Positions 1-47,960 of a stretch of 47,960 nt of DNA are shown piece after piece. The stretch is from positions 1 through 47,960 of the forward strand of contig JAUIFY010000011.1 in NCBI GenBank assembly GCA_030430245.1, written 5' to 3'. Position numbers and translations under genes: made by a program. Under the pieces are notes generated by a model. That model searched no databases. It saw only the letters and a list, made by a program, of their open reading frames with translations, and was not told the DNA's origin. Position 1 is the first letter of the stretch; each line of letters opens with the position of its first letter. The stretch comes from a bacterium (lineage in GTDB: Bacteria; Desulfobacterota; Binatia; UBA12015).

Positions 1-501
1 CATCCCCTGGATGACGCCCGCATCGTGCCAGCTCGCCATCGGGTTGTCCGGGTTGGCAATGTAGATGAGCTTCGCGATCGTCTCGCGCGCGGCGGCGATC
101 AACGCGTCAGGGTCTTCCTTGTCGTCCTTGTAGGGCACGGTGACGATCAACCACCCGTCGTCCTTCACGATCCCGTGCAGGGTCCGAACGACTTCTTCCG
201 CATCCGGGACATGCTCGATCACGTCGAACAAGACGGCGAGATCGAACGGGGCCTCGACGGAGGTGAGATCGTTGGCGAACTCCAAAGATCTCCTCGCGCC
301 GTCGCCGGACTCGAGCGTCTCCGGAAGGAAGGACGGGTCGTACGCGACTCCGCCCGCGAGACGTCCCCCGTCGATGAGATGACGAGAAACGTCGCCGGAG
401 CCGGCGCCGAAGTCGATGAAACGCCCGGAGATCGAGAAGAGATCGAGATTCTGATCGAGGACCGTCAGGAACCGGTTCTTGAGGGGCGCGAAGTTCGCCA
501 T
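1..501 (-). CDS. Class I SAM-dependent methyltransferase (3' end outside window)
   Basis: The reading frame is open from an ATG at 501 to the window edge, giving 167 visible residues; the C-terminus lies outside. A glycine-rich SAM-binding motif I (DFGAGSG, residues 30-36) and a post-motif stretch LFDVIEHVPD near residue 100 are typical of class I methyltransferases of the Methyltransf_11/UbiE-like type. They identify the fold but not the substrate. A stop codon lies just upstream of the ATG in the same frame, so the start is well constrained. It is divergent from the membrane glycosyltransferase that begins at about 620. Such pairs are common in surface glycan or lipid-glycosylation loci, but a shared role is only inferred. 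Confidence 0.85.
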   Translation of the reverse strand, partial: MANFAPLKNRFLTVLDQNLDLFSISGRFIDFGAGSGDVSRHLIDGGRLAGGVAYDPSFLPETLESGDGARRSLEFANDLTSVEAPFDLAVLFDVIEHVPDAEEVVRTLHGIVKDDGWLIVTVPYKDDKEDPDALIAAARETIAKLIYIANPDNPMASWHDAGVIQGM

Positions 502-619
502 GGTGCAATGGGGCTAGAAGAACGTAGCGGTTCGGCCGTCCTGACGCACCACGGCGGGCCGTCCGACCTGCCAACCTTCCTTGCGCCATCGAGCGCCCGG
601 GTGTCAGTATGCCAGGCCG

Positions 620-2254
620 ATGACCATCCCCCGGCAGCCCTCGCCATCGGTCATGCTCACGCTCGGCATCCTCGTACTCGCCGCCGCAATCCGGTTCTGG
701 AAGCTCGGCTGGGGCCTCGCCAGTCTGTCGTTCTTCCCGGACGAACAACAGATCTGGCCGAAGTACCTCTTCGCGTTCATCCCGCTCGGCTGGGAGTCGT
801 TCCTGCGTCCGGAACGATGGCCCGCGTTCATCTATCCCACCTTCTACGGGAACCTCGCGGGCTTGACCGTCGCCGGGGCATACCGGCTCGGCTGGATCAT
901 CGAGCCTTGGAAGGACTTTGCGAGCGCGCTCTACTACGCGCGAGCCGTCACGGCGGGGATGAGCGTCGCGACGGTCGGGCTCGTCGCTCTGATCGGCCGC
1001 CGACTCTATGGGGGCTGGACCGGCGTCGTCGCCGCGGCCTTCATGGCGCTCGTCCCACTCGACGCACTCCAAGCGCACTATGCGAACGTCGACGGTCTTC
1101 TCGGCGCGTTGATCTGTGTATCGATCCTTCTCGCCTGGAAGGTGCTACAGACCGGCAGCGCAACCTGGGGCGCCGCGGCCGGATTCGTCGTCGGACTCGC
1201 CACGGGCACGAAGTACAACGGTCTCGCGATGGGCGCCGTCGTCGCCTGGGCGGGACTCGAGACCGCCTGGGCGAAGCACTCGATCCGACCCCTGGTCGCG
1301 ATCGGGCTCGCCTCGATCGCGGGACTCGTCTTCGGCTTCGCCACCGCGTGTCCCGCGTGCCTTCTGCAGTCGGAGTATCCCGCCCAGGCCGTCGCCAACC
1401 TGTCGCTGGCATCCCGGACGGAGAACCTCCTCTTCTGGCGCGCCGACCTCGTCCCGACGCTCGGCTGGTACGGCCGACCGGTGCTCTGGCACCTCCTCGC
1501 CGGGCTACCCTACGCCCTCGGGTGGCCCCTCTACCTCGCCGCGATGGCCGGGCTCGTTCGCGCACTGGCGTCCCGAACCGCCGCAGACCGCCTGCTGCTC
1601 GTCGCGCTCGCCGCCTGGTTCTTCCCGGTGGTGACCGTCGTCCTCGATCTTCCGCGGTACCTCGTGCCGCTGGCCCCCGCCCTCACGGTTCTGGGCGCGC
1701 GCTTCCTGCTCGATCTGCCCGGCCGCTGGACGGCCGCGGGCATCGCGACGGCGGTCTGTGCGTACTCCTTCCTCCTCACGACGAGCCAGATCTCGCGACT
1801 CGACTACAGCCAGCAGGCCGAGATCGCGCACTGGATTCGCACGACGGTGCCGGAGCGAACCGACGGCGAACGGCGGCGAATCGGCCTTCCCGCGCACCGC
1901 GCGCCCTACTTCCGGCTCCAGCGTCCGCTCGAGTCCGCGGGCCTCACGCCGGTACCGGTCTGGAACGACGACTGGTTCACGACCGACGTGGATGCGTTCG
2001 TCCTTCCCCGCACGCACGAGGTCGAGGTCCACCGCTTGCGCCCCGGATCGGACGACGAAAGGGTCGTCGATCTTCTGCTCGCGGGAGAGTCCGGGTTCCG
2101 CGAAGTGGCCCGCTGGACGCCTCGGTACTTCGACGAAGACGTCTACGTGGCGATCGATCCAGGCTTCACCGGTGACCTCCTGTTCGGCCAACAGGGCTTT
2201 CGGGTCTTCGTACGAGATCCGAACGTCCCGACCGGCCCGGGGCTCGACCCGTGA
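620..2254 (+). CDS. GT-C family membrane glycosyltransferase (ArnT/PMT-like, family 39 type)
   Basis: About 544 residues with many hydrophobic segments: a first membrane helix at residues 10-25, then repeated helices up to about residue 390, followed by a soluble C-terminal part of about 150 residues. The first periplasmic loop carries an acidic FFPDEQQ motif, which matches the catalytic Asp/Glu position of GT-C enzymes that use polyprenyl-phosphate sugars. The family transfers a sugar from a lipid carrier to protein or lipid on the outer face of the inner membrane. I chose the ATG at 620 because upstream residues (an in-frame ATG at 581) look non-coding; an ATG at 650 is also possible. The stop overlaps a GTG at 2251, but the next gene more likely starts at 2347. 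Donor and acceptor cannot be read from the sequence. Confidence 0.85.
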   Translation: MTIPRQPSPSVMLTLGILVLAAAIRFWKLGWGLASLSFFPDEQQIWPKYLFAFIPLGWESFLRPERWPAFIYPTFYGNLAGLTVAGAYRLGWIIEPWKDFASALYYARAVTAGMSVATVGLVALIGRRLYGGWTGVVAAAFMALVPLDALQAHYANVDGLLGALICVSILLAWKVLQTGSATWGAAAGFVVGLATGTKYNGLAMGAVVAWAGLETAWAKHSIRPLVAIGLASIAGLVFGFATACPACLLQSEYPAQAVANLSLASRTENLLFWRADLVPTLGWYGRPVLWHLLAGLPYALGWPLYLAAMAGLVRALASRTAADRLLLVALAAWFFPVVTVVLDLPRYLVPLAPALTVLGARFLLDLPGRWTAAGIATAVCAYSFLLTTSQISRLDYSQQAEIAHWIRTTVPERTDGERRRIGLPAHRAPYFRLQRPLESAGLTPVPVWNDDWFTTDVDAFVLPRTHEVEVHRLRPGSDDERVVDLLLAGESGFREVARWTPRYFDEDVYVAIDPGFTGDLLFGQQGFRVFVRDPNVPTGPGLDP

Positions 2255-2346
2255 CGGGCACCCGAGCCGGCTTCCGACGTCGCGCCGCGCCATCGACCCC
2301 GGCTCCACGCCGATCGCCACATACGACCCCTACGAGGAGACCCCAC

Positions 2347-5300
2347 GTGAAAGCGACCGCCGCCTCCCTGAGCCTGCTCCTGCTTCCGTGCGTCCTCCCG
2401 CCATCGACGAGCTTCGCCGTCACGGAATCGGGCGAGCTTCTCTACGCCCCCGAGGGCAACCGGCTCCGGCGCTACGACGTCGACACGCTGGATGGCTCCC
2501 TGGTCGAGGACGTCCTGATCGAACGCGCGTCCGCATCCGAGCAGGGAGGCGCTCTGCCCGCCGGCAAGTTCCGCGACGTCAACGGCCAGGTCTGCCCGTT
2601 CCCGGACGGCAGTGGGCGCTTCGTCGCGGGAGAAGACACCGGCCAGCCCAATCCCACCGCGGGGTGGGGCGTGTTCACCGCCGAGGGTCGCCAGATCGGC
2701 AAGCTGACCGCGACCTACAACATCCCCTCCCCCGAGCCCTTCGGGTGCGCATTCGCGCCGGACGGCACCCTCTTCACGACCAGCGTCGGCGCCCAGGGCT
2801 TCGGCCCTTCGAACGGACAGCTCATCCAGTGGTTCCCCCCCTTCGATCGCTTCCCGGGGGCGCCCGGCGACTATCCGAACGCGACGGATCCCAGCACGAA
2901 CTTCTGCAAGATCGCCGTCGACATCGGCACCGCGTCGGGGATCGCGATCGACGACGAAGGCCGCGTCTACGTCGCCGGGTCGAGCTCCCTCTCCGTCTTC
3001 GGGCGGTTGTGGCAACGTCGACGCACAGGGCTCACCGCTCGTGTCGACGACGCAACGCGAGACCTTTCTCGCCCCGAGCGGCCTCTCCACGTTCAGCGGC
3101 CTCGCATTCGCGCCCAACGGCAACCTCTATGCCGCCGAGGTTCTGACCGGACGCATCGGGGAGTACGACCCACAGGGGAACCTGTTGCGGATGATCGTCG
3201 ATCCGCCCGAGGACCTGCCGCCGATCTCGACCGGGAATCCGCAAGGCATCGCGGTCGGCGGCGACGGAACGCTCTACTACGCCGATCTCGACCTCGTCGG
3301 GACGCTGCCCAACGTCGGCCCGGGCCCCAACGGCAAGGTCTGGCGCGTGCGCTTCGATGCCGCCGGCGCTCCCCTCCCACCCGAGGTCATCCGGGAGGGA
3401 CTTCAGTTCCCGGACGGAATCACCCTCTTCCCCGGGAATCTGCAAGACGACGACTGGAACACGTACGCGGGTTCCCGCGCGCGCACGTTCTGGAACGATC
3501 GCGAAACCTCGATCACACCCGAGAACGTCGGGGGGCTCGTCGCTAAGTGGGCGTTCCCGACCGACGCGATCATCACCGCGTCACCGAGCATCGCTCGCGT
3601 GACCCTTCCCGGCGAGGGACGCGTCCCGGTCGCGTTCCTCCCGTCGTGGGACGCGAACGTCTACGCCCTTCGCGCACGCGACGGCAGTGAGGTCTGGCGC
3701 TTCGCCACGGACGATCGACCGGGAGTGAGCTTCCCCGGCACCGCCTCCGTGCACGTGGGCGACGTCGACGGCTCACCCCGTGTCTTCATCGGCAACGGAC
3801 AGACGTTCTACGGCCTGGACGCGACCACCGGCGCGGAGCTCTGGCGCTTCGACGCGGGCACCGGCTGCGTCGTCCCGGGCAGCTGCGCGTTCGGTGGAGA
3901 GCGAAACGAGATCGAGTCGTCGGCGCTCCTCGTCGACGACAAGGTCGTGTTCGGCATGGACGTGAACGACGTCGAGAACGGCAAGGGCGGCTTCTACGCA
4001 CTCGACGCTCGGGACGGACGCCTCGTGTGGTTCTTCGACCTCGAGAGCGGCTCGACGTGCCGCCCCGATCCCGCCGACGACATCCGTCGATACGACGGGT
4101 ATCACACCGAGTCCGAGCTCGGTCTTCCCGCGGGGTTCCTCGCGACGCGCGAGGGGTGCGACCATCCGCGCTCCCCGAACGGCTGCGGCAACGTCTGGTC
4201 GTCGGCGTCGTACGACGGGAAGCGCGGGTACTTGTACTTCACGTCGTCGAACTGCGACACCGACGAGAACCCGGCGACGAACCGTCCCCCGCCCCCGATG
4301 CCGCCCTTCGAGGAGGCCCTGATCGTGCTGGACCTCGACGGGAATCCGGTGTGGCTCTGGCGGCCGCGGGAGATCGACAACGCCGACCTGGCCTTCGGCG
4401 CGGTCCCGAACTTGTTCTCGGCCGAGATCGACGGCGTCGACCGCGAGGTCGTCGGCGTCGGGAACAAGGACGGAACCTACTATCTCCTCGATCGGGATGG
4501 CGTGAACGAGATCAGCGGCGTTGCGTGGGATGATGCCGACCCGAGCCTCTTGCCCTACTGGAAGACCAACGTCGTGCCCGGGGGTCCGGCCGGTGGCATT
4601 CCGGCAACCGCCGCCGTCGACGATCGGGCGGACCGCATCTACTTCGGCACCGCGCCCGGCTCGTTCGGGGGCGTGCTCAACCCCCAGCGTCCGACGATGC
4701 ACGCACTGGATGCGCGCACCGGCGACATCCTCTGGCAGAACACGGCCGAGGTGGATGCCGACGCGACCTTCTCCCCGACGAGCGGCATCCCCGGGCTCGC
4801 GTTCATCGGCTCGGTCGTCGGCGGCTTCGTGCGCGGGTACGACACGGGCGATGGCACGCGGCTCGTCGCGCGGGAGACCGGGTTCGCCGTCGCGTCGGCA
4901 CCGGCGTTCTGGGACGGTCTCGCGATCGTGGGATCCGGCATCGGGGCCCGGAGCGGCAACCCCAACGACCCCGGCGACATCACGTCGCGTACCCCGCAAC
5001 CGATCACCGGCCTGTGTGTGCCGGGCACCCGGGCCTGCGCCACCGACCGCCCCGTGAGCGGCAAGCGCCTCCGCGTGACCGACCGCGCGAGCGCCCCGGA
5101 CCGGCGTCGTCTGCGGCTCATCTCGAAGGATCCGTCCATCGACGCACCTTCCCCGGGCGGCTCCGGCGACCCGACGCTCGTCGGTGCGACGGTGCGACTC
5201 GCGCATCCTTTCCGGCCGGAGGCCGTGGAGATCCCGCTGCCTCCGGCGAGCTGGAGCGCGAAGGGCTCGCCGCCCGGCTCGAAGGGGTACGTCTACCGCG

Positions 5301-5566
5301 ACACCGCCGCGAGCCACGGCCCATGTCGCCGCGCCGAGGTGCGCGACGGCAAGGTCGACGTGAGCTGCAAGGGGGCCGATCTCGGGTTCACGCTCGACGA
5401 GCCGTCGCAGACCGAGCTCGTCGCAGCCGTCGAGCTCGGCACGGATTCGGTCCTGTGCATGCGGTTCGGCGGCACGGTGAAGCGCGACGACGGAACCTCG
5501 GCACGCGCCACGGCCGTCTTCTCTGCCCGCGACGCGCCGCCTCCCGTGAGATGCACGCTGCCCTGA
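2347..5566 (+). pseudogene. Secreted double beta-propeller protein (NHL/SMP-30-like plus PQQ-type), interrupted by a +1 frameshift
   Basis: Two overlapping frames make one protein of about 1072 residues if one G is removed from the GGG at 3001-3003. Frame 1 reads ...LSVF and continuity resumes in frame 2 with GGCGNVDAQG. The GTG at 2347 is preceded by GAGGAG and starts a clear signal peptide (Leu-rich core ending near SFA). The N-terminal third has NHL/SMP-30-like repeats (FAPNGNLY, VGGDGTLYYAD). The middle is a PQQ-type propeller resembling polyvinyl-alcohol dehydrogenase (ITPENVGGL..KWAFPT, then NVYALRARDG and FYALDARDG repeats). No heme motif is present. The last 170 residues form a separate Cys-containing module. 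The single-base lesion in a G run may be a sequencing error or a real mutation. Function is probably extracytoplasmic, either dehydrogenase-like or structural. Confidence 0.8.
3001..3003 (+). other. Site of +1 frameshift in the propeller gene
   Basis: Upstream coding is in the frame that starts at 2347. Downstream coding is in the next frame from 3002 onward. Dropping one G from this triplet joins both parts without losing residues. Confidence 0.75.
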
Positions 5567-5628
5567 ACCGCCGCCTTCACCACGCCCCGATGTGAAGCTG
5601 CGGTCGAGCACGTGCTACGTCAGCGACG

Positions 5629-7242
5629 ATGCTCGAAACACGCCGCAGCGCGGGGAGACGACGCCGGGGGCTTCTCGCGATCGCGCTCCTCCTCTTCGCG
5701 TCCTGCGACGCTCGGCAGGGACGACTCCAGATCACGATCGTCGGCGAGGACGGTCGACCGACCCCGGCCCGAGTCTCCCTGATCGACGAGAGCGGTCGCT
5801 CCTGGCTCGCCGACGACGCACTCCCCGTGCGCGCCGACTGCGCCGAACACTGGCCCCCGCCCGCGGGGCCCTCGTCGGTGTTGCCGCCCGGCGACCGCGC
5901 GGTGTGGGACCCCTACACGGACACGGTGCAGTTCTACAGCGACGGAACGTCCACGGCCGATCTGCCTCCCGGCGACTATCGCATCACCGTGCGGAAGGGG
6001 CTCGAGTACGCCGCGACGACGGGCACGGCCTCCATCGCGGCACACGGGATCGCCCACCTGCGTCTGAACCTCCGCCGCTGGATCGACATGGCGTCCACCG
6101 GTTGGCTCGGCTCGGACGATCATCTCCACATCGCACGCATGGAGGCCGGCGACGACCCGAGGATCGCGGCCTGGATGGAAGCGGAGGACCTCGACGTCGC
6201 GAACCTCCTCGCGATGGGCACACCCGAAGGTGTGCGCGCGGCGCCCCAGCGATCGTTCGGCCTGCGATCGGCCTTCACCGAGGGAGCGACCACCCTGCTC
6301 TCGGGGCAGGAGAACCCTCGGAGCAACAACTTCGGCCACGTCATCCTCCTCGGCGCGCCGGCCTACATCGACTTCCCGGAGCGATATCTCGTCTACAACG
6401 AGTTCATGCGGGCGGCGGCGCGGGGCGGCGGACTCTCAGGCTACGCCCACTTCGGGACGACGGGTGCACGCAACGGCCTCGCCGTCGACGCGCCCGAGGG
6501 ACTGGTGGACTTCCTGGAAGTCCTCCAGACTCGTCGGCTCGAAACGGCCGTCTTGTACGAGATGTGGAACCTGGGAATCCGGCTGACCCCGACCGCGGGC
6601 ACGGACTACCCGTGCGGCGGCATCGCAAGCCTCCCCGGCCAGGAGCGCTTCTACGCGGCGGTGCGAGAGCCGCGCTCGCCCCGAGCCTGGCTCGACGCGA
6701 TCGACGCCGGCCGCACGTTCGTGACCAACGGTCCGATGCTCTCCTTCACCGTGGAGGAGCACGGGATCGGCGACGTGGTCGAGCTCGACCGCCCCGGTCC
6801 GGTGCGCGTACGAGGTGAGGTCCGCTACGATCCCACCCGGGAGAGGATCGACACGCTCGAGCTCGTGCGCAACGGCGACGTGATCGCGACGAGCGCGGCG
6901 GACACCGCCTCCGGACGGCTCTCGCTCGAAGCCGCGCCCACGATCGATGCCGCGAGCTGGCTCGCCCTTCGCGCTACGGGCGAGCGTGTGCGAGAGGTGG
7001 CCGAAGGGTCGCGCCCACCGGCGTTCGCGCACACCGGCGCGATCGAGGTCGCGATCCCGGGAACGCCGGGGCTCGACCAACAGAAGGCCGGACAGGACCT
7101 CCTCCGCGCGTCCCTGCAACGCGTCGAGGGTCTGGACGCCTTCATCCGAAAGGCCAAGATCCCGGAGGCGGACCGCGAGGGACTCCTCGCCGCAATCACC
7201 GCCGCGCGCGATCTCTACCGCTCGCGCCTGGACCCGCGCTGA
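5629..7242 (+). CDS. CehA/McbA-type metallohydrolase, lipoprotein
   Basis: 537 residues. The N-terminus has basic residues, a hydrophobic stretch and the lipobox LLFASC, so the mature protein is probably lipid-anchored from Cys-26. Residues 35-145 look like a carboxypeptidase-regulatory-like beta domain (LQITIVGEDGRPTPARVSLID). A PHP-like metallohydrolase domain follows. It contains SDDHLHIAR near residue 165, where Asp and His are candidate metal ligands, then SGQEN and, later, TAGTDYPCGG. This order matches CehA/McbA family proteins; known members hydrolyse carbamates such as carbaryl, but most are uncharacterised. The C-terminal region is less conserved. It follows the propeller gene by 62 bases and may be co-transcribed. 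The true substrate is unknown. Confidence 0.78.
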   Translation: MLETRRSAGRRRRGLLAIALLLFASCDARQGRLQITIVGEDGRPTPARVSLIDESGRSWLADDALPVRADCAEHWPPPAGPSSVLPPGDRAVWDPYTDTVQFYSDGTSTADLPPGDYRITVRKGLEYAATTGTASIAAHGIAHLRLNLRRWIDMASTGWLGSDDHLHIARMEAGDDPRIAAWMEAEDLDVANLLAMGTPEGVRAAPQRSFGLRSAFTEGATTLLSGQENPRSNNFGHVILLGAPAYIDFPERYLVYNEFMRAAARGGGLSGYAHFGTTGARNGLAVDAPEGLVDFLEVLQTRRLETAVLYEMWNLGIRLTPTAGTDYPCGGIASLPGQERFYAAVREPRSPRAWLDAIDAGRTFVTNGPMLSFTVEEHGIGDVVELDRPGPVRVRGEVRYDPTRERIDTLELVRNGDVIATSAADTASGRLSLEAAPTIDAASWLALRATGERVREVAEGSRPPAFAHTGAIEVAIPGTPGLDQQKAGQDLLRASLQRVEGLDAFIRKAKIPEADREGLLAAITAARDLYRSRLDPR

Positions 7243-7572
7243 GAGCGCCTCTCCCACGAAGCGACCACGGGGGGCGGGGTCCCGGGCGAGAACGACGTCG
7301 AGATCCACTTCGCCGATCGGCAGCCGGGAACGAGCCCGCGCACAGCCAACCGGCGCACGAGCGCGCACCGGGCGTTCGCTGCCCGTCGACGGAACGCCTG
7401 CCGGAGTGGAACCACGCGCGGCGGGGTGCAAGGATGCCCCATCATGCCCGGCAGGGGTGCGCGACGGAGACGCCGATCTCCCCAGGTTCGATCGCAGCGA
7501 CGGCACCGGCAAGAGGACCGGCCGGTTCACCTCGCCGCGCACCACCGCCGAAGTCGACGAGGAGCGAGCACG
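7243..7572. other. Spacer with no recognised gene
   Basis: About 330 bases between the metallohydrolase and the DUF4136 gene. The frame of the downstream gene is open through part of it, but the encoded residues are Arg-rich and do not look like protein. I see no clear hairpin, repeat or RNA gene here. Confidence 0.5.
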
Positions 7573-8187
7573 CTGATCCACGATACGAGCACCCTGAAGA
7601 CCCTGGTCGTCGTCCTGCTCTCGGCGGTGTCGACCCTCGGCTGCCCGAAGCAGGCGCCGATGCGGATCCACGCCGAAGCGAATCCGAAGGTGGATCTCTC
7701 CCTCTACCGGACGTACGGATGGAGCGCGCCGACCTCTCCGACCCGCTCCGGCATGGCCGCGGAGCTCGCCGAGCCCACCAGCGCGACGCAGCCGGCCGGA
7801 GCTTCGAGTTGGGCCGCCGAGCGCGCCGACCAGCAGATCCGCAGCCGTGCCGACGCGGAGCTCGACCGTCTCGGGTACGTCCCCGACGTGCATCCGCAGC
7901 TGCTCTTCTCGTGGCACATCTCCACGCGCTACGCGCAGATCCAGGACACGTGGGGCGACTTCGCGCGATACCGCGCCGAAGGCGGCACCGAAGGCGCGGC
8001 CGACGCTTGGATGGACGGGTACGAGGAAGGCTCTCTCGTCATCGAAGCGCGCGACGCGCGCAATCGCGTCCTTCTGTGGTACGGCACCGCGACGGCCGTC
8101 GTGAATCCGGAGCTCCGCGAGAAGCGCATCCCGGAGGCCATCGCGGAGATCTTCGCACGGTGGCCCGCTCGGTCGGCCCCACGTTGA
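7573..8187 (+). CDS. DUF4136-type lipoprotein
   Basis: About 204 residues. After a short Lys-containing N-region comes a hydrophobic core (LVVVLLSAV) and a Cys in STLGC, consistent with a lipoprotein signal, although the lipobox is not ideal. The mature part has the DUF4136 pattern: an early D-x-S-x-Y-x-T-Y-x-W block (DLSLYRTYGW), a mid-domain block with DAELDRLGY and a C-terminal block ending NPELREKRIPEAIAEIFARWP. Family members are periplasmic or outer-membrane lipoproteins of unknown function. No ATG, GTG or TTG sits at the expected place. A CTG at 7573 is preceded at good spacing by GAGGAG (7559-7564), so I propose that start. An upstream ATG in the same frame would add implausible Arg-rich sequence. 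The gene ends 4 bases before the next ATG. Confidence 0.65.
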   Translation: MIHDTSTLKTLVVVLLSAVSTLGCPKQAPMRIHAEANPKVDLSLYRTYGWSAPTSPTRSGMAAELAEPTSATQPAGASSWAAERADQQIRSRADAELDRLGYVPDVHPQLLFSWHISTRYAQIQDTWGDFARYRAEGGTEGAADAWMDGYEEGSLVIEARDARNRVLLWYGTATAVVNPELREKRIPEAIAEIFARWPARSAPR

Positions 8188-8191
8188 GTCG

Positions 8192-10561
8192 ATGCACGGC
8201 TTGAAGGATCTCCGCGTCGTCGACTTCACGACCCGGATCGCCGGGCCCTACGCGACGAAGCTGTTCGTGGATGCCGGAGCCGACGTCGTGAAGATCGAGC
8301 CGTCCGGTGGAGATCCGCTTCGCCGCTGGTCGGCCAGTGGCGCCGCACTCGGAGACGAAGACGGCGCCCTCTTCCGGTTCTTGTCCGCGGGCAAGCGCTC
8401 GGTGGTCGGGACGCCCGACGATCCGGCCGTGTGCGCGCTCGTCGACAGTGCCGACCTCGTCGTGGAGGACTTCGCCGCGGGGACCTTCGACGTCGATGCC
8501 GTTCGATCCGCGAATCCGCGGGCCGTCGTGCTCTCGATCACACCGTACGGAGCGAAGGGCCCCTACGTCGGGCGACCCTGGACGGAGTTCATCCTGCAGG
8601 CGGAGGGCGGCTCGGTCGCACTTCGCGGCCGCCCGGAGCAGGAGCCGTATCAGGCGGGCGGGCGAATCACGGAGTGGGTCGCGGGCGCCTTCGGCGCGGT
8701 CGGAGCACTCGCCGCCCTCCACGGAGCCCGCCGGACCGGCCGGGGCGAGCACGTCGACCTCGCAATGCTCGACGCGATCAACCTCTCGAGCACGATCTTC
8801 ATGGATCTGCTGTACCGCCTGATGGACCTGCACGAAGCTGCGTGGCCCGCGCGGACGACCGAGACGCCATCGATCGAACCGACCTCCGACGGCTGGGTCG
8901 GGTTCAACACGAACTCCGCGCAACAGTTCGCGGATTTCCTGGTGATGATCGAACGGCCGGATCTCGACGGCCAGGGCCTGGAGAACGTCGGCACGCGGAC
9001 CGCGCGCTTCGACGAGTGGCAGGAGGCCGTGCGCGCCTGGACCACGCGGCACACGACGGACGAGATCGTCGCGATCGCGACCGCACTCCGGATTCCCGTC
9101 GCCCCGGTGAACGACGGCCGCAGCGTGCTCGAGCACGAGCACTTCGTCGAGCGGGGGGTCTTCGTCGAGGCCCCCGATGGCGGCTTTCGCCACCCGCGGC
9201 GTCCGTACTCCATCGGCGGGGAGCGTCCGCCGCCAACCGCGCGCGCTCCTCGTCTCGGTGAGCACACGGCGTCCGTCGAGCCTCGCCGCGCGCTCCCGGC
9301 GGCCGGACGCGAATCCATCCGGCTCCCGTTCGAGGGGCTCCGCGTCCTCGACATGACGAACTGGTGGGCCGGCCCTGCCGGAACCCAGGTGTTCGCCTCC
9401 CTCGGAGCCGACGTCATCCACCTCGAGTCGGCCCGCCGCCCCGACGGCGTGCGGTACACCGGCGGGATCGTCCAGGGGCGGATCGAGGAATGGTGGGAGT
9501 GCTCGGCGTTCTTCCTCTCCGCCGACGCGAACAAGCGCGACCTGTGCCTGGACCTCTCCGGTCCGCGGGGCAAGGACATCCTCGAGAGGCTCGTCGCACG
9601 GTGCGATCTCCTGGTCGAGAACTACAGCCCCCGCGTTCTCGACGGCTTCGGGCTCACGTGGGAGTACCTCCAGGAGCTCAATCCGCGTCTGTCACTCGTC
9701 CGCATGCCGGCCTTCGGCTTGGACGGCCCGTGGCGAGACAACGTCGGCTTCGCGCAGACCATGGACCAGATCTCGGGTCTCGCCTGGGTGACCGGACACG
9801 CGAACGACCAACCGCGCATCCAGCGCGGGCCGTGCGATCCGCTCGCCGGGATGAACGCCGCCTTCGCGTCGATGGTCGCCCTCGCCGAGCGCGAGCACAC
9901 GGGTCGCGGCACCCACGTCGAGTGCCCGATGGTCGAGGGTGCACTCAACGCCGCGGCCGAGCAGGTCATCGAGTACACGGCGTACGGCAACGTCCTCCAA
10001 CGCATGGGGAATCGCTCCCCGTCGGCGGCTCCGCAGGGCATCTACCCCTGCCTCGGGCACGCGCCCGAGCTCGAGCAATGGCTCGCGCTCTCGATCGCCG
10101 ACGACGAGCAGTGGAGCGCGCTGGTGGACTGGCTGGGCGCGCCCGCCTGGGCGACCGCCCCGGCCCTCCTCACCCACGCCGGTCGACGCGCGGCGCACGA
10201 CGAGCTGGATGAGAGGCTCGGCGCGATCTTCCGCGAGCGCGATCTCGACGAGACGGTCGCGCAGCTCGCAACCGCGGGTGTCCCCGCCGGGCGCGTCTGG
10301 GATTCGCGACGGGGAAGCGACCACCCGCAGCTCGTCTCCCGCGGGTTCTACGAGGAGGTGACCCACGCGGTGGCCGGCACCCACCCGACGCCGACGCTTC
10401 CCTTCCGCTATGCGAGCGTCGACGCCTGGATCCGGAGCCCGGCGCCCCGGCTCGGGGAGCACAATCGAGAGGTCCTGCGCGAGCTGGCGGGGCTCTCCGA
10501 CGACGAGATCACCGCATTGGAGCTCGACGGCGTGATCGCGAACCGCCCCGACGGCGTCTGA
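8192..10561 (+). CDS. Tandem-fused CaiB/BaiF (family III) CoA-transferase
   Basis: 789 residues containing two family III CoA-transferase domains in tandem: residues about 4-385 (start LKDLRVVDFTTRIAGPYATK) and 390-780 (start FEGLRVLDMTNWWAGPAGTQ). Family III enzymes move CoA between carboxylic acids through a covalent aspartyl thioester. The second domain keeps Asp at the expected position (D549, CDPLAG). In the first domain the aligned residue is Glu (E161, TEWVAG). The catalytic site may therefore be asymmetric, with one copy structural or altered. Native family III enzymes are interlocked dimers, so a fused pair may fold as an internal pseudo-dimer. Substrate is unknown; neighbouring genes are mixed. 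The ATG lies 4 bases after the DUF4136 stop, which suggests translational coupling. Confidence 0.9.
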   Translation: MHGLKDLRVVDFTTRIAGPYATKLFVDAGADVVKIEPSGGDPLRRWSASGAALGDEDGALFRFLSAGKRSVVGTPDDPAVCALVDSADLVVEDFAAGTFDVDAVRSANPRAVVLSITPYGAKGPYVGRPWTEFILQAEGGSVALRGRPEQEPYQAGGRITEWVAGAFGAVGALAALHGARRTGRGEHVDLAMLDAINLSSTIFMDLLYRLMDLHEAAWPARTTETPSIEPTSDGWVGFNTNSAQQFADFLVMIERPDLDGQGLENVGTRTARFDEWQEAVRAWTTRHTTDEIVAIATALRIPVAPVNDGRSVLEHEHFVERGVFVEAPDGGFRHPRRPYSIGGERPPPTARAPRLGEHTASVEPRRALPAAGRESIRLPFEGLRVLDMTNWWAGPAGTQVFASLGADVIHLESARRPDGVRYTGGIVQGRIEEWWECSAFFLSADANKRDLCLDLSGPRGKDILERLVARCDLLVENYSPRVLDGFGLTWEYLQELNPRLSLVRMPAFGLDGPWRDNVGFAQTMDQISGLAWVTGHANDQPRIQRGPCDPLAGMNAAFASMVALAEREHTGRGTHVECPMVEGALNAAAEQVIEYTAYGNVLQRMGNRSPSAAPQGIYPCLGHAPELEQWLALSIADDEQWSALVDWLGAPAWATAPALLTHAGRRAAHDELDERLGAIFRERDLDETVAQLATAGVPAGRVWDSRRGSDHPQLVSRGFYEEVTHAVAGTHPTPTLPFRYASVDAWIRSPAPRLGEHNREVLRELAGLSDDEITALELDGVIANRPDGV

Positions 10562-10694
10562 GCCGCCGCGGATCCTCATCCAACGCGGCCCTGCGCTCGT
10601 GCGCTCGTGCCCGCGCGGCTCGACGAGGCGGCCCGGATCGCGGCGCCCCGTCCTCGTGCCGCGCGGCAGCCGTGGGGTCCCTCCCCGAGCTTCG

Positions 10695-12086
10695 TCAGAC
10701 GGTCTGCGGAAAGCCGTTCCGACGCAGATGGGCGATCGTCGCGTCGCGCAACGGGGCGCCCCAGGTCGCGTCGCCGACGTTCGACAAGCCGAACGACTCG
10801 GCATCGCCCACGACGTAGCCGATCGTCGCCACGCGGTACGTCGTGCGATCGTTCAGCCGGTCCTGACGGCGAAGCGCCTCACGCGCCCCACCGGCGACGT
10901 CCGCGCCGCGGACGTCGACCACCGCGATCTGCTCGCGCCAGCTCTCGAGGTCGTAGATGTCGCCGGTTCGGATGGTGCCCGCACGAAGTCGATCGGCCAC
11001 CGACGCCACCGGGTAGAAGGCGAGATCGACGTCGTCTCCGGCTCGCATCACGGTCTCGAAGAACCGGGCGACGTCGACCCCCTCGAGCCGCCGCGGGTTG
11101 GTGCCCAACGCGTCGCCCACGCTGAGGGGTGCCTCGGCGTCCCTCGCGACGTTCACGAACGCGTGCAGGTGGGGCTCTCCCCGGTAGTGAAAGACCGTGC
11201 CCGGGCCTTCGAGTCGAATCACCTGCGACGGTGACTCGCCAGCCAGGCGGCCACCCTGATAGTCCTGCTCGTAGTCGGCCAGATGGAGCGCGTCGATGCC
11301 GCCGTTGTGCTCGATGCAGCTCCACGCGTAGCCGGCATCGTCCTCCCCGTACGTCTCGAGGATCGAGTCGACGAAGGAGCGTACGCGCGCGCGCCGGGAC
11401 GCGGACAGAGCGCGGACCGGCAGGCCGTCGAACCGCCCCTCCCTGCCTTGAACGCCGATCTGGGTCTGTGGAGGGGCGACCGGTCGCCGCACCATCTGGC
11501 GCTCGCCCGCACTCAGGCCGCGCAGGATCTCCTGTCCACGTTCCAGCTGAAAGCGGTAGACGTTGTCCGGCAGGCCGACCTCGCCGTCTCCCCGTTGGTC
11601 ACCGTAGACCTGGGGGCCACCGAAGGCCACGCCCTCGCGACTGCGCCCACCGATCCGGAGGTTCACGTGCGGTCCGGTGACGAGCACCTGGTAGTCGTCG
11701 TCCGGATGCCCTACGAACAGGGTTCGGGTCGCGTGGATCCCGCCCAGACGGAGCAGCTGCTGGTTCGGAAGCCGTTCGCGGCCCGCCGGGGACAACGACG
11801 CGTAGACGAGATCCGTGAGAGTGGACCGCGTGCGGTACGGCAGGAGGACCGACCAGACCCCGCCCGTGTCGACACCGCGATTGTGGAACTGCCGCAGCGG
11901 GTGGTCGTACGGCACGACCGCATCCTCCCAGCCCGCGCGCAGCTCGTCGTAGAGCCGCCGCGCGAGATCGGGCACCGGCGCGAGGTCCGCGCTCGGCCGC
12001 GGTGTGACGAGCGCACGTGCGGCGAGACCGGCTCCGGCGGCCACGCCGATTCCGGCGCCCCATTTGATGATTTGGCGTCGACGCAT
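10695..12086 (-). CDS. DUF3500-like protein, Tat-exported
   Basis: 463 residues. The N-terminus MRRRQIIKW followed by a Gly/Ala-rich hydrophobic segment is a good twin-arginine signal. The body fits DUF3500: an early LSPAGRERL helix, a GPHVNLRIGG block in place of the usual GHHLSLN, then GQEILRGLSAGERQ and a C-terminal dimer-like segment. DUF3500 members are secreted or periplasmic and functionally uncharacterised. The last 110 residues (for example TIRTGDIYDLESWREQ..VVDVRGADV) resemble the C-terminal domain of 5'-nucleotidases, which suggests a two-domain fusion; this part is less certain. It is divergent from the DUF2490 gene at 12211, with a 124-base spacer. It stands alone on this strand; the next - genes lie beyond 12959. 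Confidence 0.65.
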   Translation of the reverse strand: MRRRQIIKWGAGIGVAAGAGLAARALVTPRPSADLAPVPDLARRLYDELRAGWEDAVVPYDHPLRQFHNRGVDTGGVWSVLLPYRTRSTLTDLVYASLSPAGRERLPNQQLLRLGGIHATRTLFVGHPDDDYQVLVTGPHVNLRIGGRSREGVAFGGPQVYGDQRGDGEVGLPDNVYRFQLERGQEILRGLSAGERQMVRRPVAPPQTQIGVQGREGRFDGLPVRALSASRRARVRSFVDSILETYGEDDAGYAWSCIEHNGGIDALHLADYEQDYQGGRLAGESPSQVIRLEGPGTVFHYRGEPHLHAFVNVARDAEAPLSVGDALGTNPRRLEGVDVARFFETVMRAGDDVDLAFYPVASVADRLRAGTIRTGDIYDLESWREQIAVVDVRGADVAGGAREALRRQDRLNDRTTYRVATIGYVVGDAESFGLSNVGDATWGAPLRDATIAHLRRNGFPQTV

Positions 12087-12210
12087 CCGCTTCCCGGTCT
12101 CGGACGACGACTATGGGGCTCGACCGACGCCGTGGTCAACTCGTCCGGTGCCACGAACGGAGAACGCCGCGGCGATTGTGCGAACGCCCGAATCTTCTAC
12201 TCTCTCCGGG

Positions 12211-12924
12211 ATGAGCCACGCTTCCCGTTCCGGAGGTCGACGCCGGGCTTCGAGCCTGCTCGTGGGTGCCTGCGCGGCCTTGGCGCTCGGACTGGCCTCG
12301 CCCGCCTCGGCCGCGACGAACCAGTTCCAGGCGTGGACGCCCGCCTACCTGAACCTGTCGTTCAACGACCGCGTGAGCGGGTGGTACGAGGTGCAGCCGC
12401 GCTTCGACGAGTTCGGCGTGTCGCAACTCCTGCTGCGCACCGGACTCGGCTACCGCTTCCACGGACGTTGGTCGGCGTGGCTCGGCTACGCCTGGACGCC
12501 GAGCATTCAACCGAAGTTCCGGACCGAGAACCGGATCTACCAGCAGCTCCTCTATTCCGACGACTTCGATTGGGGTCGGCTCATGAGTCGCACCCGGCTC
12601 GAGCAACGCTGGATCGGCGACACCTCGGGCGTGGCGATCCGGGCCCGGACGCTCCTCCGCGGTCAGGTTCCGGTGAGCGAGGACGATCGTTGGCGCCTCG
12701 TCGGACAGGACGAGGTCTTCGCGAACCTCAACTCGGTCGAGAACGGTCCCACCTCGGGCTTCGACCAGAACCGCCTCTTCTTCGGCGTGAACCGCGTCGT
12801 GAACGAGCATCTGAACGTCGACGTCGGCTACCAGTTCCAGTACGTCAACCGCCGCGAACCCGGCTTTCCCGACGCGATCAACCACGTTCTGCTGATCCAG
12901 CTCTTCTTCGCCGCGAGCCTCTGA
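12211..12924 (+). CDS. DUF2490 outer-membrane-like beta-barrel protein
   Basis: 237 residues. A Sec signal peptide (Arg-rich start, Ala/Leu core, cleavage near ASA-AT) precedes a mature protein rich in alternating aromatic and polar strands. The pattern (W-x-P-A-Y near the start, repeated LRTGLGYRF, WLGYAW, RLEQRW, LFFGVNR and DVGYQFQYVN) matches DUF2490, a predicted small outer-membrane beta barrel. The last residue is Leu rather than the common terminal Phe, but the final strand is hydrophobic (LIQLFFAASL). The ATG at 12211 was chosen because it begins the signal peptide; the frame is open upstream but not protein-like. It converges with the Rieske gene, with 34 bases between the stops. No partner or ligand can be inferred. 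Confidence 0.8.
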   Translation: MSHASRSGGRRRASSLLVGACAALALGLASPASAATNQFQAWTPAYLNLSFNDRVSGWYEVQPRFDEFGVSQLLLRTGLGYRFHGRWSAWLGYAWTPSIQPKFRTENRIYQQLLYSDDFDWGRLMSRTRLEQRWIGDTSGVAIRARTLLRGQVPVSEDDRWRLVGQDEVFANLNSVENGPTSGFDQNRLFFGVNRVVNEHLNVDVGYQFQYVNRREPGFPDAINHVLLIQLFFAASL

Positions 12925-12958
12925 CCGGGCTCGGATCCAGCGGACCGACGGCGCGGGA

Positions 12959-13816
12959 TCAGCCCTCGACGAAGCGGACGACGGCCCTTCCGTCGTCGAC
13001 CAGCACGACCGGCGCCCGCTCCAGACGACAGCGGGCACCCGAGACGCACTCTCCGCTCCGCAGGTCGAACCGGTAGCCGTGCCAGGGACAGAGGAGCTCC
13101 GCGCCGTCGATCGACGCGTCCAGAAGCGAGCCGAGCCGATGCGGGCAACGCCCGGGATGGACGAGAAGCTGCCCCTCCGCCTCGACGAGCCGCCACGAGC
13201 GGCCGAACGCCTCGAAGCCGAACGGGACCTTGGCGCGGATCTCCGACACCCCACCGAGCACGACGTCGGTCGTCGCGATCCGCTCCCGGGCGGACTGCTC
13301 GTCGAGTGCGGCCTGCCGGTCGAGCATCATGCGAACGTCTTCGTCGTACAGGCGAGAGTACAAGGCCCGAAGCTTCTCCCCCGCGGCGGCGGCCTTCCTC
13401 CCGGAGACGCCTGGCGCGAAGAAGTCGACCACGACCAGCGTCTCGCGCTCGCCCCGCTCGGAGACGTGGGTCCAGATCTCCGAGCCCTCGCCCTGCCCGG
13501 CCAGCGTCGTGGTGATCCACCGCCGATGCTCGCGCTCGAGACGAAGCCGGATCTTGAGGACGCTCCCACCGGTCGATCCCGCCAGCGCGGTCCAGCCGTT
13601 TCCATCGGCCTGGGTCTTCTCGATGCTCGAGAAGCTCGACGCGTGCAGCCACGGCAGATGCTCCCAGTCGAGCGCGTTCTCGAACAGGCGCTCCACACTC
13701 ACCGGGAGCACCTGCCGAAGCGTCCCGAGGTGGCTCAGCGCCGCGGAGCCCTCGGCGGGGCCGGTGAAGGCGCGGTCGAACTCGGTGCCGATCGGGTCGC
13801 TCATCTCGATCGACAT
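12959..13816 (-). CDS. Rieske oxygenase-like protein with permuted domains (catalytic part first, Rieske last)
   Basis: 285 residues. A [2Fe-2S] Rieske motif is at the C-terminus: C224-x-H226 (CPHRLG) and C243-x2-H246 (CPWHGY). Residues 20-190 look like the helix-grip catalytic domain of Rieske non-heme oxygenases. They contain E46-x3-D50-x2-H53-x4-H58 (ENALDWEHLPWLH), the standard bridging-Asp plus two-His motif. A later YDEDVRMMLDRQ block (residues 157-168) resembles the C-terminal segment that supplies the carboxylate ligand, with D160 the candidate. Canonical alpha subunits have the Rieske domain first, so the order here is reversed and the protein is short. No reductase gene lies nearby. 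It follows the papain-like/diheme gene on the same strand after 62 bases. The substrate is unknown. The fold assignment of the N-terminal part is inferred from motifs. Confidence 0.8.
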   Translation of the reverse strand: MSIEMSDPIGTEFDRAFTGPAEGSAALSHLGTLRQVLPVSVERLFENALDWEHLPWLHASSFSSIEKTQADGNGWTALAGSTGGSVLKIRLRLEREHRRWITTTLAGQGEGSEIWTHVSERGERETLVVVDFFAPGVSGRKAAAAGEKLRALYSRLYDEDVRMMLDRQAALDEQSARERIATTDVVLGGVSEIRAKVPFGFEAFGRSWRLVEAEGQLLVHPGRCPHRLGSLLDASIDGAELLCPWHGYRFDLRSGECVSGARCRLERAPVVLVDDGRAVVRFVEG

Positions 13817-13878
13817 CGTACCGCGCGCCGCGCCCGCGACTCAACGACGGGCGCGGCGCCCGTGGCACGCACCGTGCG

Positions 13879-16800
13879 TCAGGGACAGGTTTCTCCGTCC
13901 TCGTAGTGCGCGGCCCACACGCTGAAAGCCTGCGCGTACGTGTCGGCGTGCGGCGCCGGCGTGCGGCCGTTCAGGTTCCCCGTCGCACTCACCGGATCGA
14001 AGGTCCAGACGACGAGATGGTCCTGCACGACGTGGGCGGCGATGGCTTGGAGACTGCGGTTGCCGTTGGTCGCCGGATTGGCGATCGCCGCGATGATCTG
14101 GTCGGGCGTCTTGTCCGTCCACTGCATGCCCGGGTCGGACGGCTGATGCCAGATCGGCTCTCCTTCCCCCGGCCAGGGAGCGATCGCCGCCGCGTCGTTG
14201 TGACACCAAGAGCAGGTCGTACCTTCGTTCAGGTCGTGTGGAGTCATGTCGTCGGTCTGGGTCACCTCGGTGATCGACGCGTGGCAGTTCCGACAACGCG
14301 GCGAGTCGACGACGTCTCGAATGACGTCGCAGGCCTGCGCGAAGCTCATGTCGACGGGTTCCGGCGTGTCGATGCCGCCAGGCAGATTCAGGGTGCCGAA
14401 GTAGAAGACTCCCTCGTGCTGCATCGGCCGATTGAAGAAGTGCGGGAACCGACTGCACTCGAGCTCTCCGCCGATCGTGGTGCACGCCTCCACGTACCAG
14501 TGCACGGTACTTCCGAGCTCGGGCGGGATGGGATCGCCTTCGGGCACGGGGAAGCGGAGAGTCTGCACGCCACCCTGCACGCCCGCGGCGATCCCCTCGG
14601 TCATGTAGTGCTTGAAGTGACCGTCGTCCCACGGCGGCTCGGGCGCGGGGAGCGGCGACGGCCCCACCGTGATCCGGTACGTCTCGACCTCGTCGTCATA
14701 GACGGGCGAGCCGTTCGAGAAGTCCTTGACCACGCGATACCACTCGAAATTGGGAGTCCGATTCTGCGCCGTGGTGCCGGGCTCGGGCGAGAGCAGCCTC
14801 GCGTTCGGAAGGGTGAACTTGATCCGCTTGTTTCCGTTCGACCACGCGCACCCACCGGTCGTACACGCGAGGACCGTCCAGTAGTAGCGTTCCCCGCGGT
14901 ACGGCTCCTCGTACGCGAACGAGTCGATCATGAACTTCTTCTCGGCGGCGTTCGCCGGCGGCACCGGGAACTGCGCGTAGCAACCCTCGCCCCCCGAAAC
15001 GGAGGTACGCAGGCAGATCTCGTACGTGGTCGTCGCCGGGTTCGCGTCGGTCCAACGCAGGGCCGAGTAACGCGGGTAGACCGGGATGTCGTCGGCGGTC
15101 GGGCTGAGGAGGGGAGCGGTCGCAGGCTGCTGCGCGCTGTTGAACGCCAACGAGACGACGTCGCTCTGCCCGTACGCTTGGAGGCCCGTGATCGCCGTCA
15201 TCGAGATGGCATGGTCGGCCATCCAGCTCTTCGGGACGTACCAGTACCCACCGTCGCCCACGCACGGCCCCCAGGAGTTCTTCACCACGAAATAGCCTCC
15301 ACCCGCACCGGCCGGCGTGCCCTTCGCGAGATCCGAGTTGGCGCCCCAACCTTCGACCATCGCGGCGTGCCAGCCGAGAAGGGGATCTCCGCCCTTGCGG
15401 GCCTGCTTCTTGGTGATCGGCTTCACCCAGCCGTCGTCCGCCGCGTCGAGGAAGCTCTGCGTGACCTGGAAGGAAGCGACGACTGGCAGGCCGAGGGCCA
15501 GAAAAACCGGCGCGACGTCGACCGTCTGCCCCGGATTCGTCACGTCGAAGAACGAGTTGTACGCGAGCACCTTGATCTCGTCCCTGGCGGCCGGGATCTG
15601 GGCGCTGTAGCCGCACTGCTTCGTCCCCTTGGCGCACAGGTACTGCCCCTGGTGGTTCGTGTCCGAGCACGGCTTGTCGGAGTAGCCCTCGCACGAGTCC
15701 GCGTACGTGTGGTAGACGCGATTGCCGGCGGCCTCGTGAGTGCGCTCGGTCCGCTCCGGCGAGAGATTGTAGCTCCACGCGCGCTCCTCGCGGAACTCGT
15801 AGTCGCCCACCATCATCCCGAGGACCGATCCCGGCGAATTCAGATCGTCGCCGAAGTTCGGCGGAACCGGGAACCAGTGGTTCTTCTGCGCGTAGTGGAG
15901 GTGCTGCTCCGAGAGATCCGGGCACGTGTCGTGCTCGCGGCGCACCGCTGCCTCCACGGCAGCGCTGATCGCGAACGCCACGCCGGTGCCACGCGTCCCC
16001 CCCTGATCCTTGACGCACGTCCCCTTGCCCTTGAGCGGCCAGTCGGCGGTCGCCCACAGACCCTCGTCGGACCGCTCGAAGCACGCCTGTGCCCGCGCGC
16101 CGCCCGTGAGCATCCCGGGCGTCACGAGCTTCTCGCAGTTGGCCGAGCAGTCCCGCTTGCCTTCGATCGGTCGGAGGCTCGTGGGCGGATCCTTCGTCCA
16201 ACGCTTCACGATGTCGCGCAGCAACTTCGTCGGGTCCTTCTTCCCGAGCGCACCCGGCTCGGGCATGCCTTTCAGGATCGCGCCGAGGCTCGCCGGATCC
16301 TTCGCGAGGGCCGCCGAAACCCCCTCGTAGATCACGGCGTAGTTCAGCGCGGCGTTGTTCGTCGCCCCGATCTCGGCGAGCGTCTCCGATAGGTCGCGGG
16401 TGGCGAAGCTCGAGCCGAGCAGCACGACCGGGACCTGACGACCGTCGCGTGTCGCGACGCTCGTCACGTAGTTTCCGGCCATCGTCCGGCGCAGCCGCTT
16501 GCCGTCCGCCCGCGGCACCGCCGTGTACCGCTCGACGAGCCCGCTCTTGCCGCCGAGCTGTTCGACGAGCACGGCCCCCAGGGCCTCGTCCAGAGCCCGG
16601 CTCTCCTTCTCGCCCTCGACGTCCATCTCTACGCTGCTCCGCGTGAGCTGGCCCGCCTTCTCGAGCGACTGGAACGACTTCTTCGTGACGTCGACGGCCT
16701 TCGGCACCGGCAGCGGTTGGGGCTTCTGGGCGGCCCCCGTCTTCTTCCGATCCTGCTCCCACTTCGCCCGGCCCGTCTCCAGAGACTCGGCCGACTTGCC

Positions 16801-16941
16801 CGCGGCCGACGTTCCGTCGGCCGCGGTCTTCGAGCGTGCATCGGCCGCGCCTCCGTCGGCCGGGACGAAGAGCCCTCCGAGGAGCAAGAGTGCCATCAGC
16901 CCGAGGGAAACCGTCGCTCGCGGTCCAGCTTGCTTCGTCAT
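13879..16941 (-). CDS. Secreted papain-fold (C1A) pseudopeptidase fused to a diheme CxxCH domain
   Basis: 1020 residues from the ATG at 16941, which has GGAGG eight bases upstream and starts a signal peptide; 25 upstream residues in frame are not protein-like. Residues 30-300 form a charged pro-region-like part. Residues about 305-620 are papain-like: VKDQGG (310-315), a C-terminal His block (GWHAAM, H525) and KNSWG (N555). The nucleophile region reads GTRGTGVAFA, so the papain Cys is replaced by Gly/Thr, and I rechecked this on the DNA. Residues about 640-860 look like fibronectin-type or other beta modules (YPRYSALRWTDANP..YEICL). The last 150 residues carry two c-type heme sites, C883-RN-C886-H887 and C910-SW-C913-H914, plus His-rich surroundings. 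It is probably periplasmic or surface exposed and proteolytically inactive. Function is unknown. Confidence 0.8.
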   Translation of the reverse strand: MTKQAGPRATVSLGLMALLLLGGLFVPADGGAADARSKTAADGTSAAGKSAESLETGRAKWEQDRKKTGAAQKPQPLPVPKAVDVTKKSFQSLEKAGQLTRSSVEMDVEGEKESRALDEALGAVLVEQLGGKSGLVERYTAVPRADGKRLRRTMAGNYVTSVATRDGRQVPVVLLGSSFATRDLSETLAEIGATNNAALNYAVIYEGVSAALAKDPASLGAILKGMPEPGALGKKDPTKLLRDIVKRWTKDPPTSLRPIEGKRDCSANCEKLVTPGMLTGGARAQACFERSDEGLWATADWPLKGKGTCVKDQGGTRGTGVAFAISAAVEAAVRREHDTCPDLSEQHLHYAQKNHWFPVPPNFGDDLNSPGSVLGMMVGDYEFREERAWSYNLSPERTERTHEAAGNRVYHTYADSCEGYSDKPCSDTNHQGQYLCAKGTKQCGYSAQIPAARDEIKVLAYNSFFDVTNPGQTVDVAPVFLALGLPVVASFQVTQSFLDAADDGWVKPITKKQARKGGDPLLGWHAAMVEGWGANSDLAKGTPAGAGGGYFVVKNSWGPCVGDGGYWYVPKSWMADHAISMTAITGLQAYGQSDVVSLAFNSAQQPATAPLLSPTADDIPVYPRYSALRWTDANPATTTYEICLRTSVSGGEGCYAQFPVPPANAAEKKFMIDSFAYEEPYRGERYYWTVLACTTGGCAWSNGNKRIKFTLPNARLLSPEPGTTAQNRTPNFEWYRVVKDFSNGSPVYDDEVETYRITVGPSPLPAPEPPWDDGHFKHYMTEGIAAGVQGGVQTLRFPVPEGDPIPPELGSTVHWYVEACTTIGGELECSRFPHFFNRPMQHEGVFYFGTLNLPGGIDTPEPVDMSFAQACDVIRDVVDSPRCRNCHASITEVTQTDDMTPHDLNEGTTCSWCHNDAAAIAPWPGEGEPIWHQPSDPGMQWTDKTPDQIIAAIANPATNGNRSLQAIAAHVVQDHLVVWTFDPVSATGNLNGRTPAPHADTYAQAFSVWAAHYEDGETCP

Positions 16942-17074
16942 CGATCCGCCTCCTGTCCCGGACCTCCGGGATTCGGTCCGGATTCTGCCCGGCTCCCGGG
17001 TGCCGTCCCATCGCACGATGAGGGGATGGAGAGAAATCCGTGGCGCGCCGATGTGGGTCCGTTACGACTCCGGC

Positions 17075-18145
17075 ATGGGCTTGCCCGATGGACACCCTCT
17101 CAAGACTCGCCTGACCGAGCTGCTCGGAACGCCCACGCCGATCATCCAAACGGGGATGGGTTGGGTCGCGACGCCCGAGCTCGTGGCCGGCTCCTGCGAG
17201 GCCGGCGCCTTCGGGTTTCTGGCCGCTGCGGCGCTCTCGCTGCCGGAGGTCGAGGCCGCGATCGGCCGGACCAAGGAGCTGACCGACAAGCCGTTCGGGG
17301 TGAACTTCCTGATGGATGCTCCGGGCGCCGAGCAGATCGCGCAGATGATCCTCGACCACGGCGTTCGGGCGGCGGGCTACAACCGCGCCCCGAGCGCCGC
17401 GCTCATCGACAAGCTCAAGGCCGGCGGGGTGCTCTGCGTCCCCACGTGCGGAGCTCCCCGCCACGTACAGAAGGCCGAGAAGCTGGGCGCCGACATCGTG
17501 ATCGTCCAGGGGGGCGAAGGAGGTGGCCATACCGGATCCATCCCGACCTCCCTCCAGATTTCGGCGTGCGCCGATGCGGTGTCGATCCCCGTGGTCGCCG
17601 CGGGCGGGTTCAAGGACGGACGCGGACTCGTCGCCGCGATCGCCCGCGGTGCCGCGGGCATCGCCATGGGCACCCGGTTCCTCATGACCGCCGAGAGCCC
17701 CGTGCCGACGGTGACGACCGACCGCTACGTCGCCGCCGGACTGAACGACGTGATCGTCACGTCGGAGATCGACGGCCTGCCACAGAGGGTGATCGTGAAC
17801 GAGCTCGTCCGGGAGCTGGAGGGCAAGAGCAGCCTCTCGCGGCTCCTCTTCGCATTCCGAAACGCGATGGAGCTCCGCAAGGTGTCGGGAGCGTCCCTCG
17901 TCGACCTGCTCCGTTCCGGCCTCGCCATGCAGAAGAACGAGAAGCTCACGCGCTCGCAGATGCTGCTGGCGGCGAACGCACCGATGCTGGCGAAGCGCGC
18001 GATGACCGACGGCGATCCGGTGGGCGGGTACCTCCCGAGCGGATCGGTGGCCGGAGTCATCGACGATCGACCGACGTGCGCGGAGCTGGTGTCCCGCATC
18101 ATGGCCGAGGCCGAGGAGACGCTCGGTCGGTTGCAGATCCGGTAG
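17075..18145 (+). CDS. Nitronate monooxygenase (2-nitropropane dioxygenase family)
   Basis: 356 residues from the ATG at 17075; an in-frame ATG at 17051 is an alternative. A TIM-barrel FMN enzyme of the NMO/NPD family: TPIIQTGMGWVA at the first strand, PFGVNFLM, the block GGEGGGHTG containing the candidate catalytic His (H152), and the phosphate-binding end AAGGFKDGRGLVAA..GAAGIAMGTRF. The family oxidises nitronates with O2 via a flavin semiquinone. Some relatives act as enoyl reductases or have unknown roles, so the native substrate is uncertain. It is divergent from the secreted papain-like gene with about 130 bases between them, and it is followed by a GST-like gene and thiolase and hydratase genes on the same strand. 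Confidence 0.88.
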   Translation: MGLPDGHPLKTRLTELLGTPTPIIQTGMGWVATPELVAGSCEAGAFGFLAAAALSLPEVEAAIGRTKELTDKPFGVNFLMDAPGAEQIAQMILDHGVRAAGYNRAPSAALIDKLKAGGVLCVPTCGAPRHVQKAEKLGADIVIVQGGEGGGHTGSIPTSLQISACADAVSIPVVAAGGFKDGRGLVAAIARGAAGIAMGTRFLMTAESPVPTVTTDRYVAAGLNDVIVTSEIDGLPQRVIVNELVRELEGKSSLSRLLFAFRNAMELRKVSGASLVDLLRSGLAMQKNEKLTRSQMLLAANAPMLAKRAMTDGDPVGGYLPSGSVAGVIDDRPTCAELVSRIMAEAEETLGRLQIR

Positions 18146-18258
18146 CGTCTGCGGACGCGCCTCCCGACCGACGCCGACGTCGCGGCCCCGCCGACCACTC
18201 GAGGGCTCGCGGCGACGCGGTACTGGCACGTCATATGCCAATTCGGCATGATCCCCCC

Positions 18259-19287
18259 ATGACCGTTTCGACACCGCTCTGGATGATGGGCGCGCCCGGG
18301 TCGCCCTACACACGGAAGATGCGGGCGATTCTGCGCTACCGCCTCATTCCGTTTCGCATGATCGTGCAGGGAAGCGAGGCACATCTCGCGCGGCCGCGGC
18401 CCAAGGTCGGTCTCCTCCCCACGTTCTATCTGCCGGACGAGTCCGGCCAGGAAGTCGCCGTGACCGACTCGACGCCGCTCCTGCGACGCCTGGAGGAGGA
18501 GTTCGAAGGACGGAGCGTGATCCCGACCGATCCGGTCGTCGCCTTCCTCGACGCGCTCCTCGAGGACTTCGCCGACGAGTGGCTGACGAAGGCCATGTTC
18601 CACTACCGCTGGCACTACCGGGCCGACATCGACAAGGCAGCGTCGATTCTCCCCCTTTGGCAAAAGGTCGACGTCGCGGACGAGGAGGTGAAGCCGCTCT
18701 CCGACTTCATCGCGAAACGGCAGATCGAACGCCTCTGGGTGGTCGGATCGAACGACACGACCGCGCCCGTCATCGAGAGCAGCTACCAGCGCCTCCTCCA
18801 TCTCTTCGACGCACATCTCCAAACGCAGCCGTTCCTCATGGGGCATCGTCCTGGGTCGAGCGACTTCGGCTTCCTGGGCCAGCTGACGTGTCTCGTCCTG
18901 TTCGACCCGACGCCCGCGGCGATCGCCGTCGAGACGGCACCGAGGATCTACGCGTGGGTCGAATGGGCCGAGGAGCTGTCGGGGATGGAGCCGAAGGAGG
19001 AGGATTGGATCACGCGCGACGCGATTCCGCCGACGCTTCGTGCGCTTCTCGGCGAGGTGGGCCGCGTGTACGCGCCGTTTCTCCTCGCGAACGCAGAGGC
19101 GGTGGAACAGGGCGCGGAGAGGGTCGAAACGACGATCGACGATCGCCCGTGGACGCAGAAGCCCTTTCCCTACCAGGCGAAGTGCCTTCGCTGGCTGCGG
19201 GAGCACCACGCGAGCCTGTCGGCCGACGACCGCGCACGGGTGGACGGGATCCTGTCCGGCACCGGATGCGAAGCGCTCTTCGCCTGA
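18259..19287 (+). CDS. Glutathione S-transferase-like protein
   Basis: 342 residues. The N-terminal 85 residues have a thioredoxin-like GST fold: a first strand and turn MMGAPGSPYTRKMRAIL, with a Ser-Pro-Tyr at the usual active-site turn, then a PTFYLPDE cis-Pro region and the block VTDSTPLLRRLEEEF. This last block resembles the D-S-x-x-I/L pattern that binds the gamma-glutamyl group. The C-terminal 220 residues are helical with LMGHRPGSSDFGFLGQL, the conserved Asp/Gly-containing helix of GSTs. It is longer than typical GSTs (about 210 residues). The ATG at 18259 was chosen because the frame upstream is an alternative frame of the preceding gene. The next gene starts 29 bases after its stop. 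It may handle a glutathione conjugate or act in stress; this is inference. Confidence 0.75.
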   Translation: MTVSTPLWMMGAPGSPYTRKMRAILRYRLIPFRMIVQGSEAHLARPRPKVGLLPTFYLPDESGQEVAVTDSTPLLRRLEEEFEGRSVIPTDPVVAFLDALLEDFADEWLTKAMFHYRWHYRADIDKAASILPLWQKVDVADEEVKPLSDFIAKRQIERLWVVGSNDTTAPVIESSYQRLLHLFDAHLQTQPFLMGHRPGSSDFGFLGQLTCLVLFDPTPAAIAVETAPRIYAWVEWAEELSGMEPKEEDWITRDAIPPTLRALLGEVGRVYAPFLLANAEAVEQGAERVETTIDDRPWTQKPFPYQAKCLRWLREHHASLSADDRARVDGILSGTGCEALFA

Positions 19288-19315
19288 CCCACCTCGAACG
19301 CAACGGAGCACCCTC

Positions 19316-20794
19316 ATGACGTACGATCCACGTGCGCCCGTCCTGGTGGGCGCGGGGCAGATCCTGCAGCGCCTCGATTCCGAAATCGACGCGCTCGACC
19401 CTCTGGGCCTGATGGAGCAAGCCACACGTCGGGCCGCGTTCGACGCCCGGTGCCCCGCCCTCCTCGCGCGACTCGACTCGATTCGCGTCCCCAAGGGGCT
19501 ATGGCCCCATGGGAACCCCGCCCACACGCTCCGGACGCGGCTGGGTGCCCCGGGGGCCGAGACCGCGCTCGCGCCGATCAGCGGCAACATGGTGCAGCGG
19601 ATGATCAGCGACGGCGCGCGCGAGATCCTCGCGGGCGTTCGCGATGCGGTGCTGGTCGTCGGCGCCGAGGCCGAGCGTTCGAAGCGCCGTGCGAAGCGGG
19701 CCGGCCGGGAGATCGATTGGGACGTGCCCGACGCCCCGGCGCCCGATCGGAGCTTCGGCGACACTCAACGGGGCGTGACCGATGACGAGATCGCGATCGG
19801 ACTGGTGCAGCCGGCCTCGATCTTCGCCCTCTACGAGAACGCGATGCGGCACGCTCGCGGCGAGAGCCTCGCGGCACACCGCGACCGGATCGCCCGACTC
19901 TGGCACGGCTTCGCCCGCGTCGCCGAGCAGAATCCCGACGCGTGGACCCGCACCGCGCCGTCGGTCGAGGCGATCCGCGACGAGAGCGCGGACAACCGCA
20001 TGATCTCGTACCCGTACACGAAGCGCCTCTGCGCCAACATGGTCGTCGACCTGGGCGCCGCGGTGCTCCTCTGCTCGGCGCAGCTCGCGGACGAGCTCGG
20101 CATCCCGCGCGATCGCTGGGTGTTCCTCCAGACGGCGACCGACTGCATGGCGACGCCCGCCCTCTCGAACCGGATGGACTTCCTCGGGGTCCCCGCGCTG
20201 GAGCTCGCCGGTCGCCGCGCATTCGAGCTCGCCGGCAAGGGGCCAGCCGACTTCGAGCACGTCGACCTCTACAGCTGCTTTCCCGCGGCCGTGCAAGTCG
20301 CGGCCCGGACGCTCGGATTCTCACCCGAGACGCCGCTCACCGTGACCGGCGGACTCGCGTACGCCGGGGCACCCCTGAACAGCTACGTCCTGCACTCCAT
20401 CGCAACGATGATGAACCGACTCCGCGCGGAGCCGGGCACGACGGGCCTCGTCAGCTCGGTGGGGGGAACGTTCGACAAGCACGCGTTCGGGATCTACTCG
20501 ACCGAGCCCTCCCCGCGGGGCTTCCAGTACGCCGACCTCGACCCGGAAGCCTCGAAGCTTCCCACTCGCGAATCGATCCGTCGTCACGACGGCGACGTCG
20601 CCATCGAGACGTACATCCTCGGCTACGAGAGAGGCGCTCCCTTCCGAGCGGGAATCGCCTGCCTCCTCGACGACGGCCGCCGAACCTGGGTAAAGACCGA
20701 GGACCGAGTCACGTTGGACGAGATGCTCAGGCGAGAGACGTGCGGGCGGCGCGCACGCATCGGAAGCGGGGAGCTGAAGCACTTCATCGATTGA
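19316..20794 (+). CDS. SCPx-type thiolase-like / acetyl-CoA acetyltransferase family protein
   Basis: 492 residues of the thiolase superfamily, in the branch near sterol-carrier-protein thiolases. Visible blocks are an N-terminal strand (PVLVGAGQ), a mid-domain GNMVQRMISDGAREILAG..VLVVGAEA where canonical thiolases carry the nucleophilic Cys, HVDLYSCFPAAVQ, VTGGLAYAGAPLNSYVLHSI and GGTFDKHAFGIYS. The usual N-terminal acylated Cys is not evident (Asn-Met there), as in many family members annotated as acetyl-CoA acetyltransferases. The chemistry is therefore uncertain. It sits between the GST-like and enoyl-CoA hydratase genes in a short + operon. The start is chosen at 19316, the first ATG after the preceding stop. 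Confidence 0.8.
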   Translation: MTYDPRAPVLVGAGQILQRLDSEIDALDPLGLMEQATRRAAFDARCPALLARLDSIRVPKGLWPHGNPAHTLRTRLGAPGAETALAPISGNMVQRMISDGAREILAGVRDAVLVVGAEAERSKRRAKRAGREIDWDVPDAPAPDRSFGDTQRGVTDDEIAIGLVQPASIFALYENAMRHARGESLAAHRDRIARLWHGFARVAEQNPDAWTRTAPSVEAIRDESADNRMISYPYTKRLCANMVVDLGAAVLLCSAQLADELGIPRDRWVFLQTATDCMATPALSNRMDFLGVPALELAGRRAFELAGKGPADFEHVDLYSCFPAAVQVAARTLGFSPETPLTVTGGLAYAGAPLNSYVLHSIATMMNRLRAEPGTTGLVSSVGGTFDKHAFGIYSTEPSPRGFQYADLDPEASKLPTRESIRRHDGDVAIETYILGYERGAPFRAGIACLLDDGRRTWVKTEDRVTLDEMLRRETCGRRARIGSGELKHFID

Positions 20795-20831
20795 ACCGGG
20801 GCCCAGGCCGCGCCCCGGAGGAGAGCCACGA

Positions 20832-21653
20832 ATGCCACTCTGGAGCGTCGAGGCCGACGGCGGGGTCGTCGTCGCGTCCTACACGAACCCGCCTCGGAAC
20901 TACTTCACCGCTCAGGGGACGTCCGAGCTCGCCGAGCTGATCCGGTCGTGGCGCAGCCCGGAGGTGCGCGCCATCGTGCTCACCGGCGGCGTGCCCGACC
21001 GCTTCATCACGCACTACAGCGTCGAAGAGCTGCTGATGCTCGCCGAGAACCGGGAGCTGCTCGAGCGCCTCGGGCCGGGCGCGTTCCGCGGCTACCACGA
21101 GCTTCTTCGCGGTCTGCGAGACCTGCCCGTCCCGGTCGTCGCCGCGATGAGCGGCGACACCATGGGCGGCGGCTTCGAGCTCTCGCTCTCCTGCGACATC
21201 CGGATCGCGGCGCGAGGAGACCACCGGTTCGGCCTGCCCGAAGCGACGCTCGGCATCCTCCCCGGCGGCTCCGGCACGCAGCGCCTCTCGCGCCTCATCG
21301 GCGCCGGGCGCGCCGTCGACTTCATGATGCGGGGTCGCATCTGCCGGCCGGACGAAGCGCTCGAGCTTGGGCTCGTGCACGAGCTGGCGGACGACGCCGC
21401 CGCGCGCGCCCGCGTCGTCGCGAGCGAGCTCGCGCGGCTCTCGGCCACGGCACTGGCGCAGATCAAGCGTGCCGTCTACCAGGGAAGCGAGATCCACCTG
21501 GAAGGAGGTCTCGAGGTCGAAGCCGACGCGTTCCTGCGCACGATCGAGACGGACGAAGCGGTCGAGACGATGCGGGCCTACGTGGCGCTGCCGCTGGACG
21601 ATCGGCGCGATTGGCTCGAGGGACGAACGGCGCTGCTGTACGCGCGCCCGTAG
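20832..21653 (+). CDS. Enoyl-CoA hydratase/isomerase family protein
   Basis: 273 residues of the crotonase fold. The oxyanion-hole region is AMSGDTMGGGFELSLSCDIRI, and the second catalytic segment GLPEATLGILPGGSGTQRL contains Glu at the position of the hydratase general acid/base. The N-terminal strand (VVVASYTNPPRNYFT) replaces the usual NRP-x-x-N block. An AAGTA-like helix is recognisable further on as GRGRICRPDEALELGLV. The start ATG at 20832 has GAGGAGAG about seven bases upstream. It is the last + gene before the convergent secretion operon (18 bases between the stops). It likely hydrates or isomerises an acyl-CoA; chain length cannot be told. Confidence 0.88.
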   Translation: MPLWSVEADGGVVVASYTNPPRNYFTAQGTSELAELIRSWRSPEVRAIVLTGGVPDRFITHYSVEELLMLAENRELLERLGPGAFRGYHELLRGLRDLPVPVVAAMSGDTMGGGFELSLSCDIRIAARGDHRFGLPEATLGILPGGSGTQRLSRLIGAGRAVDFMMRGRICRPDEALELGLVHELADDAAARARVVASELARLSATALAQIKRAVYQGSEIHLEGGLEVEADAFLRTIETDEAVETMRAYVALPLDDRRDWLEGRTALLYARP

Positions 21654-21671
21654 CGACGAAGGCCGCCGTCG

Positions 21672-23132
21672 TCAGGGATCGAGCGGCGCGGAGACCTCCA
21701 CCACGAGCCGCGGCTCGATCGACGCGGCGATGTCTCCTACGGCCGCGCGGTAGTTCGCCGAGGCTCGAAAGAAGTCCGCCTGGGCGGCGATGAGGGTCGA
21801 TGCGGCGTCGGCCGCCTGGACCTCTCGAATGTTGACGTTGATCAGGTTGCTCTGCCCGAGCATCAGCTTGCGCTCTTCGGCCTTGCGGAGCTTCCCCGCG
21901 AGCTCCAGGTTTCGCCGGGCCGCCCCGACCTGATCGTACGCGGCCCGCAACCCCGCGCCCGCGCTCTGCACTTCCGCCGTGATCTTCTCCCGGGCGAAGC
22001 GGGCCTTCGACTTGATCTGTCGAAGCCGTGCTTCGGCCGCGGCGACCTCGCCCCGAGCCTCCCGTCGCTGCACGGGCAGCTCGAAGAAGACGCGAGCCTC
22101 GAGCACGGCCGGCCCCTTGTCGTCCGGGAACTTGCTCGCTCCCCCGACGTCCTTCGAGCCGCCCACGGCGACATCCAACGAGGGCAGGAGCCGGTTCTCG
22201 GCCAGCTCGAGCTCCACCTCCGCCTTCTGCACCTTCAGATCGAACTCCTGGAGCAGAGGCTGGAGCTGGTAGGCGCGCTCGATGTCGGCGTTCACCTGAT
22301 CCGGACCCGGGCGAGCCTCGGGAGGAAACCCCGTGGGAAGCCGGCCCGCAGCCGGCACCTGCGGCTCGCCATCCGCGTCTCGCAGGAACAGGGAGAGACC
22401 GATCCCCGCCTGCTCGAACGCTCGCTCCGCGTTGATCAACAGGACACGTCGGTCGTTGATCAGGCGCTCGTTGTCGGCGAGGTCGATCTCCGGCAGGGCA
22501 CCGCGTTCGACCCGGCGCGAGAGCTGCGACTGCCGCTCCTCGGCGACGTCGAGAAGCCGGCGCGCCACGTCGACCCGCATCCCCGCGGAGACCCAGCCCC
22601 AGTAAGAAAATGCGGCGCTCCGGGTGAACTCGATCAGGTTCTCACGAATGATGGGTTGTGCTGCCTGCGCGCCGATCTGCGCTTTGCGAAGCGCGGCGCG
22701 GCGGTCGTCGATCGACCGGTCCCGGAAGAGGGGAAGCTTCACTCCGGCGCGAAACTCACCGCCATCGTTCGTGCGGTAGCCACCGTCCCAGATCGCGAAG
22801 TCGCCGACGCCGATCCGGTAGCCTCCGAAGAACTCGGTTCCCCAGAGCGTCGTGGGCTGCTCGAAATACGCACCGCCTTCGTACGTCTGGTAGAAGCCGA
22901 GCGGCTTCAGCTTGCTGTCGGCTCCGACGACGAAGTCGAACGCGCCCTGTTTGGACGTCAGCTCCCCGTCGGCGACGGCCTGCTCCTCCAGCGCGGCCGT
23001 GAGCAGCGGGTAGTGGTCGCCCACCGACTCGAACACCTCCTCCAGATCCAGCGGCGCGGCGTCCGCGCTCGTCACCGCCCGCGCCACGAGCCAGAGGCAC
23101 ATCCCGAGTCCGAGGCCGGTGCTCTTCATCAC
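21672..23132 (-). CDS. TolC-family outer membrane efflux protein
   Basis: 486 residues. The Sec signal peptide is short (cleavage near ADA). Two similar halves of long helices and short strands match the TolC/OEP family, including coiled-coil segments around residues 150-230 and 330-440. Members form trimeric outer-membrane channels that join an adaptor and an inner-membrane transporter. The gene is last in a - operon behind the HlyD-like adaptor, whose stop overlaps this ATG by 4 bases, indicating tight coupling. It is the probable exit duct of the type I system encoded here. The cargo is unknown, and no RTX-type substrate gene is visible in the window. Confidence 0.88.
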   Translation of the reverse strand: MMKSTGLGLGMCLWLVARAVTSADAAPLDLEEVFESVGDHYPLLTAALEEQAVADGELTSKQGAFDFVVGADSKLKPLGFYQTYEGGAYFEQPTTLWGTEFFGGYRIGVGDFAIWDGGYRTNDGGEFRAGVKLPLFRDRSIDDRRAALRKAQIGAQAAQPIIRENLIEFTRSAAFSYWGWVSAGMRVDVARRLLDVAEERQSQLSRRVERGALPEIDLADNERLINDRRVLLINAERAFEQAGIGLSLFLRDADGEPQVPAAGRLPTGFPPEARPGPDQVNADIERAYQLQPLLQEFDLKVQKAEVELELAENRLLPSLDVAVGGSKDVGGASKFPDDKGPAVLEARVFFELPVQRREARGEVAAAEARLRQIKSKARFAREKITAEVQSAGAGLRAAYDQVGAARRNLELAGKLRKAEERKLMLGQSNLINVNIREVQAADAASTLIAAQADFFRASANYRAAVGDIAASIEPRLVVEVSAPLDP

Positions 23133-24466
23133 TTCTTGCCCTTCTTCTCCGGAGCCGCCGTCGACGGCGCGGCGTCCACCATCGGCGGGAAGCCGTTGGC
23201 GAGCCGCCAGAGCTCGTAGCCGAGCGCCACCTCATCGAGTAGCACGAACCCTTTCGCTCGTGCGCCCTGGCGAAGAAAGGCCGACTCGGGCCAGGGCTCG
23301 TCGTCTTCGTCGGGAAGGACGACGATCCGAAAGCGTCCGGTGCCGTCATCGGTCGTGTCGACGAGGCGGACGACTCCTCCGAACGTGCCGACGGCCACGG
23401 ACGGCCACCCGGCGAACTGGACCGCCGGCCAGCCCTCGAACTGGATCCGCACCTTGCGGCCTCGATGGATCAGGGGCACGTCGTTCCCGTCCACCCACAG
23501 CTCCACGGCGCGGCTCTCGGTGTCCGGCACGAGAATGAGAAGGGGGTCGCCCGCCGAAACGAGCTCGGCCCCCGGGCTGACCAGGAGTCGAAAGACGGTG
23601 CCGTCCCGCGGCGCACGCACCAACTGCATCGACTGCTGATTGATCTGCACGTCGATCTCGGAGACCTCCTTGCGCTTGCTCGAGACCTCGACGTTCGCCG
23701 CCTCGCGCTGCGCGCGCGCGGAATCGATCTTGGCCTTTGCCTCGGTGTCGACGCGTCCGAGATCCGCACGCTTCGACGCGAGATCGTTCCGCGCGGCTTT
23801 CAGCGCCTCTCCGGCCTGCTCCACCTTCGCTTCGAGTTCGCGCTGCGTCCGCTCCGCGACCTCGAAGTCCGCCTGCGACGCGAGCCCCTCCGCGTAGAGG
23901 TCCTTCTGGCGCTCGAAGTTCAGGGTCGCCTGCCGCGCGGCCGCGCGCGCCGCGTCGAGCCCGTGCTCCTCCGAGTTCACCTTGGCGACCGCCACCTCGA
24001 CCTGCTGCTCGGCGGCGGAGATCGCGAGATTGCGCGCCTCCTGAAGGGACCGGACCTGCTCCTCGTAGACGGCGACCTTCGCCTCGGAGGCCTCCAGGGC
24101 CGCCGCCAGGGCGGCGCGCTGCTGATCGAGGCGCTCCACGAGCCGCGGATCGTTGTCGACGATCTCGAGGAGTGGATCGCCCTCCTTCACCTGCGACCCC
24201 TCGTTGACCCACGCGCGCTGAACGCGTCCCTTCACGGGCGCGGAAACCGTTTGCATCCGATCGAACGGGTCGAAGGCGATGACCCGCCCACTGCCGCGAA
24301 CGTTCTGCTGCCACGGCACGAGGATCAGGGAGAGGAAGAAGACGAGAAGCAGCGCGGCCAGCGCGACGGCGAGCAGACGAGACGCCCTCAGCCCCAGAAT
24401 CGTGCGCAGAGCCGGCAGCGAAGCCGACGTCGAATCCGTCGCCGGCGGTGTCGCCTCGGGGTGCAT
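23129..24466 (-). CDS. HlyD-type periplasmic adaptor (membrane fusion protein)
   Basis: 445 residues. A cytoplasmic N-terminus of about 30 residues precedes one membrane helix (residues 32-52, LLAVALAALLLVFF). Next comes a lipoyl-like half (SAPVKGRVQRAWVNEGSQVKEGDPLLEIV), a long helical hairpin rich in Ala, Glu, Arg and Gln at residues 100-270, and a return lipoyl/beta-barrel half (RAPRDGTVFRLLVSPGAELVSAGDPLL). This is the order found in HlyD family secretion adaptors. Its stop overlaps the TolC gene start by 4 bases, and its ATG shares one base with the ABC transporter stop. It should bridge the exporter and the outer-membrane channel in the periplasm. Confidence 0.9.
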   Translation of the reverse strand: MHPEATPPATDSTSASLPALRTILGLRASRLLAVALAALLLVFFLSLILVPWQQNVRGSGRVIAFDPFDRMQTVSAPVKGRVQRAWVNEGSQVKEGDPLLEIVDNDPRLVERLDQQRAALAAALEASEAKVAVYEEQVRSLQEARNLAISAAEQQVEVAVAKVNSEEHGLDAARAAARQATLNFERQKDLYAEGLASQADFEVAERTQRELEAKVEQAGEALKAARNDLASKRADLGRVDTEAKAKIDSARAQREAANVEVSSKRKEVSEIDVQINQQSMQLVRAPRDGTVFRLLVSPGAELVSAGDPLLILVPDTESRAVELWVDGNDVPLIHRGRKVRIQFEGWPAVQFAGWPSVAVGTFGGVVRLVDTTDDGTGRFRIVVLPDEDDEPWPESAFLRQGARAKGFVLLDEVALGYELWRLANGFPPMVDAAPSTAAPEKKGKK

Positions 24467-26603
24467 CAGCCATCCTCCGAGGACGCGCCGCCGCCCGCAC
24501 CCCGGCCCGGAGCGGACGGGCGGGGGAGCTCGATCACGCGGTCACAGAAGCCCGTGTTCTGGCCGCCCGCCGAGGTGACGACGACCGTCCATGGAGCCTC
24601 GGGTGCGCAGAGGACACTCGCGACGCGCTCGCGAAGCTCCACGTCCTGCTCGACCAGAGGTTCGTCGATCAGGATGAGCCTCGGCCGCCCGGCGATGGCC
24701 CGCGCGAGGGCGAGCCGGATCACGACGCCGTCCGAGAGCGGCGCGCCCCCGGAGGTGAGCCGCGTCTGTAGGCCGCTGGGGAGGGCGAGCGCATCGTCGA
24801 GAATGCCCACCGCCTCCAAGGCCGCTCGGACGTCCTGATTCGACACGCTCTGTCGACCCATGCGCACGTTCTCTTCGAGGGAGGCCTCGAGAATCTCGGC
24901 GCCGCGCACCCGGGCGATGTCCTCGCGGATCGAATCCAACCGCAAGTCCCGGATGTCGGCCCCGTCGATCAGGACGTAGCCGGACCCCGCCGTCCGCACT
25001 CCGTGGGCGAGGTCCAGAACGGTGGTCTTTCCCGCGCCGGTCGGCCCGACGAGTGCCACCCGTTCTCCCGCCGCGATGTCGAAGCTCAAATCCGCGATCA
25101 CGTCGTGATCCTCGTAGCGGAAGGACACCTCACGGAACGAGACGGACAAGCCCTTGCCGGTCGGCTCGAGCGACGCTCCGTCCGACCGCTCCAACGGAAG
25201 ATCGAAGAGGACTCCGAGCTTGTCGACGGCCGCCATCAGGTCGTAGAAGCTCTCCAGGTGCTTCCCGAGCTTGGCGAAGGACGCGACGATGATCGTGACG
25301 ATCAGCTCGGACGCGACCAGCTGGCCGAGGGTCAGCTGCCCGACGATCACGAGCCCGCCGCCCAGGCCCAGGAGCGCGCTGTTGGCAATGACCTGAAGCC
25401 CCAGGGCCCCGATCAGCTGTCGGAGGACGATCCGGTAGTGCGTGGCCCGGGCCCGCAGGTACTGGCGCGCCAGCCCATCCGCCCGCTCGAGAGCGAAACG
25501 CGCCGCGCCAGCGGTCTTGAGCTGGGGCGCGTGGCGGGCGAGCTCCTCGAGCCAGGCATGGACCGCGTACTTGGCCTGCGATTCCGCGACCGCGGTCGGA
25601 ATCGCCCCGCGACCGAAGCCGAAGGTGACGACGCCGATCCCGACGAGAAGCACCACGCTGAAGGCCAGCATCAGGGGATGGTAGAAGGACAGGACCAGCA
25701 GCCCGATCACCGTCTGAAGAAGGAGCCCCACGCCGTCGAGGAGGAGGACGGAGCCGAGCTTCTGCACCTGCACCACGTCGAGGAAGCGGTTGACGAGCTC
25801 GGGGCCGCTCCTGCGATCGAACGCACCGAGCTGAACGCGCGGCAGGCGGTGCGCGAGGTCAAGGCCGCCGAGAACGCGAGGCACATCAGAAGAAGAAGCG
25901 CGAGAACGACGACCGGTTGAATCAGGCCGCCGAGGGCGACGCTGTTGACGAGCTGCTGCACGGCGAGCGGCGTCGCCAGCGTCAGCGCTCCGACGAGCAG
26001 ACCGAAGACGACGATCGCCCAAAGGTCTCCACGGTCCGGCCGACAGATCTCGCGAAGGCGCTGCACCGGCGAGACGGATCCGTGCGCGTGGTCGCCGACC
26101 GGCGCGACGGGATGGATCGGGTCGCACACCAGCCACGGGATCCTCTCGGAGCGATCGCATCCGAGCTCCTTCGACAGCTGCTCCAACGAGATCCAGTCGC
26201 CGCTCGCCTCGCTGCCCGAGAGGTCCACGCGGTAGACCGACCCACCCATTCGACGGTCGGTCAGAAGGACCCATCCGCCGGGATTCGCCTCGGAGCGCCG
26301 GAGGGTGACGACGGGCTGGCTCGGACGGAGCGACCCGGTCACCTCGGTGGGCGCGAGCCATGCCGGCTGCGCCAGGACCCCGATCTCCTCGGCGTCGGCG
26401 ACGAGTCGATCCTGCCACACCGAATCCCATTCCCCGGGGACGTCCCGCTGGCTCCGCGAGGACGCCTCGGCGAGCGCGGCCGGGTGCTCGACGCCGCGCG
26501 CATCCGCCAGCCGTTCGAGGAGAACGAGATAGGTCGGATCCGTGGGCGCGGCTGGGCCCGCGGCCCCGACGAGAGGGCGCGTCGGGGGGTTGGACGACGT
26601 CAT
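24466..26603 (-). pseudogene. Type I secretion ABC exporter (C39-like N-domain, membrane domain, ATPase), with a frameshift
   Basis: If one missing base near 25862-25872 is restored, the gene encodes about 712 residues. The N-terminal 150 residues resemble a degenerate C39 peptidase-like domain without the catalytic Cys. Then come a six-helix membrane domain and an ATPase domain. Walker A is GPTGAGKTT and Walker B is LILIDEP with its Glu. The signature motif reads LSDGV instead of LSGGQ. The H-loop position is Ser (VVVTSAGG) instead of His, so ATP hydrolysis may be impaired. The ATG at 26603 follows the HPF-like gene by 18 bases. The lesion may be a sequencing error, but the degenerate ATPase motifs are independent of it. 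Confidence 0.78.
25862..25872 (-). other. Likely -1 frameshift in the ABC exporter gene
   Basis: The upstream frame ends its sensible reading in LMCLAFSAALT. The neighbouring frame then continues with LAHRLPRVQLG, which joins the membrane domain to the rest of the protein. Insertion of one base in the TTGACC region would restore continuity. Confidence 0.7.
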
Positions 26604-26621
26604 GGCAGTCTCCTCTCGGTC

Positions 26622-26906
26622 CTAGGCCCAGCCGTTTCGCCTCTCGATGTGCCGCCGAAGGCGGGACGCCGCGGCCGCCGCGGCGTCCCGCCAGCTCTCG
26701 CCCTCGCCGACCGACTCGAGCCGGGCCCCGTCCCGCAAACGGACGCGCAGCCGACACGCCTCCGAGCGCTCCCGGCCGGCCGGCTCCTGGAAGGAGAGGC
26801 CGACCCGGTCGATGATCGGCGCGAAGCGCGCGAGGTGGATCCGCACCGCGCGCTCGACGACACGCCGATCGAAGTGAGCGGGCGGGTTGGGCATCCGCAA
26901 CAGCAT
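26622..26906 (-). CDS. Small HPF/S30AE-like protein
   Basis: 94 residues from the ATG at 26906 (other in-frame ATGs lie at 26894 and 26960). The sequence FDRRVVERAVRIHLARFAPII, then a short beta pair (VGLSFQEP; ACRLRVRLRDG), then the Ala-rich helix WRDAAAAAASRLRRHIERR, matches the beta-alpha-beta-beta-beta-alpha pattern of the S30AE ribosome hibernation and dormancy factors. It is short, with no long C-terminal domain. It is the first gene of the transporter operon (18 bases before the ABC gene), an unusual place for such a factor. The function is therefore tentative; it might instead be a dedicated RNA-binding or regulatory protein. Confidence 0.55.
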   Translation of the reverse strand: MLLRMPNPPAHFDRRVVERAVRIHLARFAPIIDRVGLSFQEPAGRERSEACRLRVRLRDGARLESVGEGESWRDAAAAAASRLRRHIERRNGWA

Positions 26907-26915
26907 GATCCCTCG

Positions 26916-26944
26916 AGCATAAGAATGGTCCAATCCATCGACAA
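26916..26944 (-). promoter_or_regulatory. Promoter of the HPF-like/secretion operon
   Basis: A -35 TTGTCG (26944-26939) and a -10 TATGCT (26921-26916) are separated by 17 bases in an AT-rich island within otherwise GC-rich DNA. Transcription would start near 26909, leaving almost no leader before the ATG at 26906. The ATG at 26894 might then be used. Confidence 0.45.
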
Positions 26945-26953
26945 ATAGGAAAT

Positions 26954-26968
26954 ATACCACTAATGTAT
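26954..26968. promoter_or_regulatory. Candidate LysR box (T-N11-A)
   Basis: ATAC-N7-GTAT is a dyad containing T-N11-A (26955-26967). It sits between the promoter of the - operon and the regulator start at 27001. LysR proteins usually bind such sites in the divergent spacer next to their own gene. Confidence 0.4.
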
Positions 26969-27000
26969 CGGCAAAATCTATCTATGGGCCTGCGCGTACA

Positions 27001-27900
27001 ATGGACTGGCTGAACTATCACCACCTGCTCTACTTCCACACGATTGCCCGCGAAGGCAGCGTCACGAAAGCCGCCGAAGTCCTGCGTCTCGCGCAGCCTA
27101 CGCTCAGCGGGCAGGTTCGCAAGCTGGAAGAAGCACTCGACGAGAAGCTCTTCGAGCGCGAGGGGCGCGGACTCGCCCTGACCGACGTCGGCCACATGGT
27201 CTACCGGTACGCCGACGACATCTTCTCTCTCGGACGCGAGCTCGTCGATGCCCTTCGCGGCCGACCGACCAACCGCCCGGCACGCGTACTCGTGGGCGTG
27301 GCCGACGTCGTTCCCAAGCTGATCTGCCACCGCCTTCTGAGTGTCGCGCTGGACATGGAGGAGCCGGTCCAGCTGACGATCCACGAGGGCAAGACCAACG
27401 ACCTGCTCGCCGCCCTGGCCGTGCAGGAGTACGACATGGTTCTGACGGATCTTCCCCTCGGTCCGCAGGCCCGCATCAAGGCGTTCAACCACTCGCTCGG
27501 GAGCTGCGGCGTCGGCTTCTTCGGACGGCCGGCCCTGGCGCGGCAGCTCCGCGAGGATTTCCCCCGGTGTCTGGACGACGCGCCGATGCTGCTGCCCACG
27601 ACGAACACCGCGCTTCGCTACGAGCTCGACCAGTGGTTCGAGTCGATCGACGTTCGCCCGCGGATCGTGGCCGAGTTCGAGGACACGGCCCTGATGAAGG
27701 TCTTCGGACAGCATGGGACGGGCGTCTTTCCCGCCCCGGTCGTCGTTGCCGACGAGATCCGCGCGATGCACGGAGTCCGGCTGATCGGCCAGACCGACGA
27801 CGTGCTCGAGCGCTTCTACGCGATCACGGTCGAGCGCCGCATCACCCACCCGGCGGTCGCGCGGATCGCGGAGGCGGCCCGGGAGGGCGTGCTGGGCTGA
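27001..27900 (+). CDS. nhaR: NhaR-like LysR-family transcription regulator
   Basis: 299 residues. The N-terminal winged helix-turn-helix reads LNYHHLLYFHTIAREGSVTK, AAEVLRLAQPTLSGQVRKLE and LFEREGRGLALTDVG. This is the NhaR subgroup pattern (YHHLLYF..REGS, TLSGQ, LFEREGRGL, YADDIF), and the remainder is a periplasmic-binding-protein-like effector domain. NhaR activates the Na+/H+ antiporter gene in E. coli, but many NhaR-like proteins regulate other genes and no nhaA is seen here. It is divergent from the secretion operon across a 94-base AT-rich spacer with a candidate T-N11-A box, so it may control that operon. The start ATG at 27001 is well supported by homology. Confidence 0.88.
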   Translation: MDWLNYHHLLYFHTIAREGSVTKAAEVLRLAQPTLSGQVRKLEEALDEKLFEREGRGLALTDVGHMVYRYADDIFSLGRELVDALRGRPTNRPARVLVGVADVVPKLICHRLLSVALDMEEPVQLTIHEGKTNDLLAALAVQEYDMVLTDLPLGPQARIKAFNHSLGSCGVGFFGRPALARQLREDFPRCLDDAPMLLPTTNTALRYELDQWFESIDVRPRIVAEFEDTALMKVFGQHGTGVFPAPVVVADEIRAMHGVRLIGQTDDVLERFYAITVERRITHPAVARIAEAAREGVLG

Positions 27901-27918
27901 CTCGCGCGAACGACCCGG

Positions 27919-28836
27919 TCAGACCGGCGCGAGGCCCGGGTCGACCCCCGTGAGCTCCACCGAAGCATCCCACAGCCGCCGCGCCGTCTCCTCGTCTCGC
28001 GCCGCGGGGATCGGCTCGACCTGCACCGGGGGACCGGAGAACTCCTGGAAGCCCGACGGACCGTAGTAGCTCCCCCCCACCACGCCCGGTTCCGTCGCCG
28101 CTCGGAGCGTCGGCAGCGCGGCTTCGGGCGGTGCGTGAGAGACGAACCGCATCAGGGGCGAGAGAAGCTGGATCCAGCCCGGCAGGAAGCGCAGGAGCTC
28201 CGTCTCCGAAACCCCGGGGTGGCACGCGACCGCGATGGCGTCGCCCTCGAGCGGCTCGAGGCGTCGCTGCAGCTCGAGCGTGAAGAGCAGATTCGCGAGC
28301 TTGCTCATGTTGTAGCGACCCACGCGGTTGTACGACTTCTCCGCGTTCAAGTCGTCGAAGTCGATCGACCCGAACTTGTGCGCGTTGCTGCTGACCGAGA
28401 CGACCCGCGAGCCCGCCGTGGCCCGCACGCGATCGATCAGAAGGCCGGTGAGTGCGAAGTGCCCGAGGTGGTTCACGCCGAACTGGGACTCGAAGCCGTC
28501 GCGCGTCTCCTCCCGCGGCGGGACCATGATGCCGGCGTTGTTGATCAGCAGATCGAGCCGTGGCTCCCGGCGCACCCGCTCGGCCGCCTCCCGTACCGAC
28601 GCGAGGCTCGCGAGATCGAGCGAGACGATCTCGACGTCGGCATCGGGGTGATGGCGGAGGATGCGGTCCCGCGCATCCGTCGCACGCTCGGGCGACCGAC
28701 ATCCGACCAACACCCTCGCCTTGCGGCCCGCGAGGACCCGCGCGGCCTCGAAGCCGATGCCGCTGTTCGCGCCCGTGATGAAGGCGGTTCGGCCGGACTG
28801 ATCCGGTACGGAGTCCTCGGTGAACGGCTCGTCCAT
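27919..28836 (-). CDS. Short-chain dehydrogenase/reductase (retinol dehydrogenase-like)
   Basis: 305 residues of the SDR superfamily. The cofactor motif TGANSGIG is at residues 21-28, with a following Arg pair (CRSPER) suggesting NADP preference. NNAG is at residues 98-101, the catalytic Ser is in VSVSSNAH, and the YxxxK pair is YNMSK. The combination GFESQFGVNHLGHFALT and the length resemble retinol dehydrogenase and light-dependent protochlorophyllide reductase-like SDRs. The substrate is unknown. It converges with the regulator (19 bases between the stops) and is followed upstream by the duplicated secreted protein. Confidence 0.85.
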   Translation of the reverse strand: MDEPFTEDSVPDQSGRTAFITGANSGIGFEAARVLAGRKARVLVGCRSPERATDARDRILRHHPDADVEIVSLDLASLASVREAAERVRREPRLDLLINNAGIMVPPREETRDGFESQFGVNHLGHFALTGLLIDRVRATAGSRVVSVSSNAHKFGSIDFDDLNAEKSYNRVGRYNMSKLANLLFTLELQRRLEPLEGDAIAVACHPGVSETELLRFLPGWIQLLSPLMRFVSHAPPEAALPTLRAATEPGVVGGSYYGPSGFQEFSGPPVQVEPIPAARDEETARRLWDASVELTGVDPGLAPV

Positions 28837-28899
28837 GAGGAGCCTGTTACGCCAAGGGAGGCCCGGCGTCGACCGTCGGGCCTCCCCCCGCTCCGCGCG

Positions 28900-30108
28900 C
28901 TACTCGCAGCGCAGGAAGTCCGGGTCGAACGGGTCGAAGCCGTTGCAGACCGCCGACGACCCGACCGGCGTCGTGATGCAGGACGTCCCGTCGCAGGCGC
29001 CGAAGATGAAGTCGCACCCGGGGAACACCGCCTCGCAGTCGATCTCGAAGTCACAGTCGTCGTCGCTCTCGCACGGGCACGAGCAGGACGAGGCGTCGAA
29101 CGTGCAGTCCGAGTTGCAGCGCAGGGTGCCCGAGCACGCGTCGAGACCGCCGACCAGGAAATCGCAGTCCTCGCCATCGAGGTCCTCCCCGTCGCACTCC
29201 TCGTCGATCCCGTCGACGACGCCGTTGCCACAGAATTCCTCACCGCCGGGCGTGGACGTGGGCACGGGCGTCCCCGTCGCGACCGGGGTCGGCGTCGGCA
29301 TGGTCCCGATGGTCGGAACCGGAGTCGGAGCGGGCACGTCGCCCTCCGGCAGGAAGAACGACTCGGGCAGCGTGACGGACGCGAGAGACGACCAGAGATC
29401 CCCCGGACACGGGGTGAACGGGCACAGATCGGAGCCGAAGCAGTCGAACAGGAGATCCGCTCCCGAGGCGCCCGTCTGCTCGCAGAAGACGAAGAGAGGG
29501 TCGCCGCCCTCGGGGAAGAAGACGTTCCCGGTGACGGAGCCGTCGTCGTGGTTGCGCGTGATCGCCCAACGCTCGGCGCCGACGTCCTTGCTGAGGATCG
29601 TGCGCTTCTCGTCCGGCGTGATCTGAAGTCCGGACTCCCTCACGCCACCGGCGACGACCTCGCGTGCGGCCGAGGCGACCGGAGCCAACGCCTCCCGCAC
29701 CATCGCCGCATCCGGGATGTTGACCGGAAGGAAGAACGAGACGGGCAGCGTCACGTCGCCCAGCGACGACCACTGGTCCTCGCCCCCACACGGAGCTCCC
29801 GGACACGGGTCGGCCCCCGAGCAGCTCAGGAGAAGATCCGCGCCGTCGGTCCCCGTCTGCTCGCAGAAGACGAAGAGCGGATCACCGCCTTCGGGAAAGA
29901 AGACGTTGCCGGTGACGGAGTTGTCGTCGGCGTTCCGGGTGATCGCCCAGCGCTCGCTGCCGACGTCCTTGCTGACAAGCGTGCGCAGCTCGTCGGGCGA
30001 GATCTGCAGTCCGGACTCACGGGTGTCCTGGGCCCGCACCAGGCCGACCAGGGCCGCGACGACGGCGGCGGCAGCGACGGCCTTCAGGCCGGTTCTCTCG
30101 AAGCGCAT
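28900..30108 (-). CDS. Secreted Cys-rich protein with internal duplication, PT linker and myxo-type disulfide repeat
   Basis: 402 residues. The signal peptide is at residues 1-26. Two near-identical units of about 98 residues occupy 31-128 and 158-254; both contain SKDVG.ERWAITRN, NVFFPEGGDPLFVFCEQTG and two C-x-C-like pairs. They are followed by a Pro/Thr linker (residues 255-285) and a Cys-rich tail with CGNGVVDG..EECDGEDLDGEDC. This is the CGNG-type disulfide repeat common in myxobacterial secreted proteins, and it is followed by many acidic residues. No enzyme motif is visible. The gene likely encodes a surface or extracellular protein. A good RBS (AGGAGA) precedes the ATG. An inverted repeat lies 40 bases upstream. 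Confidence 0.75.
   Translation of the reverse strand: MRFERTGLKAVAAAAVVAALVGLVRAQDTRESGLQISPDELRTLVSKDVGSERWAITRNADDNSVTGNVFFPEGGDPLFVFCEQTGTDGADLLLSCSGADPCPGAPCGGEDQWSSLGDVTLPVSFFLPVNIPDAAMVREALAPVASAAREVVAGGVRESGLQITPDEKRTILSKDVGAERWAITRNHDDGSVTGNVFFPEGGDPLFVFCEQTGASGADLLFDCFGSDLCPFTPCPGDLWSSLASVTLPESFFLPEGDVPAPTPVPTIGTMPTPTPVATGTPVPTSTPGGEEFCGNGVVDGIDEECDGEDLDGEDCDFLVGGLDACSGTLRCNSDCTFDASSCSCPCESDDDCDFEIDCEAVFPGCDFIFGACDGTSCITTPVGSSAVCNGFDPFDPDFLRCE
29347..29637 (-). repeat. Second copy of the internal duplication
   Basis: It encodes residues 158-254 and is separated from copy one by 29 Ala-rich residues. Confidence 0.75.
29725..30018 (-). repeat. First copy of an internal ~294-base duplication
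   Basis: It encodes residues 31-128 of the secreted protein and matches the second copy at 29347-29637 with only scattered differences. Confidence 0.75.
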
Positions 30109-30148
30109 CGATTTCTCCTTTGGATCCGTGAGGGAGGGCGGTGTGCGA

Positions 30149-30180
30149 CTTCGAAATGGGAAAACTTCCCAAATTCGAAG
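30149..30180. repeat. Near-perfect 32-base inverted repeat upstream of the secreted protein gene
   Basis: Outer arms CTTCGAA and TTCGAAG and inner arms TGGGAA and TTCCCA surround a 3-base centre. There is no T run after it on either strand, so it fits an operator or a hairpin better than an intrinsic terminator. Confidence 0.6.
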
Positions 30181-30263
30181 GCACTCCCGTCACCATGGGC
30201 CGTTTTCACGCCGTCACGCAAGGCCCATTCGGCCCGAGCGCCCGAAACGGCGTCGGAGACGCC

Positions 30264-30695
30264 TCAGGACGGCGGCCGGAAGAAGGGGGCCACGGCCTCT
30301 CCAGCGACACCGTCGAAACACAGCGGCCGGAAGCAGACCTCGAGCGGCATGCCGATCTCGAGTGCGTCCGGGTCGCAGTCGACGATCCGCGTTGGCACTC
30401 GCACCCGCTCGTCCTCCTCCAGGGTCACCAGCGCGCTCACGAACGGCACGGCGCTCGCATACTGCGGGAGGAATGCGTGCTCGAGCACGACCCACGTGAA
30501 CAGACGGCCCCGGCCGCTCACCGTCTCCCAGGCGACGGCGGCTCCGCCGCAGCCGGGACACGTTCCGTCCGGATACCAGCAGAAGCGCGAGCAGTCGCGA
30601 CATCGCGGCATGCGGAGCTCACCTGCTGCCGCACCTGCCCAATACTCCCGCGTGGGCTCCCAGTCGACGTCGGGCAAAGGGAATCCGTCGCGCAT
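30264..30695 (-). CDS. DUF35 OB-fold protein with Zn ribbon (acyl-CoA-associated)
   Basis: 143 residues. The N-terminus REYWAGAAAGELRMPRC is typical of DUF35, followed by a rubredoxin-like Zn ribbon with two Cys pairs (CRDC and CPGC) and an OB fold (VSGRGRLFTWVVLEH..PFVSALVTLEEDERVRVPTRIVDC). Such proteins pair with SCPx-type thiolases and are thought to be accessory or substrate-binding subunits. The ATG at 30695 shares one base with the thiolase stop, indicating a tight operon with the upstream thiolase. Confidence 0.88.
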   Translation of the reverse strand: MRDGFPLPDVDWEPTREYWAGAAAGELRMPRCRDCSRFCWYPDGTCPGCGGAAVAWETVSGRGRLFTWVVLEHAFLPQYASAVPFVSALVTLEEDERVRVPTRIVDCDPDALEIGMPLEVCFRPLCFDGVAGEAVAPFFRPPS

Positions 30696-31894
30696 CAGTT
30701 TCGCCTTCGCAGGATCAAGGTCGAGGCCTGGGGTCCCGTGTAGCCACCATAGACGCCGACCCGTGCGTCCGGAACCTGCGAGGCCGACTCTCCTCGCAGC
30801 TGCTTCACGATCTCGACGACGTGCGCGATCCCCAGCACGTACGCGTGCGACAGGAGCCCACCATGCGTGTTGTAGGGCAGCACGCCGCCGTCGAAGTGGA
30901 GCGTGGTCCCCTCGACGAAGCGCCCGCCCTCCCCCTTCGGACAGAACCCCATGTCCTCGATCTGCATCAGCGACACGATCGTGAACGGGTCGTAGCAGGT
31001 GAGCACGTCCACGTCGTTCGGTGAGAGGCCCGCCATCGCGAAGGCGACGGGCCCCGAGAAGACCTGCGGCGTCGCCGTGAAGTCCGGTTGCTGCGCCCAG
31101 TGCCCTCCGGTCTCGGACGTCCCGAGTCCGACGCCGGCGACCTCGACCACCGGGTTCGGCAGGTCGCGCGCCCGCTCGACCGAAGTCATCACGTATGCCG
31201 CGCCACCGTCGGAGATCAGACAGCAATCTTCCTTCCGGAAGGGATCCGCGATGAGGGGGCTCGCGAGGTACGCTTCCATCGAGAGCGGCCGGTCTCGCAT
31301 CACCGCGAGCGGCGTGCGATTCGCGTGTCGGCGACACGCCAGCGCGATCGCCCCGAGCTGCTCCTCGGTCGTGCCGTACTCCGCCATGTGTCGCCGCGCG
31401 ATCGACGCGAAATAGACCGGCTGCGGGAACCAGCCAAAGGGCACCTCGAGGTTCTGTTTGAAGAGCTGCTCCGCGTGGAACTTGCCCGGCCCGCCGACCA
31501 TTTCGCCCCGCTTGCTCGCCCAATCGACCGCGAACACGTTGACGATCGTGCTCGCTTCCCCGGCCCGGATCGCCAGCGCCGCGTCGTACGGCGCGGTCGC
31601 GGCCCATGTCATTCCGCCGCCGCACGGCTTCACCCAGAGATCGTGCGACGTCCCGAAGTGCGCGTGGAACGCCCCCGCGTCGAAGTCCGTGTCCACCCGG
31701 GCGAGCGTGATGCCGTCGACGTCGGCCGGCTCGAGACCGGCGTCCGCGAGCGCACGCTCGACCGCTTGGGCCGCGATCTCGCGGCTCGTCCGTCCCGACG
31801 CCTTCGTGTAGGTGGACTCGCCGACACCGACGATCGCGACCTCTCCGGAAACGTCGTCGTACGGTTCCGCGTGCCCCCAGTCGGTCGGGCTCAT
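30695..31894 (-). CDS. SCPx-type thiolase (lipid-transfer/acetyl-CoA acetyltransferase family)
   Basis: 399 residues. The N-terminal block VAIVGVGESTYTK, the stretch VKPCGGGMTWAATAPYDAALAI, the segment DCCLISDGGAAYVMTS and the C-terminal THGGLLSHAYVLGI..VEIVKQLRG identify the thiolase family used with DUF35 subunits in sterol and fatty-acid breakdown. The conserved Cys in the VKPC segment and the HGG motif are candidates for catalysis. The gene lies between an acyl-CoA synthetase (with one in-frame stop) and its DUF35 partner on the same strand, and so forms a compact operon. The substrate is inferred to be a CoA thioester of a long or branched acid. Confidence 0.88.
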   Translation of the reverse strand: MSPTDWGHAEPYDDVSGEVAIVGVGESTYTKASGRTSREIAAQAVERALADAGLEPADVDGITLARVDTDFDAGAFHAHFGTSHDLWVKPCGGGMTWAATAPYDAALAIRAGEASTIVNVFAVDWASKRGEMVGGPGKFHAEQLFKQNLEVPFGWFPQPVYFASIARRHMAEYGTTEEQLGAIALACRRHANRTPLAVMRDRPLSMEAYLASPLIADPFRKEDCCLISDGGAAYVMTSVERARDLPNPVVEVAGVGLGTSETGGHWAQQPDFTATPQVFSGPVAFAMAGLSPNDVDVLTCYDPFTIVSLMQIEDMGFCPKGEGGRFVEGTTLHFDGGVLPYNTHGGLLSHAYVLGIAHVVEIVKQLRGESASQVPDARVGVYGGYTGPQASTLILRRRN

Positions 31895-31930
31895 GCCGTT
31901 TCGTCCAGTACCATCGGGGCGGACGCGATC

Positions 31931-33568
31931 TCAGTCCTGCTCCGCCTGCGCCCGGGCCCAACGGTAGTCCGCCTTGCCGCTGGGGCTCCGAACGATGCTT
32001 TCGCGAAAGACGAACGCCTTGGGCAGCTTGTAGCGCGCGATGTGCTTCGCGGCCTCCTCGAGCAGCTGGTCTTCGTCGACCGTGGATCCAGCGGCGCGTT
32101 GCACGATCGCCACGACCTCCTGCCCCCAGCGCTCGCTCGGCCGGCCGGTCACGACCGTATCGTAGACGTCGGGATGCTACTTGAGAGCGTGCTCGACCTC
32201 CTCTGCGAAGATCTTCTCGCCACCGGAGTTGATCGTGACGGAGTCGCGACCGAGCACCTCGATGGTCCCGTCGTCCCGATAGCGCGCGCGATCGCCCGGC
32301 ACCGAGTACCGGAGGCCATCGATCACCGGGAACGTACGGGCGGTCTTCTCGGGATCGCCGAAGTATCCCAGCGGAACGCGGCCCTTCTGGGCGAACCACC
32401 CCATCTCGTCGCTTCCCGGCGCGAGCACCCGGGTCAGATCCTCCGACAACACACAGGCGCCCGGTCCGGGTTGGAACTTGCCGGTCGTCGCGCCCGTGTC
32501 CTTCGTCGACATGTTCGTCGCTTGCGCTCCCGTTTCCGACGACCCGATGCCATCGAAGATCATCGCGTGGGGCACCTTCTCGAGAAGCGCCTCCTTGTTC
32601 GCGGTGGACAACGGCGCGCCGCCGGAGCCGATGATGACGAGCGACGAGAGGTCGTAGTCCTTCTTCGCCATCTGGTCGAGGAGCGGGCGGGCAAACGCGT
32701 CACCGACGATCGTGATGCTCGTGATCTTCTCCTGGCCGATCTTGCCGAGGAAGTCGTCCGGGTCGAGCTTCTTCACGACGTCGGGAACGACGAGGCACGC
32801 CCCCATCGTCATCAGCATGAAGCTCGACCACTGCGCCGCTCCGTGCATGAAAGGCGGTCCCACGAGCGCGCGAAGACCTCCGCTCGACCGCACCTGTGCG
32901 GCCAGCTCGTCGAGCGACTCGAGCTCGACGCCGTCGGGCTTGCGGCCGCCCATCGCCGCGACGAAGATGTCGGCCGAGCGCCACAGGACTCCCTTGGGCA
33001 TGCCCGTGGTGCCGCCGGTGTAGACGATGTAGAGATCGTCGCCCGAAGGTATGACCCCGGGTCGTTCGGCCGACGCCCCCGCGAGTGCTTCCTCGTAGTC
33101 CACCGCACCCGGCAGGAGATCGTTCCCCGAATCGTCGGGCACCTGCAGCAGCACGTCGAGCCGCGGAAGCTTCTGGCGAATCGCCTCGATCTGCGGGGCG
33201 AACTCGGCGTGGTAGACGACGGCGCGCGCTTGCGAGTTCTCGAAGAGGTAGAGGAGCTCCTCCTCGACGTAACGGTAGTTCACGTTGAGCGAGGCGGCGC
33301 GCGCCTTCCACGCACCGAGCATCCCTTCGAGGTACTCGTTGCCGTTGTAGAGGTAGAGCGCGACGTGATCCTGGCCGGACTCGTGGCCGGCGAGGCTCTG
33401 GCGCTCCTCCCGCACCGTGACGCCTCGACTCAGCAGATAGTTCGCGAGCCGACGCGTACGATCCGCGAGCTGCCCGTGCGTGAAGCGGCGGTCGCGGAAG
33501 ACGAGCGCCTCCCGGTCCGGAATCGCGCCCGCAACGGTCTCGTGGACGTCGGCGAAATTGAACTCCAT
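31931..33568 (-). pseudogene. Fatty-acyl-CoA synthetase (AMP-binding), interrupted by one in-frame TAG
   Basis: The frame encodes a full-length ANL enzyme of 545 residues if the amber codon at 32177-32179 (codon 464) is ignored. The P-loop motif is YTGGTTGMPKG. A later SGGEKIFAEEVEHALK block is directly followed by TAG and then HPDVYDTVVTG. The C-terminal subdomain continues without frame change to KLPKAF and SPSGKADYRW, which includes the catalytic Lys region. Downstream coding is intact, so the stop is recent, a sequencing error, or read through. It heads the thiolase/DUF35 operon and is 36 bases upstream of the thiolase. Confidence 0.85.
32177..32179 (-). other. In-frame TAG codon inside the synthetase
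   Basis: The reading frame does not shift here; CTC AAG TAG CAT is flanked by normal coding on both sides. A single-base change from CAG, AAG or GAG would explain it. Confidence 0.8.
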
Positions 33569-33646
33569 GGAGCGGAACCATAGTGGTCGCCTCCGCGGGC
33601 GCCAATCCCGCGGTGACGATCCCCCACCGCGCGGTGCGTTCGTTCG

Positions 33647-34606
33647 TCAGCTGGTCACACGAAGGGGTTTCGTCACGGGCGTCGAGGGGAGAAGAGGCGC
33701 GGAGCGCACTTCGGGGGCGAGGGAGGCCGACGGGCCGACGGGCTGCACGTAGGGCCAGAGGCTCCAGTGCTCGGGCCATCGGCGAAGGAACGCCTCGAAC
33801 TGCCGATACACGCAGGCCAGAGGGTCGGGGTCGGACGGCAGAACCGGATCGCCGAACTCCAGGCGAACGCCGTCCTCCGTTCGCAGGGCGAGGATCGGCA
33901 CGATGGTCGCCTCGACGAGCCGCGCGAGGACGACGACTCCGGCCGCCGCGAGCAACCGCTCGTCTCCGACCCGAATCTCCTGCGTCCGCGTCGCACCGTC
34001 TCCGGGAACGTCGAAAGCCGCGAACAACGGTTGGTCGTCCAGAAGGTGCTCGCGCGCGACCGCGAGCGACGCGAGATCGGTCCCGAGGAGATCGACGCCG
34101 AGCTGGATGTGGAGCCACGCGATCTTGCGCTCCGCATAGCGCCTCTTGGCGTCCGGCATGGGATTGTCGGGCCCGATCGGGCGCGCCATCGCGCGCACGT
34201 TCAGCCGGCAGACCTTGCGCAGGTACGCGTACGCGAACACGTGGGCCCCCGTGTGCATCGTCGCGAAGACGACGCGGTGCGGAAGCTCCGGCAGCTCGCT
34301 CGCCGCGGGCAGGTGGCCACGGAACTCGCTCGGATGGCGGATCAGACGAACCGAGTCGGCTTCTTCGCGCGCCTCGATCTCGAGACTCCGTCGGAACAGC
34401 CGCCGCGCCCGCCCCCTCGAGACCCCGAGCCAGCGCTCCATCCGGTCCACGGCGACACGCCTACGAGGCCGGTCGATCGCGAGTTCGACGAGCCCGACGA
34501 CTCGGGCGTACGTGCGTCCCCGGCTCCACGATGCCGACGCTCGGGACAGGAGAATGCGATAGCGAAAGGCGGTCCACCAGCGGACGAGGAGCGGCACGAA
34601 GGACAA
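33647..34606 (-). CDS. HtrB/LpxL-like lipid acyltransferase
   Basis: About 319 residues from a TTG at 34606 (a GTG at 34597 is an alternative); no ATG is near the expected start, and the open frame further upstream overlaps the divergent gene. The sequence RYRILLSRASASW, then the helix block VSRGRARRLFRRSLEIEAREEAD, resembles the lauroyl/myristoyl acyltransferase family. The usual H-x4-D/E motif (HxGNWE) is replaced by FATMHTGAHVF, so the acidic residue is missing. Later blocks (PIGPDNP, DQPLFAAFDVPGDG, ATIVPILALR) fit the family. It is divergent from the AMP-ligase-ACP gene with about 80 bases between the starts. It may acylate an unusual lipid using that ACP, but this is inference. Confidence 0.65.
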   Translation of the reverse strand: MSFVPLLVRWWTAFRYRILLSRASASWSRGRTYARVVGLVELAIDRPRRRVAVDRMERWLGVSRGRARRLFRRSLEIEAREEADSVRLIRHPSEFRGHLPAASELPELPHRVVFATMHTGAHVFAYAYLRKVCRLNVRAMARPIGPDNPMPDAKRRYAERKIAWLHIQLGVDLLGTDLASLAVAREHLLDDQPLFAAFDVPGDGATRTQEIRVGDERLLAAAGVVVLARLVEATIVPILALRTEDGVRLEFGDPVLPSDPDPLACVYRQFEAFLRRWPEHWSLWPYVQPVGPSASLAPEVRSAPLLPSTPVTKPLRVTS

Positions 34607-34688
34607 CCGACGCCGGCCGATCCGGTTTCTTTCCCGGCCCGCGACACTCGTAAGTCCCCCACGGATCCCGCGTCGGTTGGCAGCGAAG

Positions 34689-36524
34689 ATGGGAATGCTC
34701 CGAGGCCCGCAGCTTCGCACGCCGTCCGACGAGGCGCGGACCCTCGGCGATGCGCTCCGTCGTGCCGCACGGCGGAGTCCCCCGCGCGGCGTCACCTTCG
34801 TGGAACGCGACGGGCGCGAGGTCGTGGTCCCCTACGCGGAGCTGCATGCGCGCGCCGAGGAGCGCGCCCGCGCGCTGCGCGCCGCCGGCGTCGAGACCGG
34901 CGACGTCGTGGCGCTCTGTCTGGCGAGCCTCGAGACGCAGGTGGTCGCGTTCTGGGCGACCGTCCTGGCGGGCGCCGTCGCGCTCCCGGCGCCCGACGCG
35001 ACCGTGGGTCCGCCTCCCGGCTGCCGGTGGCTCGTGACGTCCGGCACGTCCGGCCCCTCGCGATCGGTACTGCCGCTCGACGGGCTACCTCGTGCCTCGA
35101 CCGAGCTTCCGTCCCTCGCTCCCGACGATCTCACACTCCTGCTCGAGACGTCGGGAAGCACCGGGCGCCCGAAGCGCGTCATGCACACGCACCGTACGCT
35201 CCTCGCGAGATCCGCCGCGAGCGTGCAAGCGAATCGCTTCGACTCCGCCGACGTCTCCCTCAACTGGCTTCCCCTCGATCACGTGGGCGGGCTCGTCATG
35301 TTCCACGTTCGCGACGTCTTCGTCGGCTGCGCCCAGGTGCACGCCGACCGCGGCCTGGTGATCGAGTCTCCCGTGCGGTGGCTCGATTGGATCGAGCACC
35401 ATCGCGTGACGATCTCGTGGGCTCCGAACTCGGCCTATGCTCTGGTCGTGGCGCGCCGCGCCGACGTCGACGCCCGCCGACGCGATCTGTCGAGCCTCCG
35501 CTTTCTCCTCAACGGCGGAGAGACGATCGTCCCGCGCCAGGCCCGGCGATTCCTCGAGCTGCTCGAGCCACACGGGCTCTCGCCCGCGTGCATGCATCCC
35601 GCCTGGGGCATGTCCGAGACCGCCTCTGGGATCGTCTACTCGCACGAGTTGTCCCTCGAGCGGCCCGACGACCCCACGGGCGCGGTTTCGGTGGGCCGAC
35701 CGCTCCCCGGCTTCGCCGTACGCGTCGTGGACGACGCCGGGGCTCTCCAACCCGAGGCCACCGAGGGGCACTTGGAGGTCACGGGCCCCTCGATCACCCC
35801 CGGCTACCACGAGAACCGTGGCGCGACCGAAGAGGCCTTCACCGCCGACGGTTGGCTTCGCACCGGAGACCGCGCCCGGATCGTCGACGGACGTCTGACC
35901 ATCACCGGCCGGGAGAAGGACGTCGTGATCGTCGGAGGCTTGAATCACCCGACCCACGAGATCGAGAACATGGTCGAGGAAGTCGACGGCATCCTGGCCG
36001 CACACACCTGCGCTCTCGCCGTACGACGCCCGATCGATCGCACCGAGCGGCTCGTCGTCTTCGCCTGTGCGGCGGGGCCGGCGCCCGAGGGCCTGCGCGC
36101 GGCGGTGCTCGCGCGCCTACGCGAACGCCGGGGGATCGGCGCGGCGCGGGTCGTCTTCCTCCCGCCCGAGGAGCTGCCACGCACCTCGATCGGCAAGATC
36201 TCGCGCGCCGCGCTCCGCGAGCGATACCTGGCCGGCGCGTTCGCCGCGAGCGAGGCACACGCCCTTCCGACACGCGATGACGCACGCGGCGCAGAGGAGC
36301 GGGTCCGCGCCATCGTGGGGGAGGTCCTCGGCGCGGCGCCCGGCGCACTCGAGACGGGCGCGCCCCTCGCGGGCCAGGTCGGCCTCGACTCGCTCTCTCG
36401 GCTGGAGATCGTGACGGCGCTCGAGAAGGCGTTCTCGGTGCGCCTGCCCTCGCAGGACGTGGGCGCCGACGTCCGGATCCGCGACCTGACGATGCTCGTG
36501 GAGAACGCGCGCGCGTCCGCCTGA
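34689..36524 (+). CDS. AMP-ligase fused to an acyl carrier protein
   Basis: About 611 residues from the ATG at 34689 (a TTG at 34677 and an ATG at 34695 are alternatives). Residues 20-520 are an ANL ligase: P-loop LLLETSGSTGRPK, then a GMSETASG motif, DGWLRTGDRA and GREKDVVIVGG, with the C-terminal Lys in RTSIGKISR. Residues 535-605 are an ACP: the pantetheine attachment motif is VGLDSLSRLE with Ser near residue 568. This didomain is characteristic of fatty-acyl-AMP-ligase loading modules. The ligase probably charges its own ACP. No polyketide or peptide synthase is adjacent; the divergent partner is an HtrB-like acyltransferase. Confidence 0.85.
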   Translation: MGMLRGPQLRTPSDEARTLGDALRRAARRSPPRGVTFVERDGREVVVPYAELHARAEERARALRAAGVETGDVVALCLASLETQVVAFWATVLAGAVALPAPDATVGPPPGCRWLVTSGTSGPSRSVLPLDGLPRASTELPSLAPDDLTLLLETSGSTGRPKRVMHTHRTLLARSAASVQANRFDSADVSLNWLPLDHVGGLVMFHVRDVFVGCAQVHADRGLVIESPVRWLDWIEHHRVTISWAPNSAYALVVARRADVDARRRDLSSLRFLLNGGETIVPRQARRFLELLEPHGLSPACMHPAWGMSETASGIVYSHELSLERPDDPTGAVSVGRPLPGFAVRVVDDAGALQPEATEGHLEVTGPSITPGYHENRGATEEAFTADGWLRTGDRARIVDGRLTITGREKDVVIVGGLNHPTHEIENMVEEVDGILAAHTCALAVRRPIDRTERLVVFACAAGPAPEGLRAAVLARLRERRGIGAARVVFLPPEELPRTSIGKISRAALRERYLAGAFAASEAHALPTRDDARGAEERVRAIVGEVLGAAPGALETGAPLAGQVGLDSLSRLEIVTALEKAFSVRLPSQDVGADVRIRDLTMLVENARASA

Positions 36525-36562
36525 GACCGCCCTTCCTCTCCGCGGAGCGCCGCCGCTCGAGC

Positions 36563-37156
36563 CTACGGCTCGCGCTCGCGCCGGCGCTTGCGGGCGTAGC
36601 GCTCGAAGAACGCGGTCATCGCGAAATCGTCCTGGATTCCCCCCATGGGCCAGGTGTCCACCAGGAACGTGGGAACGCCCTGCACACCGGCCTTCCTCGC
36701 GTCGAGCGTCGCCCGCTCGATCTCTCCGTGCCGTGTCTCCTGCACGTCGAGCCCGAGGTCGGCACAGAGCCGCTCGATCTCCCCGGGCTCGCCGATGTCG
36801 CGGCCCTCCTCGTAGACGGCCGTCCACACCCGCTCTCGCCAGACGGCGGCCTTCACCGGGTCGCCGTCCAGTGCGAGAGCACGACACGAAGCGCCGCGGG
36901 AATCGATCCAGCACGCCGGCATGCGGACGGGAACGTCCAGCTCCTGCGCGATGCGCAAGGCACGCTCGCGTCCCGGACCGGCGACGCGGGCTCCGCGGCG
37001 CCACCCCGTGACCGCCGTGAGATCGATCGGGTGCCACTCGAGATCCACGCCGATCTCGTCGATCCGCCCGGACAGCCGCCCCAGGACGCGGTGGGCGACG
37101 TAGCAGATCGTCGACGCGAAATCGTAGTACACGGGCAGGGGATAGCGCTCCGCCAT
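36563..37156 (-). CDS. DsbA-family oxidoreductase / 2-hydroxychromene-2-carboxylate isomerase-like
   Basis: 197 residues from the ATG at 37156. The first strand and turn YYDFASTICYVAHRVL match the Kappa-GST/HCCA isomerase branch of DsbA-like folds (YxDF-S-x-x-CY-x-A). A GVQGVPTFLVD block supplies the cis-Pro near the end, and the middle is helical. A CxxC pair is absent, so redox disulfide exchange is unlikely; the branch usually handles glutathione-linked aromatic substrates. The N-terminal extension available from 37267 looks non-coding. It is convergent with the AMP-ligase gene, with 38 bases between the stops. Confidence 0.8.
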   Translation of the reverse strand: MAERYPLPVYYDFASTICYVAHRVLGRLSGRIDEIGVDLEWHPIDLTAVTGWRRGARVAGPGRERALRIAQELDVPVRMPACWIDSRGASCRALALDGDPVKAAVWRERVWTAVYEEGRDIGEPGEIERLCADLGLDVQETRHGEIERATLDARKAGVQGVPTFLVDTWPMGGIQDDFAMTAFFERYARKRRREREP

Positions 37157-37202
37157 TCCTCCATCGTAGAGAAGCCCCGCACGGCCTGCAGGGTCGGTCC
37201 GC

Positions 37203-37230
37203 TTTACGACCCCGGGGCATGTTGTATAGC
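37203..37230 (+). promoter_or_regulatory. Candidate promoter of purC
   Basis: A -35 like TTTACG (37203-37208) and a -10 like TATAGC (37225-37230) have a 16-base spacer and lie 55 bases before the start codon. Both match the sigma-70 consensus at four of six positions. Confidence 0.4.
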
Positions 37231-37284
37231 TCGTCCTTCCCCTCCCGCCTATCGTGGGCCACGGCAAGACCGGTCCAGCAGCGC

Positions 37285-38274
37285 ATGACGAACTCGATCC
37301 AAACTCCGGCGGAGTACACCGACCGGATCCGCAACGCGCTCGGGAACTGCCTCGAAGAGACCAACCTCCCGAAGGGCGACAAGTACACCGGCAAGGTCCG
37401 CGACCGGTACGATCTCGGCGACAAGCTCGCCCTGATCTCGACCGACCGGCAGAGCGCGTTCGACCGCGTCCTCGCGGCGATCCCGTTCAAAGGCCAGGTC
37501 CTCAATACGACCAGCGCCTGGTGGTTCGAGCAGACGAAGCACATCGTGCCGAATCACGTGCTCTCGATCCCGGACCCGAACGTCACGCTCGCCAAGAAGT
37601 GCGAGGTCTTCCCGATCGAGTTCGTGGTCCGGGGCTACATCACCGGCAGCACGAGCACGGCACTGTGGACGGTCTACGAGAGCGGGCGACGTCACTATTG
37701 TGGGAACGATCTGCCGGAGGGTCTGGTCAAGAACCAGAAGCTCGCGTTCGACATGCTCACGCCGACGACGAAGGAGGTCGAGCACGATCGGCCGATCGGC
37801 CCGGCCGAGATCGTCTCCGAGAAGTGGATGTCGGCCGACGACTGGGAAGCGTGCAGCCACATCGCGCAGGAGCTGTTCGCCTTCGGACAGGCGAAGGTGG
37901 CCGAGCACGGTCTCATCCTGGTCGACACGAAGTACGAGATGGGCCGCGACGCCGACGGCCGGATCTGTCTGGTCGACGAGATCCACACGCCCGACTCGAG
38001 CCGCTACTGGATCGCCGACTCCTATCACGACCGCATGAAGAAGGGAGAGGAGCCCGAGAACGTCGACAAGGAGTTCCTCCGCCTGTGGTTCAAGAACAAC
38101 TGCGATCCGTACGAGGACGAGGTCCTACCGCCGGCTCCGGACGATCTCGTGATCGAGCTCTCGCGGCGATACATCCATCTCTACGAGAAGATCACCGGCC
38201 AGTCGTTCGAGTTCCCCGAACCGGGAATGCCGATTGCGGAGCGCGTCCGGGCCAGCCTGGAGGGTCTGCTGTAA
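37285..38274 (+). CDS. purC: Phosphoribosylaminoimidazole-succinocarboxamide synthase (SAICAR synthetase)
   Basis: 329 residues, the longer type found in many bacteria and eukaryotes. Signature segments are visible in order: KYTGKVRDRYDLGD (residues 33-46), STDRQSAFD, FPIEFVVRGYITGSTSTALW, then LILVDTKYEMG with RICLVDEIHTPDSSRYW, which is the ATP/Mg and substrate-binding core. It converts CAIR and aspartate to SAICAR in purine synthesis, in the cytosol. The ATG at 37285 was selected over an upstream start at 37219 because the upstream residues are not conserved. No other pur genes are next to it. Confidence 0.97.
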   Translation: MTNSIQTPAEYTDRIRNALGNCLEETNLPKGDKYTGKVRDRYDLGDKLALISTDRQSAFDRVLAAIPFKGQVLNTTSAWWFEQTKHIVPNHVLSIPDPNVTLAKKCEVFPIEFVVRGYITGSTSTALWTVYESGRRHYCGNDLPEGLVKNQKLAFDMLTPTTKEVEHDRPIGPAEIVSEKWMSADDWEACSHIAQELFAFGQAKVAEHGLILVDTKYEMGRDADGRICLVDEIHTPDSSRYWIADSYHDRMKKGEEPENVDKEFLRLWFKNNCDPYEDEVLPPAPDDLVIELSRRYIHLYEKITGQSFEFPEPGMPIAERVRASLEGLL

Positions 38275-38423
38275 AGCACGGCGGCCTCGTGACCCCGCGG
38301 CCCTCGAAGCGCTCACTCCCGTGTCGATCGGCCTGGACCTCCGAGACCGCGCGCACGCCCGGCTGAAGATCCGGGGGAGCTGGGCCTCTGTACAGAGCTC
38401 CGGGCCTGGGCCAAGCTACGGCG

Positions 38424-38741
38424 ATGGGACGCGTGAGGCTGTGGCTGGTCGCAGGAGTGATCTCGCTCGTCGCGGGGGCCGCGGGCGCGATGGAGTGCGA
38501 TGGGCGACTCGTGCAGGTGGGCGACTCCGAGCAGCGCGTCCTCGACCTCTGCGGCGAGCCCACGCGCCGCGAGGTGCGCAACCGGGGGCTGTCCGAGGAC
38601 TACGGCGGGCTCGAGTGGGAATCGCCGGAGACCGAGGAGTGGACCTACGCCGGCGCCCCGGGCGAGTTCGTGCGGCACCTGCGGTTCGAGAACGGCACGC
38701 TCGAGCAGATCCGCTCGGGCGGCTACGCCGATCTCGAGTAG
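38424..38741 (+). CDS. DUF2845 secreted small protein
   Basis: 105 residues. A signal peptide of about 22 residues is followed by MECDGRLVQVGDSEQRVLDLCGEP, which matches DUF2845: two Cys and a conserved LCGEP turn. The rest is beta-rich (EWTYAGAPGEFVRHLRFENGTLEQI). Members are small periplasmic proteins of unknown function, often near other exported proteins. It follows purC by about 150 bases on the same strand. Confidence 0.82.
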   Translation: MGRVRLWLVAGVISLVAGAAGAMECDGRLVQVGDSEQRVLDLCGEPTRREVRNRGLSEDYGGLEWESPETEEWTYAGAPGEFVRHLRFENGTLEQIRSGGYADLE

Positions 38742-38842
38742 CGGGCGGCCCGGATCACCGGAAGTCCGGCGCGCCCCCCATTGAGTCAACCTGGCGGACG
38801 CCTCACCTTCTTCCCATGCGCGTGACGGCGGGAGGCAGGGGG

Positions 38843-39721
38843 ATGGCGATCGTGGCACTTTCGATCGCGGTCGTGGTCGGTACCGGATGTGGCGATGGTG
38901 CGACCGGACCGCGCACCCCCCCGGAGCCGAGGAAGGGGCCCGAGCTCGGCTCCGACGGCGTCCCGACGTCGCCCACCATCACCGCGGGACAGCTCGAGTT
39001 CGTGAACGACTGTCCGGTGGAGCTCTCCCTGTTCCAGAACCGTGCTTCCTGGACGACTCTGGCCCCGGGAGGCGGCACCGCGTCGTTGACCGTCGCGAGC
39101 ATGGAGACCGGGAGCCCCAACGTCTTCATGCCGTACCCCAACCTCACGGCGGCCGAGTGCCCGAACTGCGACCAGTGGACGGCGCTCGGCGGAACGCCGG
39201 GGACCACGCAGCGCGAAGGCTGGATGTGGGAGGGAGACAACGACCGCTACGCGGCCTACTGCAATCCCAACCTGAGCGGACGCGGAATCTGCGCCGCGCA
39301 GATGAATTGCTGCGGCCCGGGCATGGTCCAGGACGGCACGTTCGGAACCACGTTCGAGTTCACGCCGCGGGGAGGGAGCGGACAGAGCGAGGACTTCGTC
39401 GACCTGAGCACGAACTACGGCTCGGGCCCGCACGACCCACCGCACCTGTGCCCGTACCCCGCGAACCCGAACGACTGCGTCTCCCCGGCCGCCAACATCT
39501 TCTTCAACGTGCCCGTACAGTGGTGGTCGAACTCGGACTGCTCCTGCACGTCCTCGGGACTCCAGGTGAGCTCGCGCAAGTGCGATCAGGTGAGCTGCGA
39601 AGACGCCTATCAGCATCCGACCGACGACAAGCAGTGCTCCTGCTCGTCGGGCACCACGCGCGGCTACGTGGTGCAGTTCTGCCCCTCCGGCTCCGCGCTC
39701 CCGGGCAGCCACGACGACTGA
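38843..39721 (+). CDS. Thaumatin-like lipoprotein
   Basis: 292 residues from the ATG at 38843, which has GGAGG seven bases upstream; the ATG at 38816 is an alternative. The N-terminus has a hydrophobic core ending in VVVGTGC, consistent with lipidation. The mature part has many Cys and the main thaumatin-family landmarks: EFVNDCPVELSLF and TLAPGG near the start; CGPGMVQDGTFGTTFEFT and a short DFVDLSTNYG (family: D-F-Y-D-V-S-x-x-G); FFNVPVQWW; and C-terminal SCEDAYQHPTDDKQC followed by GYVVQFCP. Thaumatin-like proteins are best known as plant and fungal defence proteins, with scattered bacterial members. The role here is unknown. Confidence 0.75.
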   Translation: MAIVALSIAVVVGTGCGDGATGPRTPPEPRKGPELGSDGVPTSPTITAGQLEFVNDCPVELSLFQNRASWTTLAPGGGTASLTVASMETGSPNVFMPYPNLTAAECPNCDQWTALGGTPGTTQREGWMWEGDNDRYAAYCNPNLSGRGICAAQMNCCGPGMVQDGTFGTTFEFTPRGGSGQSEDFVDLSTNYGSGPHDPPHLCPYPANPNDCVSPAANIFFNVPVQWWSNSDCSCTSSGLQVSSRKCDQVSCEDAYQHPTDDKQCSCSSGTTRGYVVQFCPSGSALPGSHDD

Positions 39722-39889
39722 CCCCGAGTCCCGGGCTCGCAGGCACGCGCACCCGGGATCTCGCCCCCTGCGGCCGCCTCCGGGCAGGACCGAGTTGCAT
39801 TGCACGGACGTGGGAACGTTGTGCTTGGCGCAGGTCGGGAACCGTGAGACAACACCGCTGATGCAAACCGCAATGACATCCGGACGGAC

Positions 39890-40000
39890 TCGGTCGGCGC
39901 TCTCGTGCCGGACCGAATCGCCCGTACGCCTCCGCAGGAGCGACACCCCGTGCCGAGGTGGCGTGTAGCCACCTCTCGTCTCGACGTCGCGATCGCGACG
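39890..40000 (+). ncRNA. Candidate structured RNA / leader with consecutive hairpins
   Basis: Three successive hairpin-forming elements occur in the non-coding spacer between the thaumatin-like and 84-residue genes. The first is TCGGTC-GGC with GCC-GGACCGA (39890-39916, one bulge). The second is a perfect 8-base stem GAGGTGGC/GCCACCTC with a 5-base loop (39955-39975). The third is a 16-base palindrome centred on GATC (39985-40000). They run directly into an intrinsic terminator. I do not recognise a known riboswitch class. Confidence 0.45.
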
Positions 40001-40001
40001 G

Positions 40002-40033
40002 AGGCCGCCGGGCGAAAGCTCGGCGGCCTTTTT
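40002..40033 (+). terminator. Strong intrinsic terminator with GAAA tetraloop
   Basis: A 12-base stem (left arm from 40002, one G-U pair) is closed by a GAAA loop at 40014-40017 and followed by a run of five T (40029-40033). It could end transcription of the thaumatin-like gene or act as an attenuator ahead of the gene at 40098. Confidence 0.8.
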
Positions 40034-40097
40034 CGTTGGGGCGACGTGCACTCGCAGGTCGGTCCCGAGATCGGCCCGGAAAGGAGGAAAAGGAACC

Positions 40098-40352
40098 ATG
40101 GATCACTTCGTGAACCTGCTCTCTCTCGGATCGGTCCCCTTCGGGGACTTCGTCGGCGGGCTGACCTCCGCCCTGCTCGCTGCAGGCACCATCGTCGGCA
40201 TCGCCCTCGAGCACCAGGACGCCGCGATCGTCCGCGAGCTGACCCGCCTGACCCGCGCTCCAGCCCCCACGCCCGGACTGCGAGCCGTCCGCACCCCGAA
40301 GCGCGGCAAGACCGCGCCCCACCTGGTCGAGGCGCCGGCGCGCGCCGGATGA
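40098..40352 (+). CDS. Small protein of unknown function (84 residues)
   Basis: The start is preceded by AAAGGAGGAAAAGGAACC, one of the strongest ribosome-binding sites in the window. The N-terminal half is hydrophobic (FVGGLTSALLAAGTIVGIAL, residues 18-37), so one membrane or amphipathic segment is possible. The C-terminal half is Pro/Arg/Lys-rich (RAVRTPKRGKTAPHLV). I recognise no family. The gene sits directly after a hairpin-rich segment and terminator. Confidence 0.55.
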   Translation: MDHFVNLLSLGSVPFGDFVGGLTSALLAAGTIVGIALEHQDAAIVRELTRLTRAPAPTPGLRAVRTPKRGKTAPHLVEAPARAG

Positions 40353-40418
40353 CGCCACACCGGGCGCTTCGTCGGCACGCCAGCCCGACGGAGCGCTCGG
40401 TGTCCGGAGGCGCCCACG

Positions 40419-40523
40419 ATGTACTTCGACCCGAGCTTCCTCCTCGAACTCCTCCGCCTCGAGCTGTGGAGACGGGAGGCGGAACGATCGAGGACGCGAC
40501 GGCGCGGTCCGCACCGGGTTTGA
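40419..40523 (+). CDS. Tiny ORF (34 residues) in frame with the downstream acyltransferase
   Basis: The ATG at 40419 has GGAGG eight bases upstream. The product starts MYFDPSFLLELLRLELW, which is amphipathic, and ends in an Arg-rich tail before TGA at 40521. The frame is the same as that of the membrane acyltransferase that follows, separated only by this stop codon. It may be a leader peptide, a small protein, or the N-terminal part of a disrupted gene. Confidence 0.4.
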   Translation: MYFDPSFLLELLRLELWRREAERSRTRRRGPHRV

Positions 40524-40598
40524 CATCCGAGCGCGCAACGCAGAGGCTCGCCCATCGCCCGCGCGCTCGACATCCCTCTCGCGTACCTTCGCGCCTTC

Positions 40599-41699
40599 GT
40601 GATCGTGCTGGTCGTCGCACATCACGCGGCGATGCCGTACCACCTCATCCTTCCACCCTTCGAGCCGTCGTCGCTCTCCGCGTACGTCGCGTCGATCCAG
40701 ATCGTCTCGCCCGTGAACGACGAGACCCGCTCGGGTCTGCTGACGCTCTTCACCTCGATCAACGACGCCTTCTTCATGGCGCTGCTGTTCTTCCTCTCGG
40801 GCCTCTTCGTCTGGAGGAGCCTCGAGAGAAAGGGGAGCGCGCGCTATCTCCGCGATCGCCTGCTTCGGCTGGGCGTTCCATTGCTGCTCATGATCGCGCT
40901 GCGGCCGCTGACGTACTATCCGACGTATCTCCAGAACGGAGGAACGGGCGGCTTCGCGGCGTTCCTGCAGGAGTGGAGCACGATCGGCTGGCGGGGCGGC
41001 CCGATCTGGTTTCTCGAGGTGCTCCTCGCGTTCGACCTCGTCCTGGTCGGCCTCGCGGCCACGGGCGCCCGCACGATCTTCGCACGAGGGATTCCCGACG
41101 CAGCCGACCGACCCGTGGCCTTCTACGGGCGCCTGCTCGTCGCCTCGGCGATCGCGTACGTCCCCGTCTCCGCCGCGTTCACCTCGTTCTTCTGGCTTCA
41201 GCTCGGCCCAGCGCAGGTGCAAGTGAACCGCGTTCTCTTCTACGGTGCGTACTTCCTGGCGGGCGTGCTCCTCGGCGTGCAGGGCGCGTCGCACACGTTT
41301 CTCACCCGAGACTCCACGCTCGCGCGGAGGTGGCTGCGATGGTCGGCGGCGGCTCTCGCATCCCTCGCGCTGAGCATCGGTGCTGCGCTCGGCGGTGCCG
41401 GCGAGCTGGTCGCGGGAGTGCTCTACGTCCTCGCCGCCGCCACGACCTCGTTCGCCTTCCTCGCCTTGTTCCTGCGATTCGTGCACCGGCGGCGCCCGGT
41501 CTGGGACAGCCTCTTCGAGAGCAGCTACGGCATCTACGTCTTCCACTACGGCGTGGCCGCGTGGCTCTCGTGGGCGCTCCTCGACGTCGCGCTGCCCGCC
41601 GTCGCGAAGTTCGCGATCGTCTTCCTCGCGTGCCTCGCAACCTGCTGGGCGACGACGGCGCTTCTCCGAAAGATCCCCGGCGTCGCCCGGGTACTCTGA
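40599..41699 (+). CDS. Membrane acyltransferase (acyltransferase_3 / OafA-like); true start uncertain
   Basis: 366 residues from the GTG at 40599, with about ten membrane helices. The first helix continues upstream in the same frame: residues LAYLRAFVIVLVVAHHAAM contain the conserved R...H pair of this family, and the Arg is lost if translation starts at 40599. No ATG, GTG, TTG or CTG lies between the TGA at 40521 and this point. Later blocks (RYLRDRLLRLGVPLLLM, FESSYGIYVFHYG) are typical. Such enzymes O-acylate exported sugars or glycans at the inner membrane. The acceptor is unknown. Confidence 0.78.
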   Translation: MIVLVVAHHAAMPYHLILPPFEPSSLSAYVASIQIVSPVNDETRSGLLTLFTSINDAFFMALLFFLSGLFVWRSLERKGSARYLRDRLLRLGVPLLLMIALRPLTYYPTYLQNGGTGGFAAFLQEWSTIGWRGGPIWFLEVLLAFDLVLVGLAATGARTIFARGIPDAADRPVAFYGRLLVASAIAYVPVSAAFTSFFWLQLGPAQVQVNRVLFYGAYFLAGVLLGVQGASHTFLTRDSTLARRWLRWSAAALASLALSIGAALGGAGELVAGVLYVLAAATTSFAFLALFLRFVHRRRPVWDSLFESSYGIYVFHYGVAAWLSWALLDVALPAVAKFAIVFLACLATCWATTALLRKIPGVARVL

Positions 41700-41741
41700 A
41701 GGCGACTCGTCCGGACCGTCCGAAGGCTCGGCCCTCCGGCT

Positions 41742-43178
41742 TCAGCGCTTGAACTTCAGGAGCAGGCTGATCAGGCGCGAGTGCTGCTTCGTGTACGGCG
41801 GGTAGAACATCGACAGACCGTCGATCTTCGGGCTCGTGAAGACCGGGCGAAGCTTGCTGAACTCGAGAAAGCCCTCGTGGCCGTGATAGTGACCCATGCC
41901 GCTCGCCCCGACGCCCCCGAAGGGCATGTCGTGCTGGGCGACGTGGAAGACGCAGTTGTTGATCGTCACACCACCGGAGATCGTGCCGTAGAGGAGCTTC
42001 TCCTCGAGCGCCTTGTCGTGCGTGAAGAAGTAGAAGCCCAGAGGGCGGTCGCGCACGTTCACGTACTCGATGACGTCGTCGATCGAGTCGTACGTCTTCA
42101 CGGGGAAGAGCGGTCCGAAAATCTCCTCCTGCATGATCCGCATGTCGTCGGTGACATCGAGGACCAGGTGCGGCGGGATCTTGCGATGGACGTCGTTGAA
42201 GTCCGCGCCGGGGACGAGCGAGACCAAGGTCGCGCCCTTCGCCTGTGCGTCTTCGAGGGTCTCGCGGAGCCGGCGATAGGACTTCTCGTCGATCACCGAC
42301 GTGAAGCTCGTGTCGTTCGGATCCGGGTAGCGGTGCGCGACGATCTCCTTCGCCGCTTCGACGAACGCGTCCCGCTTGGCCGTCGGCACGAACAGGTAGT
42401 CCGGCGCGAGGCACGTCTGGCCCGCATTCACGTACTTCGCGTAGAGGATCCGAGAGGCCGCCTCCTTCACGTCGAAGTCGTCGCAGAGGATGGTCGGAGA
42501 CTTGCCGCCCAGCTCGAGGGTGACCGGCGTGAGATTCTCCGCGGCCGACTGCATCACCGTCCGGCCGGCATCCGCCGAGCCCGTGAAGATCATGTGGTCG
42601 TACGGGAGCGACGAGAACTCCGACCCGCGCACGCCGGGAAGGATCGCGACCTCCGACTCGTCGAACTTCTCCCCGAACTTCTCCGCGAGCAGGGCGCACA
42701 GCGTCGACGAGTTGGTCGCCATCTTGATCATCGCGCGGTTCCCCGCGGCCAGGATCCCGGTGAGCGGGCTCACCGTGAGGAAGAGCGGGTAGTTCCACGG
42801 CGACACGATGCCGACGACGCCCTTCGGCTGCGGGATGACCCGATTCTTGGCCGTCGCGAACAGAATCGAGACCTTCCGGCGCTCCGGCTGCATCCACTTC
42901 TTGAGCTTCTTCTTCGTGTGACGCAGGCCGTCGACGCACGTGAAGAGCTCGAGCATCTTCGACTCGTGCTCGCTGCGGTGGCCGAAGTCCTCGTGGATCG
43001 CCGCGGCGATCGCGTCCTGGTTGTCGAGAAGGATCCCCTCCAGCTTGTTCAGCCGCTCGATCCGCTCCTCATACGACGGATACGGAGCCCGCAGGTACGC
43101 GGCGCGCTGGAGAGCGAAGACCCGCTGGGCCTCGTTCTCGATGCTGTCGATCCTGCGGAGCTGAGCGGTCTGAGCCAT
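41742..43178 (-). CDS. Aldehyde dehydrogenase, coniferyl-aldehyde dehydrogenase-like
   Basis: 478 residues from the ATG at 43178, which has AGGAGG upstream; the frame is open further but not protein-like. The catalytic Cys lies in NAGQTCLAP (C256) and the catalytic Glu in TLELGGKSP (E222). The cofactor region GIVSPWNYPL and the C-terminal PFGGVGASGMGHYHGHEGF are as in class 3 ALDHs. The long C-terminal hydrophobic-basic tail (SRLISLLLKFKR) resembles membrane-associated members. It oxidises an aldehyde to its acid with NAD(P)+. Divergent from the acyl-CoA ligase at 43288, it may supply the acid that the ligase activates. Confidence 0.92.
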   Translation of the reverse strand: MAQTAQLRRIDSIENEAQRVFALQRAAYLRAPYPSYEERIERLNKLEGILLDNQDAIAAAIHEDFGHRSEHESKMLELFTCVDGLRHTKKKLKKWMQPERRKVSILFATAKNRVIPQPKGVVGIVSPWNYPLFLTVSPLTGILAAGNRAMIKMATNSSTLCALLAEKFGEKFDESEVAILPGVRGSEFSSLPYDHMIFTGSADAGRTVMQSAAENLTPVTLELGGKSPTILCDDFDVKEAASRILYAKYVNAGQTCLAPDYLFVPTAKRDAFVEAAKEIVAHRYPDPNDTSFTSVIDEKSYRRLRETLEDAQAKGATLVSLVPGADFNDVHRKIPPHLVLDVTDDMRIMQEEIFGPLFPVKTYDSIDDVIEYVNVRDRPLGFYFFTHDKALEEKLLYGTISGGVTINNCVFHVAQHDMPFGGVGASGMGHYHGHEGFLEFSKLRPVFTSPKIDGLSMFYPPYTKQHSRLISLLLKFKR

Positions 43179-43287
43179 CGGTGATCCTCCTTGGGGTTGG
43201 GCGTCCGAGAGGCGCCTGACACGATTCTTCGCCCGCCATCCGCGTACGCGCAACCCCCCGCCCGTCGGTGCTACGACCCCCACCCAG

Positions 43288-44892
43288 GTGGACACCCTCT
43301 CCCGAGTGATCGAGGCCAACGCGGCCCGCGACCCGCACGGCCTGGCCTTCGCCGCGGGCGCCCATCGCCTCCGCTGGGCGGAGTACACCGACGAGGCCGA
43401 TCGCCTCGCCGCCGTGCTCCTCGGGCTCGGGCTCGAGCGGGGCGATCGCGTCGGAGTCCTCTTCCCGGACGGCCCGACCGTGCACGTCGCTTTCGTCGCG
43501 ACCGAGCGAGCGGGCGTGGTCGCCGTCGGGATCGGCCCTCGCGCCGGCCGCCAGGAGATCGACCATCTTCTCCGTCGAACGGGCGCCACCGCACTCGTGA
43601 GTCCGCCGACCCACGGTGCCGTCGACACGGCCGCTCTCGTCGCCGAGTTGCGCGACGCGGGCCTGCCTCTGCGTCACCACGTGAGCATCGACGGAGAGCT
43701 CGGCGCCGCGACGACGACCGTGTCGGTGGATGGCGCCCCCTCGCCCAGGGCCCGCATCGACGAGACCACGAAGTCCCGACTGGGAAGACGGCGACTCGGC
43801 CCGCGGGACCTCTGGCTCCTCAACTCCACGTCGGGCACGACCGGCATGCCCAAGTGCGTCATGCAGCATCAGGCACGCTGGTTCTTCTTCCATCGGCTCG
43901 CCCTCCGCTCGGGGGAGCTCCGGCCGGACGACGTCTTCCTTTCCGCGGTGCCCGCCCCCTTCGGCTTCGGTCTGTGGACCTCGCACTTCACTCCGGCGAT
44001 CCTCGGCGCACCGACCGTCGTCCTCCCCAAGTTCACGGCGGCGGACACGCTCGCGGCCATCGAGGAGCACGGCGTGACGGTCCTCGCGGCCGTCAGCACG
44101 CAGTTCAGGATGCTCCTCGACTGCCCGGACACCGACACCACGGACCTCTCACGCCTCCGCGCGCTCTACACCGGGGGCGAAAAGGTGCCCTACGCGCGCG
44201 CCGCCGAGTTCGAGGCGCGTACCGGCGCCAGCGTTCTTCAGTTCTACGGCTCGAACGAGACGGGAGCGCTGTGCGGCACGACGACACGCGACCCCCGGGA
44301 GAAGCGACTCACGACCGCCGGCAAGGTGCTCGACGAGATGCACGTGCGTCTGTTCGACGAGGCCGGCCAGGAGGTCGCGGCTCCCGGGCGGGGCCGGCCC
44401 GGCTGCAAGGGCGGCACGCTCAGTCTCGGCTACTACGACGACGACGAGGCGAACCGCGAGCTCATCCGTGACGACGGCTGGTTCCTCCTCGGCGACATCG
44501 TGCGCATCGACGACGGCGGCTACCTCACCGTGGAAGGGCGCGTCGGCGACTTCATCATCCGCGGCGGCAAGAACGTCAGTGCCCTGCTCGTCGAGGAAGC
44601 CGTCGAGAGCCACCCGAGCGTCCGCGTCGCCGCGGCCGTCGCGATGCCGGACCCGACGTTCGGCGAGCGCGTCTGCGCCTACGTCGAGCTGCGCGACGGA
44701 ACGTCGCTCACCCTCGACGCTCTCACCACCCATCTCGACCGCGCCGGGACATCGAAGGAGTCCTGGCCCGAGAAGCTCGTCGTCCTTCGCGAGCTTCCCC
44801 GCTCCTCCGGCGGCAAGATCGCGAAGAAGCGACTCCGCGACGACGCCGCATTGCGCGGAGAGAGCGTGGACGACCCGCGACTCCTGCGATAA
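43288..44892 (+). CDS. AMP-dependent acyl-CoA ligase (ANL superfamily)
   Basis: 534 residues from the GTG at 43288. Motifs are the P-loop NSTSGTTGMPK, then QFYGSNETGALCGT, the hinge block DGWFLLGDIVRIDDGGYLTVEGRVGDFIIRGGKNVS, and a C-terminal Lys block SSGGKIAKKRL. This is a full-length ligase that makes an acyl adenylate and then a CoA thioester. The substrate is not readable. It is the first gene of a + cluster with an enoyl-CoA hydratase and a dienoyl-CoA-reductase-like SDR. Confidence 0.88.
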   Translation: MDTLSRVIEANAARDPHGLAFAAGAHRLRWAEYTDEADRLAAVLLGLGLERGDRVGVLFPDGPTVHVAFVATERAGVVAVGIGPRAGRQEIDHLLRRTGATALVSPPTHGAVDTAALVAELRDAGLPLRHHVSIDGELGAATTTVSVDGAPSPRARIDETTKSRLGRRRLGPRDLWLLNSTSGTTGMPKCVMQHQARWFFFHRLALRSGELRPDDVFLSAVPAPFGFGLWTSHFTPAILGAPTVVLPKFTAADTLAAIEEHGVTVLAAVSTQFRMLLDCPDTDTTDLSRLRALYTGGEKVPYARAAEFEARTGASVLQFYGSNETGALCGTTTRDPREKRLTTAGKVLDEMHVRLFDEAGQEVAAPGRGRPGCKGGTLSLGYYDDDEANRELIRDDGWFLLGDIVRIDDGGYLTVEGRVGDFIIRGGKNVSALLVEEAVESHPSVRVAAAVAMPDPTFGERVCAYVELRDGTSLTLDALTTHLDRAGTSKESWPEKLVVLRELPRSSGGKIAKKRLRDDAALRGESVDDPRLLR

Positions 44893-44940
44893 AGCCTGCT
44901 CGCGGGCCACCGCTCGCGCTTTCGACCACGAGGAGCTGCC

Positions 44941-45750
44941 ATGAGCGAAGACCGCGTACGCCTTTCCTACGAAGGGCCGATCGCCATCATCACCAACGAC
45001 AACCCGGAGAAGCACAACGCGTTCGACGACGACATGGACGCTCGCTTCTTCGAGATCCTCGCCGAGCTGCGCGAGAACCCGGACGTCCGCGTCGCGATCT
45101 GGAGGGCCGAGGGCAAATCCTTCTCTTCGGGACGGGACGTGTCCCAGATCGGCCGCCAGCAGCTCGAGCTGAGCCACCATCAGCTGATGACGCGCGGCCA
45201 CCGTGGCATCCAGCAGGTCTTCGAGCTCGACATTCCGATTCTCGTCGCGAACCACGGTTGGACGATCGGCGGGGTCTTCCAACGCACGCTCCTCTGCGAC
45301 GTGCGCGTCGCAGCGGAGGGAGCGCGGTTCATGCTCCCGGAGCTCACGCACGGCGTGATCCCCGACACCGGCGGCGTGGCCTGCCTCTACCAGATGTGCG
45401 GGCACGGCGTCGTGAGCGACATGGTTCTCACCGGGCGACCGCTCTCCGCGGAGGAGGCGCTCCACTACGGCGTCGTCTCGCGCGTCGTCCCCCGCGAGGA
45501 CCTCGACGCCACCGTACGCGAGATGGCCGAGAAGATCGCGAAGATCCCGCCCATCTCGGTGAAGCTCGGCCGGCGCGTGATCCGCAATCTGCACGAGCCG
45601 CAGGTCCGAAGCTCGATGCACGAAGAGTCTCTCGTTCAGACGCTCATCAACAAGGCCCCGGACTTCGACGAGCTCAAGGCCGCGCGCGCCGAAGAGCGCG
45701 AACCGTCGTTCCCTGGCGTGTGGGTGAAGCCCCCGGGTCCGGCCCAGTGA
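44941..45750 (+). CDS. Enoyl-CoA hydratase/isomerase family protein
   Basis: 269 residues with a crotonase fold: an N-terminal NPEKHNAFDDDM block, the oxyanion segment GKSFSSGRDVSQ, and HGWTIGGVFQRTLLCDVRVA. The second catalytic segment MLPELTHGVIPDTGG has Glu, while the usual second acid is replaced by Asp-Thr. The start ATG at 44941 has GAGGAG six bases upstream. It is followed by an SDR with 20 bases between them, so co-translation is likely. Confidence 0.88.
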   Translation: MSEDRVRLSYEGPIAIITNDNPEKHNAFDDDMDARFFEILAELRENPDVRVAIWRAEGKSFSSGRDVSQIGRQQLELSHHQLMTRGHRGIQQVFELDIPILVANHGWTIGGVFQRTLLCDVRVAAEGARFMLPELTHGVIPDTGGVACLYQMCGHGVVSDMVLTGRPLSAEEALHYGVVSRVVPREDLDATVREMAEKIAKIPPISVKLGRRVIRNLHEPQVRSSMHEESLVQTLINKAPDFDELKAARAEEREPSFPGVWVKPPGPAQ

Positions 45751-45770
45751 CCAGGCGAGAGGAAGAGATC

Positions 45771-46649
45771 ATGCCCCAAGGAATCCCCGACGCGCCCCCC
45801 CTCGGCGAGAGCGCTCTCCGGCCCGGGACCTTCGATGGCCAGACCGTCCTCGTCACCGGCGGAGGCACCGGACTCGGCAAGGCCATCGCCTCCGAGTTCG
45901 CCCGCCTCGGCGCCAGAATCGCGATCGCGAGCCGCAAGGAAGAGCACCTCGAGGCAGGCAAGGCCGCCATGGAGGAGCTCGGCGCGGAGGTCTTCGCGAC
46001 CCCGTGCGACATCCGCGATCCCGAGTCCATCGGGACCGCATTCGACGAGATCGAAGGCGCCCTGGGGCGCCCCGGCGTGCTCGTCAACAACGCCGCGGCG
46101 AACTTCCCCGTTCCCGCCGAAGACATGAGTCCGAACGCGTGGCGCACGGTCGTCGACATCACGCTGAACGGGACGTTCTTCTGTGCGCGCGAGTTCGGCC
46201 GCCGTCACCTCGCCGCCGGAACGCACGCGTCCATCATCAACGTCGGCGCCTCGTACGCCTGGACGGGCGGTCCCGGCTTCGCCCACTCCGCGGCGGCCAA
46301 GGCCGGCGTCAAGAATATGGTCGAGACCCTCGCCGTCGAATGGGGCCCCTACGGAATCCAGGTGAACGGCCTCGTGCCCGGCCTCATGCCCCACGAGGAC
46401 ATGACGGCCGACATCAAGGGCAACCTCGCGCGCACCCACGACAAGGACGGGTGTCAGCCCGCGCTCCGCGTTGGCCGCCCGCGGGAGCTCGGCTGGGCCG
46501 CGACCTTCCTCGCGTCGCCCTACGGGCGCTTCATCTCCGGCCACACACTCGTCGTCGACGGCGCGAACTGGCAGCGCCGAACCCTCACGAATCCCACCGT
46601 CGTGTCGGTCCGCGACCAGATGGGGAAGGGGCCGTTCGGCGCGGAGTAG
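45771..46649 (+). CDS. 2,4-dienoyl-CoA reductase-like SDR
   Basis: 292 residues. The glycine motif TGGGTGLG, the NNAA block, and a region GASYAWTGGPGFAHSAAAKAGVKNM in which the usual Tyr of YxxxK is replaced, while the Lys is kept. This is the pattern of peroxisomal/bacterial 2,4-dienoyl-CoA reductases, as is the downstream AVEWGPYGIQVN..PG. It would reduce a dienoyl-CoA to an enoyl-CoA with NADPH, so unsaturated acids can enter beta-oxidation. The start at 45771 is supported by GAGGAAGAG upstream. It pairs naturally with the adjacent hydratase and ligase. Confidence 0.85.
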   Translation: MPQGIPDAPPLGESALRPGTFDGQTVLVTGGGTGLGKAIASEFARLGARIAIASRKEEHLEAGKAAMEELGAEVFATPCDIRDPESIGTAFDEIEGALGRPGVLVNNAAANFPVPAEDMSPNAWRTVVDITLNGTFFCAREFGRRHLAAGTHASIINVGASYAWTGGPGFAHSAAAKAGVKNMVETLAVEWGPYGIQVNGLVPGLMPHEDMTADIKGNLARTHDKDGCQPALRVGRPRELGWAATFLASPYGRFISGHTLVVDGANWQRRTLTNPTVVSVRDQMGKGPFGAE

Positions 46650-46714
46650 TGCCGACGTCTCCACGGCTCGCGAGCGGGCTCGCGGAACGCGCCGTCTTCG
46701 GGCAGCGTGGACGA

Positions 46715-47960
46715 GTGAACGGAACGCGCCTCGTCCACGCCGCCCTCCTCTTCCTCGTCGCGCTCCCCACGCCCGCGACCGCGCGCGTCCTCGTGGTCGG
46801 CGTCGACGGTGCGAGCTGGAACGTTCTCGATCCCATGATCGAGCGCGGCGAGCTTCCCCATCTCGCGACGCTCTCCGAGCGCGGCTTCACCGCCGACCTC
46901 GAGACCGTCGAGCCCGTCACCTCGCCGGTCGTCTGGACGTCCATCGCGACCGGCCGCACTCCGGAGGCCCACGGGGTCACCGACTTCCTCAAGACCCGCC
47001 TCGACGTCCGGGTCCCCACGGTGTACGAGCGTCTGGCCCGGGCCGGGACGCGCGTGGGGCTCTACGACGTGCTCATGACGTGGCCGCCCGTGGCCCTGCC
47101 CTCCGGCTTCGTGATCCCCGGCTGGCTCCGCCGCGACGACGTGACCACGCCGCCCGACGCCGCGAGCCCGGGAGGAGCGCCCGTCTTCCGAACCGTGTAC
47201 GACGGCAAGCCCAGCAATCGCGATTACCTCGAGCAGGCGCAGCGCGAGGCGGTCGAGAAGCCACGGAGCTGGCGCGCCCTCGACGCCGAGCACCAGCCGG
47301 ACGTCGGCGCGCTGACGTTCTACGCCGTCGACGCCACGTCGCACCGCTACTGGCACCTCGCGTATCCCGAGGCCGGCGAGGTGGCCACCGCTCCCGACGA
47401 CGAGCGAAGGGCGGTGTTCGACGCCGTCCGCGGCGTCGACCGCGCCATCGGCCAGATCCTCGAAGGCTACGGCCCCGACGACACCATCGTCGTCGTCTCG
47501 GACCACGGCTTCCAGGCCATGGACCCGCCCAACCGCGTCTGGGTCACCGACTTCGATCGCATGGCGCGCGAGGCCGGCCTCGACCCGCACCGCGACGGCT
47601 TCACCGACCTCGGGAGCTTCTTCGCCGTGAGCGTTCGCATCGCGCCCGGCCCCTTCGAGGAGCGCGATCGCACCATCGAACGCATCGTCGCGCTCTTCGA
47701 CTCGTACCGAACCCTCGACGGCGCTCCGCTCTTCTTCACGAACGTGATCGACGTCGCCGAACGACCACCCCGACTCGCCCGCCCCTGGACCGAGCGCCTC
47801 TGGCAATGGGGCATCCGCACCCTCGCCGAGCAGGTCTTCGGAACCCAGGTCGACCCCACGGCGCAGGCCATGGTCTTCGCCCTCCCGCGTGGCAGCAACC
47901 TCGAGGACGTCTGGCCCGACGGAGAGATCGACGCCGGCGGAACCCGCCCCCCCCTCGGCG
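46715..47960 (+). CDS. Secreted alkaline-phosphatase superfamily phosphodiesterase (3' end outside window)
   Basis: 415 residues are visible from the GTG at 46715, with a signal peptide (VHAALLFLVALPTPATA); the frame stays open to the window edge. The core of type I phosphodiesterases/nucleotide pyrophosphatases follows: VVGVDGASW with a metal-binding Asp (D31), TSPVVWTSIATGRTPEAHGV holding the Ser/Thr nucleophile (T69 or S70), FYAVDATSHRYWH and VVSDHGF with metal-binding Asp/His. The substrate could be a phosphodiester or lipid headgroup. It starts 65 bases after the SDR. Its C-terminus is not seen. Confidence 0.85.
   Translation, partial: MNGTRLVHAALLFLVALPTPATARVLVVGVDGASWNVLDPMIERGELPHLATLSERGFTADLETVEPVTSPVVWTSIATGRTPEAHGVTDFLKTRLDVRVPTVYERLARAGTRVGLYDVLMTWPPVALPSGFVIPGWLRRDDVTTPPDAASPGGAPVFRTVYDGKPSNRDYLEQAQREAVEKPRSWRALDAEHQPDVGALTFYAVDATSHRYWHLAYPEAGEVATAPDDERRAVFDAVRGVDRAIGQILEGYGPDDTIVVVSDHGFQAMDPPNRVWVTDFDRMAREAGLDPHRDGFTDLGSFFAVSVRIAPGPFEERDRTIERIVALFDSYRTLDGAPLFFTNVIDVAERPPRLARPWTERLWQWGIRTLAEQVFGTQVDPTAQAMVFALPRGSNLEDVWPDGEIDAGGTRPPLG

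Follow-up and report, generated by a model that had tools for sequence, protein, structure and literature searches.

A predicted exported protein of a Binatia bacterium that joins a papain-like domain lacking its catalytic cysteine to a diheme c-type cytochrome

In this study we focus on a protein of 1,020 residues (the focal protein), encoded in a stretch of 47,960 nucleotides of contig JAUIFY010000011.1 (assembly GCA_030430245.1; Desulfobacterota, Binatia, UBA12015), hereafter called the window. It combines a papain-like C1A domain, from which the nucleophile has been lost, with a C-terminal diheme cytochrome. This domain architecture is new, as a new combination of two known domain kinds. 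We put slightly better than even confidence in the reading of the protein as an exported pseudopeptidase-cytochrome, in which the papain scaffold would bind or dock and the hemes would transfer electrons.

Results

Organisation of the focal protein

The focal gene lies on the minus strand at positions 13879-16941 of the window, open from an ATG at 16941 to a stop codon at 13879. This ATG was preferred over a GTG at 17016 because an AGGAGG sequence stands immediately 5' of it. Two full-length orthologs with the same parts, sharing 66-70% identity with the focal protein, were found in other genomes of the genus, one of them being the MAG 'Deltaproteobacteria bacterium isolate OFTM293'. The features of the chain are collected in Table 1.

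Table 1. Features of the focal protein and their positions in the window.
Feature	Position	Strand	Basis
Predicted Sec-type signal peptide, residues 1-33 (MTKQAGPRATVSLGLMALLLLGGLFVPADGGAA)	16843..16941	(-)	read from sequence
Low-complexity Ala/Lys/Pro linker, residues 34-80	16702..16842	(-)	ortholog comparison
N-terminal domain, residues 81-290	16072..16701	(-)	no Pfam family
Papain-like C1A domain without catalytic Cys, residues 291-595	15157..16071	(-)	Pfam PF00112, profile match
Residue 315, one-residue insertion in the catalytic loop (DQG-x-TRG), Cys-less clade only	15997..15999	(-)	column comparison
Gly320 codon (GGC), position of the nucleophile Cys	15982..15984	(-)	alignment with Cys-intact relatives and falcipain
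His525, position of the catalytic His, preceded by clade-specific Trp524	15367..15369	(-)	alignment
Asn555 of KNSWG, position of the catalytic Asn	15277..15279	(-)	alignment
Two Ig/FN3-like modules, residues 600-852	14386..15144	(-)	W/Y/C patterns, by eye
Diheme c-type cytochrome tail, residues 853-1020	13882..14385	(-)	family comparison
First CxxCH, C883-H887	14281..14295	(-)	14/14 family members
Second CxxCH, C910-H914	14200..14214	(-)	14/14 family members

The signal peptide, judged by inspection, suggests that the protein is exported. The hydrophobic N-terminus is common to both orthologs while the linker after it diverges, and together they form the least conserved part of the chain, with 30-35% identity between orthologs. 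From about residue 150 onwards, the N-terminal domain is partly common to Cys-intact secreted C1 proteins, including those of Deinococcus. The Ig/FN3-like region gave no match to a Pfam family at E<10; a similar region also lies before the diheme tail in two other open reading frames described below (L019 and L037). The chain showed neither a lipobox nor a sorting signal nor an anchor for the outer membrane, so that periplasm and cell surface appear equally possible as its location. AlphaFold models of both halves, built from alignments of 2-3 sequences, are of very low confidence (pLDDT 31-32).

A papain-like domain without nucleophile

The Peptidase_C1 profile (PF00112) scored 28.5 bits on the focal protein against a cut-off of 20.7, and 29.9 and 24.0 bits on the two orthologs. 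Moreover, a profile of the family matched falcipain, papain and cathepsin chains, the best being falcipain 2 (E 2.5e-20), and in this alignment the catalytic Cys of falcipain 2 falls on column 320. Of the features of peptidase C1A, the profile, Gln, His and Asn are present and the catalytic Cys is not: Q313 (papain Gln19, the oxyanion Gln), H525 and N555 are retained and invariant in the focal protein and its orthologs, while the nucleophile position is occupied by Gly320.

Around this position the focal protein reads TRGTGVAF, the orthologs TRGSGVAF and TRGASVAF (the latter, from genome G001, with Ser at 320), and a Cys-less paralog of about 43-45% identity (G002b) TRGTQIGF. In contrast, RG[ST]C stands here in six more distant relatives, which come from the same family, the same class and Deinococcus plasmids. 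Residue 320 is accordingly G/G/S/Q in the four Cys-less proteins and C in 6 of 6 relatives, with residue 319 being T/S/A/T in the former. Among all C1A columns, position 320 is the only one whose residue is invariant in the six Cys-intact relatives and kept by none of the four Cys-less proteins, which are also marked by the insertion at residue 315 and by the Trp before His. In a maximum-likelihood tree these four form a single clade (97/99), the other rows being weakly placed and some branches long; the Cys-intact relatives without CxxCH, at about 30-38% identity, stand outside it.

The open reading frame of the paralog (L015:13980-15887, G002:C137) runs off the end of its contig, and another at a contig edge of the same genome (L019:3-1217, G002:C296) consists of an FN3-like region and the diheme tail. 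The two may be halves of one gene; no sequence overlap joining the two contigs was found. Loss of the Cys may have preceded gain of the tail, an idea suggested by the tail-less paralog, whose reading frame is however cut off by the contig end. Full-length sequences number three; they belong to a single genus, and the assemblies that contain them are divided into many contigs.

Comparison of the C1A domain with its two orthologs gave dN 0.14-0.19 and dS 0.86-1.02, hence dN/dS of 0.14-0.22, figures that are rough with dS near 1. Identity to the orthologs is 74-77% for the C1A domain, 65-74% for the Ig/FN3-like modules, 64% for the N-terminal domain and 62-67% for the diheme tail, so that the C1A domain is the most conserved of the chain, equalling or exceeding the Ig/FN3-like modules. 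Judged by its sequence, the domain thus qualifies as a pseudopeptidase, with the nucleophile lost in one clade and the remainder under purifying selection, which argues that the dead domain is kept for something.

The diheme tail and its family

The tail is clearly the same domain as in a group of small exported proteins that carry the annotation 'Isoquinoline 1-oxidoreductase subunit'. Besides both CxxCH motifs, an alignment of 14 sequences shows W931, M939, H970, P983, P995, W1009, G1016 and C1019 to be conserved in all 14, and H902 in 13. The tail therefore has what is expected of a diheme cytochrome, two CxxCH together with conserved candidates for distal His/Met (H970, M939, H902), and is presumably loaded with heme; genes for cytochrome c maturation (PF01578) occur in 4/4 genomes of the genus. 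An identity as cytochrome c7, cytochrome c3 or an OmcA-MtrC multiheme protein was rejected, all scores, that of the weak likeness to cytochrome c7 included, being under the curated cut-offs and the CxxCH motifs numbering two where three or more are needed.

In 5/5 annotated alphaproteobacterial plasmid loci the stand-alone gene of this domain comes directly after genes for a (2Fe-2S)-binding and a molybdopterin subunit. Within the phylum of the window, four of the five loci checked (L020, L036, L046 and L049, not L045) have IorB-like coding immediately upstream and in the same orientation. This gene order suggests that the tail family serves as electron acceptor for a molybdenum hydroxylase. 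In genome G078, a stand-alone diheme gene adjoins a long open reading frame that is in part IorB-like, and IorA-like coding is near. Open reading frames of about 900 aa that are IorB-like, with IorA-like coding nearby, also occur in the genus of the window and do not adjoin the focal gene (loci for these observations: L064, L065, L067 and L020:4942-7716).

A different exported protein (L037:205-1995, G001:C78), composed of a CarboxypepD_reg-like domain and an FN3-like region, has this diheme tail at its C-terminus as well, which makes the tail a portable module in the genus.

An earlier note on this DNA had described the chain as a papain-fold domain without nucleophile, joined to a diheme cytochrome-like tail in one secreted protein. 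That description holds, on the basis of PF00112 and of the CxxCH motifs present in 14/14 family members, and the tail proves to be a genuine diheme c-type cytochrome domain. The open reading frame, H525, N555 and both CxxCH were found in the sequence and alignments where the note had put them, and its claim that the nucleophile Cys is replaced is borne out by alignment with Cys-intact relatives and falcipain, which assigns the column to Gly320. The note was right on the dead papain domain and the two CxxCH motifs, and the peptide binding and the redox role at the cell surface that it suggested may apply, with the periplasm as an equally possible location. It had overlooked both Ig/FN3-like modules and the family to which the tail belongs.

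Gene surroundings and distribution

The divergent neighbour of the focal gene, starting at about 17083, was named nitronate-monooxygenase-like by eye and has no Pfam match at E<0.001. On the other side, the focal gene is followed by a Rieske-domain gene (12962-13816). The ortholog in G002 is flanked by the same divergent neighbour and a CoA-transferase III gene, with no Rieske gene between, and a CoA-transferase gene is near the ortholog in G001. The Rieske gene was not found beside either ortholog, and no conserved operon partner was seen across the three neighbourhoods. The window contains no molybdenum hydroxylase genes, so the focal gene lacks the operon setting of the tail family; matches to MoCoBD_2 in the focal genome are all on other contigs. 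Between the CoA-transferase and Rieske genes of the window, a gene at 10698-12086 (-) has a Tat-like N-terminus (RRRQIIKWGAG) and a match to a 5'-nucleotidase C-terminal domain.

The fusion was found in three of the four genomes of the genus. In the family, 10 further genomes were searched without a match, as were the remainder of 148 genomes belonging to the class and all others of 395 sampled from the phylum; the searches covered these genome sets. A scan of genome contigs matched only two OFTM293 loci. Among ordinary C1 proteins of the class, none of the 19 Pfam-detected open reading frames has a CxxCH; the Cys site could not be assessed in two of them (L081 and L085).

Discussion

The likely task of the focal protein is to bind something and to handle electrons, not to cleave proteins. 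In the mechanism we propose, the papain-like domain, its nucleophile permanently lost, would have been kept to bind, or dock onto, a peptide, a partner protein or the cell envelope, and the Ig/FN3-like modules would act as spacers. The diheme domain is a homolog of the cytochrome that, encoded together with IorAB-type molybdenum hydroxylases, presumably accepts electrons; it would take electrons from a periplasmic partner and hand them on. That the pseudopeptidase binds and that electrons pass between the hemes and an oxidoreductase partner are inferences; the protein may instead be simply structural, with hemes of another use.

A closely related idea is a redox-coupled receptor, whose cleft would bind an extracellular or periplasmic peptide or protein, this binding gating the flow of electrons through the diheme domain. 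We consider it unlikely; if true, bacteria would have evolved, independently, a counterpart of androglobin and similar protease-like/heme chimeras. We give the same low weight to the view that the C1A domain is a structural carry-over, the chain being essentially a diheme cytochrome on a large inert scaffold whose cleft has no ligand. The diheme tail of the unrelated L037 protein is consistent with this, as the carrier may be interchangeable, and so is the free drift of the Cys position between Gly, Ser and Gln. However, a carry-over fits poorly with a C1A domain that is more conserved than the cytochrome tail and holds many clade-specific invariant residues.

Slightly less probable again is a heme or redox sensor, in which the redox state of the heme would be reported by altered binding of the pseudopeptidase. 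Such a role would suit a gene with no conserved operon partner and with no molybdenum hydroxylase or other evident electron partner adjoining, except the Rieske gene in the focal genome only, but no signalling domain or transmembrane output was seen in the chain, and the relatives of the tail resemble electron carriers.

That hydrolase or transferase activity remains through another residue is, in our opinion, very improbable. Gln313, His525 and Asn555 are all retained, and the ortholog in G001 has at 320 a Ser, as do Ser-for-Cys papain homologs such as SERA5 (PMC4671257); yet this residue is Gly in two of the Cys-less proteins and Gln in one, and since 319 varies as well, the clade has no conserved nucleophile. 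Finally, the refuting case named in the earlier note, that the missing Cys and the fused tail are assembly or sequencing errors or chance motifs, is as good as eliminated in spite of all genomes of the genus being in many contigs: in three independent genomes these parts are encoded without a break in the frame, while the residue at the site varies, and both CxxCH motifs are conserved throughout the tail family. The check proposed in that note comes out in favour of its reading, as all homologs with these parts lack the Cys (two of the full-length orthologs have Gly and the third Ser), and the Cys-intact, CxxCH-less relatives lie outside the Cys-less clade.

The closest known relatives of the C1A domain are peptidases C1A and the Cys-intact secreted 'C1 family peptidase' proteins (G020, G039, G013 and Deinococcus plasmids), which have in common with it the homologous domain, Gln/His/Asn, the DQG...RG loop, KNSWG and part of the N-terminal domain; one of these relatives (L016) also has a C-terminal Ig-like module. 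The focal clade differs from them by Gly/Ser/Gln in place of Cys, the one-residue loop insertion and the Trp before His, and the focal protein by its C-terminal diheme cytochrome. The tail shares with the stand-alone 'isoquinoline 1-oxidoreductase subunit' proteins the same domain and the pattern CxxCH...H...CxxCH...W..P....M...H...W...P...R.P.P...W..G..C. In contrast to these, it forms the C-terminal part of a pseudopeptidase of 1,020 aa encoded outside such an operon, and where the family has the Cys of an EIC motif, the three fused orthologs carry Ile. Thus a diheme cytochrome that otherwise accompanies molybdenum hydroxylases serves here as a portable tail of exported proteins.

In soybean P34 the Cys is replaced by Gly, a case that we have not used as precedent. 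Retention of a papain-like domain for a non-enzymatic role, as we propose here, has been described for Plasmodium SERA5, a papain-like pseudoprotease in which Ser takes the place of the Cys (PMC4671257, PMC5500368), and TINAG/TINAGL of humans are listed as inactive (PMC10318531). These proteins are however eukaryotic and contain no heme, and SERA5 has Ser where the focal clade also has Gly and Gln. Androglobin, like the focal protein, brings together a cysteine-protease-like and a heme domain in one chain, namely a calpain-like domain and a permuted globin in metazoans (PMC9249397). One list gives the papain-like domain of androglobin as inactive (PMC10318531), while the protein is reported to contribute to proteolysis of SEPT10 (PMC9249397). 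It differs by being calpain-like and metazoan, with a non-covalent globin heme, and the two architectures are not homologous. In the limited set of literature searched, we found no report of a papain-like domain joined to c-type heme, and the papain-family pseudopeptidases with a studied role were eukaryotic. The clade described here offers one traceable loss of the nucleophile together with Cys-intact relatives for comparison, and therefore the purpose of a dead papain domain becomes a testable question. Two other C1 proteins of the class, L070 (G122:C249) and L071 (G055:C30), carry Ser for the catalytic Cys (DSSWAFS and NNSWAFA) and appear to be separate heme-less pseudopeptidase or Ser-type lineages.
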